Assembly (NCBI RefSeq): GCF_000365425.1
Contig: NZ_AQOV01000001.1
Coordinates: forward strand, 930,001 to 994,000
Origin: Methylomonas sp. MK1
GTDB taxonomy: Bacteria > Pseudomonadota > Gammaproteobacteria > Methylococcales > Methylomonadaceae
Direction: 5' to 3'
DNA: 64,000 nucleotides
Both the position numbers and the translations under genes were made by a program. Shown here in pieces: positions 1 to 64,000 of the stretch. Within the stretch, counting starts at the first letter, position 1, and each line of letters begins with the position of its first letter. The notes below the pieces were generated by a model that was given only the letters and a program-made list of their open reading frames with translations, was not told where the DNA came from and did no database searches.

Positions 1-57
1 AGTCATAATAAATACTAGCTTTATCTTGATAGGCGCATTATTAAACCATTTAAACAT
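1..57 (-). CDS. Membrane sensor protein, N-terminus only (partial)
   Basis: An ATG at 57 on the minus strand opens a frame of 19 codons that leaves the window (MFKWFNNAPIKIKLVFIMT). The basic, amphipathic start running into a hydrophobic stretch is typical of HAMP-containing sensors, such as diguanylate cyclases or histidine kinases. A GGAGAG ribosome site lies about 8 bases upstream, and the gene begins 13 bases after the YfiR-like stop. In known YfiR systems the next gene is a GGDEF membrane protein controlled by YfiR. That identity is inferred from context, because no catalytic domain is inside the window. Confidence 0.6.
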   Translation of the reverse strand, partial: MFKWFNNAPIKIKLVFIMT

Positions 58-70
58 GCGATTATCTCTC

Positions 71-610
71 CTAATTATCGCCGACAATTTTCGCTAAGCG
101 CAGAAGGCTGGAACTAATCGTTAGCCCCGAACTTTTAACCATGGGAAGATTGATATGTAACTGTATTTTTCCATCGGTATTCACCATAGCCACCATGCCT
201 CCCGATCCAATAAAATCAGCTTCTTCACCTATCGTCAACACCGGGAACTGCCTGGTATCTAAAAAAACTTGCGACAAAACACTATTGGATAATTCGCTTA
301 AAAACAGAATATGACATTGACTTAAATTACGTAATTTATCCGAATTAATTATTTTAATCACTCTATCCCCAACCGCTTTACCGCTAATTGAATCGAAAGA
401 TTGCAATAATGCATTGTCCCCCACCAAACAAACCTGCAGGTTATTGCCGGAATTGGCAAACGCCTGCTCCGGCCATTGCGTAAAACGGGCAAAATTAAGC
501 GTCAACGCTGCCAATACCGTATATTGCTCAAGCGCCAACGGCGCCGCGCAAGACGCGCTTGAACTAAATAACATTAATGCCAACAGATAAATTTTTATTG
601 CGTTTTGCAT
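71..610 (-). CDS. YfiR-like (DUF4154) periplasmic protein
   Basis: This 179-residue protein has a signal peptide (about 1-22, ending ASCA) and the YfiR/DUF4154 pattern: an early Y-V-A-L-T-NFARFTQWP segment, then CLVGDN, CHILFLSE and LTIGE blocks. YfiR proteins sit in the periplasm and repress a partner membrane diguanylate cyclase, often in response to redox or envelope state. Two cysteines (CLVG and CHILF) could form the disulfide known in YfiR. It lies between a TonB receptor and the start of a membrane sensor, all on the minus strand, which suggests one signalling operon. The family call is firm; the ligand is unknown. Confidence 0.85.
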   Translation of the reverse strand: MQNAIKIYLLALMLFSSSASCAAPLALEQYTVLAALTLNFARFTQWPEQAFANSGNNLQVCLVGDNALLQSFDSISGKAVGDRVIKIINSDKLRNLSQCHILFLSELSNSVLSQVFLDTRQFPVLTIGEEADFIGSGGMVAMVNTDGKIQLHINLPMVKSSGLTISSSLLRLAKIVGDN

Positions 611-673
611 ATCCGTCGCAACAACAATCCAATTAAATAGAAAATATGCAAAATAGTCTACCTGCCAGCGGCG

Positions 674-2659
674 TTAGAAATTCCAACTGATTTTGCCGTA
701 CATACCCCGATCAATAAATGTCGGCAGTATCAAGTTTTCCTGTTGATACTCCAAGTGACTATTAGTTAATAAGTTTTGACCTACCAATGATATTTCCAGA
801 TCAGGTTCGGGACGCCAGGCCAAGCGCGCGTCCATAGTCACATAATCGGGTATGTAACTGTTGCCGGAAGCTGTTGCTGCGGCATTGTTGCCGACGTAGC
901 GAAACCAAACATCAAAGTCCAAATCCGGCCGTATATTCACCGCACTGCGTAAATTCATGCGCTGCTGCGGACTGATGCCCACCACCGCCATTGCGGTTTG
1001 CGGCACTTCGGTTTTAAGCACGCTGTAATTGGCGTCCCACCGCCACCAGTCCAGCATTTGCCAAACAGTCGAGACTTCGACACCATAAGTCTTGGCTTTT
1101 AAATTATTGCTAAACGGCAAAGGCTGGACCAAAACACCGCGAATAGGATCGAAATATACGGCGCCTTGGGAAGCGTCGCGCATGTGCGCGTAATCGTTGT
1201 AAAACGCCGTCACGTCCACAGATACGGATTTGATCATGGTGGTGCGATAGCCCACTTCATAGGCAATCACGTCTTCACTGCGCAAGTTTCTATTGCCTTG
1301 CAGGGCTAGTTCCACCGGGATAAAAAATGGCGACGACGGCGGCACAACCGCCGTCGTCAAGCGCATATTCGCTTCGCCGCGCGAAGGTGTGCGCACCGCT
1401 CTGGATACTCCGGCCCAAAGCCGATGATTCAGAGCCGGTGCCCACATCAGTCTGGCGGTGGGCTGGCCTTCAAAACCGGTGAAATCGTTATGTTCGAACT
1501 TGTTGCCCAAGGTCAGCCACAGCGTTTGGTCTATCAATTCCATCTCATCCTGGACGAATGCGCTGAATAACTGATTTTTCCGGTGGGCAGGAGACATGCT
1601 GAATATAGTGCTACTTTCAAGGCGATCCGAGGTTAGTTGGTAACCCAGCCCCCAAATCAATTCATGGCTATCAAACAAGCCGAAGCGATGCTGAAAATCC
1701 AAGTCAAACGTATCCCGCCCCTCGGACATCCACTCCTCATTGCGTCGATAGTAGTCGTAAAACAACTGTAGGGATATGTCGGACTGGGTGGAAAACGTGT
1801 GCTGCCAGCGCCCCATGATATTGCCGCCGTAAGCTTCGGCTTTATCACGGAAAGTTGTACTGTAGGGCGCTAAAATACTGGGCTTAGACAACACTTGATT
1901 GAGATGGCTGTGATAAAGATCGCCCTGAAATTTAAGTTCGTCCGCTGACGACAGCTGAGAATCTATGCGAAACCCACCCTGTACTTTGTCCCAATCGTCG
2001 CCGGCGCCGTGGCCTTGCGCATTGGTATTTTGATCGCGTTTAAACCCCTTCGCATAAACCCGGCCAGTGGTATCCTCGCCCAGTTTGCCGCCATAGCGAA
2101 ACGCACCAAACCCCTGCTCCTCAGTACCGCCGCCCGCCGCCACCAGACCGCCTTGTGTTTTCGAGCTGTGCTTGGTGATGATGTTGATCACGCCATTTAC
2201 CGCGTTCGCACCCCACAGCGTTGCACCAGGCCCTCTAATCACCTCAATCCGCTCGACATCCTCCATCATCACGTCCTGGTTTTCCCAATAGGTGCCGGAA
2301 AACATGCGGCTGTAGGTATTGCGACCATCGATCAATACCAGCAACTTGTTGGAGAAACGGGCATTAAAGCCCCGAGAACTGACCGCCCACTTATTCGAAT
2401 CGATACGCGCCACGTCAAGACCCGGAGCCATACGCAATGCTTCAGGAATGCTGGTTGCTCCAGTGCGTTTGATATCATCGTGAGTAATCACAAATACCGC
2501 CGCGGCAGAATCGTTTAAGGCTTGGGCTTTCTTGGAAACTGAAGTGACTTCAACATTCAGCAAATCTTCCACATTTAGCTCAAGTACGTCTTCGGATGCA
2601 GCCTGCAAGGCGCAGACATGACCAGTCAACAATAAAAATCCGGCAATATATTTTTTCAT
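674..2659 (-). CDS. TonB-dependent outer-membrane receptor
   Basis: This 661-residue protein has a signal peptide (about 1-20) and a plug domain with the standard blocks: PEALRMAPGLDV, SSRGFNARFSNKLLVLIDGR, VERIEVIRGPGATLWGANAVNGVINIITK. A beta-barrel follows, ending in the C-terminal aromatic residue of outer-membrane proteins (SWNF). It resembles the vitamin/siderophore receptor group, but no substrate can be read from the sequence. It precedes the YfiR-like gene on the same strand with a 63-base gap. TonB receptors beside YfiR and a GGDEF sensor are a recurring arrangement, so it may serve in signalling as well as uptake. Confidence 0.9.
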   Translation of the reverse strand: MKKYIAGFLLLTGHVCALQAASEDVLELNVEDLLNVEVTSVSKKAQALNDSAAAVFVITHDDIKRTGATSIPEALRMAPGLDVARIDSNKWAVSSRGFNARFSNKLLVLIDGRNTYSRMFSGTYWENQDVMMEDVERIEVIRGPGATLWGANAVNGVINIITKHSSKTQGGLVAAGGGTEEQGFGAFRYGGKLGEDTTGRVYAKGFKRDQNTNAQGHGAGDDWDKVQGGFRIDSQLSSADELKFQGDLYHSHLNQVLSKPSILAPYSTTFRDKAEAYGGNIMGRWQHTFSTQSDISLQLFYDYYRRNEEWMSEGRDTFDLDFQHRFGLFDSHELIWGLGYQLTSDRLESSTIFSMSPAHRKNQLFSAFVQDEMELIDQTLWLTLGNKFEHNDFTGFEGQPTARLMWAPALNHRLWAGVSRAVRTPSRGEANMRLTTAVVPPSSPFFIPVELALQGNRNLRSEDVIAYEVGYRTTMIKSVSVDVTAFYNDYAHMRDASQGAVYFDPIRGVLVQPLPFSNNLKAKTYGVEVSTVWQMLDWWRWDANYSVLKTEVPQTAMAVVGISPQQRMNLRSAVNIRPDLDFDVWFRYVGNNAAATASGNSYIPDYVTMDARLAWRPEPDLEISLVGQNLLTNSHLEYQQENLILPTFIDRGMYGKISWNF

Positions 2660-3050
2660 AGGGGTTTATCAGCAGCGATTTGAGTAATCCAATGTCTATT
2701 AACCTGTCATTCCGGACGGTTAGATTCCGATTCCGGTAAGTGGCTTTGACTATCAACCAGCCTTTAATCAATGGCGACGGAGGTTCTCACAGCTTGGGTA
2801 GGCGTATGGAACACAAAGAGAAGCCAATCCAATCTGAATTTTCGGGAACGGCAATATTTGCGGGCCGGGTTAAACATAAAAGTTAGTGTGAAATGACTGT
2901 TTCGAGATTCTTTTGAGTTGTGGGCAAGTCTAGTTCAATTATCGAATTCGGACAGATGATGTGTCAGGCGCGGGATGGAGGGACCCTGCTCGGCCAAGCC
3001 GGAAAAGTTGCGCCGACTCGGCCGGAGGGAAATGGTGTGGAATCGTTGGT
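2660..3050. other. Intergenic region, about 390 bases
   Basis: This stretch lies between the start of the TonB receptor gene and the end of the calcium-loop protein gene. It should hold the receptor's promoter on the minus strand. I see no convincing sigma-70 promoter, riboswitch core, tRNA or strong terminator in it. The short open frames here lack ribosome sites and recognisable protein character. Confidence 0.5.
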
Positions 3051-4118
3051 TCAAGCCAGGAAATTAAGTTGCTGCACGCTGCCGGCTTTACCTTGTTCGG
3101 TTAAATAGATGCCGCTACTGGCTATTTCTCCCAGCACTTGATTAGCCGTATCTTTCAATTGAAACGGCGTAGTTAAGTGCCCTAAGTAAATCGCGCCGAC
3201 ATTTTTATCGCCCAGCGCCAATAATTGCTGAGACCCGTCATCATGCCGTTGCCAAATTCGCAGTTGTTTGTAGATAGCATCGCCGGCATCGATAAATTGA
3301 TTGTTATCGTCGTCATAAGCCGCTAAATCCGCAAAGCCGTTGCCGCTGCGCGGACCGAACAATTCAGAACCGTCGTTAATCAGGCCATCCTGGTTTTTGT
3401 CCAATGCCAACATACCGCTGCCGGCTTTCAAGCCGGCAATTTGATCCAAACGACCATCGGCATCGATATCGAATTGAAATCGGCTACTGCTCAGTTCCGC
3501 GGCTGTGCCGTCGAAATTGATGACCAATGGATCGGTTTTCACCGCATCGCCTGCGCGGATACTCAGATTGGATTCGGTGTAAAAGCTGCGGCTCATGGAC
3601 AAGGACACCGAAAAACTCAGCGTTTGTCCATCCTTGGTGGTAATACTGCCTTCGGCGCTAAAACGGGTCGTTTCGCTTTCGAAATAAGACTCGGACTTTT
3701 GATATACCAGCCCGTAGCCTTCCCGCTCCGGTGCAGAGTCGGCCGGTGCTTGCTGCGGCGCCTGAATAGTCACTGGATCGGCTTGCGCTTTTAGTTGATC
3801 CGGTGCGAATAATTCAAAATCCCGGCCGGTAATCTCCTTGACCATGCGTCGAATGATTTGCAGCAACAGATTATCTTTGGAATTAAGTGATGTAACGGTA
3901 TCCAGGGTTTGCGCTGCGGTTGCAGAAGTTTGCGCTGACTTGCTGAGATCGAGGGTATCTTGAATGGTGTCGTGTGCCGTTTCGGGACGGTGCTTTCGTA
4001 CTTTATCGGGGTTATCTTCCGGCTTATCGATCCAGACTCGCAGCGATTCGCTGCGTTTGCTAATCTGTTGCGCTTGATATTGGCTTTGCAGGTGGACGGC
4101 GGAATTCTGGATAATCAT
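3051..4118 (-). CDS. EF-hand-like calcium-loop protein of unknown function
   Basis: The chosen ATG (4118) gives 355 residues, has a GGGG tract about 6 bases upstream, and avoids overlap with cyaA. A longer frame reaches 4268 but runs into the cyaA 3' end. There is no signal peptide. The N-terminal half is polar and Gln/Thr/Ala rich. The C-terminal half has Asp-rich loops at about 217-225 (DIDADGRLD), 240-251 (DKNQDGLINDGS) and 269-280 (DDDNNQFIDAGD), which resemble EF-hand or dockerin-type calcium sites. Similar proteins are often surface-associated or exported without a Sec signal. The function is unknown. Confidence 0.7.
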   Translation of the reverse strand: MIIQNSAVHLQSQYQAQQISKRSESLRVWIDKPEDNPDKVRKHRPETAHDTIQDTLDLSKSAQTSATAAQTLDTVTSLNSKDNLLLQIIRRMVKEITGRDFELFAPDQLKAQADPVTIQAPQQAPADSAPEREGYGLVYQKSESYFESETTRFSAEGSITTKDGQTLSFSVSLSMSRSFYTESNLSIRAGDAVKTDPLVINFDGTAAELSSSRFQFDIDADGRLDQIAGLKAGSGMLALDKNQDGLINDGSELFGPRSGNGFADLAAYDDDNNQFIDAGDAIYKQLRIWQRHDDGSQQLLALGDKNVGAIYLGHLTTPFQLKDTANQVLGEIASSGIYLTEQGKAGSVQQLNFLA

Positions 4119-4174
4119 GGCAACCCCCATAGCTCGATTGATTTGAGCTGAATAGCGGCTGACGGCCTGAAATA

Positions 4175-6973
4175 TTAAATATTTAGTTTGTCTTCTATTT
4201 TTTGTTTGTAGTTTAGGAAATGGGCGGCCTGTAACTGCTCGTTTCGGTCTGTGCCCAACAGACGACAAGGCACATCTATTTCAGTGATGTGAAACGGATA
4301 GTCGTCGTGGTTTTTCCGATAGCCCAGTATGTGGGCGCGGATCGGTTTGAAGCTGTCGGCGTTGGCAACGGAAAACTTTTGTTCGTTACAGTAAATCGCA
4401 ATAGCACCGCCCTCCTCGGTCGCTATCCGGACTCTCAGATCCATCACACTGGCGCCAAGTTTGACCGGCACAGCGTGACAAGACAGCACCCCCGCTGAAT
4501 TACGCTGGATTTCATAAAATTTGACACTTAAGCCATCCGGCAATTGCGCGCGCGCCAGCAAGGTTCCCAAAAACACCGAATAGTGGGTGACGACATGTTC
4601 CGGGTTGGCATTGCTATGCTGATGGACAAACAGCGCGCCTTTTTCGTCAAGCACGTAAACACCAACGTGTTTGCTGGTAGCATGATAAAAAACCTGAATC
4701 ACATCAGCCAAATTCTGCGTATATAAAGACGGAATATAGGTTTGATCCAGTACGTAGGCATCAAAAAATACTGCGGAAAATTGCGGATTCGGTTTGGCTA
4801 ATTCATGTAACAGTTGGTTTTGGGTGTCCAGCCGATAATAACCCAGGCTGCCGTTTCTAAGTTGGAACAAGCCATAACCGGTCTCAGCTGCCACGATATA
4901 GCGCTGCAAGCCGTCCCGACCGGAGGCAAAAAACTTTAGCAAATTGCCGAACAAGGCTTCGATACGCAAGATGATGCTTTTGCCGCGCACCGGGTTGTAA
5001 CATAGAACTTGGAGTCTATCGGCCGACAACGGCGTGGCGCTGTTGTTAAACACATCGACGAGGCAGTTAAAAACCCCCTCTATGCCTATATAGCGCTGCA
5101 AACTGGCCTCACCCCAATTGGATACGGATAAGCGCTGGATGCTCTGGATGAAACACTGGCGGCTGTCACCGTAACTTAAAGGGTCCGAGCGTTCGCTCAT
5201 CACTAATTGTTGATTGTTCGCGTCGATAGCCAAACTTTCGCCGAGATTTATCAGTAACAACGACGACGCGACGCGATTCGGCTCGCCGTAAACCTCCAGA
5301 TCGTTCTCCCTGCCGGGCAAATAGCGGCTTAGAAACGCATTCAACTCATTAAATAGTTGATATAAATCATTACTGGCTATTTTAAGACTGGAGGTAACCA
5401 GTTGCAGATTGAGCGATTTTTTATATAAGCCGTTTACCACCGCCCAGCATAAAACTTCGAGTAAGCTATCGCCGGATTTAATAGCGCTTTCCGGGGAGGC
5501 TTTTTGCGACGCAATTCTGTCGTCATATAGACACCAGCGCGTTGGCACATCATCAGCAAGGACTTCGACAACCACCAAAAGATCAGGTTTGGCATGGACA
5601 GTGGTTCGGGTGGTTAGCACTTCGATTTTGTCTGGGCGTAAATCCAGGGTTGCCCGCAATTTCCGGCCGATCAATTTCAAGTCTCGGTTTTCGCGCTGCG
5701 CCTGATCCAATGGCAAACCGGAAAACTTTAAAATCATCCGCAGGCACTGTTGCAGTTGATCGCGAATCACCACATGCTCAATGCTGGCTTTCTTGATATC
5801 CCAAAATTTTTGACTGGCCAAATTGTCCAACAAATCGTCCGGCCATTCCCATTGGTTTGCCACGCTGTGCAGATAATCTTCACGTTGCAGACGTACCCTG
5901 TTCTCCGTGAGATTTTCGGACGCGGCCATGATTTTCATGTAAAAACATTCCCGAATCAGATTCAACCGGCGTTTGGACTGTGCCTGGCGCAGATAGGCAT
6001 CCACTTTGCGGTACATCAGCAAGTATGGATCCAGGCTTTCGACACTGAAATCGCCTTGATACACCGCCTGTTTTAATGTCAGGCACAGCCACTGCGGTTC
6101 GGGAAATTCACTGGCGTAACTTTCCATCAGCAGCAGCTTCAACAAGGACTTATGCGGGGACGTCAAAGATTTGTATATATGCCAAAGCGTAGCGCTGACG
6201 AATTCCGCCATCGGCATATCTTCTAGGCCACCGAAATCGACAACGTCGGTTTCCGAAATAAACCGGTTCTCCAGCAAATGCGCAACATATTGCTTATAGT
6301 ATTTTTCCTGTTGCGGCGGCACCAACCACCAGACCGGTACCCGCCCGGCGATGTAAATCGAGGTGCGGTAAAACTCTTCCAACAGCAGATAATGTTGGGT
6401 TTCGCCGCTACTCTCTTTAGAGATCGGCGTATTTTCGCCGCGCAAAAACTGCGTGGCATCTACCAGAAAAAAATGCGTCTCGATTTTTAAGGTCGCCGCC
6501 CATTTTTCCACTTCCTGAGCTTTTTGCCGCAATTCGTTTAATTCGTCGGCTGCCAAAGTGGATGAATGGCAAAGCCAAATATCAATATCGCTGTTTTTCG
6601 AAAACGCCATACTACCGACGCTACCCATTAAAAAAATAGCCTGGATAGGATAGTGTCTTAAGGCTTTGCGCTTGTAGACAAAGCCTTTGGAAAACTGCTT
6701 GGCAACATCGGTAGCCTGCTTGTTGGGCGTGTAATCGGGAATACCGGCCGGGCCTTCCAGCGACACGAAACCGGGCAACAAGGGATGGTTTTGATGAAAC
6801 AGTAAAGGCAGCAGCTTCAAGAAATCCTGCTGGCGCGGCTGTAGAAAACTTTGCACATGTTGCAAACGCAACTGATTGAAGTGCTTGAATCGTTGGGCAA
6901 CCGCATATAGATCTTTTTTGCTGATCTCTTCGCCCGGCGCGCCTAAATGGATGGGTAGGAATCGATTGGTCAA
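4175..6973 (-). CDS. cyaA: Class I adenylate cyclase
   Basis: CyaA makes cAMP from ATP in the cytoplasm. The 932-residue protein has the nucleotidyltransferase signature FLMGSVGSMAFSKNSDIDIW at about 116-135, with the two catalytic Asp residues in DIDIW, and the long regulatory C-terminus of enterobacterial-type class I cyclases. The only sensible start is a TTG at 6973, since there is no other start until the catalytic motif. E. coli cyaA also starts with UUG, which keeps expression low. The histidine phosphatase gene lies 42 bases upstream on the same strand. cAMP often controls type IV pili, which may connect this gene with the GTPase operon upstream. Confidence 0.93.
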   Translation of the reverse strand: MTNRFLPIHLGAPGEEISKKDLYAVAQRFKHFNQLRLQHVQSFLQPRQQDFLKLLPLLFHQNHPLLPGFVSLEGPAGIPDYTPNKQATDVAKQFSKGFVYKRKALRHYPIQAIFLMGSVGSMAFSKNSDIDIWLCHSSTLAADELNELRQKAQEVEKWAATLKIETHFFLVDATQFLRGENTPISKESSGETQHYLLLEEFYRTSIYIAGRVPVWWLVPPQQEKYYKQYVAHLLENRFISETDVVDFGGLEDMPMAEFVSATLWHIYKSLTSPHKSLLKLLLMESYASEFPEPQWLCLTLKQAVYQGDFSVESLDPYLLMYRKVDAYLRQAQSKRRLNLIRECFYMKIMAASENLTENRVRLQREDYLHSVANQWEWPDDLLDNLASQKFWDIKKASIEHVVIRDQLQQCLRMILKFSGLPLDQAQRENRDLKLIGRKLRATLDLRPDKIEVLTTRTTVHAKPDLLVVVEVLADDVPTRWCLYDDRIASQKASPESAIKSGDSLLEVLCWAVVNGLYKKSLNLQLVTSSLKIASNDLYQLFNELNAFLSRYLPGRENDLEVYGEPNRVASSLLLINLGESLAIDANNQQLVMSERSDPLSYGDSRQCFIQSIQRLSVSNWGEASLQRYIGIEGVFNCLVDVFNNSATPLSADRLQVLCYNPVRGKSIILRIEALFGNLLKFFASGRDGLQRYIVAAETGYGLFQLRNGSLGYYRLDTQNQLLHELAKPNPQFSAVFFDAYVLDQTYIPSLYTQNLADVIQVFYHATSKHVGVYVLDEKGALFVHQHSNANPEHVVTHYSVFLGTLLARAQLPDGLSVKFYEIQRNSAGVLSCHAVPVKLGASVMDLRVRIATEEGGAIAIYCNEQKFSVANADSFKPIRAHILGYRKNHDDYPFHITEIDVPCRLLGTDRNEQLQAAHFLNYKQKIEDKLNI

Positions 6974-7015
6974 AATTGCCGCGCCTAAATCAAGTGTGAG
7001 GCCAGTATAGAAGAA

Positions 7016-7615
7016 TCAACCCGGCTTGTGAAAATTAAGCTGGACGAAGCGCCCCTTACCGTCATCGAAGCTGGTAAAACGGGTTAAACAGGCGTGCGGC
7101 AAATCGATATGAAAACTTTGGGTAACCGGCAGATTGAAGGCTTCCGCGAATATTGCTCTGATCACACCAGCATGGGTAACCACCAGCACTCGCCGCCCGG
7201 CCTGGCCGGTCAATAAATTTTCCCAGCCCTGCCGCACGCGGGCGGCGAATGTTTGATAGCTTTCGGCATTGGGCGGGGTGAAATTCACAGGGTCTTTATA
7301 AAATTCCGCAAGTGCGTCGGGCCAGCGACTGGAAATTTGCTCGGCGGTTTGGCCTTCCCAAGCGCCGAAATCAATTTCACGCCATGCCGGTTCGATCACC
7401 AAGTCCAGTTGCTGTTGTTCACACCAGGCGGCGGCAAAGGAACGGCAACGGCGCAACGGCGAACTGATCACCGCGTCCCACTGCCCTTCCCCGCATTGGC
7501 TATACATCTGCCGCCAACCGCGTTCGGTAAGCGGATCGTCTGTGACTCCGCGATAACACGAACCGCCTCGGGCTTCGCCGTGCCGCAGAAAATCGATTAT
7601 GGTTGACTGATGCAT
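7016..7615 (-). CDS. Histidine phosphatase family protein (alpha-ribazole phosphatase-like)
   Basis: This 199-residue enzyme has the RHGE phosphohistidine motif near residue 11, a second conserved Arg in SSPLRRCRSFA, and the catalytic His in VVTHAGVIRA. This branch-2 layout fits CobC-type alpha-ribazole-5'-phosphate phosphatases of cobalamin synthesis, but related enzymes act on other phosphoesters. No cobalamin genes are near. It starts 10 bases after the PhnD-like gene, so it may be co-transcribed with the GTPase/roadblock operon. Substrate assignment is tentative. Confidence 0.8.
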   Translation of the reverse strand: MHQSTIIDFLRHGEARGGSCYRGVTDDPLTERGWRQMYSQCGEGQWDAVISSPLRRCRSFAAAWCEQQQLDLVIEPAWREIDFGAWEGQTAEQISSRWPDALAEFYKDPVNFTPPNAESYQTFAARVRQGWENLLTGQAGRRVLVVTHAGVIRAIFAEAFNLPVTQSFHIDLPHACLTRFTSFDDGKGRFVQLNFHKPG

Positions 7616-7625
7616 TAGGATGAAA

Positions 7626-8372
7626 TCAAGTGTTCAAGGTGTCCATCAAATCGATCATGAACTCCATTTCTTCGTCCTCGATTTTTTGCCATGCAGTGAA
7701 ACCAAGAGCATTCAGCACACCGTTACCTTTTTCATCCTTATCCATCTCCAGTAGTATTTTTTGGAAGTCGTCGCGACGACTCTGCAATCTCGGACCTATC
7801 ATCAGAGAATGGTAGATGACGCTAATTTGACTGCGCACCAATATGCGCAGCTGTTTTTTGATCATACCGGACAGGTTGTCGTATGCCTCAGCGAGAATAA
7901 TGCCGACATCCGCCTCGCCTTTCAGCAGATGTTTTGCCACCAACACATGATTGTCCGATAACAGCGGGATGATATTGCCGGCATGCAAATCAGCGGGCTC
8001 CAACATGATCATCCCCATCAGGCGCACATCCGGATCGTCGGTGAATGCCACACGCGTATTCGGCTTTAAATCCGCCACGTCGTTGATATTGCTATCGGCG
8101 TTAACAGCAATGATCGCTTCGTCGGCTTCACCCTGGGCGCGCACCAATGGCAAAAAACCTTTCTCTCTGACCAGCATGGCCGCATCGAAGGGATTGGCGT
8201 AAATCAAATCGATCTTATCCTCGGCTATGGCTTGGTGTAGATCGTGATAATGATTGTACATTTCCAAATGGATGGCTTCGGCGCTCTGTTTTTGCAACCA
8301 AGTGTTGAAGATATACCAACCCGACAGGCGGTCTGGGGCAAAATCCGGGCTAACTGTAAACATGTAAGACAT
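7626..8372 (-). CDS. PhnD-like substrate-binding-fold protein, cytoplasmic
   Basis: I chose the ATG at 8372, which has a GGGGAG ribosome site 5-6 bases upstream. A TTG 12 bases earlier is less likely. The 248-residue product resembles the phosphonate/PhnD type of periplasmic binding fold: IDLIYANPFDAAMLV, LKPNTRVAF, KGEADVGII. It has no signal peptide, lipobox or ABC-transporter neighbours. It is therefore probably a cytoplasmic sensor or partner using the binding fold, not a transport component. It overlaps the PAS gene region closely and belongs to the GTPase/roadblock operon. The ligand is unknown. Confidence 0.75.
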   Translation of the reverse strand: MSYMFTVSPDFAPDRLSGWYIFNTWLQKQSAEAIHLEMYNHYHDLHQAIAEDKIDLIYANPFDAAMLVREKGFLPLVRAQGEADEAIIAVNADSNINDVADLKPNTRVAFTDDPDVRLMGMIMLEPADLHAGNIIPLLSDNHVLVAKHLLKGEADVGIILAEAYDNLSGMIKKQLRILVRSQISVIYHSLMIGPRLQSRRDDFQKILLEMDKDEKGNGVLNALGFTAWQKIEDEEMEFMIDLMDTLNT

Positions 8373-8384
8373 GAGGCTCCCCAA

Positions 8385-8861
8385 TTAAATAAGTGTCGGA
8401 TACAGTGCGATGCATTCATCGACTTTGCTGCGCGAGGGTTTGCGGCGCACCGAGGTATAGCCAACCACCTTACCAGCGCGCACATTGGGAATGACCGTCG
8501 CTTTTACCCAATAATAACCGCCATCCTTGCGTAAGTTTTTCACAAAGCCTTGCCATTTTTCACCACGTAGTACCGTATCCCATAAGTCTTTAAACGCGGC
8601 GGCCGGCATATCCGGATGCCTGAGAATACAATGCGGCGCGCCGAGTAACTCCGCTTCGGTATAGCCCGACATTTCCACAAATGCGCGATTGACGTGGCTG
8701 ATGATGCCATCCGGCGTGGTGGTGGAAACAATCAACTTGCCATCGGGATACGGCGTTTCAAGCTCGGTGTACAGCACTTTTCTGGATTTGCCATCGCAAT
8801 AGGTAAGCGTTGCTTCCTGGTACTCGCCAACGATGTCTTCGGGTTTCATATCAACGATCAT
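8385..8861 (-). CDS. PAS domain protein, Aer-like
   Basis: The 158-residue protein is essentially one PAS domain (about 40-145). Motifs GIISHVNRAFVEMSGYTE, LRHPDMP and RKDGGYYWVKATV match the PAS domain of the aerotaxis receptor Aer and similar chemoreceptors, which bind FAD or heme and read redox state or oxygen. There is no membrane segment, HAMP, kinase or methyl-accepting domain, so it must pass its signal to a partner. GGAGT stands about 6 bases before the ATG. It is followed after 12 bases by the PhnD-like gene and preceded by a roadblock gene. Cofactor binding is inferred from the subfamily. Confidence 0.85.
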   Translation of the reverse strand: MIVDMKPEDIVGEYQEATLTYCDGKSRKVLYTELETPYPDGKLIVSTTTPDGIISHVNRAFVEMSGYTEAELLGAPHCILRHPDMPAAAFKDLWDTVLRGEKWQGFVKNLRKDGGYYWVKATVIPNVRAGKVVGYTSVRRKPSRSKVDECIALYPTLI

Positions 8862-8888
8862 GATTTACTCCGGGTTGCCGGTTAGGGT

Positions 8889-9251
8889 TTACAGCATTTC
8901 GGAAATACTCTCCGCCGCACGCTTCACGTCAAGGAAGATTAGTCCGAGTTTGGCGTTGGGCTTGGCGAGTACCGTGAGTACGGCTTCGTTGCCGGCATAG
9001 GTCATTAACACATAGCCCCTGGCACCTTTGATCAGCACCTGCTCCAAATTGCCGCGATTTAATTCTTGAGCGGTCCTATCGCCCAAGGACAACATCGCCG
9101 CACTCATAGCGCCCACCCGATCTTCGTCCATACCGGCTGGCAATACCGACGCCATCATCAAACCGTCGGTGGAAATCACACCGGAGGCTTCTATATCCGC
9201 CGAAGTACCGTTCAGCTCGGTTAAAACCGACGTCAGCATGTCTGCTTTCAT
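8889..9251 (-). CDS. Roadblock/LC7 domain protein, MglB-like
   Basis: This 120-residue protein is a single Roadblock/LC7 domain: ASGVISTDGLMMASVLP near the start, MSAAMLSLGDRTAQEL in the middle, and a VLTVLAKPNAKLGLIFLDV strand near the end. Roadblock proteins of the MglB type form dimers that bind a Ras-like GTPase and often act as its GTPase-activating protein. The GTPase gene is two genes upstream in the same operon. The gene lies 41 bases after the 218-residue gene and 27 bases before the PAS gene. Partnership with the local GTPase is inferred from context. Confidence 0.88.
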   Translation of the reverse strand: MKADMLTSVLTELNGTSADIEASGVISTDGLMMASVLPAGMDEDRVGAMSAAMLSLGDRTAQELNRGNLEQVLIKGARGYVLMTYAGNEAVLTVLAKPNAKLGLIFLDVKRAAESISEML

Positions 9252-9292
9252 AATCTAATTCCTCTTAACTAATGGGTGATGTGGCGATGCGT

Positions 9293-9949
9293 TTAATTGG
9301 CAGCATCAGCGGCTTTGGTTAAATAACGGGTGATTAAAGCCCAGGCCAGGGTTACAAACTCCGCCTGGTTAAAATGCGGTACGCCGGTGATCGCCAATAC
9401 GAAACGGTGTTTACCGACGAACATCGGCCAAAAGCCGATTTGACTGTTACCGAAAGGATCTACTATGGCCCAGGCGTGACTGGATATGCCCATATTGTTT
9501 ATCAGTAATCCGGAACGGCGTTTATGCACGGTCGCCAGTTCCGCGCTAAGTGCGGACAGTTCTTCGGCTACTTCATGCGGAAAGCCGCTGCAAGCCAGGT
9601 AAAAGCCTTGGTCGTCTGCCAATAGCACTTTGCCGCTCTCGGAAATCTTTCCCAACAAATCAGGCAAAATCTCCTCTAGCGCTGAGTGTGGCGCCTGCAA
9701 AGGTGTATCCACGCCTTGCACCCAGCCCAGTTTTTGGCAATACAACAGCAATTGCAAGGCCTTGTCCTCGTCATCGATTTCCATCAATGTTTGCAACTGC
9801 GCGATATTGAGTGCCGGAGTATGTTCCTGTTGCAGCAAGTGGATTAAAAACCGCCGAGGTTTATCGGTTTCCGGCGACGATATGGCGTAATAAGCACCAG
9901 CGGGGGTGGGATAGAGATACAGCCCATTAATCAGATCAAATCTTTCCAT
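9293..9949 (-). CDS. Protein with N-terminal helical and C-terminal roadblock-like domain
   Basis: The product has 218 residues. The N-terminal ~85 residues look like a small helical, winged-helix-like region (PRRFLIHLLQ, LQTLMEIDDEDKALQLL). The C-terminal ~120 residues show a divergent roadblock-like pattern: GKVLLADDQGFYLACSGFP, then SALSAELATVHKR and a closing hydrophobic strand. The gene starts 5 bases after the GTPase stop, which implies translational coupling. It may be a second regulator or effector of the GTPase. The fold call is by eye and a profile search should test it. Confidence 0.6.
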   Translation of the reverse strand: MERFDLINGLYLYPTPAGAYYAISSPETDKPRRFLIHLLQQEHTPALNIAQLQTLMEIDDEDKALQLLLYCQKLGWVQGVDTPLQAPHSALEEILPDLLGKISESGKVLLADDQGFYLACSGFPHEVAEELSALSAELATVHKRRSGLLINNMGISSHAWAIVDPFGNSQIGFWPMFVGKHRFVLAITGVPHFNQAEFVTLAWALITRYLTKAADAAN

Positions 9950-9954
9950 CGTGA

Positions 9955-10491
9955 TTAGCCCGCCAAACCAGGATCGAGGGAATATAACAGGGCTTGTACC
10001 AACAAAGAGACGTCATTCTTTTCCCGGGCATCCACCGCAAAAACCGGCGGTTTCAAGCCAACTCCCTGCAATTGCACATGGTAGTCTTCTATTGAGGGCG
10101 TACTACTCAAATCCATTTGTGTCACCCCAATCGCTACGCTGGTATCGTTGATAAACTTACCGAATGCGTCCAGGAAAAAACGCATGTCCTGAAAAGGGTC
10201 CGCGCGCGTGTTGTCCAGCAGTAAAATTAAGCCGATGCCTCCGTTGGTTAAAATATCCCACATGAAATCGAATCGCTCCTGGCCGGGAGTGCCGTACAAG
10301 TGAATTTTTTCGCCGCCCGCCAAATTCATCACACCGTAGTCCATAGCCACCGTTGTGGATGCTTTACGGTTTTTTGTCATATCACTGGCGGCCGCATCGG
10401 TTTTGACCGGCGGGACATCACTGATGGCATTAATTGCAGTCGTTTTGCCGGCACCTACTGGGCCCGTGAAAATAATTTTGTATTGACTCAT
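9955..10491 (-). CDS. Ras-like small GTPase, MglA-like
   Basis: This 178-residue protein has a Walker A motif GPVGAGKT (about 10-17), a switch I region with conserved Thr (KASTTVAMDYG), a switch II TPGQERF and a GVTQMD segment in place of the usual NKxD guanine motif. It belongs with bacterial Ras-like GTPases such as MglA and the GTPases found with roadblock proteins. An AAGGAA ribosome site precedes the ATG. MglA-type switches set cell polarity and control type IV pili or gliding. The altered NKxD motif means guanine specificity should be tested. It is flanked by a receiver-like protein and roadblock-like proteins. Confidence 0.88.
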   Translation of the reverse strand: MSQYKIIFTGPVGAGKTTAINAISDVPPVKTDAAASDMTKNRKASTTVAMDYGVMNLAGGEKIHLYGTPGQERFDFMWDILTNGGIGLILLLDNTRADPFQDMRFFLDAFGKFINDTSVAIGVTQMDLSSTPSIEDYHVQLQGVGLKPPVFAVDAREKNDVSLLVQALLYSLDPGLAG

Positions 10492-10510
10492 CGAGATTCC
10501 TTATCGTTTG

Positions 10511-11740
10511 CTAAGCGCCGCGCAATTTGTTGAGAATTTTGCTTAATAAACCTTCATTTTTAGGCTTCTTGGTTGGTTCCACGGCAATCACCGCATCAAC
10601 TTGACGTTCGCTCTGTTTCAATATGCCTATGGCATGACACGCACTAATAAACACAAACACATACTGCGGTTTGACATGTAACAGACCAGCGACTTCCAGC
10701 GGCGTTCTCGGTGCCTGAACCAACAATGCGGCAATGCGCAAAGCATCCGGCGTGATGACCAGCCGGGTAAAATTCGGCCATCTTTCCAAGTAGACCGGCC
10801 GTTGAATATCCAGGCCTATCGGGAAGCGTCCCTTGGATGTCCAGATCGCCAATTTCCAGACAAAAGCGCCCATATCTTGAAACTTGTCTTCGGCGCGCTG
10901 AATAGCGGTTGTAGAATCGACTGCCGTCAAAATCATTTTGCCGACGGAGCCTTTACCCAATGGCATCCCGGCAAATGCGCGGGTTTGTTTATCGTCGGCA
11001 TCTACCCAGATTTCCTGGTTTTCCGGAAAAATCGTCAAAGGTTTCCAAATCGAGCAAAGTTGCAAGACGCGCGACTGCAAATTAGCGGTTTTATAGGCCG
11101 ACATCACGTAGCCCAAAAAATACTGCCTGGGGTCGTAACAGGCTGTTAACAACTGCACCTCGTCGTCGAAATCGATATCGCTCAGTGTGCCCAAAAACGC
11201 GGTGAAGCCGCCTTCGTTCAACTGCATCGCCGATTGATGTTTGCTGGCTTTATGGTGTTCAGCGGAATCACCTGAGTTTGGTGCCTTAGCCTTATTGACA
11301 TAGACATCCATAGTCATTTTTTTCGGCGTCTCGTCTTTGGGCGGTTCCGGCACATCAGGTATCTTTGGTGCTACCTGCGCAATTTTCGTACGTTCGGTAA
11401 CAGATTTGCAAGCTTCGGCAACCGCCTTGATTTTGTCGAGCACCGCCGTTATTTGTTCGACATTCACCGGCTTCTTGATGAAATAAGTGTTATCCAGTTG
11501 CAGGTTTTGTAACGACAATAAGATGATCGGGCGGCCCGGCGCGGCGGCTTTTCTGGCATCCAAAATATCCCGGGCTTTAGGGTGATCCGCGTCGATCATA
11601 TCGATGTCGGCTTCGGCATCGTCAACCACGACGGCAACCCCTCGGCATGGCCCCTTCAAATACATTTCCATGGTTTTACAGGTGCGGCTATCCATGCCAT
11701 GCAGAGCTATTCGAAATGGCGTTTTATTCGGCTTGCTCAT
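10511..11740 (-). CDS. Receiver-like / winged-helix-like protein of unknown function
   Basis: The N-terminal ~105 of 409 residues have a receiver-like order: a strand at FRIALHG, Asp-containing IDMIDAD, PIILLSL, then FIKKPVNVEQI with the Lys-Pro typical of receivers. The acidic pair normally found after strand 1 is missing, so this may be a non-phosphorylated pseudo-receiver. A charged, Pro-rich linker follows (about 115-160). The rest is an unrecognised domain ending in a winged-helix-like segment (LRIAALLVQAPRTPLEVAGL) and a basic tail. Its ATG overlaps the stop of the TPR gene by 4 bases, so the two are probably translated in tandem. Confidence 0.6.
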   Translation of the reverse strand: MSKPNKTPFRIALHGMDSRTCKTMEMYLKGPCRGVAVVVDDAEADIDMIDADHPKARDILDARKAAAPGRPIILLSLQNLQLDNTYFIKKPVNVEQITAVLDKIKAVAEACKSVTERTKIAQVAPKIPDVPEPPKDETPKKMTMDVYVNKAKAPNSGDSAEHHKASKHQSAMQLNEGGFTAFLGTLSDIDFDDEVQLLTACYDPRQYFLGYVMSAYKTANLQSRVLQLCSIWKPLTIFPENQEIWVDADDKQTRAFAGMPLGKGSVGKMILTAVDSTTAIQRAEDKFQDMGAFVWKLAIWTSKGRFPIGLDIQRPVYLERWPNFTRLVITPDALRIAALLVQAPRTPLEVAGLLHVKPQYVFVFISACHAIGILKQSERQVDAVIAVEPTKKPKNEGLLSKILNKLRGA

Positions 11741-12438
11741 GATGCCTGTCCTTCAAAGTAATTTGCCAATTCCCGCCATTCAGCATCTAGGACAATGGCA
11801 GAGTCGCTAAAGCGTTGCCGATTGATTTGAAAGCGCTCGCGGTTTTTTGTGGATTTATAAAGCTCTAACAAAGCCAGTTGTAAATCCGGACGATCATGCT
11901 GAAGGGTGATGCCGGTTTCCAACACATCCATGGCCTGCTCAAGCTGGCTGTATTCGATAAAGTCATTGGCTAGCGCCAGATAATCATGCTCGGTTTCTGT
12001 TTGCTGCTTAGACATGACCAGTTCGCGGCGACCCAACAGACCTTTGCTGAACAAAGAATATCGATTACCTGGCGGCGTCTGCCCGTTTGTTTTGAGCAAA
12101 TCCAGACATTGCTGAACAGACAGTCGCGCCTGACTAGCTTGTATCATACGGCGACTAATCGAAGCCCCTTTCCCATTCAAAATAATCACTAAATCTAACA
12201 GCGCCGCGTAGAGTTGCTCGGACAGGTGCCGGTCGTAACAAATATAAATCCGTCGTAGATGCGCCAGCAGATCTTTCGGGTTTCTACTAATTTTGAAAAC
12301 TATGGCGGTCAATGCTTGATCGGCATCGGCGTTGGGGCAGCTAAACAAGCTGAGTTCCCGGTCGTGCCAAAAGTCGGTTTCTTGCGGGAACTCGTCAAGC
12401 GGTGTTCCAGCAAGCAGTCGGGAAAAGTATTGGGGCAT
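11737..12438 (-). CDS. TPR protein resembling FimV C-terminal region
   Basis: This is the first gene of the GTPase/roadblock operon, with a GGAGGG ribosome site. The 233-residue product is helical. Its C-terminal part (YLALANDFIEYSQLEQAMDV, then PDLQLALLELYKSTKNRERF) looks like the TPR-type repeat at the C-terminus of FimV, which in pseudomonads links pole-localised factors to type IV pilus function and cAMP. There is no signal peptide, LysM domain or membrane segment, so it is not full FimV. Similarity is by eye. If correct, it favours a role of the operon in polarity or twitching. Confidence 0.55.
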   Translation of the reverse strand: MPQYFSRLLAGTPLDEFPQETDFWHDRELSLFSCPNADADQALTAIVFKISRNPKDLLAHLRRIYICYDRHLSEQLYAALLDLVIILNGKGASISRRMIQASQARLSVQQCLDLLKTNGQTPPGNRYSLFSKGLLGRRELVMSKQQTETEHDYLALANDFIEYSQLEQAMDVLETGITLQHDRPDLQLALLELYKSTKNRERFQINRQRFSDSAIVLDAEWRELANYFEGQAS

Positions 12439-12498
12439 GCCACCCTCCGAATTAATCGATGCTCGAAGGGTAGCAGTTAAAAAGCCAATTTCCAGGAT

Positions 12499-13890
12499 TT
12501 AGTGGGGTATTTGTTGTCTTGCTTCACATATTGCCTGACGAACCGCCTCAGGTGCGGTGCCGCCGATATGATTGCGGGCAGCGACCGAACCTTCCAGTTT
12601 AAGAATGTCGAAAACGTCAGCTGTAATGGTGGCGGAAAAGCCCTGCAACTCCGTGAGCGCTAATTCTGACAGATCCCGATCCGTTTGTAGTCCCAGGCGC
12701 ACAGCTTGGCCTACAACTTCGTGGGCATCGCGAAATGGCATACCTTTGCGAACCAAATAATCAGCCAAGTCCGTAGCGGTAGCAAAGCCTCTTTTCGCCG
12801 CGTTATACATATTTTCGCGTTTGGCTTGAATGCGCGGCATCATATCGGCAAAGGCCCGCAGACAATTGATTAAGGTGTCGGCGGTATCGAACAAGGGTTC
12901 CTTGTCTTCCTGATTATCTTTGTTGTACGCCAAGGGCTGGCTTTTCATCAGCATCAATAAGGACATCAAATGCCCGGTGACCCGGCCGGATTTACCGCGC
13001 ACCAGTTCTGGTACGTCGGGGTTTTTCTTTTGCGGCATGATCGAGGAGCCGGTGCAAAACGCATCGGGAATGTCGATAAAATTGAATTGCGCGCTGGCCC
13101 ACAACACCAATTCTTCGGAAAACCGCGACAGATGCATCATGATTAAACTGCCGGCCGCCGCAAACTCAATCGCAAAATCGCGGTCGCTAACCGAATCCAA
13201 GGAGTTATTCGACGGCCGGGAAAATCCCAATAGTTCGGCGGTCATAAAACGGTCGATAGGATAACTGGTACCGGCCAATGCTGCGGCGCCCAACGGCATC
13301 ACATTCAAGCGTTTACAGCAATCTTGCAGACGCTCCTTATCCCGGCACAGCATTTCGAACCACGCCATCAGATGATGGCCGAATGTCACGGGCTGCGCGA
13401 CTTGCAAATGGGTAAAACCCGGCATGATGGTGTCGGCCTCGCGCTCCGCCACATCCAATAAAGCGATTTGCAGGCGTTGCAACTGCGTCAATATCGTTTC
13501 AATTTCGCTGCGCAAATATAAGCGAATGTCAGTTGCGACCTGGTCATTACGCGAACGGCCGGTATGCAGTTTTTTGCCGGCAATGCCGATCAAATCGGTC
13601 AAACGCGCTTCGATGTTCATGTGCACATCTTCCTGCTTGATCGACCAGACGAACTCGCCGCGTTCGATCTCGCCGCCGATTTGCATCAATCCGCTGCGAA
13701 TGTCGGCGAGCTCCTGCTCAGTCAGAATACCTATTTTGCACAGCATGGCCGCGTGCGCCAGAGAGCCTTGAATATCTTGCCGGGCCATGCGCCGGTCAAA
13801 ATTGACTGAAGCGGTAAATTCTTCGACAAAAGCATCGGTGGCTTCGGCAAAACGGGCGCTGGAAAGTTTTTCGGTGTTAACGGTGGTCAT
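12499..13890 (-). CDS. argH: Argininosuccinate lyase
   Basis: ArgH splits argininosuccinate into arginine and fumarate, the last step of arginine synthesis. The 463-residue protein carries the fumarase/aspartase-superfamily signature [12 protein letters not shown] with the catalytic Ser, plus [20 protein letters not shown] near residue 110 and the TxLQ block ([12 protein letters not shown]). The ATG at 13890 (MTTVNTEKL) is preferred over a TTG two codons upstream. It lies 35 bases after the PhoQ-like gene. It sits alone, without other arg genes. The length is normal for the family. Confidence 0.96.
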
Positions 13891-13925
13891 AAGCAATCAA
13901 ACGGTAAATGCAAAAGAAGCGGGAA

Positions 13926-15269
13926 TTATACCGATGCTGCAGCTATCCACCTTGGGAATTGCACACTCACATGCAAACCACCTAGCTGCTTGGAACGCAT
14001 GATCTCCAGAGTACCGCCATAAAATACGGCGATGTCACGCACAATCGCCAAGCCTAGCCCATGTCCCTGCACTGCTTCGTCCAGCCGTAAACCCCGCTTA
14101 CTTAATTGCTGCATATCCTGCAACGAACAACCGGGACCATCGTCTTCGACACGGATGGTAATGCCGTCCTCATGTTCAACTGAGACTACGACCTGCTTAT
14201 CAGCCCATTTGCAGGCGTTGTCCAGCAAATTACCGGTCAGTTCCAGCATGTCTTCCCGATCAAAATTGATTAGTTGATCGGGGGCATTTACTTTGATCGT
14301 TAGATTTTTCTCAGCATAAACGTTTTGCAAAAGCATGACTAAGGCCGTGAGTTCTTGCTGCGAATTAAACACACTGGCAGTTTGCAGATTACCGGAGATA
14401 CGGGCGCGTTTTAATTCTCGCTCGATGCGCTCATGTATCGCTTGAGTTTGCTGTTGCAACTGATTGCGCAGCTCCGGATGATCATCCAGTTGCGAATTTT
14501 CAGCCAAGCGAAACAGCATCGCCAAAGGCGTTTTTAACGCGTGAGCCAAATTGCCAATCGCCGTGCGCGATTGATGCAAGCGCCTCTCAACCAGCACTAG
14601 CAAGCGATTGACTTCCGCAACCAAAGGTTTGATTTCCGCCGGCACTCTGGCTTGGATCTGTGACTGACGGCCATAGGCAATCTCCGCCAATTCATCCCGC
14701 GCGGCCTGCAACGGTTTCAGCGATCTGCGCACATCGTTACTTTGGAGGGCGATTGCAGTCAGCAGTACCATGGCCGTCAGTACCAGATAGGCGAGCCGGA
14801 TATGATCTATATCGTGACCAATATCGCTCAAATCCTCGGCAATACTAATCGTGATTGCATGACCAAACCGCTCGAAACCTCGACTCAAGACCAGCAAAGG
14901 TTGATGATGCGGCCCATCGGGAAAATGGAATTGCCTGGCGGTATTGACAGGCTCCGTGGCGAAAGGCAAAACCCCATCTTGCAGCGATTTTGAATAATAG
15001 GCTTTTCCGTCAATCTGGATCACGAAATAGTGGCCGGAATACGCCTGACCGTAAACGGTGCCTGCATGCGAGCTATCGAAGATCAGTTCGCCTTCGGCAT
15101 TGCGTTTCAATGTATCGAGCAACGAGTCGCCATCGTGTTGCAAGCGGGTCAGCATTTGTTTTTCCGCCACGGAGCGAATCACCCAATCTGCTGCCAACCA
15201 GTGTCCGGCAAACACCATACTCAGGATAATGATCAAGCCGCGGTTGAGACGCTGGCGTAATGAAATCAC
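13926..15269 (-). CDS. Sensor histidine kinase, PhoQ-like
   Basis: The product has 447 residues. A membrane segment near 13-30 precedes a periplasmic region of about 130 residues. A second membrane segment (about 160-178) and a HAMP-like linker follow. The HisKA box has NLAHALKTPLAMLF with the phosphorylated His, the PhoQ-subfamily form of the motif. The HATPase domain has LLDNACKWAD, VEDDGPG and GHGLGLAIV. The periplasmic part does not show an obvious Mg2+-binding acidic cluster, so the stimulus may differ from enteric PhoQ. Its start overlaps the response-regulator stop by 4 bases. Confidence 0.9.
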   Translation of the reverse strand: MISLRQRLNRGLIIILSMVFAGHWLAADWVIRSVAEKQMLTRLQHDGDSLLDTLKRNAEGELIFDSSHAGTVYGQAYSGHYFVIQIDGKAYYSKSLQDGVLPFATEPVNTARQFHFPDGPHHQPLLVLSRGFERFGHAITISIAEDLSDIGHDIDHIRLAYLVLTAMVLLTAIALQSNDVRRSLKPLQAARDELAEIAYGRQSQIQARVPAEIKPLVAEVNRLLVLVERRLHQSRTAIGNLAHALKTPLAMLFRLAENSQLDDHPELRNQLQQQTQAIHERIERELKRARISGNLQTASVFNSQQELTALVMLLQNVYAEKNLTIKVNAPDQLINFDREDMLELTGNLLDNACKWADKQVVVSVEHEDGITIRVEDDGPGCSLQDMQQLSKRGLRLDEAVQGHGLGLAIVRDIAVFYGGTLEIMRSKQLGGLHVSVQFPRWIAAASV

Positions 15270-15931
15270 GGCTTCTCACCGAAGATATAGCCTTGCCCAC
15301 GCCGAGTAGCGATCAAATCCTTACCCAATTTACGCCGTAACCGATTGATATACACTTCGATAACGTTGCTGGCGGGGTCGCCATCGCTTTCGTACACGTG
15401 CTCAAGTAAATGGCTTTTGGTGAGCAGCTTACCGGGATGCAGCATGAAATAGCGCAGCAAACGAAACTCGATTGCCGTCAACTCGGCATGCTCAGCGCCA
15501 TCCACACTGACCGTTTGTCTGTCTTCGTCCAAGGTCACACCGCAACCACACAGTTGCGGCTGCATCATCCCGTGCATGCGCTTTAACAAGGCTTGGATGC
15601 GTGCCTGTAACTCCTCGATATGAAACGGTTTGCCTAAATAGTCGTCAGCACCCACTTTAAAGCCGTCGACTTTTTCATGCCAGGCATCCCTCGCAGTCAG
15701 CACAATGACCGGCACATGATTGCCCGCCTGCCGCCAACGTCGCAGTACTTCTAGTCCGGGCATTTTCGGCAAGCCTAAATCCAGGATGACGATATCGTAG
15801 GATTCAGTCATGCCTAAAAACTCGCCGCTTTCGCCATCCATGGCCAAATCGACCGCAAACCCGGCTCTTTCCAGGTCGGCTTTTAAGGATCGGGACAGGC
15901 CTGGATCATCTTCTACCAGCAATAGTCGCAT
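15266..15931 (-). CDS. Response regulator, OmpR/PhoP family
   Basis: The 221-residue regulator has an N-terminal receiver with the acidic pocket VEDD (7-9), phosphoacceptor Asp51 in VILDLGLP and Lys101 in LGKPF. A C-terminal winged-helix DNA-binding domain follows (LTAIEFRLLRYFMLHPGKLL, then VIEVYINRLRRKLG). It overlaps the kinase gene by 4 bases and is transcribed away from the cytochrome b561 gene across a 135-base gap, so it may control that gene and itself. No clear PhoP box was found in the gap. Confidence 0.93.
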   Translation of the reverse strand: MRLLLVEDDPGLSRSLKADLERAGFAVDLAMDGESGEFLGMTESYDIVILDLGLPKMPGLEVLRRWRQAGNHVPVIVLTARDAWHEKVDGFKVGADDYLGKPFHIEELQARIQALLKRMHGMMQPQLCGCGVTLDEDRQTVSVDGAEHAELTAIEFRLLRYFMLHPGKLLTKSHLLEHVYESDGDPASNVIEVYINRLRRKLGKDLIATRRGQGYIFGEKP

Positions 15932-16066
15932 AGTTGAGTCATAACAAAGGTTGGTATCAAAGAGTTACTCGGAGAAAACTATTTTAACCCCGAACTTTTA
16001 AGATTGGATTTATCTCGGTTTCTTACACTAGCTATATCCGCAACTAAGCATGCCGAGGTAAACAAC

Positions 16067-16696
16067 ATGAATAACGAAAACACCGTAGCGGTCTGGGACA
16101 TTTTTATCCGTATTTTTCACTGGTCGTTGGTAATTGCCTTTACTGTCGCCTATTTCACCAGCGAAGAAGAAAACGCTTGGCATATTTACGCCGGCTACAC
16201 GGTTTTGGGTCTGATTATCTTCCGCATTCTGTGGGGAATAATCGGCAGCCGCCATGCCCGCTTTAGCGATTTTGTCCGTTCTCCCGGGAATGTTTACCGC
16301 TATATACGCGAACTGCGCGCAGGTTCCGCGAAACATTATGTCGGCCACAATCCTTTGGGCGGCTGGATGGTCATGGCATTGCTCTCTACGCTGCTGGTTG
16401 TGACTGTCAGCGGCTTAAAAGTATATGCGATAGAAGAAGGCCGCGGTCCTCTGGCTGGTGATCCCGCGACGATAACTTTGATCAGCGCTGCCCATGCGGA
16501 AGACGACGACGACGACGATGGAAAAGCAGAGATGGAAAGCCAAGATGAAGAATTTTGGGAGGAAATTCATGAAGGTGCAACGAACTTTATGCTGGTATTG
16601 ATTGCCCTGCATATAGCCGGTGTCATTATCTCCAGCAGATTCCACCGAGAGAGCCTAGTTAAAGCTATGCTCACCGGAAAAAAGTCAAAGGAATGA
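16067..16696 (+). CDS. Cytochrome b561 family membrane protein with acidic loop
   Basis: I chose the ATG at 16067 because GAGGTA lies 8-12 bases upstream; an earlier in-frame start lacks a ribosome site. The 209-residue protein has four predicted membrane segments with His in RIFHWSLV, AWHIYAG and LIALHIAGV, the pattern of di-heme b-type cytochromes that pass electrons to or from quinones. Between segments 3 and 4 is a very acidic, probably periplasmic, loop (AHAEDDDDDDGKAEMESQDE) that could bind cations. It diverges from the PhoPQ-like genes. Electron partners are not visible here. Confidence 0.88.
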   Translation: MNNENTVAVWDIFIRIFHWSLVIAFTVAYFTSEEENAWHIYAGYTVLGLIIFRILWGIIGSRHARFSDFVRSPGNVYRYIRELRAGSAKHYVGHNPLGGWMVMALLSTLLVVTVSGLKVYAIEEGRGPLAGDPATITLISAAHAEDDDDDDGKAEMESQDEEFWEEIHEGATNFMLVLIALHIAGVIISSRFHRESLVKAMLTGKKSKE

Positions 16697-16967
16697 CAAT
16701 AGAAACGTGATAATTGACGCAGTTTTAATTTTAAATTCATTTTCCGCTGTTATAAATTCCCGACTTTAAGTTGCCTGACAGTCTGAAATCTGCTTTCCGA
16801 ATTAGGCAACTCACTACATGCCTTGCGGCAAAACTACTTACAGCTTCAAATTCGGGCAGGCTTTATTGACGGCCTACTAAAATCGTGAAGTTGTCGATTC
16901 GCTCGCCGCCAAGTTTCATTGCTAGTTAAGGTCAGTTTACACACCAAAAACCTACAGGGAACACACA

Positions 16968-18437
16968 ATGAAAAAAATGACATTCTTATTGCCATTGTTG
17001 GCGCTCGGTTCTACTGCCGAAGCGAGCGACATCAGGGGCGGACTGGGCAACTTCGATGCACTCAATCACACAGGAGGCCCCGTCTACGGCATAGAAATCG
17101 AGCTGGACGATACCTACAGCAAGGACGTGGTCAGCACCTACCCAGGCAATCATTATGGTTATGGCAAAGTACGGGAGGACCTCAGCGACCCCGCGCATCC
17201 AAAAACTTTTGTGCGTTATGAAAAAGACGGAGCGTACACCAATCCGTACCCGCTAGGCAGCACCCTCTATTGTTACGACTTAAGCAAAAATGTTGGTTGC
17301 GAACATTTTGGAGTCCACTTTGCCTACACCAGCACCACGCCCTATAGCGCAGTCAAATACAACTGGCTGGTCAAGGATGGCAGCGGCAAACTGATCGTTG
17401 GTCCAGCTCTACAGTTGAATACTCCTGTATTCGACTACACCCCGCCAACCACCAACTTCCCCGCTCAAGTCGTGGCAACCATACCGGCTCCGGTTGTCTC
17501 ACAACGCGTGGTGAAAGAATTTGGCGAACCAAGTTGGGTCAAGGTCATCAAAACCAAAACCCATCGAACCCGGGTTTTGCCATTGGCCGATTTGATCAGT
17601 GACGATCACGACGGCGACGGCCTGGCGGACTGGACTAACGGAGAACCGGACGAAGTCGAATCCGAGTGGTATCTGCTGCAATCGCGGAATGGCGCCAGCA
17701 ATGCCAAGTCGGAGTTGCGCGGCGGTAGCGACAGCATGGGCAACAACGCCGAAGAAATCGTAACCCGCCGTTACGAATTTTATGCGTATGGTGGACCCGC
17801 AGCATCCATAGACGGCGAAAAAGGCGAAGCCATGTGCGATACGGTCGGACCGGATAATCTCCACGGCAACGGTATAGTGGAAGTAACCGATGCCAACGGC
17901 GGCGCTCATGAATTCGATTGCTCGACTGCGGAAGTCGTCGGCGCCTACCAAGGCTCGCAAATGACGGAATTCGTGGCAATCTCGCCCTTCGCAATGGTCG
18001 ATGCGCTACAAAATGGCAATGTCAACGAACTGTTTCCGGAGCGACCCACCGTTAGCGGCGGCAACACGCCTTACGTGGTAAACGTCAGCGCCGGCGCACT
18101 ACCGAATGGTTTGACACTTGCGCAAGACACAGGTCTGTTATCCGGCGTGCCATCCAAGGTAGGTACCTTCAAGTTTACCGTCTCAGCGAACGACGCCGAT
18201 AACACCAGCGCGTCCAAAGCCTTTACCGTCAAAGTAACAGGCCCCGGCGATACTGATAGCGATAACGACATCGACATGAACGATTTGAACGCTATTAGAG
18301 CGAAATATGGTCAAACCGTACCAGCCAATGATCCGCGCGATTTGAACCGTGATCTGCGCGTCAATTTCATCGATTACAGAAAGGCCGCCTCGCTCTGCAC
18401 CTTACCGCAATGCGTCGTGGTCAACCCTGCGCCCTAA
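16968..18437 (+). CDS. Secreted protein with putative Ig-like and dockerin domains
   Basis: The 489-residue protein has a signal peptide (about 1-20, ending AEAS). The large N-terminal part is unrecognised and has acidic calcium-like stretches (DDHDGDGLADW). A putative Ig/He-PIG-like domain follows (about 360-425: VSAGALPNGLTLAQDTGLLS, GVPSKVGTFKFTV). The end is a dockerin type I-like pair of calcium loops (DTDSDNDIDMNDLNAI and RDLNRDLRVNFIDYRKA). AGGGAA lies before the ATG. Dockerins bind cohesin domains on another protein, and the next gene encodes a cohesin-like protein, so the two may form an extracellular complex. The domain calls are by eye. Confidence 0.75.
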   Translation: MKKMTFLLPLLALGSTAEASDIRGGLGNFDALNHTGGPVYGIEIELDDTYSKDVVSTYPGNHYGYGKVREDLSDPAHPKTFVRYEKDGAYTNPYPLGSTLYCYDLSKNVGCEHFGVHFAYTSTTPYSAVKYNWLVKDGSGKLIVGPALQLNTPVFDYTPPTTNFPAQVVATIPAPVVSQRVVKEFGEPSWVKVIKTKTHRTRVLPLADLISDDHDGDGLADWTNGEPDEVESEWYLLQSRNGASNAKSELRGGSDSMGNNAEEIVTRRYEFYAYGGPAASIDGEKGEAMCDTVGPDNLHGNGIVEVTDANGGAHEFDCSTAEVVGAYQGSQMTEFVAISPFAMVDALQNGNVNELFPERPTVSGGNTPYVVNVSAGALPNGLTLAQDTGLLSGVPSKVGTFKFTVSANDADNTSASKAFTVKVTGPGDTDSDNDIDMNDLNAIRAKYGQTVPANDPRDLNRDLRVNFIDYRKAASLCTLPQCVVVNPAP

Positions 18438-18500
18438 CCACTTTTTTGATTAGCTTTGCCGGGGCGGATAACCCCGGCGCTTAAATCCAAGGAATCCTCC

Positions 18501-19136
18501 ATGAACAAACACTTGCTCACCAAACTGCTTGCGCTGGCATTCGTCGGCTTTTTCCAGACAACTGAAGCGGCCACACTTAATCTTAAATTTACTGACGACA
18601 CGAACATCCGCTCGTTCGCTAAAGGCTCATTTTTTGATGTCAAAATTTATATTAATAGCGTTAATGATCTGGCGGGCTTTGATTTCGACCTGACCTACAA
18701 CAGCACCAATCTGTTCGCGCAATCGCTGACTAGCAGCAGTATTTTTGGCGCTGATACCGAAGCACTCGCCTCGATAAGCACCATCACACCCGGCGTGGGC
18801 GCAGCTTTGGGGAAAATTCATTTTGCCGAATTGCTGTCAGGAGGTAGCGTGACAACTGGATTGAACATCACTGCGCCCACCTTGCTGGGCACCGTCAAAT
18901 TCAAAGCACTCAATATCAGTGCAGGCAATGCCTTAAGTATAATCCCCGACCCTATATATACTCCGGCACAACTACTGTTCCTCTCCGACGGTAGCGGGCC
19001 CGCCACCACAACGATTGGCGCTACTGTCCACGTGACCGCACCAGCCGCCGTTCCGTTGCCTACCTCTGCCTTCTTGTTCGTTCCGGGGCTGTTAGGCGTA
19101 TTAGGGTTTGGCAGAAAACGGGCAGTAAAAGGCTAG
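18501..19136 (+). CDS. Cohesin-like protein with exosortase (PEP-CTERM-type) sorting signal
   Basis: The ATG at 18501 has AAGGAA at 18489-18494 and gives 211 residues. The signal peptide is about 1-20. The middle (about 22-175) has the cohesin-like pattern FDVKIYINSVNDLAGFDFDL, a LGTVKFKAL strand and small polar turns. The C-terminus (VPLPTSAFLFVPGLLGVLGF then RKRA) is the proline motif, membrane segment and basic tail recognised by exosortases in Gram-negative bacteria. The protein is expected at the cell surface. It follows the dockerin gene after 63 bases and is closed by a terminator. Confidence 0.78.
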   Translation: MNKHLLTKLLALAFVGFFQTTEAATLNLKFTDDTNIRSFAKGSFFDVKIYINSVNDLAGFDFDLTYNSTNLFAQSLTSSSIFGADTEALASISTITPGVGAALGKIHFAELLSGGSVTTGLNITAPTLLGTVKFKALNISAGNALSIIPDPIYTPAQLLFLSDGSGPATTTIGATVHVTAPAAVPLPTSAFLFVPGLLGVLGFGRKRAVKG

Positions 19137-19199
19137 AAAGCAGTTCGCCCGGTTTCCGCACCGATTTTGTCCATTGACGGACAAAGCGGTAGCAATTTC

Positions 19200-19230
19200 A
19201 AAAGCCATCTCGCGGGGGATGGCTTTTTCG
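19200..19230 (+). terminator. Rho-independent terminator after cohesin-like gene
   Basis: The arms AAAGCCATC (19201-19209) and GATGGCTTT (19218-19226) form a 9-bp stem with an 8-base loop, followed by a T-rich tract. It closes the dockerin/cohesin transcript 65 bases after its stop codon. Confidence 0.85.
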
Positions 19231-19257
19231 TTTTTAGGAGGCAGTGAAAAAATTGAA

Positions 19258-19286
19258 TTGAACAGCGTTTAGTTTATCGTTATAGT
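19258..19286 (+). promoter_or_regulatory. Sigma-70 promoter upstream of aas
   Basis: TTGAAC at 19258-19263 and TATAGT at 19281-19286 are separated by 17 bases, close to the sigma-70 consensus. It lies between the preceding terminator and the aas start codon, about 55 bases upstream of the ATG. Confidence 0.65.
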
Positions 19287-19340
19287 GCCTCCCGGCAAAT
19301 CGCAATCTGTCTGCTAATATGCGCTTACGGGAGGAACACT

Positions 19341-21509
19341 ATGTTAAAAATTGTTTTACGCTGGCTGTTGACGCTAGTCTATCGAGTGAAAGTCCACGGA
19401 CTTGATAATTATTCCAAAGCCGGCAATCGCGTGTTGATCGTCGCCAATCACACCTCGTTTCTCGATCCATTGTTACTCGGCGTATTTTTACCGGACGACA
19501 TCACCTTTGCGATCAATACCCAAATCTCCGAACGCTGGTGGCTGAAACCGTTTTTACGTTTATCCAAAGTGTTTCCGATGGACCCGACGCATCCCCTGTC
19601 ATTAAAAGCGTTGATTCATCATTTACAAAGCGACACAAAAACCGTGATTTTTCCGGAAGGCCGCATCACGGTCACCGGTTCCTTAATGAAAATCTATGAT
19701 GGCACCGGCATGGTTGCCGACAAGTCGGGGGCGACAATATTGCCTGTCCGAATTGAAGGTGCCGAATTTAGCCGCTTTTCCAGAATGGGCGGAATCTTGC
19801 GCAAACATTGGCTGCCACGCATCGCCATTCACATTCAACCGCCAACGCTGATAGAAACGCACGGCGATGTGACCGGTAAAGCCCGCCGCAAACATAGCGG
19901 TCACATCCTGGCCGACATCATGACCGAAATGATGTTTGCCACCAGCCATTACCAACAAACCATCTTTTCGGCATTGCTGGAAGCTCGCAGATTGTATGGT
20001 GGTAGCTACACCGTTGCCGAGGATCTTGAACGTAAACCTTTAAGCTACGACGCATTGATCACCCGTAGTCTCATCGTTGGAAAACTGATTAGCGCAATTA
20101 CCCAAACAGGCGAGAATGTTGGTGTGTTACTGCCGAATAGCTGCAAGACGCTGAACGTGGTTCTGGGTTTGCAGATTTATAAACGAGTACCGGCCATGTT
20201 GAATTATTCCATAGGTGCAAATGGCATGGCAGCGGCCTGCTGTACCGGGCAAGTCAACACGGTGTTGACTTCGCGCAAGTTCATCGAACTGGCGCATCTC
20301 GGGGATGAAGCGGCCCTATTGGCACAACATGTCAAACTGGTTTATCTGGAAGATCTGGCGACATCATTAACCAGTTTGGATAAGTTACTCGGCTGGTTAA
20401 AGGCTAAAACCGCGGCAATTTGGTACAAGAGCCACGACTATGACGCCGACGACGCAGCGGTCGTGCTGTTTACGTCCGGCTCGGAGGGCTTACCCAAAGG
20501 CGTTGTTCTATCGCACGCCAACATGTTAGCCAATCACAAGCAAATCAGGTCGCGCATCGATTTCGGACCAGGCGACGTGGTACTGAACTTTTTGCCGATG
20601 TTCCATTCTTTCGGATTCAGCGTTGGCACCATGATGGCGGTGCTGAACGGCATGACCAGCTTCTTCTACCCTTCACCCCTGCATTACGCGGTAATACCGG
20701 AAATGGCGTATGAAGTGGGTGCGACCATCATGTTCGGCACCAACACCTTTCTGGCCGCGTATGCCAAAAAAGCCCATCCTTATGATTTTTTCTCCCTGCG
20801 TTACGTGGTAGCCGGTGCGGAAAAATTACAGGAAACCACCCGTACCACTTGGCTAGACAAATTCGGCATCCGTATTCTGGAAGGCTACGGCGCTACCGAA
20901 ACCTCGCCGGTAACCTCTGTAAACACGCCGATGGACTACAAAGCGGGCAGCGTGGGCCGTTTCATGCCGGATATGCTCCACAAGCTGGAACCGGTGCCAG
21001 GTATCGAAAATGCCGGTAAATTACACGTCGCCGGCCCGAACATTATGAAAGGCTATTTACTGCCGGATAATCCCGGCGTATTGGTACCGCCCTGCTCGGC
21101 CGCTTATGGCGAAGGCTGGTACGATACCGGCGATATAGTGCATGTCGACGACGAGGGCTTTATTCATATTCGCGGCCGCAGCAAACGTTTTGCAAAAATC
21201 GGCGGGGAAATGGTCTCGCTGACCGCTGTCGAACAGCTAGCCATCAACGCCTGGCCGGATGCGCAACATGTCGTCGTCAGTTTGCCCGATCCAAAAAAAG
21301 GCGAGCAACTCGTATTGCTGACCACGCGCCGCGATGCCGGCGCCAAACAGTTGGCCGAAGCCTCGACCGGTGTGGCTACCATCAATCTGCCCAAGAAAGT
21401 GTTTGTGCTGGATAAGCTGCCGGTATTGGCGACCGGGAAAACCGATTATCCAGGGGCTACCGCGTTAGCAGCGCGATTGGTGGAAGGCGGCAACGTCGAG
21501 TCTGATTGA
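19341..21509 (+). CDS. aas: Bifunctional 2-acylglycerophosphoethanolamine acyltransferase / acyl-ACP synthetase
   Basis: Aas re-acylates lysophosphatidylethanolamine at the inner membrane, using acyl-ACP made by its own synthetase domain. The N-terminal PlsC-type domain has NHTSFLD (about 35-41) and FPEGRIT. The C-terminal AMP-binding domain has FTSGSEGLPKG at about 377-388, GYGATETSP and YDTGD. At 722 residues it matches the two-domain E. coli enzyme (719 residues). A GGGAGGA ribosome site precedes the ATG. It is followed after 46 bases by lplT, which imports the lysolipid substrate, as in enteric bacteria. Confidence 0.93.
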   Translation: MLKIVLRWLLTLVYRVKVHGLDNYSKAGNRVLIVANHTSFLDPLLLGVFLPDDITFAINTQISERWWLKPFLRLSKVFPMDPTHPLSLKALIHHLQSDTKTVIFPEGRITVTGSLMKIYDGTGMVADKSGATILPVRIEGAEFSRFSRMGGILRKHWLPRIAIHIQPPTLIETHGDVTGKARRKHSGHILADIMTEMMFATSHYQQTIFSALLEARRLYGGSYTVAEDLERKPLSYDALITRSLIVGKLISAITQTGENVGVLLPNSCKTLNVVLGLQIYKRVPAMLNYSIGANGMAAACCTGQVNTVLTSRKFIELAHLGDEAALLAQHVKLVYLEDLATSLTSLDKLLGWLKAKTAAIWYKSHDYDADDAAVVLFTSGSEGLPKGVVLSHANMLANHKQIRSRIDFGPGDVVLNFLPMFHSFGFSVGTMMAVLNGMTSFFYPSPLHYAVIPEMAYEVGATIMFGTNTFLAAYAKKAHPYDFFSLRYVVAGAEKLQETTRTTWLDKFGIRILEGYGATETSPVTSVNTPMDYKAGSVGRFMPDMLHKLEPVPGIENAGKLHVAGPNIMKGYLLPDNPGVLVPPCSAAYGEGWYDTGDIVHVDDEGFIHIRGRSKRFAKIGGEMVSLTAVEQLAINAWPDAQHVVVSLPDPKKGEQLVLLTTRRDAGAKQLAEASTGVATINLPKKVFVLDKLPVLATGKTDYPGATALAARLVEGGNVESD

Positions 21510-21555
21510 CCGCGGCCCACGTCTGTCTTGCCTAACTTAACTACCCTTTAACGCC

Positions 21556-22731
21556 ATGAGCAAACACATCTATCCCCTACTAGTCGCGCAATTCCTTTCC
21601 GCATTTGCCGACAACGCCATTTTATTTACTGTCATCGCCATGGTGATGCAGGACGCGCATCCGGTTAGCTGGTACGTGCCGGCATTGCAAAGCGTATTTC
21701 TGGTGGCATTCGTGGTCTTGGCTCCCTGGGTGGGCGGATTTGCCGACACCCATGCTAAATCGAGGGTGTTGATTGTCGCCAATCTGATCAAGGCTTGCGG
21801 TGCCGGCTTGTTGTTATTTCACGTCGAGCCTCTATTGGCTTATTGTGTGGTCGGTGTCGGCGCAGCACTTTATAGTCCGGCCAAGTACGGCATTTTGCCG
21901 GAACTGGCGGGCCACAACGGCCTGGTCAAAGCCAATAGCTGGATAGAAGGTTCGACAATTCTGGCTATATTAACCGGCATGGTGGTCGGCGCCAAACTGG
22001 CCGATCATTCCACCACTTGGGCCTTGATTGCCACAATAGTCTTGTTTTTGATTTCAGCTGCAACCACCCTATTCTTGCCGATTGGTTTGCGTAAAGCGCC
22101 ACCATCCGGCTCGAAAGTCAGGCTGTTCTACTTGGAAGTTAAAACTTTTCTGGCGATGCCGCGCTCACGGTTCGCGGTGCTGGGCGCGTCCTTATTCTGG
22201 GCGGCCGCTGCCAGCGTGCGGATCATCATCATCGCCTGGGCGCCGTTGGTGTTGATGACGCATAATGCTAGCGACATAGCCAATCTGACGCTGTTTTTGG
22301 CTATCGGCATCATCGCCGGTTCGGTCCTGGTCCCGCACTTGATTCCGCTGGAACATTTGCGCCGCGCCCGAATCCCGGCCTATTTTATGAGCATCTTTAT
22401 CATCGCCCTGAGTTTTACCGAGGCGGTTTGGCCGGCGCGTTTTGTGTTGTTTTTAATGGGTATGGCCGGCGGCATGTTTATCGTACCGATCAACGCGGCA
22501 CTTCAGGATCTTGGTCAACAAAGCATAGGCAGCGGCGGCGCGGTAGCGATGCAGAATTTTTTCCAGAACGTAGCAATGTTATTATCGGTCGGCGGCTATA
22601 CCCTGGCTGCTGCCGAACACGTAACACCTATTGCCGCGCTTATCGGCCTGGGTTTGCTGCTGCTGGCGGCTACTTTTCTGGTGGTTTGGCATTTACCTGA
22701 AGTGGAGCAAGCGCCTTCCAACCTTGAATAA
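21556..22731 (+). CDS. lplT: Lysophospholipid transporter, MFS family
   Basis: The 391-residue membrane protein has about 12 predicted helices and the LplT N-terminal pattern (LLVAQFLSAFADNAILFTVI), plus an MFS loop at GGFADTHAKSRVLI. LplT flips lysophosphatidylethanolamine across the inner membrane to Aas, encoded just upstream on the same strand. The last 62 bases overlap the convergent TetR gene, so the transcripts can pair at their 3' ends. Confidence 0.92.
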   Translation: MSKHIYPLLVAQFLSAFADNAILFTVIAMVMQDAHPVSWYVPALQSVFLVAFVVLAPWVGGFADTHAKSRVLIVANLIKACGAGLLLFHVEPLLAYCVVGVGAALYSPAKYGILPELAGHNGLVKANSWIEGSTILAILTGMVVGAKLADHSTTWALIATIVLFLISAATTLFLPIGLRKAPPSGSKVRLFYLEVKTFLAMPRSRFAVLGASLFWAAAASVRIIIIAWAPLVLMTHNASDIANLTLFLAIGIIAGSVLVPHLIPLEHLRRARIPAYFMSIFIIALSFTEAVWPARFVLFLMGMAGGMFIVPINAALQDLGQQSIGSGGAVAMQNFFQNVAMLLSVGGYTLAAAEHVTPIAALIGLGLLLLAATFLVVWHLPEVEQAPSNLE

Positions 22732-23299
22732 AGGTTTGCACTAACAAATCAACGCTTAGTTTGGATGCTTCAATATCGCTGACTTGCGGTTTGGCGGTTA
22801 GCGACAAAATACAGATCCCATGCACGCCGCTCCACAAGGTTCTGGCAGCCAGCCGGCTTTGCTCGGACGAGCTACCTGGCGTAAGCTGTATAAACAACAC
22901 CTCGACAATGGCAAACATCTGCTCCACTTTTTGTAGATACCAGTCAGGCTGAGGTTCCTCACTCTGGATATCGAATATCATTCGCCAGCGATTGAAATGC
23001 TGGGCGGCAAAATTTAGATAGGTTTCCGCCAAGATCAGAATATTTTCCTCGACGCTGGCGGACGGTACACAGTGGAGCAATTGTTTAGCTAACTCGTCCA
23101 GTGTCCGGCCTTTGACGTGGGTCAGCAAATCGTTCATATTGGCAAACACCATATAAATGCTGCCCACCGTATAGCCAATTTCCATAGCGATTTTACGCAC
23201 CGTCAGAGCGCTATATCCGTCCTCTATGACGATGGTTTCTGCGGCGACCAACACCATTTCCTTAATTTGTTCCTGACTATGTTCGCTTCTTCTTGCCAT
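22670..23299 (-). CDS. TetR-family transcriptional regulator
   Basis: The ATG at 23299 (MARRSEHSQ) is preferred to an upstream frame extension because GAGAA lies before it and TetR proteins normally begin this way. The helix-turn-helix is at about 25-60 (YSALTVRKIAMEIGYTVGSI, YMVF). The C-terminal ligand-binding helices are of the WHG type (RTLWSGVHGICIL), and the full length is 209 residues. Its 3' end overlaps lplT by 62 bases in a tail-to-tail layout. It diverges from the Nudix gene with a 68-base gap, which may hold its operator. The ligand is unknown. Confidence 0.88.
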   Translation of the reverse strand: MARRSEHSQEQIKEMVLVAAETIVIEDGYSALTVRKIAMEIGYTVGSIYMVFANMNDLLTHVKGRTLDELAKQLLHCVPSASVEENILILAETYLNFAAQHFNRWRMIFDIQSEEPQPDWYLQKVEQMFAIVEVLFIQLTPGSSSEQSRLAARTLWSGVHGICILSLTAKPQVSDIEASKLSVDLLVQTFIQGWKALAPLQVNAKPPEK

Positions 23300-23367
23300 A
23301 TGTTCTCTGCGGCATGCACTAAAAACAGCTACCATACACGACCTTGCCTCAGGAATCGATAGTTTAC

Positions 23368-23871
23368 ATGCACAACGAACTTCTCGATGTCGTCGATAAA
23401 GACGATGCCGTTATTGCCCAACAACCCAGATCAGTGATTCACGCCAACAGACTGCGTCATCGGGCCGTGCATATTCTGGTTTTCAACGATGCGGGCCAGT
23501 TGTTTCTGCAAAAGCGCTCGATGAAAAAAGATCTGAACAAAGGCTTATGGGATACCTCAGCGGCAGGTCACGTCGACGCCGGCGAAAGCTATGCCTGTTC
23601 CGCGCCGCGTGAATTACAGGAAGAATTGGGCGTATCTGTCGATAGCCTGGAAGGCTTATTCAAACTGGAGCCTAGCACCGATTTAGGTATGGAATTTATT
23701 CAGGTCTACCGCTGCCGGCATAACGGACCGTTTGATCTGGCGACTGATGAAATCGACGAAGGTTGCTGGGTGGATCAGGTTATCTTGGACGAGCGAGTAG
23801 TCGCTAATGATCCGACCTTGACGCTTACATTCAAAATTATCTGGCAACAGTTTAGGAATATCGCAAACTAA
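23368..23871 (+). CDS. Nudix hydrolase
   Basis: The Nudix box is complete: GHVDAGESYACSAPRELQEE then LGV, with the metal-binding REXXEE. The 167-residue size and the flanking VHILVFNDAGQLFLQKRS and KGLWDTSAAG fit the YfcD / isopentenyl-diphosphate isomerase-like subgroup (DVVDKDD start). These enzymes hydrolyse a nucleoside diphosphate linked to another group; the exact substrate cannot be told. I chose the ATG at 23368 over a TTG at 23344. It is divergent from the TetR gene. Confidence 0.88.
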   Translation: MHNELLDVVDKDDAVIAQQPRSVIHANRLRHRAVHILVFNDAGQLFLQKRSMKKDLNKGLWDTSAAGHVDAGESYACSAPRELQEELGVSVDSLEGLFKLEPSTDLGMEFIQVYRCRHNGPFDLATDEIDEGCWVDQVILDERVVANDPTLTLTFKIIWQQFRNIAN

Positions 23872-23940
23872 AATGTATGCCGATATTCATGATGAATGTC
23901 ACTTCAGCGATGAAATGAAATCGCGGGTAAAACAAGAAAG

Positions 23941-24017
23941 TGGCGGAGCGGACGGGGCTCGAACCCGCGACCCCCGGCGTGACAGGCCGGTATTCTAACC
24001 AACTGAACTACCGCTCC
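23941..24017 (-). tRNA. tRNA-Asp (GTC)
   Basis: The 77-base cloverleaf on the minus strand begins GGAGCGG and ends CCGCTCC, G, CCA. The anticodon loop CTGTCAC gives GTC. The T-arm GGTTCGAGCC and D-arm AGTTCAGTTGGTTAGA are canonical. The encoded CCA tail is present. A promoter lies just upstream. Confidence 0.97.
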
Positions 24018-24034
24018 GCAGTAGAGAGCGGCGC

Positions 24035-24062
24035 ATTTTACAGTATATCCCCTACGCGTCAA
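24035..24062 (-). promoter_or_regulatory. Promoter of tRNA-Asp
   Basis: Read on the minus strand, TTGACG (24062-24057) and TAAAAT (24040-24035) are 16 bases apart, followed by a GC-rich discriminator (GCGCC). The -10 box ends 18 bases before the mature tRNA. This is the expected arrangement for a strong, stringently controlled tRNA promoter. Confidence 0.7.
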
Positions 24063-24081
24063 GCAAAAGCCCAAATTAATT

Positions 24082-24741
24082 ATGCCGGCACTATCCTGCC
24101 CACTTTGTAGTAGCCCGAATACCCGTCATTTTCACAGCGACTCAAAACGCGATTACAAACGTTGCCAGAATTGCTTATTGGTGTATGTCGATTGCTCGCA
24201 GCATATTTCACTAAGCCAGGAAAAGGCTATTTATGATCTGCATCAAAACGCCATCGACGATCCGGGCTACATTGTATTTCTATCGCGCTTGGCGAAGCCT
24301 CTGCTGGAAAGATTGCCTAACAATTCTGAAGGCCTTGACTACGGCTGCGGCCCCGGCCCGGCGCTCGCAAATCTCTTAAAAGCCCAAGGTCATCGAATAA
24401 GTGTCTACGACCCATTCTATGCGGACTTTCCTGAGCACCTGCACCAAACCTACGACTTTATCGTCTGCACCGAGGTGGTAGAGCATTTTCGTGCGCCAAA
24501 ACGCGAATTCGACGCACTATTTGAGTTATTGAAACCCGGCGGCTGGCTGGGCATTATGACCAAATTGGTCATCGATGCCGAAGCCTTTGCCAAATGGCAT
24601 TACAAAAACGATCAAACCCACATCGCTTTTTTTTCGCGGCCAACATTTCGTTGGTTAGCGGCGCATTACCACTGCCAAATTGAATTCATCGGCAACGACG
24701 CGATTATTCTGCAACGCAATCCTCGCCATTACAACGATTGA
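24082..24741 (+). CDS. SAM-dependent methyltransferase with N-terminal zinc ribbon
   Basis: The 219-residue protein opens with a CPLC...CQNC pair typical of a small zinc ribbon (about 6-31). A class I methyltransferase fold follows with motif I LDYGCGPGPAL (about 82-92), ISVYDP and the EVVEHF/LLKPGGWLGIM block. This layout is common in Gram-negative methyltransferases of unknown substrate. The last 38 bases overlap the end of the convergent CDF gene. Confidence 0.85.
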   Translation: MPALSCPLCSSPNTRHFHSDSKRDYKRCQNCLLVYVDCSQHISLSQEKAIYDLHQNAIDDPGYIVFLSRLAKPLLERLPNNSEGLDYGCGPGPALANLLKAQGHRISVYDPFYADFPEHLHQTYDFIVCTEVVEHFRAPKREFDALFELLKPGGWLGIMTKLVIDAEAFAKWHYKNDQTHIAFFSRPTFRWLAAHYHCQIEFIGNDAIILQRNPRHYND

Positions 24742-25729
24742 CCTCCACGGTGATGTGGTCGAGCTGCGCGAATTTGGCCAATAGATTCTTATAATAACTG
24801 GGCGATTTTGGCTGCTGGGTGACCAAAACCACGATTGCCGCATAATGATTCGCACTAACGGGCCAAACATGCAGATCGCTGACACGGCATTCGCCGTCAT
24901 CCTCCAGCGCAGCTTGTATTGCTAGGGTATATTTAGGGTTCATGGTTTGGTCCAGCAACACCGGACTAGTTTCTTTGATTAAACCGTAAGCCCAGACCAA
25001 GATCACTGTCGCGCCAACAAAACCCATCACCGTGTCCAGCCATACCCAGCCGTAATACTTGCCTGCGACCAAAGCGACGATGGCTAATACCGAAGTTAGC
25101 GCATCGGCCATTACATGCAGATAGGCCGCCCTTAGATTGTGATCCTGATGTTGGGGTCGATGACCGTGGTCCTTGTGATCATGATCATGATCGTGTTCGT
25201 CATGGTCATGGTCATGGTCATGGTCATGGTCATGGTCATGGTGAGAATTATGCCCGTGTCCATGGTGATGACCGTGATGGTCCCGTAATAACAGCGCGCT
25301 TAACAGATTGATCAACAAACCCACTTGCGCTACTAAAATCGCCTCGTCAAAGCGAATGATTTCCGGCATTAGCAGCCTTTGTACCGAGTCGGCAATCATC
25401 ACCAAGGCTACCATCGCCAATGCTATCGAACTGGCAAATCCGCCCAACACGCCGACCTTGGCGGGACTAAACGCGAAAGTTTGGTCATCCTGGTGGATAC
25501 GACTGTAACGATAAGCGAAGATCGCGATCATAAATGCCACCACATGGGTAGCCATGTGCCAACCGTCCGCCAACAGAGCCATCGAATGAAACTGCATGCC
25601 AGCGACGATTTCCACAATCATCGTTGCAAACGTCAAAAGCAGCACCCATTTCGTGCGCCGCTCGCCTTTGCGATTGATCCGCGCAAAATCGTGCGAATGT
25701 TGCCAGTTACTCAATTGATGTTCATGCAT
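24704..25729 (-). CDS. Cation diffusion facilitator metal exporter, DmeF-like
   Basis: CDF proteins export divalent metals (Co, Ni, Zn, Cd) in exchange for protons. The ATG at 25729 has AAGGAA 6 bases upstream and gives 341 residues. The N-terminal cytosolic segment starts MHEHQLSNWQH. Six membrane helices include the metal site HSMALLADGWHM in helix 2 and MADALTSVLAIV in helix 5. Between helices 4 and 5 is a long His/Asp-rich loop of HD repeats. Start, His loop and C-terminal domain fit DmeF (Co/Ni) better than ZitB. There is no RcnR-type regulator nearby. Confidence 0.88.
   Translation of the reverse strand: MHEHQLSNWQHSHDFARINRKGERRTKWVLLLTFATMIVEIVAGMQFHSMALLADGWHMATHVVAFMIAIFAYRYSRIHQDDQTFAFSPAKVGVLGGFASSIALAMVALVMIADSVQRLLMPEIIRFDEAILVAQVGLLINLLSALLLRDHHGHHHGHGHNSHHDHDHDHDHDHDHDEHDHDHDHKDHGHRPQHQDHNLRAAYLHVMADALTSVLAIVALVAGKYYGWVWLDTVMGFVGATVILVWAYGLIKETSPVLLDQTMNPKYTLAIQAALEDDGECRVSDLHVWPVSANHYAAIVVLVTQQPKSPSYYKNLLAKFAQLDHITVEVNRCNGEDCVAE
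25201..25242. repeat. 7 copies of hexamer CATGGT inside CDF gene
   Basis: Seven perfect tandem copies of a 6-base unit encode alternating His-Asp in the metal-binding loop. Unit changes keep the frame, so slippage would lengthen or shorten the loop without destroying the protein. Degenerate copies (ATGATC-type) flank the array. Confidence 0.95.
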
Positions 25730-25889
25730 CCGTAGTTCCTTGTTCTCCACAGCCGAAACCTTCACCGAGGCACCATTCTAGCGCAGCTTACCGGGAAACA
25801 CTTCCGCAAAGTAAAAGCGCCTGGTATTTGCGGCAAACCGCCGTAAAATAGGATTTTGAAACTATTCGCCCTTCACTCTCAAGTATTCG

Positions 25890-27233
25890 ATGAGTAATTC
25901 CGAACACATCTTCAGCGTATCCCAGCTAAACCGCGAAGCCAAACGTTTGCTGGCCGGCCACTTCTTGACCGTGCAGGTACAAGGCGAGATTTCCAATCTC
26001 AGCCTACCCTCATCCGGCCATTACTACTTTACGTTGAAAGACGCGCAAGCCCAGATTCGCTGTGCCATGTTCAAAGGCCAGCAGCAGCGGCTGCGCTTCA
26101 AACCGGCCAACGGCAATCTAGTTGTCGCGACCGCGCAAGTCAGTTTGTACGAACCGCGCGGCGATTACCAACTGGTGGTGGAACAGCTGGAAGAAGCCGG
26201 TGACGGTGCATTACGACTGGCTTACGAACGCCTGAAGCAAAAACTATTGCTTGAAGGCTTGTTCGAGCAAAACCGCAAGAAACCGATACCGCAATTGCCA
26301 AAGCAAATAGGTGTCATCACCTCGGCCAGCGGCGCGGCTATTCACGACATTCTCAGCGTTTTGAAACGGCGCTTCCCGGCCATCCCGGTGTTGATCTATC
26401 CGGTGGCCGTGCAGGGCGAGAGTGCCAAATTTGAAATCTGCGCGGCACTGGAAACAGCAAATAAACAAGACTTGGTGGATGTAATCATCCTGGCGCGCGG
26501 CGGCGGTTCGCTTGAGGATTTGTGGGCCTTTAACGAAGAAATTGTGGCCCGGGCAGTAGCGGCCAGCCAGATTCCGGTGATTTCTGCAGTTGGCCACGAA
26601 GTAGATTTCAGTATCGCCGATTTCGTCGCCGATTTGCGCGCACCGACACCATCGGCAGCGGCCGAATGCGCTGTGCCGGACCAATCCGCGTGGCTGAACC
26701 TTTTTGCGGCTATCGAGCGCCAACTTACTCGACAGATGCAGGATAAATTACAGCAGCAGCAGTTGCATTTGACCTGGCTAAACAAAGCCCTACAAACCCA
26801 ACATCCAGGCGAAAAACTACAACGTAATACACAGCGTCTGGACGAATTGGAACAACGCTTGAATCGCTCAACACAAGCCGGCTTGAAACTGCGCCTCCAG
26901 CGCCTGGCGCTAAACGCGCAGCGTCTGAACAGTCAGCAGCCGTTGGCATCAATTCACGGCTATCGGCTCCAGCTTGATTACTTCCAACAACGATTAAGCC
27001 GTTCCATGCAAATTAAACTGACGGCATTGAAAAACCGGCAACACGCGACGGCACAAACCTTACATGCGATCAGCCCACTGGCAACGCTGGAACGCGGTTA
27101 CGCTATTGTGCAGCGACACGAAAGCTCCCAGCTAGTTAAGTCGGTTAAACAGTTAGCCAAGCTTGAACTGCTCGATATTAGAATGGCCGATGGTCACATT
27201 GTTAGTAGAGTTGATAAGGTAATACCCGATTAA
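25890..27233 (+). CDS. xseA: Exodeoxyribonuclease VII large subunit
   Basis: XseA is the catalytic subunit of exonuclease VII, which degrades single-stranded DNA to oligonucleotides with XseB (not in this window). The 447-residue protein has the N-terminal OB-fold (SNLSLPSSGHYYFTLKDAQA), the catalytic core with GVITSASGAAIHDIL and ILARGGGSLEDLWAFN, VISAVGHEVDFSIADFVAD, and a coiled-coil C-terminus. Length and motifs match the family. It is a single gene on the plus strand. Confidence 0.95.
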   Translation: MSNSEHIFSVSQLNREAKRLLAGHFLTVQVQGEISNLSLPSSGHYYFTLKDAQAQIRCAMFKGQQQRLRFKPANGNLVVATAQVSLYEPRGDYQLVVEQLEEAGDGALRLAYERLKQKLLLEGLFEQNRKKPIPQLPKQIGVITSASGAAIHDILSVLKRRFPAIPVLIYPVAVQGESAKFEICAALETANKQDLVDVIILARGGGSLEDLWAFNEEIVARAVAASQIPVISAVGHEVDFSIADFVADLRAPTPSAAAECAVPDQSAWLNLFAAIERQLTRQMQDKLQQQQLHLTWLNKALQTQHPGEKLQRNTQRLDELEQRLNRSTQAGLKLRLQRLALNAQRLNSQQPLASIHGYRLQLDYFQQRLSRSMQIKLTALKNRQHATAQTLHAISPLATLERGYAIVQRHESSQLVKSVKQLAKLELLDIRMADGHIVSRVDKVIPD

Positions 27234-27347
27234 ATCTTGCCTGCGCTTTAATTGCCACCGACGATCATCCACCCAGTTTGTCATTGGCAATTACCGGGCA
27301 TAAAACATGCTTATTTGTATTAGTTTAAAAATCACACGAGTGTTCAT

Positions 27348-27752
27348 ATGACAATATTCGACAAAACCATTCCCCTGAGTGTTGGTTATGCTCACATCGA
27401 TCATGATCACGGCATATTTATTGATATGATAAATCAATTGGATAAGGCAAATAACACCGACTTTCCGGGATTGTTTGCGCAATTGTATCAACACACCGAA
27501 GAACATTTTGAATCGGAAAATCGGTTAATGGCGCAATGCGGATTTCCGGCGGAAACTGAACACAAAGGAGAACATCAACGCGTTTTGGGCGAATTCAAAC
27601 AGTTTAAAACCTGCATAGACAAAGGTCTTATCACATTTGGTCGTTCATTTGTCAGAGAGCGTCTGCCGCAGTGGTTTGTGCTGCACGTTACAACGATGGA
27701 CAGTGCTTTATCCGCGCATATAAAAATGCAACAAGAGTTGCCTGGCGAATGA
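27348..27752 (+). CDS. Bacteriohemerythrin
   Basis: The 134-residue protein has the di-iron hemerythrin pattern: HIDHDHGIF near residue 14, HTEEHFESE (about 47-55), HKGEHQ (about 67-72) and HVTTMD (about 108-113), which supply the His and carboxylate ligands of the oxygen-binding site. Bacteriohemerythrins store or deliver oxygen and are abundant in methanotrophs, where they can supply oxygen to membrane oxidases. Its stop overlaps the start of an AlkB-type oxygenase by 4 bases (ATGA), so the two are probably co-translated. Confidence 0.92.
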   Translation: MTIFDKTIPLSVGYAHIDHDHGIFIDMINQLDKANNTDFPGLFAQLYQHTEEHFESENRLMAQCGFPAETEHKGEHQRVLGEFKQFKTCIDKGLITFGRSFVRERLPQWFVLHVTTMDSALSAHIKMQQELPGE

Positions 27753-28321
27753 CTGCCAATAAGGAACTTAGAGTAATCGAACATTTTTACGACGCGGCCG
27801 AAAGCGAAAGCATTTATCGGCGTTTGCTGCAAGAACAGAACTGGCCCGACAATTGTTACAGCGTTGCCGGTCGAGAATTTACGTTACCTCGTCTACAAAC
27901 CTGGCATGCGGACCCGGGGATAAGTTATAGCTACAGCAATAATCTATTGCAAACTCGGCCTTGGACTCCGTTGCTGTCGGATATACGGCAAAAAGTCGAA
28001 CGCTGCTTAAACTTTTCGTTTAACTCCGTTTTGGTGAACTTGTATCGAAACGGCGAGGATTATGTGGGGTGGCATGCGGATAACGAAGCGGAGTTGGGAC
28101 AGCGGCCCTTTATAGCATCATTGACGCTGGGAGCGACCCGGCAGTTTACATTTCGGCATAAAAAAACCGCGGAACGCGGCAGTATTTTGCTCTCAGGCGG
28201 GACGCTATTGATCATGCAGCCCGAATTTCAACATCACTGGCTGCATAGCATTCCTATCGATCCGCAACTATCTCAAGGACGCATAAACTTAACATTTCGG
28301 AAAGTCATCGCGCCCAAATAG
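27749..28321 (+). CDS. AlkB-like 2-oxoglutarate/Fe(II) dioxygenase
   Basis: The ATG at 27749 overlaps the hemerythrin stop and gives 190 residues. The iron-binding triad is visible: WHADNE (His, Asp) and HHWLHSIP (His). The 2-oxoglutarate-binding Arg is in GRINLTFR. The NLYRNGEDYVGWHAD block and substrate region PRLQTWHADPG resemble AlkB homologues of the ALKBH2/3 type, which remove alkyl groups from N1-methyladenine and N3-methylcytosine in DNA or RNA. It needs oxygen, so coupling to hemerythrin is suggestive. Confidence 0.88.
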   Translation: MTANKELRVIEHFYDAAESESIYRRLLQEQNWPDNCYSVAGREFTLPRLQTWHADPGISYSYSNNLLQTRPWTPLLSDIRQKVERCLNFSFNSVLVNLYRNGEDYVGWHADNEAELGQRPFIASLTLGATRQFTFRHKKTAERGSILLSGGTLLIMQPEFQHHWLHSIPIDPQLSQGRINLTFRKVIAPK

Positions 28322-28356
28322 CTTGGTTTGACTTCACTTGCTTTGGACGACAAGTC

Positions 28357-28545
28357 TTAATGTTGCTCCAACGCTTGGGCTTGCTCGGCTTCAAATTTCT
28401 TTCTTTTATCGCATTTCTCGCTACAGACGCAGTTACCGGTGCCGCCGCAAGATCCTTTGATAGCGTTCCTGCCGAAAACCACACCGACGGCCATGACGGC
28501 AATAACGATCAACATAAATAAAAATGTTACTAAAAAATAACCCAT
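28357..28545 (-). CDS. nqrM: Na+-NQR maturation factor NqrM
   Basis: The 62-residue protein has one N-terminal membrane helix, then SCGGTGNCVCSEKC and DKRKK, the Cys-rich signature of NqrM. NqrM inserts or assembles the membrane Fe centre held by NqrD and NqrE. The ATG at 28545 has CGGGAG about 7 bases upstream. It is the last gene of the nqr cluster but is separated from nqrF by a terminator-like hairpin. Confidence 0.9.
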   Translation of the reverse strand: MGYFLVTFLFMLIVIAVMAVGVVFGRNAIKGSCGGTGNCVCSEKCDKRKKFEAEQAQALEQH

Positions 28546-28578
28546 TGTTTTCTCCCGTTTTTTCTAAAGGCTGAAAGC

Positions 28579-28606
28579 AAAAAAGGAGCGATCCGAAAAT
28601 CGCTCC
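28579..28606 (-). terminator. Terminator between nqrF and nqrM
   Basis: On the minus strand, GGAGCGAT (28606-28599) pairs perfectly with ATCGCTCC (28592-28585) around a 6-base loop and is followed by six T. It stands 28 bases after the nqrF stop and 33 bases before the nqrM ATG, so nqrM transcription must read through it or start in a very short gap. Confidence 0.85.
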
Positions 28607-28633
28607 CCATTGTTCGCGTCAGATAAATTTAAA

Positions 28634-29854
28634 TTAACCGCCGAAATCATCCAACATGATATTTTCAGGATCAACGCCATTAGCTAACAGCATGTTGATC
28701 ACTGAAGAGTTCATGATTGGAGGTCCGCACATGTAATATTCACAATCTTCTGGGTTCGGGTGTTTCTTGATGAACTCCTCGAACAACACGTTATGAATAA
28801 AGCCGGTGTAACCTTTCCAGTTATCTTCAGGTAACGCATCCGACAATGCCACATGCCATTCAAAATTATCATTTTCTTTGGCCAGCATATCAAAATCTTC
28901 TACATAGAACATTTCGCGTTTGCTACGAGCACCATACCAGAAAGTCATTTTGCGTTTGGATTTCAGTCTACGCAGTTGATCAAAGATATGCGAACGCATC
29001 GGCGCCATACCAGCACCACCACCGATGAATACCATTTCCGCATCGGTTTCCTTGGCAAAAAACTCGCCGTAAGGACCGGAAACGAATACTTTGTCGCCTG
29101 GCTTCAGATTGAAGATAAATGAAGACATTATACCTGGCGGGATACCATCCGGCGCCCCTGGAGGCGGTGTAGCAATCCTGACATTCAGCATAATTTCCTT
29201 TTCTTCAGGATACGATGCCATTGAGTACGCACGCAGGGTTGGTTCTTTTACGTCTGACACATAACGCCACAGATTGAATTTATCCCAATCAGGACGGTAT
29301 TCATCGGCAACATCCATATCCGCATATTTTGAAATATGTGGCGGACATTCGATTTGAATATAACCGCCGGCACGGTAGTTAATAGCTTCGCCTTCCGGCA
29401 ACTCCAACACCAACTCTTTAATGAAAGTGGCAACGTTGTCGTTCGATTTAACCGTGCATTCCCATTTTTTTACACCGAATACGCTGTCTTCAACTTCGAT
29501 GTCCATATTTTGTTTAATGGACACTTGGCAAGCCAGACGTTCTCCATGCGCCGCTTCGCGCTTGGTGATATGGGATTGCTCGGTTGGCAGAATATCGCCA
29601 CCGCCGCTATGCACTTTAACTTTGCATTGGCCGCAAGTGCCGCCACCGCCGCAAGCGGAGGAGACAAACAATTGGTTGTCGGCCAGTGCCGTTAATAACT
29701 TAGACCCAACCGGTACCCGAATTTTCTTCTCATGATTGATCAGAATTTCCACATCCCCGGAGGCCACTAATTTACTCTTGGCGCCGATGATTAAAAACAC
29801 CAGCGCTATCACGATGACCGTGAAGAAAATAACACCTAATGCAATTTCCAGCAT
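28634..29854 (-). CDS. nqrF: Na+-translocating NADH:quinone reductase subunit F
   Basis: NqrF is the electron-input subunit. It takes a hydride from NADH on FAD and passes electrons to a 2Fe-2S cluster. The 406-residue protein has one N-terminal membrane helix, a ferredoxin domain with [15 protein letters not shown] and a distal LACQV (four Cys ligands), then the FAD domain (RAYSMAS) and NADH domain ([22 protein letters not shown]). It ends in the conserved DDFGG. There are 10 bases between nqrE and this gene. Confidence 0.97.
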
Positions 29855-29864
29855 TACGATACCC

Positions 29865-30473
29865 TTATAATTGAATTCCAGAGAAAGCCATGAAGCCCAG
29901 AGACATCAAGCCGGCAGTGATAAAAGTGATGCCCAGACCTTGCAATGCAGCAGGTATATCGCTGTATTTCAATTTCTCACGCACACCGGCCATGACGGTA
30001 ATCGCCAAAGCCCAACCAAAACCACTCCCTATACCATATACCACGCTTTCGCCGAAATTGTAGTCGCGTTCAATCATGAACAAGCTACCGGCCAAGATCG
30101 CACAGTTCACGGTAATCAGCGGCAGGAAGATACCCAAGGCTTGATACAGAGCCGGAAAGAATTTATCCAGAATCATTTCCAGGATCTGTACGATCGCAGC
30201 GATCATACCGATACAGCTCAACAAGCTTAAAAAGCTTAAATCCACACCGGAAATGCCGATCCAAGATAACGCATCTTCTTTCAACAAGGTTTGGTAGATG
30301 AAGTTATTGGCAGGCACGGTCAGGGTTTGCACCACCATTACCGCGATGCCCAAACCCATGGCAGTAGAGATCTTCTTGGACACCGCCAAGAAAGTACACA
30401 TACCTAGGAAGAATGATAATGCTAGGTTTTCAATGAAAACCGCTTTAACAAAAAGACTGATATAGGCTTCCAT
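29865..30473 (-). CDS. nqrE: Na+-NQR subunit E
   Basis: This integral membrane subunit has 202 residues and six helices. Together with NqrD it coordinates an iron centre in the membrane by Cys residues, such as [11 protein letters not shown] and TVNCAILAG. Its ATG overlaps the nqrD stop (TAATG), which implies translational coupling and matched amounts. Confidence 0.96.
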
Positions 30474-31141
30474 TAGTGATGTCCCCCTTCACCGTGAGCA
30501 ATCGACATGATTTTGAACTCGTTGTGCTCCACCTGTTTCGGTTTCCAAGTACGGAAACCCCAGATAATCAAACCAATGATGAAAAACGCGCTAGGCGGCA
30601 GCAACATCATGCCATTAGGCACATACCAACCACCGTCTTTGACTAGAGGCAATACATCGAAGCCAAGCAGTTTGCCTGAGCCCAAAGTTTCTCTGAACAG
30701 CGCCACGATGACCAGGATCAAGCTGTAACCTAAGCCATTACCGATACCGTCTACAAAGCTTTGCAGCGGCGGGTTCTTCATGGCATAGGCCTCAGCACGC
30801 CCCATGACGATACAGTTGGTAATAATCAAACCAACGAATACCGACAGTTTTTTGCTGACATCAAATGCAAAGGCTTTGAGCAACTGATCGACCACAATAA
30901 CCAGCGAAGCAATAATGATCATCTGCACGATAATCCGAATGCTGCTGGGTATATGTTCCCGCACCGCACTGATCGCCGCACTTGAACAGGCGGTAACCGA
31001 GGTCAAGGCTAAAGCCATGATCAATGAAGTAGACATTTGCGAAGTTACCGCCAGCGCCGAACACACCCCAAGCACTTGTAAAGTGATTGGGTTGTTATCG
31101 ACCAACGGTTCGAATAATACTTTTTTAGTTTCTTTATCCAT
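30473..31141 (-). CDS. nqrD: Na+-NQR subunit D
   Basis: This membrane subunit has 222 residues and six helices, homologous and inverted with respect to NqrE. It holds conserved Cys residues of the shared Fe site ([24 protein letters not shown]). It overlaps nqrE by one base and lies 9 bases after nqrC. Confidence 0.96.
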
Positions 31142-31150
31142 TGTTTTGCC

Positions 31151-32014
31151 CTAACCGTTTGTTCTAATCTTGTTCAGATAGGTTGCGAAACCTTCCGCAC
31201 CCATCCAATACTGGATCAGATTGCTGACACCACGGCTGGTCAGTGTTGCACCGGCCAAACCATCCACTTTGTAAACAGAATCCGGACGACTGGAATCCAC
31301 ACCGCCTTTCACCAGCGTCAAAGCCACCTCGCCTTTGTCGGAATAGACTTTCTTGCCTTTCCACAACGCACGCCAATTAGGATTGACTACCTCACCACCC
31401 AGGCCAGGGGTTTCCCCTTGGTCATACAGGTTGATGCTTTGTACCGTTTGCGCATCCGCTTCCAACGCCAAAAAGCCGTACATGGTAGACCACAGACCGT
31501 AACCGTTGATCGGTAAAATAATGGATTGCAGCTGATCGCCTTTCTTAACCAAAAATACTTTCGTGTATTTGGCTTTTTGACGGATGCTGGCAATATCTTT
31601 CTCGACCGGAATCAATTCGTTCTGCGCCGGATCTTTGGCAGCTTTGCGTTGGTCGTATTCGTCGACGTTGATATTGTCTACGTAATCTCCCGTTTTAAGG
31701 TCGACAATCTTGCTTTCGATTCTTTCCGCAAAGGCTTGGTCGATATCGGTACCCTCTTCCAACAAACCGGCTACATCAAGAATATTTTTCTTCATGTCCA
31801 GGGCTTTGTTGTAGCCTTGCAAAGGCCGTAAAGCGACTGTTGCGATAGATACCAAAACAGCGCACACCAGGCATAAGGCCAAAGCCACGTTAACGGTTTT
31901 TTCCAGGCTGTCGTTGCTTAAAGCCAGGATTCTGTCGGCGTAAACTCTGAACTGTTCGTAGTACTTGCAGAGCTGCTCGTTATACTTACAGGTTTTTTTC
32001 TCGGCATTAAGCAT
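31151..32014 (-). CDS. nqrC: Na+-NQR subunit C
   Basis: NqrC is a single-helix subunit with a periplasmic domain carrying covalent FMN. The ATG at 32014 has AAGGA upstream and gives 287 residues. The FMN attachment motif is [11 protein letters not shown] near the C-terminus, with the acceptor Thr in ATLT. The N-terminus carries about 40 extra polar residues with a [13 protein letters not shown] stretch before the membrane helix, longer than is usual. It overlaps the nqrB stop by 8 bases. Confidence 0.95.
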
Positions 32015-33205
32015 GGCGTTTGATCCTTCTTCTAATATTTGCTTGAACAACAAAGTAATCAATCAATGGTGCAAACATGTTTGAGAAAAGAATGGCAAGC
32101 ATCACACCTTCTGGGAAAGCCGGGTTAATAACCCGAATGATGATAATCATCACGCCGATCATCGCACCGTAAATCCAACGACCGGTGTCGGTCACGGCTG
32201 CGGATACAGGATCGGTTGCCATAAACACCGTACCGAACGCAAAACCACCGACAACCATATGCCAGTACCATGGTATTGCAAACATCGGATTGGTAGTACT
32301 ACCGATGATATTCAGCAAAGTAGACATCCCTATCATACCGATCAGCACGCCACCCATAATGCGGTAGGAAGCGACGCGGGTATAGAGCAGGAACGCAGCG
32401 CCCAGCATACAAGCCAAAGTTGAGGTTTCGCCCATGGAACCGGGAATGAAACCCAGGAACGCCTGAATCCAGCTAAAACTTTCCTTGATCGCTTCCAAGC
32501 CGCCAGCAGAAGCGAGAGACAATGCAGTAGCGCCACTGTAACCGTCCACGGCAACCCACACCGCATCCCCTGAAATGGACGCAGGATAAGCGAAGAACAG
32601 GAATGCCCGACCAGTTAGTGCGGGATTGAGGAAGTTTTTGCCGGTACCACCGAAAACTTCTTTACCCAACACGATACCGAAAGAGATACCCAGCGCCACT
32701 TGCCACAAAGGTATATCAGGTGGCAGGATCAAGGTATACAGCATCGAAGACACCAAGAAGCCTTCATTAACTTCGTGTTTACGCACAGTTGCGAAAAGCA
32801 CTTCCCAGATACCGCCAACCGCCAAAGTCGTAATGTAAACCGGGAAAAAATACAACATCCCGTGCACTAGGCACGAAAAAGGATTGTATGGGTTGTAGCC
32901 AAACAGCGCCATTGGAATGCTGCGCCAGTTATTGATTTCGGTAGCACCGATTTTTTCCATCGCCAAATTGGCTTGGTAGCCGGTGTTATACCATGCCATC
33001 AAAATACAAAACGCCGTGGCTATTACCACGAAAGTCATGGTCCGTTTCAGGTCATTGCCGTCACGAACATGGGTTCTACCGCGCGTTACATCGGATGGCG
33101 TATAGATGAAAGTATCCACCATCTCATAGAGACCGTAATACTTCTCAAACTTGCCGCCCTTTGTAAAATGCGGCTCTATGCTATCTAAAATATCTCTAGC
33201 CGACA

Positions 33206-33206
<1 letters not shown>
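32007..33206 (-). CDS. nqrB: Na+-NQR subunit B
   Basis: NqrB is the main Na+-transporting membrane subunit (399 residues, about ten helices). It binds riboflavin and carries a covalent FMN at Thr in [10 protein letters not shown]. The motif [20 protein letters not shown] is also conserved. Its ATG overlaps the nqrA stop (TAATG). Confidence 0.97.
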
Positions 33207-34624
<1,418 letters not shown>

Positions 34625-34642
34625 TCAAGACAAAACATGTTC

Positions 34643-34671
34643 ATTACATCACAAGTTATCGGCTTTCTCAA
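34643..34671 (-). promoter_or_regulatory. Probable promoter of nqr operon
   Basis: On the minus strand, TTGAGA (34671-34666) and TGTAAT (34648-34643) are separated by 17 bases. The site is in the gap between the phosphoesterase gene and nqrA, leaving a leader of about 85 bases. No terminator is seen before it, so read-through from upstream is possible. Confidence 0.5.
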
Positions 34672-34738
34672 CGGAAAATCCCAAGGCTTGTGGCCCCGTA
34701 AGCCGCGCGATAGCGCCCGGCGCAAGTGGAAATGCCGA

Positions 34739-35467
34739 TCAAATATCAACCACTTTATCGATATCAAAACCGCTGACATACTTGCGGCCGACATACCCCC
34801 GGGTATTGCTTAAAATACGGGCATCCGCTATCCGGTAATCACCCAAATTGTGCACATGACCGTGAAACCAGGCCGCTATTTCATACTCGTGAAATAAAGG
34901 CTTCAAGTCATTACAATACGCCAGCTTTTTAAGTACGTTGGGTGAATCGATCCAACTCCATTCGGTCGGCGCATGGTGCGTGACCACAATGGTCCTGCCG
35001 GCAAAGGGAGTGGCAAGCTGTTGTTCTAACCAGGACTTTGATTCCCGGTGTAGTTCGGCAAAGTGTTTAGGCTCGAATGATTGACCTGTAAACGACACCT
35101 TACGAAAGTCATTCAAGGTTTTTCCCAGCGCTTCGGCTTTTTCAGCGCCCTCGATAAACAAATTCGTCCACAAAGTACAACCCAAAAAGCGCACGCCCTG
35201 GAAGATAAACTGATCTTTTTCCAAGAACTGAATTTGACTGCCCGCACATTCCCTACGCAACATGTCGATGGTCTGTTGATATTCGTAACCATAAAACTCA
35301 TGGTTACCCGCCACATAAACCACGGGCTTGCCGATAGACTTCAACCATTCGACACCTTGTTTGAATATGCCAATATCGCCCGCCGCCACGACAATATCGG
35401 CATCGGTTTCCGGCAAACTCTGCTCGCCAAATTCTAAATGCACATCAGAAAAGTAATTTATCCGCAC
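34739..35467 (-). CDS. Metallophosphoesterase
   Basis: The 242-residue protein has all calcineurin-like motifs in order: SDVHLEF (8-14), AAGDIG (about 30), AGNHEFYG (about 54), VVTHHAPT and FHGHVHN, which bind two metal ions. There is no signal peptide, so it acts in the cytoplasm. The substrate is unknown. It is divergent from ispG, with a 101-base gap. Confidence 0.9.
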   Translation of the reverse strand: MRINYFSDVHLEFGEQSLPETDADIVVAAGDIGIFKQGVEWLKSIGKPVVYVAGNHEFYGYEYQQTIDMLRRECAGSQIQFLEKDQFIFQGVRFLGCTLWTNLFIEGAEKAEALGKTLNDFRKVSFTGQSFEPKHFAELHRESKSWLEQQLATPFAGRTIVVTHHAPTEWSWIDSPNVLKKLAYCNDLKPLFHEYEIAAWFHGHVHNLGDYRIADARILSNTRGYVGRKYVSGFDIDKVVDI

Positions 35468-35568
35468 AATTTGCTCTTTCGTCCTGTAACTAAGGAGGTA
35501 TAATTTATATCCTAAGTGAATTACTTGGTATTTTTAGATAACTTTCAGTTTTTGCAAACCACAATTCT

Positions 35569-36789
35569 ATGTCGATTAGCCCCAGAAAACACACCCAACA
35601 GGTTTTGGTAGGAAACGTAAAAGTCGGCGGCGGTGCTCCGATTGTAGTTCAATCCATGACTAATACCGATACAGCTGATGTTGCAGGAAGCGTTCAACAG
35701 ATCATGGAATTAGCGACAGCCGGCTCAGAAATGGTCCGCATCACAGTCGACCGCGAAGAAGCTGCGCAAGCCGTACCGGAAATCGTCAACCGACTGGCGC
35801 AAAAAGGCTTTTCGGTGCCCATTATCGGCGACTTCCATTTCAACGGCCACAAGTTACTGGAAAAATATCCGGATTGCGCGCAAGCACTTTCCAAATACCG
35901 TATCAACCCCGGCAACGTCGGCAAAGGTAAGGCGCGGGATCCGCAATTTCAGCAGATGATAGAGCTTGCGATTCAATACAACAAACCCGTACGTATCGGC
36001 GTCAACGGTGGCAGTCTTGATCAAGCCGTGTTGACCCGCTTGCTCGACGAGAACAGGCAATTGGCGCAACCCAAGGAATTACCCTTGATCACCCGCGAAG
36101 CCATCATACTCTCTGCCCTGGAAAGCGCGGCAAAGGCCCAGGAGCTGGGATTGGGCAAAGACAAAATCATTCTGTCTTGCAAAATCAGTGATGTCCAGGA
36201 GCTGATCAGCATTTACCAAGACCTGTCCAGCCGTTGCGATTACGCCCTGCACTTAGGCCTTACCGAAGCAGGCATGGGCTCCAAAGGCATCGTCGCATCG
36301 TCGGCAGCGCTAGGCGTATTGATGCAACAAGGCATAGGTGACACCATCCGCGTATCCCTAACACCCGAACCCGGTGCAGCGCGCACCAAAGAAGTCATCG
36401 TGGCCCAGGAAATTCTGCAAACCATGAACTTCCGCTCCTTCACCCCCATGGTAGTAGCCTGCCCCGGCTGCGGTCGTACCACCAGCGATTATTTCCAACG
36501 CCTAGCGCAAGACATTCAAGGCTATTTACGCGACCAAATGCCTGTCTGGAAAGATAAATACAAAGGCGTGGAAGATATGAAAGTCGCAGTGATGGGCTGT
36601 GTCGTTAACGGCCCCGGCGAGAGCAAAAATGCCAACATCGGCATCAGCCTACCCGGCACCGGCGAGTCCCCTGTTGCACCGGTTTTTGAAGACGGCTTCA
36701 AAACCGTTACCCTAAAAGGCGACCATATCGCTGAAGAGTTCCAAGCTATAGTCGAGCGCTATATCGAATCGCATTACAGCGCACAGTAA
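35569..36789 (+). CDS. ispG: 4-hydroxy-3-methylbut-2-en-1-yl diphosphate synthase
   Basis: IspG (GcpE) converts methylerythritol cyclodiphosphate to HMBPP in the MEP isoprenoid pathway, using a 4Fe-4S cluster. At 406 residues it has the short bacterial form. Motifs are [12 protein letters not shown] near the start, ADIHF-like [17 protein letters not shown], and cluster Cys in [13 protein letters not shown] (about 297) and [11 protein letters not shown] (about 341). It is a single plus-strand gene closed by a strong terminator. A TATAAT at 35499-35504 lies upstream but lacks a convincing -35 box. Confidence 0.97.
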
Positions 36790-36803
36790 AACCGTTTCAA
36801 CAC

Positions 36804-36832
36804 AAAAAAGGCGGCTAAGAGCCGCCTTTTTT
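36804..36832 (+). terminator. Terminator after ispG
   Basis: GGCGGCT (36810-36816) and AGCCGCC (36820-36826) form a perfect stem with a 3-base loop, flanked by A and T runs. It could work in both directions. It stands 15 bases after the ispG stop. Confidence 0.95.
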
Positions 36833-36854
36833 ATAATTCTATCCAGCGCCCCTA

Positions 36855-37088
36855 TCACTGACCGAGATCATTACTCCTGCCAGCAACAGGCCCACTGCTG
36901 CCGTTGACAGAAGTCAATTCCGCCAGTCTCGTCTTCACATCAAACCTGTCGTGCAATTAATTTCCATGCACTCTCGTCTCGTTGTCCTCGTTGCGCAGCA
37001 AATCGATATACCAAACCCACGTTTCCAGCCGCCGCTCCAACAAATTCAGTGTAAAACGCGTCACGCCCGGGACAAGCTCATCCGCCAT
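36855..37088 (-). pseudogene. Small ORF with in-frame stop, downstream of NnrS gene
   Basis: On the minus strand an ATG at 37088 opens a 43-codon frame (MADELVPGVTRFTLNLLERR start, rich in WVWYIDLLRNED) that stops with TAA at 36957-36959. The same frame then continues for 33 codons (LHDRFDVKTRLAELTSV) to TGA at 36855. The codon character is protein-like, but there is no Shine-Dalgarno site. It might be a short real gene, a remnant of a longer one split by the TAA, or chance. It follows the NnrS gene by 23 bases. No family is recognised. Confidence 0.3.
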
Positions 37089-37111
37089 CGCCGCTGTTTT
37101 TATGAACTACG

Positions 37112-38284
37112 CTATCCCGGCTGCCCGTCCAGTCTGGGCGACGTCAAAATTGGCGAATAATAAAATGCGAACAAAGAAAATGCCGCCAACCAGCAATAGG
37201 TGGACACCATTACCAAGCCGCCATACCAGTTTGGCAATAAAGCCGGAAAAAACACTCGAAACAACGCCGCCAGATTGATCAGCACAAAGGCCAGCGCCAT
37301 CACATTCGAGGCTTTCAAGGCTCTACCGGTATGACCCAACGCAACGCGGGCCATCATGCCCAGAGTCAAAATACCGATGCCGCCCACAGTAAAGGCATGT
37401 AAAGCCAAAGACTGCGGAACCACACCAAAAGCAGCAAGTGCTACCAAGCCAAATCCAATAATCAACCAACCGTAGCCGACATACAAAACCCAAAGCAGGG
37501 GCACAAACCAAATCCGCGGGTTGTACCAAGCCGCCACTCGCACAATATTAATCACAATCGCCGCTACCGCAGCAACAGCCAACAAAGCGCCGGATATATT
37601 CAGCATCAATAGTGCAAACACCACCAGACTCACGGCAACAGCCGCTATATCCAATAACGGATTGCGAATACAAATAACCCCGGATAGCCCTCGTTCGGTA
37701 AAAAACGGAAATACCCGGCCGGCTATGACCAAAATCATCGCGACGATAACGGTAACCACCAGGATCAGTCCTAGCGAGGCGCTATCGGCCAAACCCAGTA
37801 CTTGGGCATGAATCAAACCATTACCCAAGGCCAATAACAGCAATAAGGGGATAAAAATCAGATTTTGGTAGTTGCCTGTTTTTAAAATAGGCTTACCGAC
37901 AAAATACGCCAACACCGGTAAAAATACGAAATCGACGGCGCCTATCAACGCATCGGGCAGTAGTTCCGAATAAAAAGGCAATACCCGGCCATAAATCCAC
38001 AGAAAACATAGCGACGCCAATTGATCGGGAGTAACCGTTTGCAAGCCGGTCCAGTTTCTCGCCGCCGTCAGTAAAAAACCGGCAATCACGGCTGTGGTAT
38101 AGCCGAGCAACATTTCATGTGCGTGCCACGTACTACCAGTGAAGTAATTATCGATATGCAGCGAACCATTGGACATCGAATTCCACAGCGCAATCAAAGC
38201 CAGAGCTGATAACCCCGCCAGCGCGAAAAACGCCCTAAAGCCCATCGCAAACAGTGGATAATCAAAAACCGGTTTGTTATTCAT
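37112..38284 (-). CDS. NnrS family heme/copper membrane protein
   Basis: This polytopic protein has 390 residues and about 12 helices, with the NnrS signature YPLFAMGFRAFFALAG near the N-terminus and WHAHEMLLGYT (about 53-63), whose His residues are likely metal or heme ligands. NnrS proteins protect cells from nitric oxide and nitrosative stress. The gene overlaps the ferritin-like gene by 8 bases, so they are co-translated. No denitrification genes are next to it. Confidence 0.9.
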   Translation of the reverse strand: MNNKPVFDYPLFAMGFRAFFALAGLSALALIALWNSMSNGSLHIDNYFTGSTWHAHEMLLGYTTAVIAGFLLTAARNWTGLQTVTPDQLASLCFLWIYGRVLPFYSELLPDALIGAVDFVFLPVLAYFVGKPILKTGNYQNLIFIPLLLLLALGNGLIHAQVLGLADSASLGLILVVTVIVAMILVIAGRVFPFFTERGLSGVICIRNPLLDIAAVAVSLVVFALLMLNISGALLAVAAVAAIVINIVRVAAWYNPRIWFVPLLWVLYVGYGWLIIGFGLVALAAFGVVPQSLALHAFTVGGIGILTLGMMARVALGHTGRALKASNVMALAFVLINLAALFRVFFPALLPNWYGGLVMVSTYCWLAAFSLFAFYYSPILTSPRLDGQPG

Positions 38285-39113
38285 GCAAACGCTCCTCCAG
38301 CCAATCGATTTCGTTATTCGAGAAGCCGGCGATTATACGCACTTCTCGATTAAAGGGCCCTTTGGGTTTGCCCTTGAAATAATTCAGAATCAAGTCTTTG
38401 AAGCAGTGTTCAGGCTCCAGGCCGCGCTGTCTAGTCAGAATATTGAACCAGTAAGAACCGCGCTCGACATGCCCGACTTCATCGTCGTAAATCCGCCGCA
38501 AGATAGCCAGACCTGGCTGATCGTCGATATCGACCAGTTTATCCATCATGCCCGGCGTCACATCTAATCCGCGCGCCTCCATACAGCGCGGCACTATCGC
38601 TAAGCGCGCCAAAATATCATCCGAAGTATCTTCGGCATGCGACCAAAGCCCGCGATGCGCGGGCAAATCGCCGTAGTCGAATCCCAAGCCAAGCAAATGG
38701 GTGCGAATCAACTCGAAATGCTGTGCCTCTTCGTCGGCGATGATCAGCCAATCCCGATAAAAATCATCGGGCAAGCCGGGAAACCGGTAAATGATGTCCC
38801 AAGCCAAATAAATTGCCACAAACTCGATATGCGCGAGTGCATGAAAAAAAGCCGCTTTACCTTCGTTGGAATCCAGACGACGTTTAGGCATCTCACGTGG
38901 CATCAACAATGCCGGCCGGCTCGGAAATACGGTATTGCTTATTGGCAATACCGCGCCAGCTGTCTGCAGGGATAATAAGCCGTTATCTAACAACTGCCTG
39001 GCTTGATGAGTTAAAACAAGCTTTTGCTCAATATCGCCATTAAACAAACAGCGCTCCGCAAAATCGGATAGGCTTTGGATCTGTTCTGCCAAAATCAAAG
39101 TTCCTATTTTCAC
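38277..39113 (-). CDS. DUF455 ferritin-like protein
   Basis: The 278-residue protein has the DUF455 pattern: EGKAAFFHALAHIEFVAIYL and ADEEAQHFELIRTHL, then DDEVGHVERGSYWF, giving the E-ExxH ... E-ExxH di-iron ligands of a ferritin-like four-helix bundle. The function of the family is unknown; it is sometimes listed near MiaE-type hydroxylases. The start is a GTG at 39113 with only a weak ribosome site; no other start precedes the conserved region. It is translationally coupled to NnrS. Confidence 0.85.
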   Translation of the reverse strand: MKIGTLILAEQIQSLSDFAERCLFNGDIEQKLVLTHQARQLLDNGLLSLQTAGAVLPISNTVFPSRPALLMPREMPKRRLDSNEGKAAFFHALAHIEFVAIYLAWDIIYRFPGLPDDFYRDWLIIADEEAQHFELIRTHLLGLGFDYGDLPAHRGLWSHAEDTSDDILARLAIVPRCMEARGLDVTPGMMDKLVDIDDQPGLAILRRIYDDEVGHVERGSYWFNILTRQRGLEPEHCFKDLILNYFKGKPKGPFNREVRIIAGFSNNEIDWLEERLHE

Positions 39114-39197
39114 GTTAATCCCAATGAGTCCATCCCTGCCGGCAGCTAAATAAATAGGTCAAACTAAGCAAGACGCTATCGGGAATATCCGGCGTTC

Positions 39198-39587
39198 CTA
39201 TTTTTTAGACATAAAGAAGTAAACGGTCTGGCATTTCAAAACCATATTGTTGCCGGATTTTTCGATTGCCTCGCAGGTTTCCATCTTCGAGCGGCCCGGC
39301 GCGGCCTGCTTGACAATCTTGCCGCCTTCGACAGAGTAATTCAGCACAGCCCGCATTTGGTCAATTCTGGCGTGCGAATCGTTTTCATGAGTCATACCTT
39401 CGATCGTGCCGTCGTCTTTAAACGTCCAGGTAGTATTAGAGCTACGGGCCTTGCTGCCATCACTGGTGTTCGATTCTTTGTCGATTTGCCATGTTCCCAA
39501 AAGATCGGCTTTGGTCAGCTGTACATCCGCTACGGCATTAAAAGATAAAAACAGCAAAGCAACAGCGGGGAGTTTAATAAATTGCAT
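39198..39587 (-). CDS. Secreted lipocalin-like hypothetical protein
   Basis: The 129-residue protein has a signal peptide (about 1-20, ending AVA). After it comes LLGTWQIDKESN and a run of short strands ending in KCQTVYFFMSKK. The GTW motif and strand pattern fit a small lipocalin-like barrel. Two Cys (METCEAI and LKCQT) could pair. No specific family is recognised. Expected in the periplasm. Confidence 0.6.
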   Translation of the reverse strand: MQFIKLPAVALLFLSFNAVADVQLTKADLLGTWQIDKESNTSDGSKARSSNTTWTFKDDGTIEGMTHENDSHARIDQMRAVLNYSVEGGKIVKQAAPGRSKMETCEAIEKSGNNMVLKCQTVYFFMSKK

Positions 39588-39808
39588 GGTAATGCCTTTT
39601 GAGATTATGTTTTTAGAACCGTCGATTGTAGCATGGAGCCGGAGGCTGCCCCTTTTACTTGGATACCGCGACTATACTCAAGCTAAACTAGCCGTATCAT
39701 TGAGCCTTGCCAGCCAGTGACTGGCGCACCTAAAATCGCCCAACAACGCGCTTTAGCCAAATTGAAATCCACCCAAGAAAACGCATATCACAAGTTTGCC
39801 GAGTTTAT

Positions 39809-40519
39809 ATGTCCGACGACATCCTACATTTTACCTACCGCCTAAGTGCCGAAGATTACGAGAGCGCGGATTTCCTGATAGAAGTTGACAAACAAAGCAT
39901 GACCCTTATTTCTGCAGCTCCACCACCCTATCCTTTTTGGACGGAGCTTGCGTATCAGCAATGCCGCAATTGCCCGTTAAATCCGGAACAGGTTCCACAT
40001 TGTCCTGTCGCCATTAATCTGGTGTCACTATTAGATTTATGTGGCCACTTAGTTTCCCACAAGCAAATGGCTGTGGAAGTCATTACCGATAGAAGAACCA
40101 TATGCGCCGAAACCACTGCTCAACATATCGCCAGTTCGATTCTAGGCTTAATTATGGCCACCAGCCCGTGCCCACATACCGAATTTTTAAAGCCAATGGC
40201 ACGCTTTCACTTACCCCTGGCCGATCAAACTGAAACGATTTACCGAGTAACTACGATGTTCCTGCTGGCACAGTATTTTCGCCAAAAAGACAAACTACCC
40301 TATTCGCTGGAACTGCATGAACTGCTCGCGCTTTATCAAAACTTACAAGTCATCAACCTGCATTTAAGCCAACGGTTAAAAACGGCGATTAGCGAAGACG
40401 CAGCGGTAAACGGCGTGATTTTGCTGGATTTATTGTCAAAGTCGGTTTCTTGGTCAATCGAAGACGGTCTTGAGGAAATTCATCATTTATTCGATGGATA
40501 CCGCAAACTAGCTGAATAG
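39809..40519 (+). CDS. Conserved hypothetical cytoplasmic protein
   Basis: The 236-residue protein has no signal peptide or membrane helix. The N-terminal part has strands (ILHFTYRLSAEDYESADF), then a Cys-rich stretch CRNCPLNPEQVPHC that could bind metal, then a mostly helical C-terminus (FLLAQYFRQKDKLPYSLELH). I do not recognise the function; a DUF6901-like family is possible. It stands alone on the plus strand, 220 bases from the divergent lipocalin-like gene. Confidence 0.6.
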   Translation: MSDDILHFTYRLSAEDYESADFLIEVDKQSMTLISAAPPPYPFWTELAYQQCRNCPLNPEQVPHCPVAINLVSLLDLCGHLVSHKQMAVEVITDRRTICAETTAQHIASSILGLIMATSPCPHTEFLKPMARFHLPLADQTETIYRVTTMFLLAQYFRQKDKLPYSLELHELLALYQNLQVINLHLSQRLKTAISEDAAVNGVILLDLLSKSVSWSIEDGLEEIHHLFDGYRKLAE

Positions 40520-40860
40520 CCTACCGACAAAGGCTTTGTTGCACAAACTATCGCTCGTCCCCAGGTTACACCTGCAGCCCGGATGCCCAAACCGCTGCCT
40601 CAGAACGACTGAATCACCAACTGACAACTACAACTAACCCTTGAAGCAACGCGGTTCGCTGTTCCTCCGGATTGATACGGAGAAGATGGGCAGGCTTGCT
40701 GCTGGGCGCTGACTAGCAAGGGTGAGCCAATAAATTTTCCAATGTGGTCATCGCGTTTTGCCTGATGATCAAGAACCTGTTTGGATTGGCGTCACGTCAA
40801 GCCAGTGCTCCTTCAGGCGTGCGAACATTACGCTGCTCAGCGATGTGTCTAATAGCAAAG
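40520..40860. other. Gene-free stretch upstream of tRNA-Leu, possible IS scar
   Basis: About 340 bases with no credible gene. At 40530-40545, GGCTTTGTTGCACAAA resembles the terminal inverted repeat of some IS5-family elements, but no transposase frame or matching opposite end is visible. The segment may be a decayed insertion. The tRNA-Leu promoter follows directly. Confidence 0.35.
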
Positions 40861-40889
40861 TTGACACATACCCGCCATGTATTTATAAT
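40861..40889 (+). promoter_or_regulatory. Consensus sigma-70 promoter of tRNA-Leu
   Basis: TTGACA (40861-40866) and TATAAT (40884-40889) both match consensus exactly and are separated by 17 bases. The -10 box ends 28 bases before the mature tRNA, leaving room for a short 5' leader. Confidence 0.9.
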
Positions 40890-40917
40890 ACTCGAATTGC
40901 TTGCTAATGTGAGCAAT

Positions 40918-41004
40918 GCCGAGGTGGTGAAATTGGTAGACGCGCTAGCTTCAGGTGCTAGTAGGGGTAACCCTGTGGAGGTTCAAGTCCTCTCCTCGGC
41001 ACCA
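40918..41004 (+). tRNA. tRNA-Leu (CAG)
   Basis: This 87-base class II tRNA has a long variable arm. The acceptor stem pairs GCCGAGG with CCTCGGC, and A-CCA is encoded. The anticodon loop TTCAGGT gives CAG, which reads CUG. Its 3' end (TCCTCTCCTCGGCACCAT) is the attachment site of the island downstream. Confidence 0.97.
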
Positions 41005-41005
41005 T
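40988..41005 (+). other. attL: tRNA-Leu 3' end as integration site
   Basis: TCCTCTCCTCGGCACCAT covers the T-arm/acceptor end of the tRNA. An imperfect copy, lacking one G, occurs at 47163-47179. The integrase gene begins 200 bases inside. This is the usual layout of a tRNA-targeting integrative element. Confidence 0.75.
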
Positions 41006-41037
41006 ATTACAGTTTCAGGTGGTAACATCTGACAACA

Positions 41038-41072
41038 GAACCCGCAAGCTGTAAGGCTTAGCGGGTTTTTTT
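41038..41072 (+). terminator. Terminator after tRNA-Leu
   Basis: AACCCGC (41039-41045) pairs with GCGGGTT (41061-41067), extended by AAGC/GCTT inside, and is followed by a T run. It lies 34 bases after the tRNA. Confidence 0.8.
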
Positions 41073-41106
41073 ATGCTCCATGTAGTAACACCTAACACCA
41101 CCAAAG

Positions 41107-41130
41107 AACCAACAATCTGTTGGTTTTTTT
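41107..41130 (+). terminator. Hairpin with T-run between tRNA-Leu and integrase
   Basis: AACCAACA (41107-41114) and TGTTGGTT (41118-41125) form a perfect 8-bp stem with a 3-base loop and a T tract. It could end transcription before the integrase. It overlaps the first copy of the integrase arm-type repeat (41126-41140). Confidence 0.65.
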
Positions 41131-41140
41131 GTTGGTATCT
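41126..41140 (+). repeat. Island-end direct repeat, left copy
   Basis: TTTTTGTTGGTATCT occurs here and again at 47091-47105, next to a near copy at 47078-47092. Copies close to both island ends, inside the att sites, are what is expected of arm-type binding sites for the integrase. Binding is inferred. Confidence 0.6.
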
Positions 41141-41207
41141 GCCATCATGCCTACACCCGATACCAACAAAACCGCCTATAACTGGCGTCATTCATGGAGC
41201 GTTCGCC

Positions 41208-42425
41208 ATGCTGACAGATACCGAAATACGCAAAGCAAAGCCAACCGAAAAACCGCAAAAGATCAGTGACGGCGGCGGTCTGTTTTTGCTAGTCACGCCG
41301 CAAGGTAGCAAATTATGGCGGTTAGCCTACCGCTTCGCCGGCAAGCAAAAAACCTTGGCGATTGGCGAATATCCGACTATCGGCCTAGCCGATGCCCGCG
41401 CCAAGCGAGAGGAAGCAAAAAAGCAGCTTGCCAACGGCATTGACCCATCGACCGCCAAAAAAGCCGCCAAAGCCGCTAACCAAGACGCCGCCGCCAATAG
41501 TTTCGAGGTCATCGCCCGCGAATGGCACGAAACCCACATGGCGAACAAAACCGAAGACCATGCCCAAAAAACCCTAACCAATTTCGAGAAAGACGTTTTC
41601 CCTTGGCTTGGTCGCATGCCGATAACCAACATCGAAGCACCCGACGTGCTAGCCGTGGTCAAGCGCATTGAGCAACGTGGAGCCAATGAGATTGCCAAAA
41701 AGGCCAAGCGGTCGATAGGCCAAGTCTTCCGCTACGCCATTGCCACCGGACGCGCCGTTAGAAACCCGGTTCCCGATCTGCAAGGCGCATTCGTACCGAC
41801 CACCGTAAAACACCACGCCGCTATTACCGATCCGGTTCAAATCGGTGCCCTGTTGCGAGCCTGTGAAGACTACACCGGGCAGTTTGCCACCCGATGCGCC
41901 TTGCGCCTGTCGTTCTTGGTCATGTTGCGACCAGGGGAAGTGCGCAAGGCGGAATGGTCCGAAATCGACCTTGACCGGGCTGAATGGCGCATCCCGGCGG
42001 CAAAAATGAAGATGCGGGAAGAACACATCATTCCGCTATCGAGACAGGCAATCGCCATATTAGAGGAAATCAAGCCGCTAACCAGCAACAGCCGCTTTGT
42101 GTTTCCGTCTGTACGCAGTAACGCCCGGTCCATGTCGGAAAACACCATCACCGGCGCATTACGTCGATTGGGCTATACCGGCGCGGAAATGACCGCCCAC
42201 GGCTTCCGGGGCATGGCCTCGACCCGGCTAAACGAAGCCCACCTATTTCATCCCGACGCCATCGAGCGCCAGCTTGCCCATGGCGAACAGAACAGCGTCC
42301 GCGCCGCTTACAATCGAGCGCAATACCTGCCGGAACGGGTAAAGATGTTGCAATGGTGGGCTGACTACTTGGACAGTTTGAAAGAAGGCGCGGCGGTGGT
42401 GCCGTTTCAGCGCAAAAGCGCATAA
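41208..42425 (+). CDS. P4-type tyrosine integrase
   Basis: The ATG at 41208 (MLTDTEIRKAKP) has GGAG about 9 bases upstream; an earlier frame extension over the att region is not translated-looking. The 405-residue protein has an N-terminal arm-binding domain of the DUF4102 type (ISDGGGLFLLVTPQGSKLWR), a core-binding domain and the catalytic domain with RPGEVRKAEW (Arg), HGFRGMAST (His, Arg) and a C-terminal Tyr in AAYNRAQYLPER. It recombines the island into the adjacent tRNA-Leu. The gene appears intact. Confidence 0.95.
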   Translation: MLTDTEIRKAKPTEKPQKISDGGGLFLLVTPQGSKLWRLAYRFAGKQKTLAIGEYPTIGLADARAKREEAKKQLANGIDPSTAKKAAKAANQDAAANSFEVIAREWHETHMANKTEDHAQKTLTNFEKDVFPWLGRMPITNIEAPDVLAVVKRIEQRGANEIAKKAKRSIGQVFRYAIATGRAVRNPVPDLQGAFVPTTVKHHAAITDPVQIGALLRACEDYTGQFATRCALRLSFLVMLRPGEVRKAEWSEIDLDRAEWRIPAAKMKMREEHIIPLSRQAIAILEEIKPLTSNSRFVFPSVRSNARSMSENTITGALRRLGYTGAEMTAHGFRGMASTRLNEAHLFHPDAIERQLAHGEQNSVRAAYNRAQYLPERVKMLQWWADYLDSLKEGAAVVPFQRKSA

Positions 42426-42444
42426 CTGCTAAGGAGCAAACCCC

Positions 42445-42684
42445 ATGATAACCCTGGAACTCGACGACGAAACAGCTGGCTTGCTGGCGAAACTGACCGA
42501 CCGCGACCATCAGGACGCCAGCCAGCTCATTAAGCGGGCCTTGGCCGAGTACCTTGCCAAACCCGCCGCAACCAAAGAACAGCCGGAATTGATGGCCGAC
42601 ATCATCGCCACCTTGCCACCATTGCCAACTTTCGCCGACGACCCCTTGGAGATTCAAAAGGCCATGCGTGATGAATGGGCTTAA
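42445..42684 (+). CDS. Probable VapB-type antitoxin
   Basis: This small acidic protein (79 residues) starts with a ribbon-helix-helix-like segment (MITLELDDETAGLLAKLTD, then ASQLIKRALAEYL). Its C-terminal tail (LPTFADDPLEIQKAMRDEWA) likely wraps the toxin. An AAGGAGC ribosome site lies before the ATG. It overlaps the PIN gene by 14 bases, the usual layout of toxin-antitoxin pairs. The exact antitoxin family is not certain. Confidence 0.75.
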   Translation: MITLELDDETAGLLAKLTDRDHQDASQLIKRALAEYLAKPAATKEQPELMADIIATLPPLPTFADDPLEIQKAMRDEWA

Positions 42685-43030
42685 ATACTTGTTGGATACC
42701 AACATCATCATCGGCATGTACCAACACAATCCGGAGGTCATAGACTTGATGCGGTCCAAGCAGGTGCATATTAGCCAATGTGCTTATAGCACTGTCACCC
42801 GTATGGAATTACTGAGTTTTCCCGGCATCACGCCAACTGAAGAAGCCTCGATTCATGCCCTGCTGAACAGAATGGCCCGCCTGAGCATCACGCCGGACGT
42901 GGAAGCACAAACAATTAGCTTCCGGCGTCGGCACAGAACCAAGCTTCCGGATTCCATCATTGCCGCCACTGCGAGCGTTCACGACCTTGAGCTATTGACG
43001 ATGGACAAGCAATTACAGGCAAAGCCGTAA
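42671..43030 (+). CDS. VapC-like PIN-domain toxin
   Basis: The product is a PIN-domain ribonuclease of 119 residues. The four acidic metal-binding residues are visible: LLDTN (Asp9), TRMELLS (Glu), KLPDSIIAATA (Asp) and TMDKQ (Asp). VapC toxins cleave tRNA or rRNA when not held by VapB. ATG at 42671, or GTG one codon earlier, are both possible. It probably stabilises the island. Confidence 0.88.
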   Translation: MNGLKYLLDTNIIIGMYQHNPEVIDLMRSKQVHISQCAYSTVTRMELLSFPGITPTEEASIHALLNRMARLSITPDVEAQTISFRRRHRTKLPDSIIAATASVHDLELLTMDKQLQAKP

Positions 43031-43038
43031 CCCGAATA

Positions 43039-43097
43039 AACCGCGCCTAGCCCGACGGGGCGAACCTGGGCAACCTTTCACCCAGTGGCGCGGTTTT
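43039..43097 (+). terminator. Structured three-armed hairpin after the PIN gene
   Basis: The outer stem AACCGCGCC (43039-43047) / GGCGCGGTT (43087-43095) encloses two arms, GCCC/GGGC (43050-43061) and CTGGG/CCCAG (43066-43085). It is followed by TT. It can act as a terminator 9 bases after the toxin stop, but the branched form is unusual. Confidence 0.6.
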
Positions 43098-43127
43098 CCT
43101 ATTGAAAGGCAGACCGAGAAAGGCGGA

Positions 43128-43769
43128 ATGATTGATTATGAATATTGGGACTCAATAAACGAGTTCACTATCAACGAGGCGGCATGGCTTTGGATTGGCG
43201 AGGAACCTAAGATTGGTTATGAAGCGCGAACCGGAAAATACTTAAGAACCGCAAATTTAATCTATGAATCAACCCAAAACGGGCTATTGAAATATAGGGC
43301 AACGACAAAAGAATTATTGTTAGACGGCGTTTACGGAGATGGTGAAACATATGTTATCAGGGACGACCTAAAGCACTTTGCTTTAAGTATTGGTCAAAAA
43401 CCTAAATTCCTTTTCCCTGAAATGCGCTTGGATTCAGCAAACGAATCAAAGCAACCGCCAGACACCAGCGCCATAAACGATAACGACACGGGAAAATCGA
43501 AATCAAAAAAAGAGAACGATAAATTACTTTCCATTATTGGCTTGTTATCGGAAGCGCTGGCTGATTCAAATCCAGGAGACTTTCGGGACAAATCAGGGAA
43601 TATCGTCCTTGGTAGCGGCGAGATGGGAGCCGAGGGCAAAATAAACTTGCTTTATGAAATACTTAAAAAGCTCGAAAACTTAAAATTAACCAATGATTAC
43701 GGTCTAAAAAAAACCACGCTTCAGAACACCATAAACGAAGGACTGAAAGTCTTACACGGCAGAAAATAA
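43128..43769 (+). CDS. Hypothetical island protein
   Basis: The 213-residue protein has an AAAGGCGGA ribosome site. The N-terminal ~100 residues (INEFTINEAAWLWIGEEP, YVIRDDLKHFALSIGQKPKF) resemble a helical region seen in cargo proteins of integrative elements. A polar linker follows (about 105-130, many Asn/Asp/Lys/Ser). The C-terminus is helical (KINLLYEILKKLENLKL). No enzymatic motif is visible. It ends 10 bases before the IS21 element and is not disrupted by it. Base composition is more AT-rich than neighbours, fitting foreign origin. Confidence 0.6.
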   Translation: MIDYEYWDSINEFTINEAAWLWIGEEPKIGYEARTGKYLRTANLIYESTQNGLLKYRATTKELLLDGVYGDGETYVIRDDLKHFALSIGQKPKFLFPEMRLDSANESKQPPDTSAINDNDTGKSKSKKENDKLLSIIGLLSEALADSNPGDFRDKSGNIVLGSGEMGAEGKINLLYEILKKLENLKLTNDYGLKKTTLQNTINEGLKVLHGRK

Positions 43770-43925
43770 TTTCCAAAACTGTTGGCGCCGGGAGAAATTT
43801 GATCACCCGTACCGGTTGAAATTTGACTAGGGGATGGAGCCGGTTTTTTGAATGGCCGGCCGTGGATAAGTGTAACGGAAACGGATAATGGGAAGGAAGT
43901 TTCATTATCCGCTTCCATGGATTAT

Positions 43926-44747
43926 TTAGACGTTATTCTCCTCTGACATTTCCTCATTCGATGGATTTTTACTACCGCCTCGCTTAGCTTGCTCCCGGGC
44001 CTGTATTCTTACCTTGGCTTGCTCGGTGCTGTGCCGAAAGCGGTAGGACTCATTGCCGGTTTCGATGATATGACAATGGTGAGTCAACCTATCCAGCAAC
44101 GCCGTGGTCATCTTGGCATCGCCGAACACGCTGGACCATTCGGCAAAGGTTAGATTGGTGGTAATCACCACACTGGTGCGCTCGTACAGTTTCGACAGCA
44201 GGTGAAACAACAACGCGCCGCCGACCTGAGAGAACGGTAGATAGCCCAGTTCATCCAGAATGACCAAGTCCACTTGCATCAGTCTGTACGCCAACTTGCC
44301 CTGATTGCCGGTCGCTTTTTCTCGTTCAAGCTGGGTGACCAAATCAATCGTCGAGTAAAATCGTACTCGCTTGCCGTGATCGGTAATGGCTTTGACACCG
44401 AGAGCTGTAGCCAGATGTGTTTTACCTGTGCCAGTACCGCCAACCAAAACCACGTTATGGGCAGCATCGGTGAATTGAGTTCTGGCAAGTTGATCGATCA
44501 GCGAGCGGTCAACGTTGGCGGATTCAAAGTCAAAGCCCGCTAAATCACGATGCATGGGGAATCGCGCGGTTTGTAGCTGATAACGAATGGAGCGGATATG
44601 CCGATCCTCTGTCTCGGCTTGTAACAAGTGCCTAAGCAGCCATTCCGACGTGTGCAGGCTAGTGCCGGCTTGACTGGCGACCTCAGCATAGCCTGCGGCC
44701 ATGCCATAGAGTTTGAGCGATTTCAATTCGGCTTCAATATCAAGCAT
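43926..44747 (-). CDS. istB: IS21 helper ATPase IstB
   Basis: The 273-residue AAA+ protein has Walker [10 protein letters not shown] (about 100-110), Walker [12 protein letters not shown] and a DnaC-like core ([20 protein letters not shown]). IstB is the target-DNA helper of the IstA transposase and forms a clamshell on DNA. Its start overlaps istA by 8 bases. No frameshift seen. Confidence 0.95.
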
Positions 44748-46275
44748 CTCCGCTCTCCTCAGCTAAACGGATGGGGCTGAGGTTTTCGCTCAACAAATCA
44801 TAACGCCCGGTATCGGCAATAGGGACCTCGTTTAGCTTTAAGGCATCCGGTGTGGTGATGGTGGCTGGCTCTGGCTCATGATTTTCTGGCAGGCGAGTTA
44901 ACAGATGGCGTACCTGTTCAACGCTGGTATGCCCCGATTCCAGGCATCGATTGACAGCGGCGATGACAACGTCCAGGCCGTGAACCGGTACGCACGCCAA
45001 CACCTCGGCCATCACCCGGTCGCCGCCGGGGCGCTTACGCAATGCACGCTGCAAAGACAACAATGGCGACGGCATCTCGGCAAACGGCGCACCGTTGCGT
45101 AACGCGCCCGGCTTGCGCTCCAGCAACGGGATATAGTGTTGCCAGTCATAGCTGACCTGGTCGCGGTCGAACAACCGTGCATGACTGGCAATCAGGGCAT
45201 CGTCGGCGTACAGATCGAGCCTTTCCGGATACAGCCTGACACTGACTCGACGGTTGGCCCAGCGACACAGTACCGAATAACGATTGCGCTTCACGGTCAC
45301 CAGGCAAGTGCTGGATACGCGAGCCACCACCTCGATGTAGCCGTCAAACATTCCGGGCATTGGCATCAGATGGGGTTGCTCGATCTCCACGGCCTCTTGC
45401 ACGGTCATGCCGCTGGCATCCGGGCAAGGAATTTCAGCCCATAATGCCCGGCAGCGACTTTCCAACCACACGTTCAACTCTGCAAAGCTACCAAAGCATT
45501 GTTGCCCTGCATCCTGCCAGATACGGCGCCGACTATCCTGCACATTTTTCTCGACGATACCTTTCTCCCAGCCGGACGCCACATTGCAAAAGTCCGGATC
45601 AAACAGGTAATAAGCCGTCAGCGCCGCAAAGCGCGCGTTGACAATGCGCTCCTTGCCGCTCTGCACTTTATCGACCGCCGTTTTCATGTTGTCGTAGATG
45701 CCGCGCAACGGTACGCCACCCAGTACCCGAAAGGCACGGCTATGGGCATCGAACAGCATTTCGTGGCTTTGGCTGGGATAGGCCACCAGCAAAAAAGCCC
45801 GACTGGCGCAGAGTTTGGTATGAGCGACTTGTAAGCGCCGGTAAATACCGCCGACCACCAAGGACTCTTCACTCCAATCGAATTGAAAGGCCTCACCCCA
45901 ACGGAATTTCAACGGCACGAACGCGTGTTTGCCGGCGTCGCTGGTACCGGCCTTGCGCCACGCCCGAATGTAATCGGTCAACTGCGTATAGCCACCGTCA
46001 TAGCCGGCTTTCCGCAACTCTTCCAACAACCTCAATGCGGTACGTCTGTCGCGCTTGGGACGATAGCTATCGGCTATCAGGGCTTGCTTGAGCTGCTCTT
46101 CGTAAGGCGTCAGCTTGGTGGGTACCGAGCGACGTTGATAAGCAGGTTCGCTGCCATTAGGCATTCTCAGCCATTTTTTGACGGTATTGCGAGACAGACT
46201 GGTGCGTCTGGCAATCTCATTAATGGACAACTTATCGCGGAAATACATCCGCCGGATTTTGGCGTATAGGATCAT
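44740..46275 (-). CDS. istA: IS21 transposase IstA
   Basis: The ATG at 46275 has AAAGGGTGA 6 bases upstream and gives 511 residues. The N-terminal helix-turn-helix ([20 protein letters not shown]) is followed by a DDE integrase core ([32 protein letters not shown]) and a C-terminal DNA-binding part. The acidic residues of the DDE triad are visible in those motifs. The frame is intact. Confidence 0.95.
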
Positions 46276-46486
46276 GGTTATCACCCTTTAGGTTCCTGTC
46301 TAATTTCTGGACAGGACAGGTTAATAACCCTGGTCAATCTTCAGCCGGAATTTACCGGTTTACTTGGTCAATTTTCAACCGGCGTCAACAGCACAGGCAG
46401 CATAAATAGCCGCCGGTGCTGGTTTTCAGGCCTGGGTTTGGCCGAAGCAACGGGATATTCTGGGATATAACGGGATATTGCGAAAC

Positions 46487-47029
46487 TTAAAGCGCGGCGG
46501 TTGGCACGATTGTCTGCCTGGCGTCCTTGAGTGCATCGGTAATACGAATCATCACCCCTGGAAAACGCTGGCACAAGAAAGCGGCCACCCTTTGTGCCAG
46601 CGTTACCGCCTCTTCTCCGGATAGGCCGCACTTCACCAAATCCGCCGGCAGGTACTCTTCAATCACCCACAGTGCAAGCGGCTTGTCCTGGTTGTCGGGG
46701 TTTGGCTTTTCGGCTGGCTCTGTCTTGATTGAAGGCTTGGCCCGCATTTTTTTGGTTATCGAATAGATTTGCTGCAAGCTGAGCCGATACTTTACCGACA
46801 AGTCGGCATAGTTGGCGCCGTTGAATTCTCGCAAAATCTCCTCGTTGCGCCGTTCCAGTGCTTTCCGGTCGAAAGTCGGCACATACAGTGTTTGCTTTCG
46901 GAAATTCAGCCAAAGACAATCGAATAAAGCCGCCGCACTGCCAAGCGCTGCTTTCTCGCCATGAGTGGCAACCACATCTTGGTAAACGAATTTTTCCAGT
47001 TCGAGCATGATCGATTCGGCGTTAATCAT
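46487..47029 (-). CDS. Mor-like transcription activator
   Basis: The 180-residue protein starts at ATG 47029 (start uncertain: no clear ribosome site). Its central part resembles the phage Mu Mor/C activator family: a helical dimer region, LYVPTFDRKALERRNEEILR, then FNGANYADLSVKYRLSLQQI with a helix-turn-helix ending in IYSITKK. The C-terminus (about 125-180) is extra and unlike Mor. In Mu, Mor activates the middle genes. In this island it may control excision or cargo genes. Identity is by motif only. Confidence 0.7.
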   Translation of the reverse strand: MINAESIMLELEKFVYQDVVATHGEKAALGSAAALFDCLWLNFRKQTLYVPTFDRKALERRNEEILREFNGANYADLSVKYRLSLQQIYSITKKMRAKPSIKTEPAEKPNPDNQDKPLALWVIEEYLPADLVKCGLSGEEAVTLAQRVAAFLCQRFPGVMIRITDALKDARQTIVPTAAL

Positions 47030-47071
47030 TTTTGAGATTCGTGTCAGGTAACACCACCTAAAACCGTTCAA

Positions 47072-47438
47072 GCAACGTTTTTTGTTGGTATTTTTGTTGG
47101 TATCTCAAAAATTATTGAATTTTTTATCGTTAAAAATCAATAATAAATATCGATTATTCGATTCCTCTCCTCGCACCATTTTTATTTTCTTCTTGCAAAA
47201 AAGCAGCAAGATGGAGATTAAAAATCCTTGTAGACTTTCTCATAGCTACAAACTCTGTAGCATTAAAGTATAAGTTCAATAGTTATTTAAAATAATTGTG
47301 GGTTTATAAGCCCGCTAAAATATATCTCACCTTATCGAGATGAGATTCTAACTCTCAAAATTTCCTCCGAATAGTCTCGAGCCTATTCCCACATCAAATT
47401 CATCATACAACTACCTTCCAGAAACGCAGGTAAAAAGT
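47072..47438. other. AT-rich right end of island
   Basis: This stretch holds two arm-type repeats (47078-47092, 47091-47105), the imperfect right attachment site at 47163-47179, then AT-rich sequence without a credible gene up to the phosphotransferase stop. The junction between island and chromosome is best placed at the att copy. Confidence 0.6.
47163..47179 (+). other. attR: imperfect copy of tRNA-Leu 3' end
   Basis: TCCTCTCCTCGCACCAT matches the tRNA-Leu 3' end at 40988-41005 except for one missing G. It marks the right end of a 6.2-kb island. Confidence 0.7.
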
Positions 47439-48521
47439 TTATAGGGCTAACGCAGCATAGCTATCGTTATCGTCAACTGCCGCTGAGACGCGCGCAATTA
47501 ACTCCAAATTGCTATTGTGCTCCATCATACCTCCTATAGCCAAGGTAACAATCATCGCTTCGAACGGATACACCAAATGAGCGCGATATCGTTGGCAATA
47601 CGTCTCTTCATCCAAACCGCCAATCCCGTGACTAGCTAACGACGCCAAATATAGCTTCAGCAATTGTTTTTCATGAGCGCGCCGGGACTCCGGCTTCAGC
47701 GATGTCGCTAAAAAATAAGCAAGATCACTAACACCCTCCCCCATCCGCACCAATTGCCAATCCAGAAAGCCCGGCTCAGAATGATTCCAAAATAGGTTGC
47801 CTGGATGGCAGTCATGATGCACCAGGGTCTGCACGCCGGCTGCCAATATCCTGGTGATTCGCCGCCGATCCGCAGCATAGTGCAGTGCGGATCGATATAA
47901 TTTGCTGGGCACCAAGCGCCCTGCGCGCTCAAGGCCACGCTTCATCAACGGCACAGCCAGTAAGGTACCCATATGATTTTCGACATTGTAACTAAAACCG
48001 TTTAACCAGCGATGCGTTTTCAGCAGCCTGGCATTGCCCCAATAGTGAGCATGAAAACCGGCTAACTTTTCGACCACCCGCTGAGCTTGCTCCAAAGACA
48101 GAGCGTCGGCGGCAAGCCCGGGCCTAAACCCCAGCTCGTCCAGGTCCGTCATTACTAATGTAGTACCGCGTCCTAACTGACTCTCAGCCGCTAAAATTTG
48201 CGGCAAATTCACCGGCACACCCTGAGAAAGCGAATTATAAAAATGAACTTCCTTATGCAATAAACGTGGTATAGCGGTAATCGCTCTGGACTTAATTGCC
48301 AGCGAAGGCGTTTTTACAAACCATCGACTTGGAACGACGCCGATAGCGTCATGATTTACCGTAAGCCGCAAGCGCGTCGATGTGCCAATATTGACGGATT
48401 GAATATCTACTGCACTGACTTTGGCACTGGTTGCGTATCGGTTAACGATACGTTGCGCCCATTGTCGGGATAATTGATCCGGGCGATGCACGACAATATG
48501 GTTTCTAAAACGGTTCAACAT
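47439..48521 (-). CDS. Aminoglycoside/ecdysteroid-kinase-like phosphotransferase
   Basis: The 360-residue protein has a protein-kinase-like fold. Motifs are LVHHDCHPGNLFW (catalytic loop, about 237-249), then GFLDWQLVRMGEGVSDLAYF, where the DWQ segment replaces DFG. This pattern fits the EcKinase-like subgroup of small-molecule phosphotransferases. The substrate is not known, and resistance is not implied. It lies just outside the island on the minus strand. Confidence 0.82.
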   Translation of the reverse strand: MLNRFRNHIVVHRPDQLSRQWAQRIVNRYATSAKVSAVDIQSVNIGTSTRLRLTVNHDAIGVVPSRWFVKTPSLAIKSRAITAIPRLLHKEVHFYNSLSQGVPVNLPQILAAESQLGRGTTLVMTDLDELGFRPGLAADALSLEQAQRVVEKLAGFHAHYWGNARLLKTHRWLNGFSYNVENHMGTLLAVPLMKRGLERAGRLVPSKLYRSALHYAADRRRITRILAAGVQTLVHHDCHPGNLFWNHSEPGFLDWQLVRMGEGVSDLAYFLATSLKPESRRAHEKQLLKLYLASLASHGIGGLDEETYCQRYRAHLVYPFEAMIVTLAIGGMMEHNSNLELIARVSAAVDDNDSYAALAL

Positions 48522-48753
48522 CGGATTAAGCCAGTCTCAAATATTTGATAAATCGAAATATTAGCAGCCGTATTCATTCAAGTTAATTTCATCGATCAAA
48601 GGAACTCCTGATTAATTCGTTGTTTCAAATTTCAATACCAATGAAATCAACAGCTTGCTATCAAGGATTTCTCGAAAAATTGATTTAATCAGAGGTTCCC
48701 AAACAGTAATTAACTAATTATCAAAATTCTGTGTATTCCTATAGTTTTTCAAG

Positions 48754-48790
48754 CAATAAAAAGCCCGCCAAGTCAAGTAACTTGCGGGCT
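48754..48790 (-). terminator. Terminator after tRNA-Pro
   Basis: On the minus strand, AGCCCGC pairs with GCGGGCT (48762-48768 with 48784-48790), extended by AAGTTAC/AAGTCAA pairing, then T-rich sequence. It lies 26 bases after the tRNA and closes the long minus-strand cluster. Confidence 0.85.
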
Positions 48791-48815
48791 ATGCAATATT
48801 CAATCTCAAAAAACT

Positions 48816-48894
<79 letters not shown>

Positions 48895-48962
48895 GTTTAT
48901 CGTTATATCAATGCCCATCCAGCAGAGCAAGCCAATAATAATATCACATTATTCGAGAAAGG

Positions 48963-49316
48963 CTATTTCAGTAACTCCAAAATATCTTCCAACTCGCCTA
49001 TCATTTGATGAATAAGTTGCTTGGTGCGAAGACTATCTTCCTTGGCGCTACCACTTGCCAAATGAGCACGCGCCCCACCTATCGTGTAACCTTGCTCGTA
49101 TAACAAAGCACGAATTTGTCGAATCAACAACACATCGTGACGCTGGTAATAACGACGGTTACCACGACGCTTCACCGGACTCAGTTCGGTAAACTCCTGC
49201 TCCCAATAGCGCAATACGTGGGGTTTTACCGCACAGAGGTCGCTAACTTCGCCAATCGTAAAATATCGCTTGGCCGGAATAACCGGTAATTCGTTGTTAT
49301 TACTGGGTTCCAGCAT
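48963..49316 (-). CDS. MerR-family regulator
   Basis: The 117-residue protein has the MerR winged helix at about 18-85: [22 protein letters not shown], then [20 protein letters not shown]. The C-terminus is a short coiled coil without the Cys of metal-sensing MerR proteins. A MerR-like gene directly after ihfA is common in gammaproteobacteria; its role is unknown. It overlaps ihfA by 17 bases. Confidence 0.9.
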
Positions 49317-49596
49317 ACGCTTCTACTCGAGCTTTCAATTTTTGCCCTGTTCTAAAAGTCACCACACGCCTCGGAGTGATAGGAATCTCTTCGCCCGTTT
49401 TCGGATTTCTGCCCGGACGACCGCTTTTATCGCGCAATTCGAACTTACCGAACCCGGAAATTTTTACTTGCTCACCGCTCTCCAGACTTTTTTTAATTTC
49501 GTCAAAAAACAACTCTACGATTTCTTTAGCTTCGCGTTTGTTTAAACCGAGGTCTTCAAACAATTTCTCTGCAATATCTGCTTTGGTTAATGCCAC
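49300..49596 (-). CDS. ihfA: Integration host factor alpha subunit
   Basis: IHF alpha pairs with IHF beta to bend DNA by more than 160 degrees at specific sites. The start is a GTG at 49596 (product [12 protein letters not shown]) with GAGGGAG about 6 bases upstream; this fits the known IhfA start better than another GTG two codons earlier. At 98 residues it matches E. coli (99). The arm contains [31 protein letters not shown] and the Pro that intercalates into DNA. It begins 2 bases after the pheT stop. Confidence 0.96.
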
Positions 49597-49598
49597 AA

Positions 49599-51974
49599 TC
49601 ACTCCCTCAATTTTGCATTCAGTTTAGCCGCTAAAGTGTCCAGCACTTTGCGAAATATAGCATCAATTTCTGTGTCGGTAAGCGTTTGTGTAAAATCCTG
49701 CAAGACTAAAGCTAACGCGACACTCTTATAACCTTCGGCAACGCCTGGTCCGCGATAAATATCGAAGATCGATATTTCGCGTATCGCCGTCTCGCGACAT
49801 TCTTGAATAACCTTGGTAATTGCAGTAGCCGATACGGCCTCCTCCACTAACAAAGCCATATCGCGGCGTACCGAAGGAAATTTAGATAGCGCTCTGAATT
49901 TCGGAACCTTCCGTTTCAATACGGCTTCCTGCTCCAGCTCGAACAAGTATACCGGGCTATCGAAACCTAATTGTTTTTCCAGCGTCGGATGCAGCATACC
50001 TAATAAGCCTATTGCTTCGCCGCTTGAATTTTTGATTTGCGCGGTTTGACCGGGATGTAATGCTGGATGTTGATAGACAACAAACTCCGCTGTAATACCC
50101 GTTAAACCGAATAACGCTTGGACATCGGCTTTCACATCGAAGAAATCCAGCTTTCTGGCTTTTTCGCCCCATTGCTCGGCGTTAACCGTCCCCAAGGCCA
50201 CACCGGATAACATTTTCCGTTGCTGAATGTGCCCGTCTTCATAGAAAAACCGCAACCCGGCTTCAAAAAGGCGCACACGACTCTGTTGACGATTCGTGTT
50301 GTACAAAGCCGCATTCAATAAACCGCACCACAGCGTAGTGCGCATGACAGCCAGCTCGGAGGATATAGGGTTTTGAATCCGGATAAATTCTTCGCCAGGC
50401 GCGACGGCATTTTGCATCGCTTCATCAACAAAGCTGTAGGTAATCGCTTCCTGATAACCGCGATCTACCAAGCAATCCTGCAATCTCGCCAATGGCAACT
50501 GTGCCTCAGGTGCTTTGCCAAGCTCAGAGCGCATCAACAAACTACTGCTAGGTAGATTGTTATATCCATAGATTCTGCCGATTTCTTCCAGCAAATCTTC
50601 TTCGATGGCAATATCGAAACGAAAGCCTGGCGGGGTAATTTCCCAACCGTTTTCGACTACTTGAACCTGCATACCCAATCCTTCAAATAGCGCATGCACT
50701 TCATCGTCGCCGAACTGGATACCCAATACTTTGGCGATACGCTGACTACGCAATTTGACTGGCTCTCTGGGCGGCAGCGCCGCAACAGCAGTAATTTCCT
50801 GAACTGGCCCCGGGCTGCCGCCTGCAATCTCGATGATCAGTTGTGTCGCGCGTTCTATGGCACGGCGCTGCAATTTAAAATCCACACCCCTTTCAAAGCG
50901 ATGTGAGGAATCAGTGTGCAAACCAAATTGACGAGCCTTGCCGGCTACATTAATCGGTGTAAAAAACGCGCATTCCAGAAATATGTCCCGAGTCTCACCA
51001 AATACCGCACTATCCTTGCCACCCATCACCCCAGCCAAAGCCAAAGCTTGTTTTTGATCGGCAATGACTAAGGCGTCACCATCCAATTCTATGGTTTGGT
51101 CGTTCAGTAAAGCCAAGGACTCGCCGGCCCGGCTGCGTCTAACCACGATAGGCGCGCTCAGTTTATCGGCATCGAAAGCGTGTAGCGGTTGACCCAGTTC
51201 GATCAAGACGTAGTTGGTAACATCAACAACCGGACTTAAACTTCTAATACCACAACGGCGCAGACGCTCCTGCATCCACATTGGCGTGACCGCAGCGGGA
51301 TTGATATTTTTGATCAAACGCCCGAGATAAACCGGACACGCTTCTGTCGCTTCAACCTTAACTTCCAAGGTTTGTTGGTGCTGCGGCTCGATAACAGCAA
51401 ACGCCGTTGCCTGGAACGGCAGATTATTTAGCACCGCCACTTCCCTGGCAACGCCTTCGACGCTCAAGCAATCCGCACGGTTAGGTGTTAAGCCCAACTC
51501 GATCACGTTATCATTCAGCGTCAAATAGTCGCGAATATCGACACCGACCGGTGCATCAGCCGGTAATTCCATCAAACCATCGGAACTGACCGCTAAGCCT
51601 AATTCTTTTTCCGAACACAACATACCGAACGACAATTCGCCGCGCAGCTTGGATTCTTTTATTCTGAAATCGCCTGGCAACACCGCACCGATCAATGCTG
51701 CCGGAATTTTCAAACCGGGCCTGACATTGCTGGCACCACAAACGATTTGCAGGGGTTCAGCTTGGCCGACATTGACCTGACAAACCCTAAGTTTATCGGC
51801 GTTTGGATGTTGAATAGTGGAAAGTACTTCGCCGACCACCACCCCGGAAAATTCAGCTGCCACCGGCGTCACGGCATCGACTTCCAGACCGGCCATGGTC
51901 AATTGCGCGACTAATTCGGCAGTGGCGACAGGCGGATTGACTAGTTCTCTTAACCAGGCTTCACTGACTTGCAT
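49599..51974 (-). CDS. pheT: Phenylalanine-tRNA ligase beta subunit
   Basis: The 791-residue protein has the N-terminal tRNA-binding (EMAP-like) domain (about 40-150), the B3/B4 editing region ([28 protein letters not shown]), the B5 domain and the C-terminal anticodon-binding FDX-ACB fold ([17 protein letters not shown]). PheS2PheT2 charges tRNA-Phe. It follows pheS by 15 bases. Length is as expected. Confidence 0.97.
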
Positions 51975-51989
51975 GATTATTTTCCACCG

Positions 51990-53012
<1,023 letters not shown>

Positions 53013-53060
53013 TCAGCTCACTTTTGTCTGCAATTGAGGGAGATTCCAAAACGATAGGTT

Positions 53061-53142
53061 CCCGCCAAAAGAGGTACGGCGGAAAATTCCCCGCCAGAAA
53101 CGGGGAGTCGAGCGATTAAGCCGCTCTTGCGGAGCGGCTTAA
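53061..53142 (-). promoter_or_regulatory. Three-hairpin leader between rplT and pheS
   Basis: On the minus strand come first a perfect 11-bp stem (53142-53132 with 53126-53116), next CCCCG/CGGGG with an AATTTT tail (53105-53083), then CCGCC/GGCGG (about 53082-53061). None has a classic long T-run. E. coli pheST is controlled by attenuation through a Phe-rich leader peptide; no Phe-rich short ORF is evident here. The hairpins may be processing or attenuation elements. Confidence 0.45.
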
Positions 53143-53150
53143 TATTTTCC

Positions 53151-53513
53151 TTACGGTTTGCTTTGGTTTGCTATAGCCACTTTCGCAATCGCGCCGAAAG
53201 CGTCGATATCGCGTACAGCCAAATCGGCCAATACTTTGCGATCAATCGCAACATTGGCTTTATTTAGACCGTTGATCAAACGGCTATAGGAGATACCGTA
53301 CAAACGTGCGGCAGCGTTGATACGCACGATCCACAAAGCGCGGAATTGGCGTTTTTTCTGTTTACGGTCGCGATAAGCGTATTGACCGGCCTTAATGACC
53401 GCCTGCTTGGCGACGCGGTAAACCCGGCTACGGGCACCGTAGTAACCTTTTGCCAGTTTTAAAATCTTTTTATGTCTTGCTCTAGCGGTGACGCCGCGTT
53501 TAACTCTAGCCAT
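53151..53513 (-). CDS. rplT: 50S ribosomal protein L20
   Basis: The 120-residue basic protein starts [18 protein letters not shown] and contains [20 protein letters not shown] and [13 protein letters not shown], all standard for L20. L20 binds 23S rRNA early in assembly and, in enteric bacteria, represses its own operon by binding the infC-rpmI mRNA. It follows rpmI by 29 bases. Confidence 0.98.
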
Positions 53514-53542
53514 GTTCTACTCTCTTCAATAACGGTGACAAA

Positions 53543-53740
53543 TCAACTGTACGGCAGCATACGCGCAACCAATGGCGTATCCGACGGATGAAGAATGGCT
53601 GTTTTACGCAGTTGTCTTTTACGTTTGGTGGTTTTTTTGGTCAGGATATGACGCTTATGCGATTGTTTGCATTTAAAACCGCCGCTTCCGATTTTCTTGA
53701 AGCGCTTGCCGGCACCACTATGGCTTTTCATTTTTGGCAT
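53543..53740 (-). CDS. rpmI: 50S ribosomal protein L35
   Basis: The ATG at 53740 ([20 protein letters not shown]) gives the normal 65 residues; a longer in-frame extension is not used. GGAG lies about 7 bases upstream. It has the usual basic composition ([16 protein letters not shown]). The gap from infC (about 160 bases) may hold an L20-binding structure as in enteric bacteria, though I could not resolve one. Confidence 0.97.
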
Positions 53741-53899
53741 TTGTTTTCTCCAATGATTAAAAGTAAAGTCCCTGAGATAAAACCCAGTGAGGCAAAATGC
53801 TTGGCCCCATTGAATTTCCGGACACAAAAGTATCCGCTAGCCGATTCGCTCCTGAATCGCGTTGCCGTTTTAAAAAACGGCTAAAACCGTGTGATCGAA

Positions 53900-54424
53900 T
53901 TATTTCTTTTTCTTCGGGCCCATCACCATGACCATTTGCCGGCCTTCCAACTTGGGAAATTGCTCGACTATGGCCATTTCTTCCAGATCGGTTTCGATAC
54001 GTTTCAACAAGTCCATGCCCAACTCGCGATGAGTTAGCTCCCGGCCTTTAAAACGTACAGTGATCTTGGTTTTGTCGCCTTCGTTTAGAAACTTGATCAG
54101 GCTACGCAGCTTGACCTGGTAATCACCTTCTTCGGTACCGGGCCTAAACTTGATTTCCTTGATCTGGATTTGTTTTTGCTTTTTCTTGGCGGCTTGCAGT
54201 TTTTTGTTTAACTCAAACTGGTATTTGCCGAAGTCCATGACTTTGCAAACCGGAGGATCGGCATTGGGCGATATTTCGACCAGATCCATGTTTGCATCGT
54301 AGGCGAGCTGTAACGCTTCGTTTATTGAAACAACCCCGACTTGTTCACCTTCAGCGCCTACTACCCGAACCCGCCTGGCGGTAATTTCGGTATTTAAGCG
54401 CGTTGCATCTTTTTTAGAGCTGAT
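53900..54424 (-). CDS. infC: Translation initiation factor IF-3, AUC start
   Basis: IF-3 checks start codons on the 30S subunit. No ATG, GTG or TTG gives a full-length product: the first ATG (54289) would remove most of the N-terminal domain. An ATC at 54424 has GGAGG 8 bases upstream and opens a frame ([20 protein letters not shown]) of 174 residues, matching E. coli IF-3 (180). E. coli infC uses the rare AUU, which IF-3 itself discriminates against, giving autoregulation. AUC here serves the same logic. It starts 22 bases after the thrS stop. Confidence 0.93.
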
Positions 54425-54446
54425 ACCCTAATCCTCCAAGTTGTTA

Positions 54447-56354
54447 TTATTTTCGATCCGCAATCTGGTTTCTCAAGCGTTCGCCAAGTTCGCCAATTGA
54501 CAGACTTCCTAGATCCTCGCCCTGCTGCGTGCGTACACTGACAGTGTGAGTTTCTAATTCCTTGTCGCCGATAATCAAAAGATACGGCACTCGCTGCATA
54601 GAATGCTCACGGATTTTAAAGCCTATCTTCTCGTTTCTCAAGTCAATTTTGACTCTAAGACCTTGTTTTTCAAGTTGTCGCCTAACTTCCTCAGCATAAT
54701 CGGCATGGCGATCAGTGATATTCATCACCACCAACTGCACCGGCGCCAACCATAACGGAAAAGTTCCGGCAAATTGCTCGATCAAAATCCCGATGAAGCG
54801 CTCCAAGGAACCCAGGATCGCCCGATGCAACATTACCGGCACATGCCTGGCGCTATCTTCGCCTATATACGAGGCATCCAGCCTTTCCGGCATCGAGAAA
54901 TCAACCTGTATAGTACCGCATTGCCAGACTCGACCTATACAATCTTTTAAGGAGAACTCAATTTTAGGACCATAAAAGGCGCCTTCACCCGGTTGTAACT
55001 GCCAATCCAAACCTTTAGTATTCAGCGCCAATTCCAAAGCATTTTCAGCTTTATCCCAGACCGCATCGTCACCAACGCGATTTTCCGGACGAGTCGACAA
55101 TTTGATAATCACTTCTTCGAAGCCAAAATCCTTATATACCTCGAACAACAGATCAATAAACGTAGACACTTCGGATTGAATCTGATCTTCGGTACAGAAG
55201 ATGTGGGCATCGTCCTGTACGAAGTTTCTAACCCGCATCAAACCGTGCAAAGTACCGGATGGCTCATTGCGGTGGCAGGAGCCGAACTCGGCAAGGCGCA
55301 CAGGCAAATCTCGGTAGCTCTTAATGCCTTGATTATAAATTTGGATATGACAGGGGCAATTCATCGGTTTCACCGCATAATCGCGGCTTTCCGAATGTGT
55401 GGTAAACATCATTGCACTGAACTTATCCCAGTGCCCTGACTTTTCCCACAAGGTGCGATCAACAATTTGCGGCGTTTTGACTTCGCCGTAGCCGTTCATG
55501 CGCAATTTCTCGCGCACGTATTGTTCGATTTGCTGATAAATAGTCCAGCCTTTGTCGTGCCAGAACACCATGCCCGGGGCTTCTTCCTGGGTATGAAACA
55601 AATCCAGCGCCTTGCCGATTTTGCGGTGGTCGCGCTTTTCGGCTTCTTCCAGACGATGCAGATAAGCGGCTAGCTCCTTAGCGTCGCCCCATGCGGTACC
55701 GTAAATGCGTTGCAGCATTTCGTTTTTTGAATCGCCGCGCCAGTAAGCGCCGGCAATTTTCATTAACTTAAAGGCTTTTAATTTGCCGGTGCTGGGCACA
55801 TGCGGACCACGGCACAAATCGGTGAATTCGCCTTGCTGATACAAAGACAAATCTTCGTTGGCAGGAATCGAAGAAATAATTTCAGCTTTATACTTCTCGC
55901 CCAAACCTTCAAAAAACTTTACAGCTTCGTCGCGTGACAAAAGGGAGCGACTAATTGTAATGTCCTGCGCAACCAGTTCCGCCATTTTCTTTTCAATGGC
56001 TGTCAAATCATCAGGTGTAAAAGAACGCTCAAAGGCAAAGTCGTAATAGAAACCGTTTTCTATCACCGGACCTATGGTTACCTGCGCTGAGGGGAATAAT
56101 TGCTTGACTGCCTGGGCCAATAAATGCGCAGTGGAGTGGCGAATTACATCAACACCCTCTTCGTCCTTGGCAGTGACGATTTGCAAGCTGACATCGGAAT
56201 CGATTAGTGTGGAGGCATCCACCAACTTGCCATTGACTTTGCCAGCTAACGCGGCCTTCGCCAGACCCGTACCGATAGAAAGGGCCACATCCATTACAGA
56301 CACCGCTTGGTCGAATTGACGCTGAGAGCCGTCGGGCAAAGTGATTACAGGCAT
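54447..56354 (-). CDS. thrS: Threonine-tRNA ligase
   Basis: The ATG at 56354 ([11 protein letters not shown]) gives 635 residues, the usual length. Upstream in-frame codons overlap tRNA-Val and a terminator. Domains are TGS (about 1-60), the editing domain with [16 protein letters not shown], the catalytic class II core ([12 protein letters not shown] with zinc Cys, [33 protein letters not shown]) and the anticodon-binding domain. It heads the translation cluster and lies only 14 bases from a terminator-like hairpin. Confidence 0.97.
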
Positions 56355-56368
56355 TTTCGATTCCACAA

Positions 56369-56396
56369 TAAAAAAAGCACCGTCATGCGGTGCTTT
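56369..56396 (-). terminator. Terminator between tRNA-Val and thrS
   Basis: On the minus strand AAAGCACCG (56396-56388) pairs perfectly with CGGTGCTTT (56382-56374) around a 5-base loop, followed by T's down to 56369. It follows tRNA-Val by 6 bases and ends 14 bases before the thrS start. Confidence 0.9.
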
Positions 56397-56402
56397 ATGT
56401 TT

Positions 56403-56479
56403 TGGTAGGCGCGAGTGGACTCGAACCACCGACCCCCACCATGTCAAGGTGGTGCTCTAACCAGCTGAGCTACGCGCCT
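56403..56479 (-). tRNA. tRNA-Val (GAC)
   Basis: This 77-base cloverleaf has acceptor arms AGGCGCG/CGCGCCT and an encoded ACCA end. The anticodon stem CCACC/GGTGG encloses TTGACAT, giving anticodon GAC. It is the first gene transcribed before thrS on the minus strand. Confidence 0.96.
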
Positions 56480-56502
56480 AAAGTCTATCGTTCGAGCCGC
56501 GC

Positions 56503-56530
56503 ATTATAACGATCTAAACAGCTTATGCAA
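56503..56530 (-). promoter_or_regulatory. Promoter of tRNA-Val (and possibly thrS cluster)
   Basis: On the minus strand TTGCAT (56530-56525) and TATAAT (56508-56503) are 16 bases apart, followed by a GCGCGG discriminator. The -10 box ends 23 bases before the tRNA. Confidence 0.75.
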
Positions 56531-56554
56531 GCTTTTTCTACTTCGACACTTGGT

Positions 56555-57508
56555 TCAAACCGTTGCCGTTAAGATGGAACCCTTAGCACCGGGGGTTGGC
56601 GAGTTGTTCTCACGATTACCGGACAACTTGTTTAAGAACTCCAACAAAGTCGGTTTTTTACCATTCGCTGGAGTACCCAGCAAATTCACTAGATCGCTAA
56701 AACTATCTTGCAATTCCTTATATTTACCGCCAGTTGCTCCATTTGCGTCACTCAGAGCCGAGATCAAATTTTGCAAATTATCGGTGAATTTACCGTAGCC
56801 ATTTCGACCAACCGCTCTATCACCATGCTGAATATCATCGTCGGAGCCGTGACGTCGATCCGCACTGTATTTCAAAGCCTGACGCAAATCGTGCAAGAAG
56901 CTGTGTAACGCCTGACGAACATCGGCGACAGTTGCGCGTGGCGCGGACGTAGTGGTTGTAGCCGTTGATGTATTCGTTACCGGTGCAGTTGTCGTAGTTG
57001 CCGGCGTACCGGCGTTATTCTGGACGCTGGTTGCAGGAGTTGCGGCCGGAGCTTGTGCAGCGCTTGTTGTTACAGGCGTCGAAGTAGTCGTAGTCGGCGT
57101 AACCGGCTTTGGCGGTGTTTGCACGGCACTTGCATCGCCTTGTGCCGCTGTAGAAGTTTGCTGCACACCGCTTTGCTTCAATACCTGCCGTAAATCCTGC
57201 AAAAAGGTCTGCAACAACTGCCCGAGATTAGATGAGTTATTTTGACCGCCACCAGCATTGTTTTCAGTGGTGTCATCGCCGGCAGAATCGCTATTACCGC
57301 CAGGAATATTCAGCCCGAAACTTTGCAATGTTTGCATGACATTGCGCATGAACGCCCCACCGCCATGATGATGCCCATGCTTCTCCCCTCTTCCACTGAC
57401 CGCCGGACGCTCTGTGTCCTCGTCGTTGTGAGTGCTTTTGGTACTGGATATGCTGATGGTCATTTGCGATACATACAATGATGTTGTCAATGAATTGATC
57501 GTAGTCAT
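56555..57508 (-). CDS. Low-complexity protein with duplicated helix, unknown function
   Basis: The ATG at 57508 has AAGGTGA 6 bases upstream and gives 317 residues. There is no Sec signal. A His/Gly-rich patch (GEKHGHHHGGGAF) lies near residue 45. A helix LGQLLQTFLQDLRQVLKQSG (about 100) is echoed by VRQALHSFLHDLRQALKYS (about 200). Between them is a Thr/Pro/Ala-rich linker of about 80 residues. The C-terminus is helical (YKELQDSFSDLVNLLG). I do not recognise it. The build suggests a flexible, possibly secreted or surface protein. Confidence 0.65.
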   Translation of the reverse strand: MTTINSLTTSLYVSQMTISISSTKSTHNDEDTERPAVSGRGEKHGHHHGGGAFMRNVMQTLQSFGLNIPGGNSDSAGDDTTENNAGGGQNNSSNLGQLLQTFLQDLRQVLKQSGVQQTSTAAQGDASAVQTPPKPVTPTTTTSTPVTTSAAQAPAATPATSVQNNAGTPATTTTAPVTNTSTATTTTSAPRATVADVRQALHSFLHDLRQALKYSADRRHGSDDDIQHGDRAVGRNGYGKFTDNLQNLISALSDANGATGGKYKELQDSFSDLVNLLGTPANGKKPTLLEFLNKLSGNRENNSPTPGAKGSILTATV

Positions 57509-57745
57509 TAGATTCACCTTGACGCTGCATAAAAACAAATGGTCAATAGCCAAGGGCAGGACAGACATACGCAAATCAGTTCCTGTATTGGCGGTTACAA
57601 CCATGCCGTTTCTTTTAGCGGCAGAAATTTTGTGAACTTTAGCTAACTATCCAAAAAAAAGACCAAACACGCTTGACTGAAAACAAAACCTCGCGAATAA
57701 AGTTGGCTAACAAATACCGACGCAAAGTTACTAACCGATTTCCAG

Positions 57746-58702
<957 letters not shown>

Positions 58703-58947
58703 TTATGCGGCAGCCCATTCAGCGCAAATTACCACAAAATATAAAACTAAAACTCGGATAAGCAGTGCGCCGACACTTACGTCGGCCCCCTGAAAACTCT
58801 AAACAGCACCAAATAATGTGCGTACCGCTACTTAATTTTTCTCAGAAATTGCTGGCTTGGGATACCGAAATTCGATTGCACTATTTGGCGTGATGTTTCC
58901 CGATGTACAATCTGCTTTTTATTCCTTGATAACAGTGTGGATACATT

Positions 58948-59415
58948 ATGGGATTTGAAGAACTAGCATCGCTCAGAGATGAACTTGTCAAGCAAGCGGC
59001 TGCCAATAAATCGGTACAACGGCAAAAAAAGATAGCGGAGAAATCACCTATCAAGAAGACCGGCAAAGCTGATGCCTTAGTCGCCATCATCGGCTTGCTG
59101 CAAAAGAAATTCCCTTTGGCATTCCCCAAAAAACCCGCTGCGAAACTGCCCTTAAAAATTGGTATCCACAAAGACATCCTGGCGCATGCCGATCAACTCG
59201 GCGCAGATAAAAACCAACTCCGCAACGCACTGAAGGCATGGTGTTGGGGACATCGTTATTGGGATTGCCTGACGGAAGATGCCGTCAGAGTTGATTTGCA
59301 AGGGATGCCGGCCGGCCAAGTCACAAAAGCAGATGCTGAACAAGCGAGCAAATTAAAAGCAGAACGTCGAAAACAGCCCGAAGCAATCGAAGCATTACCT
59401 ACCGAGGAAGCATAA
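58948..59415 (+). CDS. ProQ/FinO-family RNA chaperone
   Basis: The 155-residue basic protein has the ProQ/FinO domain at about 45-125: LLQKKFPLAFPK, PLKIGIHKDIL, LRNALKAWCWGHRYWDCLTE, RVDLQGMPAGQVT. The N-terminal extension is Lys/Ala rich and flexible. Such proteins bind structured RNA ends and help small RNAs regulate mRNAs. It lacks the C-terminal Tudor-like domain of E. coli ProQ, so a minimal form is likely. Confidence 0.9.
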   Translation: MGFEELASLRDELVKQAAANKSVQRQKKIAEKSPIKKTGKADALVAIIGLLQKKFPLAFPKKPAAKLPLKIGIHKDILAHADQLGADKNQLRNALKAWCWGHRYWDCLTEDAVRVDLQGMPAGQVTKADAEQASKLKAERRKQPEAIEALPTEEA

Positions 59416-59961
59416 CTTTTGCCCGCACAGATAATGCCAGCACCAGGAAAGCACGGGGTCAAACTTGTGGTTTTCTGGACGCACAACTGCGCGGAAACGC
59501 CGAAACTGGGTGTTTCCCAAACCCGCTTGTCTGATTGCTAATGCGGCTACCCATCTCTGCCGACTGAGCAGTACGTCAGGCTCGGAAATTCCGAACCAAC
59601 CGATATACACTCATTCACCCAAAGCAAACTCCGGTGCGTGCCGGCATCATCAGTTCCCGGAAAATTTTTGTCATAAAACCTCAACAAGCTATTAGAATAG
59701 CCACCGATTCTGCAAAGCTATCCCGGAATCAGAAGGTATCGACTGCAAAATTTGCGTCATTTTCTTCTCGCGATCACGCCTTAGGTTTACCCACACCAAG
59801 GCAGTCTCTTCACGACCAAGCCTAAAACTAGGCAAAAGTCGGCAATACAGAGCCTTAAAGCCCCTCGGCATCCGCCAGGCGTTACTCTTTATAGACTTTT
59901 CAAACTCCGACACTGGATCGCAGTTTGCCCGATCCTAGATTTTTAGTTCCCAGGAGGAATT
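59416..59961. other. Gene-free stretch of about 545 bases
   Basis: I see no convincing gene. Two antisense frames (59395-59610 and 59692-59913) lack ribosome sites and conserved character. A GGAGGAATT ribosome site at 59952-59960 serves the next gene. The stretch may hold decayed sequence or an unrecognised small RNA. Confidence 0.5.
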
Positions 59962-60708
59962 ATGTGTTGGAGTGGCGAGGCATCCGCCGCGCTTGCCGTA
60001 ACCGGCTTTGCGAGCACTGCTTTTTTTTATCGACGCGGCGAATCCAAGGTCTTATGCCTGGCATTGGCCTATTTCTCGCTGATGGAATTACTACAGGCAT
60101 ATACCTATTCGGTGATAGACCAATGCCTTAATCCGAACAATCAGGTTGCTACTTTTTTGGGATATATGCACATCGCGTTTCAACCGTTTTTCGTCAACGC
60201 GGTCACCATGCACTTTATCCCGGAATCCTTACGAAAACGTATTGCGCCGTTTGTCTACGCCCTCTGCTTTGCGGCGGCCACTGTATTCATGATGCGGATT
60301 TATCCGTTTCAATGGAGCAGTTTTTGCTTTGACCACTACTATCAGTTTTTACCCGGCACTAAGCTCAAATTCCTGATGCCATTTTGCGGCACGGAAATTT
60401 GCTCAACATCCGGACAATGGCATATTGCCTGGGCCATACCGGCCAGCGGCAGCATTCAAATGGCTAACAGTTACGTTTACGCTGCCTTTCTGATGCCCTT
60501 GCTTTACGGTTCATGGAAACTGGTGCTCTATCATCTTACGACCGGTCCGCTGTTGGCCTATTTAACTACCAATAACATGAACGAATGGGCTGCCGTGTGG
60601 TGTCTATATTCGATAGGCCTGCTGCTATTATTAATTAAAACACCCATCCGCCAATACTTGCATGTTACTAATTGGTATGGCTGCCGCCATCCTCAGTTTT
60701 TTAAATAA
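59962..60708 (+). CDS. Conserved multi-pass membrane protein (possibly DUF5765)
   Basis: The 248-residue membrane protein has about 6-7 predicted helices and starts MCWSGEASAALAVTGFAST. Conserved-looking features are CWSGE, MELLQAYTYSVID, MHIAFQPFFVNA and many Cys (MPFCGTEICS). A strong AGGAGG ribosome site precedes it. It fits a family of uncharacterised inner-membrane proteins (a DUF5765 assignment is from memory and uncertain). The function is unknown. Confidence 0.65.
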   Translation: MCWSGEASAALAVTGFASTAFFYRRGESKVLCLALAYFSLMELLQAYTYSVIDQCLNPNNQVATFLGYMHIAFQPFFVNAVTMHFIPESLRKRIAPFVYALCFAAATVFMMRIYPFQWSSFCFDHYYQFLPGTKLKFLMPFCGTEICSTSGQWHIAWAIPASGSIQMANSYVYAAFLMPLLYGSWKLVLYHLTTGPLLAYLTTNNMNEWAAVWCLYSIGLLLLLIKTPIRQYLHVTNWYGCRHPQFFK

Positions 60709-60842
60709 ATTGATACATTAACCCCCACATCCCTCAAGTTTGTTGAAGGTTCAACTCAACTAGGAAATAATGCACAAAAGGGTAGTTCTATACTGACAGT
60801 CAATCGCCGACAATGCCCACATAAATCTCAAACTACCCATCC

Positions 60843-61586
60843 ATGGACTCAGATAAAATCTTCCGTAAAGGCTTGTTTGCAATCTTCATAGGAGTATTCG
60901 GCGTATCCTCGGTTTTACCTTACGCCCAAGCGGAATGGCATGGAGTACTCACTTTTCTCAGCGATTACTTGCACCGGGGCTACTCCAAAAATCGCGGCAA
61001 TCCTCTGGCGCAAGCGCATATCGATTATCAAGATCCCATGGGGTGGTTCGCCGGTGTGGGCGTTTCACAAGTCAGCTTTGACGACCGCAGCTATAAAAAT
61101 TACGCCGATGTCGAAATCAAACCCTATCTGGGATGGAGCCTGCCGTTAAATCACGACTGGCGTACTGAATTATCGGTAACCGGCTACCTGTTCGACGGTA
61201 AGATTTTTGGAAAGTATGCCGATTACACCGAATTTTACGCATCCCTGCACTACCAAAACTGGCTGACCGGAACGGTGTCCGTCGCGCCAAACGCCTATCG
61301 GCGTGAGGCAACGGTACTGAATTACGAGCTCAAATATCGCCGCGACATCCTTGACAACCTGCAATTTTCGACGGGATTGGGCTATTGCCAAGCCAACAAA
61401 CTGTTAGAGGAGGACTATTTCTATTGGAACGCCGGCGTGTCTTGGTTCATCACATCTAATCTGGCGCTAGACTTACGCTATGCTGACGTCCATCTGGACG
61501 ATCATCACGAAGACATCCATCACCACGAGTTTTATCCACGCTTACAGGACAATAAATTTTTAATCTCCGTGACTGCCGGATTTTAA
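60843..61586 (+). CDS. TorF-family putative outer-membrane protein
   Basis: The 247-residue protein has a signal peptide (about 1-30, ending AQA). It contains FLSDYLHRGYSKNRGNPLAQ, the YxxRG-type signature of the TorF/Gcw_chp family, then repeated amphipathic strands (GWFAGVGVSQVSFDD, YADVEIKPYLGWSLP) and a C-terminal TAGF. His/Asp residues (HLDDHHEDIHHHEF) near the end might bind metal. It is a small barrel of unknown transport role. Confidence 0.8.
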   Translation: MDSDKIFRKGLFAIFIGVFGVSSVLPYAQAEWHGVLTFLSDYLHRGYSKNRGNPLAQAHIDYQDPMGWFAGVGVSQVSFDDRSYKNYADVEIKPYLGWSLPLNHDWRTELSVTGYLFDGKIFGKYADYTEFYASLHYQNWLTGTVSVAPNAYRREATVLNYELKYRRDILDNLQFSTGLGYCQANKLLEEDYFYWNAGVSWFITSNLALDLRYADVHLDDHHEDIHHHEFYPRLQDNKFLISVTAGF

Positions 61587-61675
61587 ATAAAATTTACCGC
61601 CTTTGAACCTTCCGGCTTCGCGGCGGAATACACTCGCACACCAAGCTAAAATCATCAGGAACCCAGGTTTGAGCC

Positions 61676-62272
61676 ATGCTGCGTTTAGTACCTAACCTAC
61701 ATCGACCACCCATGCCCGAACAGCCCCAAATCGGTCCGGACGAATACGCCTTGCTGCAACGTATCGGCGCAGGCGATACCGCCGCGTTTGAAGCTTTCTA
61801 CAAAGACTACTATCCAAGGCTGTTTCGTTTCATCTTGCGCATGACGCGCCAACCCGAAGCTGTCGAGGAACTAATACAGGAAACCTTGCTGGTGGTTTGG
61901 GAAAAACCCCAGGGCTTTAATCATGAAAGCAAAATTTCCACCTGGGTATTCGGCATCGCCTATCACAAAACCCTGAAAGCCATGGCCAAAAGTGCCCGGC
62001 GTAACAACGATGTCGATATCGACGACTTGACCGAAACCATCGGCGACCCGACCGCAAATCCTGCGAATAATTGGGAAAACGAAGACTGGTTAAACTATGC
62101 ACTGGCCACTTTACCGCCGGACCAACGTGCAGTCATCGAACTAACCTTTTACCACGGCTTGTCTTATCAGGATGTCGCCAGAATTCTGGATTGCCCGGAA
62201 AATACTGTAAAAACCCGTATGTTTCATGCCCGCAGGAAACTGCAGGTTTTTGCCGATGCACAGGAGAAATAA
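61676..62272 (+). CDS. ECF-type RNA polymerase sigma factor
   Basis: The 198-residue sigma factor has region 2 (YKDYYPRLFRFILRMTRQPE, AVEELIQETLLVVWE) binding the -10 element, and region 4 (LATLPPDQRAVIELTFYHGL, SYQDVARILDCPENTVKTRM) for the -35. It is followed after 4 bases by its likely anti-sigma factor. Targets may include its own operon; I could not identify an ECF-type promoter with confidence. Confidence 0.92.
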   Translation: MLRLVPNLHRPPMPEQPQIGPDEYALLQRIGAGDTAAFEAFYKDYYPRLFRFILRMTRQPEAVEELIQETLLVVWEKPQGFNHESKISTWVFGIAYHKTLKAMAKSARRNNDVDIDDLTETIGDPTANPANNWENEDWLNYALATLPPDQRAVIELTFYHGLSYQDVARILDCPENTVKTRMFHARRKLQVFADAQEK

Positions 62273-62276
62273 GGCC

Positions 62277-62984
62277 ATGAACCCACAGATTTCCTCACCC
62301 ACTAACTCCCACTCCGACATGGTTTTGTTATTGCCCTGGTATGTCAATCAAAGCCTGTCAACAGATGAACGGCAGCAGGTAGACCTGCATTTAAAATACT
62401 GCCTGGTCTGTCGGCGCGAATTGCAGACATTGCGCAAACTCGCATTGGCCGTGCAACAAGCAGCCGATCTGGACGTAGCGGCCGAAGCTTCTTTCGCCGG
62501 TTTTAGAGCAAAAATGCAAACAGCCAGTCAACTCCCGCTTACCGTAAAAGACGATAGCCCACACGACAAACTGACTGGCGCAAATGTAAGACCATTCAGC
62601 GTTGCTCGCGGATTTTGGCGGATCGCCAGCAATACCGGAAAAGGTCTGGCTATTGCCGCGTCCTTGTTATTGGTCACCCTGCCGGCTGCCGTGCAATACC
62701 TATCGCCGGCCAATACTACCGACTATCACACGCTTTCCGCAGCCAAGCCAAACGCAGGTCCGATCGGTGAGTTACGCGTGGTGTTTGCCAAGAGTCTGAC
62801 AGAAAAAGACATAGACGCCGTGCTTAGCCAAATTGATGGGGTACGGGTAGACGGGCCGAACAGTGTCGGCGCTTACACGGTCAAAATCGCCACCGGCAAA
62901 CCGGATACTGACATGGCCAGCGCCTTGGCGTTGCTCCGCGGCCGACAGGATGTAATACTGGCGGAACCTATTTTACAACCGTAA
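62277..62984 (+). CDS. Membrane anti-sigma factor with propeptide-like C-terminus
   Basis: The ATG at 62277 follows AGGAG and gives 235 residues. The N-terminal anti-sigma zinc finger is HLKYCLVC (His38, Cys42, Cys45). One membrane helix lies at about 121-142. The periplasmic C-terminus (about 163-235) has two beta-alpha units (GELRVVFAKSLTEKDIDAVL, then YTVKIATGKPDTDMASALAL and DVILAEP) that resemble subtilisin propeptide/I9-like folds. The next gene is a subtilisin-like protease, so a functional link is likely. The zinc finger call is firm; the C-terminal call is by eye. Confidence 0.8.
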   Translation: MNPQISSPTNSHSDMVLLLPWYVNQSLSTDERQQVDLHLKYCLVCRRELQTLRKLALAVQQAADLDVAAEASFAGFRAKMQTASQLPLTVKDDSPHDKLTGANVRPFSVARGFWRIASNTGKGLAIAASLLLVTLPAAVQYLSPANTTDYHTLSAAKPNAGPIGELRVVFAKSLTEKDIDAVLSQIDGVRVDGPNSVGAYTVKIATGKPDTDMASALALLRGRQDVILAEPILQP

Positions 62985-62990
62985 TTGATC

Positions 62991-64000
62991 ATGAAATTAA
63001 TGCGCTTAAATCTGTTTATTTGCTTGCTCGTGCTGCTTAGTGCCTGCGCCAGCACCGGCGATTTATCGCGGCTGGGCGATAGCAAATCTGCGGAAGAACG
63101 CCGTCTGCTGGTCACCTTTACGGACCGCAGCATTGATCGCGCGTTGCCGGCCAATACCTTGGACGGTTATCGCTTGCGTGGCCAATACGGCAACTCCGGC
63201 TGGAGCGAACATATTGCACAGGAACTTGCCGACCGCCATCATTTGCAATTCGTCGCCCAATGGCCGGTCACCACATTGGGTGTCAGTTGCGTCGTTTACG
63301 AGGTGCCGGACACCCTGCCCGTACAAGAGGCAATCGCAGAATTGCAACAGGACCGGGACGTTTCGTCCGTGCAACAAATGCATAGCTTTCAGGTTCTCGG
63401 TAAACAGACACCGCCTACTCCGACGTATAGCGACCCGTATCTGCATTTACAAACCGGCTTTAACGTCTTGCGGATAGCCGATCTGCACCTTACCACCACC
63501 GGCCAAGGCGTGCGGATTGCCGTCATCGATACCGGCGTGGATACCGAACACCCGGACTTGAAAGGTCGAATTAAATACTCGGAAAACACCGCGCCGGAAC
63601 CCAGCGATCACAATTTGGCCGATATTCACGGTACGGCGGTAGCCGGCGTATTATCCGCCCATCCAAACAACGGCATAGGTATTGCCGGCATCGCCCCCGA
63701 AGCCGAAATTTTGGCATTTCGGGCCTGCTGGCCGGAGAAACCTAATTCCTTGGCGGCGCGTTGCAACAGCTTTACCTTGGCATTAGCCTTGAATCAGGCC
63801 ATTCGCATGAATAGCGATATCATCAATTTGAGCCTGAGCGGCCCCGAAGACCCCTTAGTACAGCAACTGATTGAAAAAGCGCTGGCCAAAGGCATTATTG
63901 TGGTCGCGGCTGTGCCGAGTCAAATACAAGCCGGTGGTTTTCCGGCCAATATCGCCGGTGTGATAGCCGTTGGCCAGGAAAAGAACGGCAACAACCAGCA
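62991..64000 (+). CDS. S8 (subtilisin-like) serine protease lipoprotein, partial
   Basis: The frame opens with ATG at 62991, 6 bases after the anti-sigma stop, and runs off the window. Residues 1-19 form a lipoprotein signal with lipobox LSAC (Cys19), so the mature protein is probably membrane anchored. Then come about 115 residues of propeptide-like sequence (EERRLLVTFTDRSIDRAL). The catalytic domain has VIDTGVD with Asp180 and DIHGTAVAGV with His213; the Ser lies beyond the window. It probably belongs with the sigma/anti-sigma pair. Confidence 0.9.
   Translation, partial: MKLMRLNLFICLLVLLSACASTGDLSRLGDSKSAEERRLLVTFTDRSIDRALPANTLDGYRLRGQYGNSGWSEHIAQELADRHHLQFVAQWPVTTLGVSCVVYEVPDTLPVQEAIAELQQDRDVSSVQQMHSFQVLGKQTPPTPTYSDPYLHLQTGFNVLRIADLHLTTTGQGVRIAVIDTGVDTEHPDLKGRIKYSENTAPEPSDHNLADIHGTAVAGVLSAHPNNGIGIAGIAPEAEILAFRACWPEKPNSLAARCNSFTLALALNQAIRMNSDIINLSLSGPEDPLVQQLIEKALAKGIIVVAAVPSQIQAGGFPANIAGVIAVGQEKNGNNQ

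What the first reader, a model, noticed from the sequence alone, without database searches (positions are those of the whole stretch)
7626..12438. GTPase-roadblock-PAS operon: candidate undescribed switch
Seven adjacent minus-strand genes with short gaps or 4-base overlaps combine a Ras-like GTPase, a roadblock protein, a second roadblock-like protein, an Aer-like PAS protein, a cytoplasmic PhnD-like fold, a receiver-like/winged-helix protein and a FimV-like TPR protein. MglA/MglB pairs are known, but I know of no described system with this full set. A working model is that redox or a small ligand is sensed by PAS and PhnD-like proteins, which set the GTPase state through the roadblock proteins and act on the pole or pili. 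The neighbouring cyaA fits, since cAMP governs pili in other gammaproteobacteria. The model is inference; the gene set is seen.
Basis: partly seen in the sequence, partly recalled or inferred. Interest (0 to 1): 0.78.

Follow-up and report, generated by a model that had tools for sequence, protein, structure and literature searches.

The report
Redox-sensing bacterial Ras-like switch operon
A methane-eating bacterium carries a seven-gene operon, shared by many distant relatives, that joins a Ras-like GTPase switch of a known but uncharacterised class to flavin- or heme-type sensor proteins; it probably lets the cell's redox or oxygen state steer a surface-movement or cell-pole function, but no part has been tested at the bench.

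Summary
Seven minus-strand genes at 7626-12438 of a Methylomonas genome encode a TPR protein (A), a receiver-like/winged-helix protein (B), a Ras-like GTPase (C), a winged-helix + roadblock protein (D), a roadblock protein (E), an Aer-type PAS protein (F) and a PhnD-like protein (G). The order is old: among 63 evaluable named loci, A, B, D and E are in 63, C in 61, F+G in 43.

The core is not undescribed. B+C+roadblock is the 'Group 3 MglA' system of beta/gamma-Proteobacteria named in 2014 (PMC4316618). I found no description of the constant partners A and D or of the exchangeable sensors (FAD-type PAS with PhnD-like protein, protoglobin, FIST, STAS-PhnD) in the listings and passages I saw. 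Five of the flavin contacts named for Aer are kept in 19 of 19 F proteins; one histidine motif is kept in 22 of 22 globins.

Best reading: a redox/oxygen-gated MglA-type switch acting on surface motility or the pole. The pilus link is suggestive only. The cyaA link is not conserved (5 of 80 loci). Four of 30 carriers of D have no GTPase match.

The parts
11737..12438 (-). A: TPR-type protein, 233 aa; candidate effector
   Evidence: TPR families in relatives; present in 63 of 63 evaluable named loci; 23-51% identity to the other 29 rows of A5
10511..11740 (-). B: 409 aa, receiver-like N-terminus (about 9-121), low-confidence linker, alpha/beta region (194-302), winged helix (333-376), basic amphipathic C-terminal tail (398-408)
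   Evidence: AF2 pLDDT 83.4; Foldseek receiver hits prob 1.00, best E 0.012; profile hit to a receiver E 9.5e-4; column counts; tail motif in 23 of 40 rows by a strict pattern, two of the other rows being cut short
9955..10491 (-). C: MglA-type small Ras-like GTPase, 178 aa, Group 3 motifs (GPVGAGKT, YGTPGQER, TQMD, VDAR)
   Evidence: in 61 of 63 evaluable loci
9293..9949 (-). D: winged helix (about 30-80) + roadblock domain (91-217), 218 aa; second roadblock protein
   Evidence: AF2 pLDDT 90.5; Foldseek best MglB 6hjm E 3.1e-4, prob 1.00; no Pfam family
8889..9251 (-). E: roadblock/LC7 (MglB-type) protein, 120 aa
   Evidence: PF03259 8.6e-17; MglB 6h5b E 3.6e-4 and CvnB5 3leq 3.8e-12 by profile; mean column identity 83% over 31 sequences
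8385..8861 (-). F: stand-alone Aer-type PAS protein, 158 aa, probable FAD redox sensor
   Evidence: E. coli Aer PAS 8dik E 4.8e-37; flavin contacts H77, R81, W94, N109, R139 in 19 of 19 (contacts from PMC9668731); the Aer contact M69 is leucine in 19 of 19
7626..8372 (-). G: PhnD-like periplasmic-binding-protein fold without a visible signal peptide (by eye), about 248 aa from the ATG at 8372
   Evidence: PF12974 2.7e-43; start by conservation; fused to a STAS domain in L107
7016..7615 (-). Neighbour only: alpha-ribazole phosphatase-like protein, not part of the conserved system
   Evidence: just under the curated cut-off; near the operon in 5 of 80 loci, all Methylomonas
4175..6973 (-). Neighbour only: class I adenylate cyclase cyaA, not part of the conserved system
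   Evidence: near the operon in 5 of 80 loci, all Methylomonas

Best explanation
The operon is a sensor-equipped Group 3 MglA system: a cytoplasmic Ras-like GTPase switch with its own inputs. Proposed working: the FAD-type PAS protein F reads the redox state of electron transport and the PhnD-like protein G reads a small ligand; in other lineages a protoglobin (heme), FIST or STAS-PhnD protein stands beside the core instead or in addition. The sensor acts on the roadblock protein E, alone or with D, and so sets the GTP/GDP state of C. B, with a degenerate receiver and a basic amphipathic tail, serves as membrane or pole scaffold and possibly as exchange-factor side, like RomR for MglA. A, the TPR protein, is the effector of the GTP form, like SgmX for MglA. 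The output is most likely placement or activity of a surface-motility machine, type IV pili first. Shown here: the gene set and its conservation, modelled folds of B and D, GTPase motifs, five Aer flavin contacts, the globin histidine motif, and exchange of sensor genes beside E. Inferred: cofactor binding, every protein contact, GAP or GEF activity, and the output.
For: Gene order kept in 62 of 63 evaluable loci and 26 lineages under 70% identity in D. C carries the Group 3 marks: lysine at the G4 position in only 2 of 30, R at G5 in 30 of 30 (PMC4316618). E and D are MglB-type roadblock proteins. F matches E. coli Aer PAS at 4.8e-37 and keeps five flavin contacts in 19 of 19. Protoglobins near D/E in 15 of 63 loci, six globins checked against Pfam, [VI]GxxH in 22 of 22 globins, 21 of them distinct; FIST in L138 and L159, STAS-PhnD in L107, CZB in L115 and L136. 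Output: in L117 the operon and its globin are followed on the same strand by pilB (TIGR02538, 873 bits, over its cut-off) and a PilC/GspF-type gene; bactofilin lies beside the operon in the Sphaerotilus/Leptothrix loci and L157; PilM in 30 of 30 carriers against 30 of 50 non-carriers over the cut-off; a Group 3 orphan mglB mutation in Snodgrassella alters pilus-type colony flares (PMC11112851); MglA-GTP stimulates pili through the TPR protein SgmX, needed for polar PilB, in Myxococcus (PMC7519303 abstract).
Against: Four of 30 carriers of D (G141, G185, G237, G602; G602 is one contig, rated 100% complete) have no GTPase match at 1e-10, so the GTPase is dispensable in some lineages. FlhA is also enriched: 28 of 30 against 21 of 50; among genomes of at least 2.4 Mb PilM is 28 of 28 against 25 of 30 (p 0.03) and FlhA 27 of 28 against 19 of 30 (p 0.002), so pili are not singled out. 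Within the order 22 of 24 carriers of B have PilM and 21 of 24 FlhA; G028 (94% complete) lacks both. A pilB neighbour was seen in one locus only. Profile comparison of D with E found no relation. A is FimV-like only weakly. Of the Aer flavin contacts named, M69 is leucine in F, and T27 could not be placed. No contact between any two proteins was tested.
Confidence: 0.5

Rival explanations
1. A transcriptional switch: sensors and GTPase control B (and perhaps D), whose winged helices bind DNA and regulate genes, as proposed for Group 3 in PMC4316618.
For: B has a receiver-like and a winged-helix part; the 2014 paper reads this as transcriptional; Cvn8 of the related conservon type controls gene expression (PMC13343842 abstract).
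Against: The presumed recognition helices are hardly basic: B 4% K/R, mean charge +0.2 over 40; D mean charge -0.6 over 21; the recognition helix of the window's own OmpR-type regulator has +2. B ends in a tail of membrane-binding type. Charge alone decides nothing: that regulator's whole DNA-binding half has net charge -1 and the winged helix of B +1.6 on average.
Confidence: 0.2
2. A pole/motility polarity module mainly for flagella or general motility rather than type IV pili.
For: FlhA enrichment in carriers is statistically stronger than PilM after size matching; within the window's genus 17 of 17 carriers against 3 of 8 non-carriers (one a fragment) have FlhA.
Against: Carriers without FlhA exist (G124, G407, G026, G033) that have PilM; pilB, not flagellar genes, follows the operon in L117.
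Confidence: 0.15
3. A metabolic or respiration-linked signalling system without a motility output, retained in chemolithotrophs and methanotrophs; the link with motility genes reflects genome size.
For: Many of the carriers with a genus name are methane, sulfur or iron oxidisers (names, lifestyles recalled); G028 has the system without PilM or FlhA; small genomes tend to lack all three.
Against: Some enrichment remains in genomes of at least 2.4 Mb; Snodgrassella data.
Confidence: 0.15

Closest known systems
Group 3 MglA systems of beta/gamma-Proteobacteria (Wuichet and Sogaard-Andersen, PMC4316618)
   Same: MglA with deviant G4 and DAR G5 motif; one or two MglB; a neighbour with receiver-like N-terminus and winged-helix C-terminus; same taxa.
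   Different: The parts read describe no TPR protein, no winged-helix/roadblock protein as such and no sensor genes; D may be one of their 'two MglB', which I could not check (their supplementary table was not read).
Myxococcus MglA/MglB/RomR/RomX/RomY/SgmX polarity module (PMC9481161 abstract and passages, PMC7519303 abstract)
   Same: Parts list matches in kind: GTPase, roadblock protein, response-regulator protein, TPR effector.
   Different: Group 1 GTPase; PMC4316618 says mglA is not near its partners there; Frz chemosensory input. Similarity of A to SgmX and of B to RomR is by role only, not tested.
Actinobacterial conservons / AGPS (CvnA-F, PMC13343842 abstract)
   Same: One operon with roadblock protein and Ras-like GTPase; accessory sensor proteins (CvnE/CvnF) in some.
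   Different: No CvnA histidine kinase in the window operon and no DUF742 hit (DUF742 as the CvnC domain is recalled).
Aer and CetA/CetB energy taxis (PMC9668731, PMC2628428, abstracts and passages)
   Same: F is an Aer-type FAD PAS, stand-alone like CetB.
   Different: No HAMP or chemoreceptor partner among the seven genes; neighbours are GTPase and roadblock proteins.
Snodgrassella mgl locus (PMC11112851, passages)
   Same: Group 3 mglA with two coupled mglB; orphan mglB allele changes pilus-type colony flares.
   Different: No PAS or PhnD genes mentioned in the passages seen.

Membership tests
Group 3 MglA system | GTPase with G4 lacking the lysine and DAR-type G5 | tested here: met
   lysine at the G4 position in 2 of 30; D154 30/30, A155 27/30, R156 30/30
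Group 3 MglA system | one or two MglB homologues beside it | tested here: met
   E by Pfam and PDB profile; D by fold
Group 3 MglA system | neighbour with receiver-like N-terminus, variable linker, winged-helix C-terminus | tested here: met
   B: receiver; winged helix from the secondary structure of the model only
Group 3 MglA system | almost exclusively in beta/gamma-Proteobacteria | tested here: inconclusive
   D in 26 of 274 class genomes and 5 of 398 phylum genomes, the window's own and four of the same class; other phyla were not searched genome by genome, and this is D, not the GTPase
Group 3 MglA system | placement in the Group 3 clade of a tree with reference MglA groups | not tested
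   no reference sequences of the other groups were fetched; tree holds only relatives of C
Actinobacterial conservon (AGPS) | CvnA histidine kinase in the operon | tested here: not met
   no kinase among the seven genes; a GAF histidine kinase follows E in L099 (same stretch as L151) and L112
Actinobacterial conservon (AGPS) | CvnC (DUF742, recalled) | tested here: not met
   no DUF742 hit for A, B or D at E up to 1
Group 1 MglA (Myxococcus type) | canonical [NT]KxD G4 motif | tested here: not met
   window has TQMD; lysine in 2 of 30
Aer/CetB energy sensor (for F) | FAD contact residues of Aer | tested here: met
   H53, R57, W70, N85, R115 in 19 of 19; M69 is L in 19 of 19; T27 could not be placed. 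FAD binding itself was not testable here
Aer/CetB energy sensor (for F) | HAMP/chemoreceptor partner | tested here: not met
   none among the genes of the operon
Roadblock/LC7 superfamily (for D) | roadblock fold | tested here: met
   but profile-profile with E negative and best PDB profile hit CvnB5 only E 0.0046
FimV/HubP polar hub (for A) | match to the FimV model | tested here: inconclusive
   1 of 30 members at 0.0031; PDB 4mal E 0.0099

The most novel reading that the evidence does not exclude
Chemoreceptor-free energy taxis: flavin or heme sensors set a Ras-like GTPase directly, through roadblock proteins, and the GTPase steers pili or the pole through a TPR effector. One operon would hold sensor, switch, scaffold and effector of a complete polarity module, with sensors exchanged between lineages.
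Probability: 0.3. Interest if true: 0.85.

Novelty: new variant of a known kind. Interest (0 to 1): 0.55.

Why it matters
Group 3 MglA systems have been described from sequence since 2014; I saw no paper that gives their signal or, beyond the Snodgrassella allele, their output. Finding that the expanded form always carries a TPR protein and a winged-helix/roadblock protein (63 of 63 evaluable loci), and usually a sensor whose cofactor residues can be recognised, turns 'what do they sense and what do they move?' into a short list of experiments. If the model holds, bacteria couple respiration to a Ras-like switch without chemoreceptors or CheA, a parallel to the accessory sensors of actinobacterial G protein systems.

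Tried and rejected
cAMP link through cyaA: rejected, 5 of 80 loci, all Methylomonas. Profile-profile comparison D-E and D-B: no relation found; the fold search settled D instead. FimV membership of A: inconclusive. PHROGs: nothing useful. Foldseek on B gave only receiver-type hits with confidence; its 194-302 region stays unidentified. A promoter for the operon: the scan of 6900-12700 found one promoter-like site, at the end of the phosphatase gene just before cyaA, against 6.3 in shuffles; no strong terminator call either (7 against 7.7). Pili versus flagella by co-occurrence: not separable. GTPase tree: the D-bearing set is not one clade (6 changes against 10.4 in shuffles), with long branches that make details unsafe. 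Mechanical ORFs in GC-rich loci run too long, so lengths of C, D, E there (for example L126, L133, L138, L141) are not evidence of fusions. Rows dropped: gene counts leave out 17 of 80 named loci whose contig ends cut a flank; the 50 non-carrier genomes are handles G041-G094 in order without the carriers and without G058 (0.4 Mb), not a random draw; with 90 handles did not run. All loci were found through D, so D is present by construction. The strict tail pattern for B fits 23 of 40 rows.
Full report
What is there. The window lies in a Methylomonas genome close to Methylomonas sp. LW13 (a locus at 98% identity in D; G000 has 5.2 Mb). Seven minus-strand ORFs lie at 7626-12438 with overlaps or gaps of at most 41 bases. 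Pfam names C (GTPase), E (roadblock), F (PAS) and G (phosphonate-binding fold); B and D match nothing, A only a TPR model at E 0.65. The likely start of G is the ATG at 8372.

Fold evidence. D models with mean pLDDT 90.5 as a winged helix (about 30-80) followed by a helix-strand-strand-helix-three-strands-helix domain (91-217). The first eight Foldseek matches in the PDB are seven MglB chains and one axonemal entry; best E 3.1e-4, prob 1.00. B models at pLDDT 83.4: receiver-like part, low-confidence linker, an unidentified alpha/beta part, a winged helix and a C-terminal helix; the receiver is confirmed by sequence profile (8svz, E 9.5e-4) and Foldseek (prob 1.00, best E 0.012). The receiver is degenerate: D52 40 of 40, D50 in 34 of 40 with N in 6, K90-P91 40 of 40, but no acidic pair after the first strand. 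B ends in a basic amphipathic tail of the kind GLLsRILskLR; a strict pattern fits 23 of 40 rows, most of the rest look alike by eye, and two are cut short. A has TPR motifs in its relatives.

Conservation. B is found in 24 of 41 genomes of the relatives sample: 17 of 25 of the genus (own included), 7 of 16 elsewhere in the order. D is found in 26 of 274 genomes of the class, 22 of 222 genera, and in 5 of 398 of a phylum sample: the window's own genome and four others of the same class. The GTPase at E 1e-40 or better is in 41 of the 274 class genomes, 22 of the 26 with D among them, so D marks an expanded form of a wider GTPase family. A named scan gave 151 relatives, best 80 kept: methanotrophs, Thiodiazotropha, Chromatiaceae, Halothiobacillus, Acidithiobacillus, Gallionellaceae, Rhodocyclaceae, Sphaerotilus, Leptothrix and many unnamed gammaproteobacteria; it starts from one peptide pattern and is not exhaustive. 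Of these 80, 63 have both flanks long enough: A, B, D, E in 63, C in 61, F and G together in 43, G without F in 2, protoglobin in 15. cyaA and the phosphatase were seen in 5 of 80 loci, all Methylomonas; 62 of the 80 reach 4 kb or more past D.

Sensors. F aligns to the E. coli Aer PAS at E 4.8e-37. In the Aer structure the flavin is touched by H53, R57, W70, N85 and R115, besides M69 and T27 (PMC9668731, abstract and passages). By the alignment the first five are H77, R81, W94, N109 and R139 of F, and all are invariant in 19 of 19 F proteins; M69 is leucine in all 19, and T27 as numbered there could not be placed. CetB of Campylobacter is a precedent for a separate Aer-type PAS protein (PMC2628428, abstract and passages). 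In other lineages a protoglobin gene lies between D and E or, in L106 and L117, after E; six of these globins were checked against Pfam. All 22 globins aligned (21 distinct; L099 and L151 are the same gene) keep [VI]GxxH, whose histidine I take, from memory, for the heme ligand. FIST proteins follow E in L138 and L159, CZB proteins in L115 and L136, GAF histidine kinases in L099 and L112. I read the position beside E as a sensor slot; that is inference, and globin and F+G occur together in 5 of 63 loci. G has no visible signal sequence, and its relative in L107 is fused to a STAS domain, which fits a cytoplasmic place; its ligand is unknown (profile hits to ArrX, PtxB and a phosphonate-binding protein near 1e-5).

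What is known. PMC4316618 (passages, and section 18 in full) defines Group 3 MglA: beta/gamma-Proteobacteria, G4 often without the usual lysine, G5 DAR, one or two MglB, and a neighbour with receiver-like and winged-helix parts. C shows these marks (lysine at G4 in 2 of 30, R156 in 30 of 30), and B and E fit. I file the core as a member, with one test open: a tree with reference groups. Simpler sets also occur: B-C-E without A and D in L164, L165 and L173, B-C in L162. I found no paper on the TPR protein, on D as a winged-helix/roadblock protein, or on the sensors of this system in the listings of eight searches on the topic; the listings are capped and the library lacks most subscription journals. 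Accessory sensors are known for the related actinobacterial systems (PMC13343842, abstract). PMC11112851 (passages) reports that a Group 3 orphan mglB allele in Snodgrassella alters pilus-type colony flares.

Output. For pili: in L117 E and a globin are followed on the same strand by pilB (TIGR02538, 873 bits against a cut-off of 676) and a gene best matched by PilC models, under their cut-offs. Bactofilin lies just upstream of A in five Sphaerotilus/Leptothrix loci, divergent beside A in L157, and downstream on the other strand about 3 kb away in L098, L100 and L101 and 5 kb away in L102 (Pfam checked for L126, L129, L157, L098, L102). In Myxococcus MglA-GTP binds the TPR protein SgmX, which matters for polar PilB (PMC7519303, abstract). 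Co-occurrence: PilM in 30 of 30 carriers of D against 30 of 50 non-carriers over the cut-off (33 at 1e-10); FlhA in 28 of 30 against 21 of 50. With genomes of at least 2.4 Mb: PilM 28 of 28 against 25 of 30, p 0.03; FlhA 27 of 28 against 19 of 30, p 0.002. Within the order: PilM 22 of 24 carriers of B against 12 of 17; FlhA 21 of 24 against 8 of 17; within the genus PilM 16 of 17 against 4 of 8 and FlhA 17 of 17 against 3 of 8 (tallied by hand, fragments counted). The system travels with motility; pili are not separated from flagella by this, and relatedness was not corrected for.

Against a GTPase-centred reading. Four of 30 carriers of D have no match to the GTPase profile at 1e-10; G602, one contig rated 100% complete, keeps a short A-like ORF, B, D, E, F and G without it. 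The rest of the module can be kept without this GTPase. The 2014 paper reports conservons that lost mglA.

Mechanism. I put 0.5 on a redox- or oxygen-gated Group 3 switch with a surface-motility or polar output. DNA binding by B remains possible; its recognition helix is poor in basic residues (4% K/R over 40), which speaks against it without excluding it. All contacts between the proteins are inferred.

Noticed in passing
L099, L112, L120, L150, L155: Loci with B, D and E (A too, except at the contig end of L120) but no GTPase gene; in L099, L112 and L120 B is longer (495-512 aa).
   Followed up: partly
L146 6261-9608, L147 159-4293, L149 3325-7639: Second locus type: B-like protein, diverged E, protoglobin, A, D, with no GTPase seen beside them; G117 and G243 (L147, L146) also hold the ordinary operon.
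   Followed up: partly
L144 6103-7470, L145 6115-7563: A and D alone, without B, C or E, next to a formyltransferase and a glycine-cleavage T gene (Pfam checked in L144).
   Followed up: partly
L066, L072, L074, L076, L078: Two E-type roadblock genes in tandem in one methanotroph group.
   Followed up: no
L113, L116, L124: A second pair downstream on the other strand: a large PAS protein (838 aa) and another PhnD-like protein.
   Followed up: no
L111, L150 5484-6218: A second PhnD-like gene between D and E, in addition to G.
   Followed up: no
L162 4860-7305: A paralogous GTPase set (B, C) with an ABC-ATPase-like ORF (by eye) and a 134-aa ORF that looked roadblock-like by eye but matches no Pfam family.
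   Followed up: partly
window 13926-15931: An OmpR-type response regulator and a histidine-kinase-like ORF upstream of the argH-like gene (named by eye); ORF clusters with these proteins lie near 13 loci each (clusters 8 and 9).
   Followed up: no
G001, G003, G004, G008, G010, G019, G022, G023: Eight of 25 genomes of the window's genus lack B; seven of them are small (2.0-3.7 Mb), and six of these seven lack a full FlhA; two are only 83% complete.
   Followed up: partly
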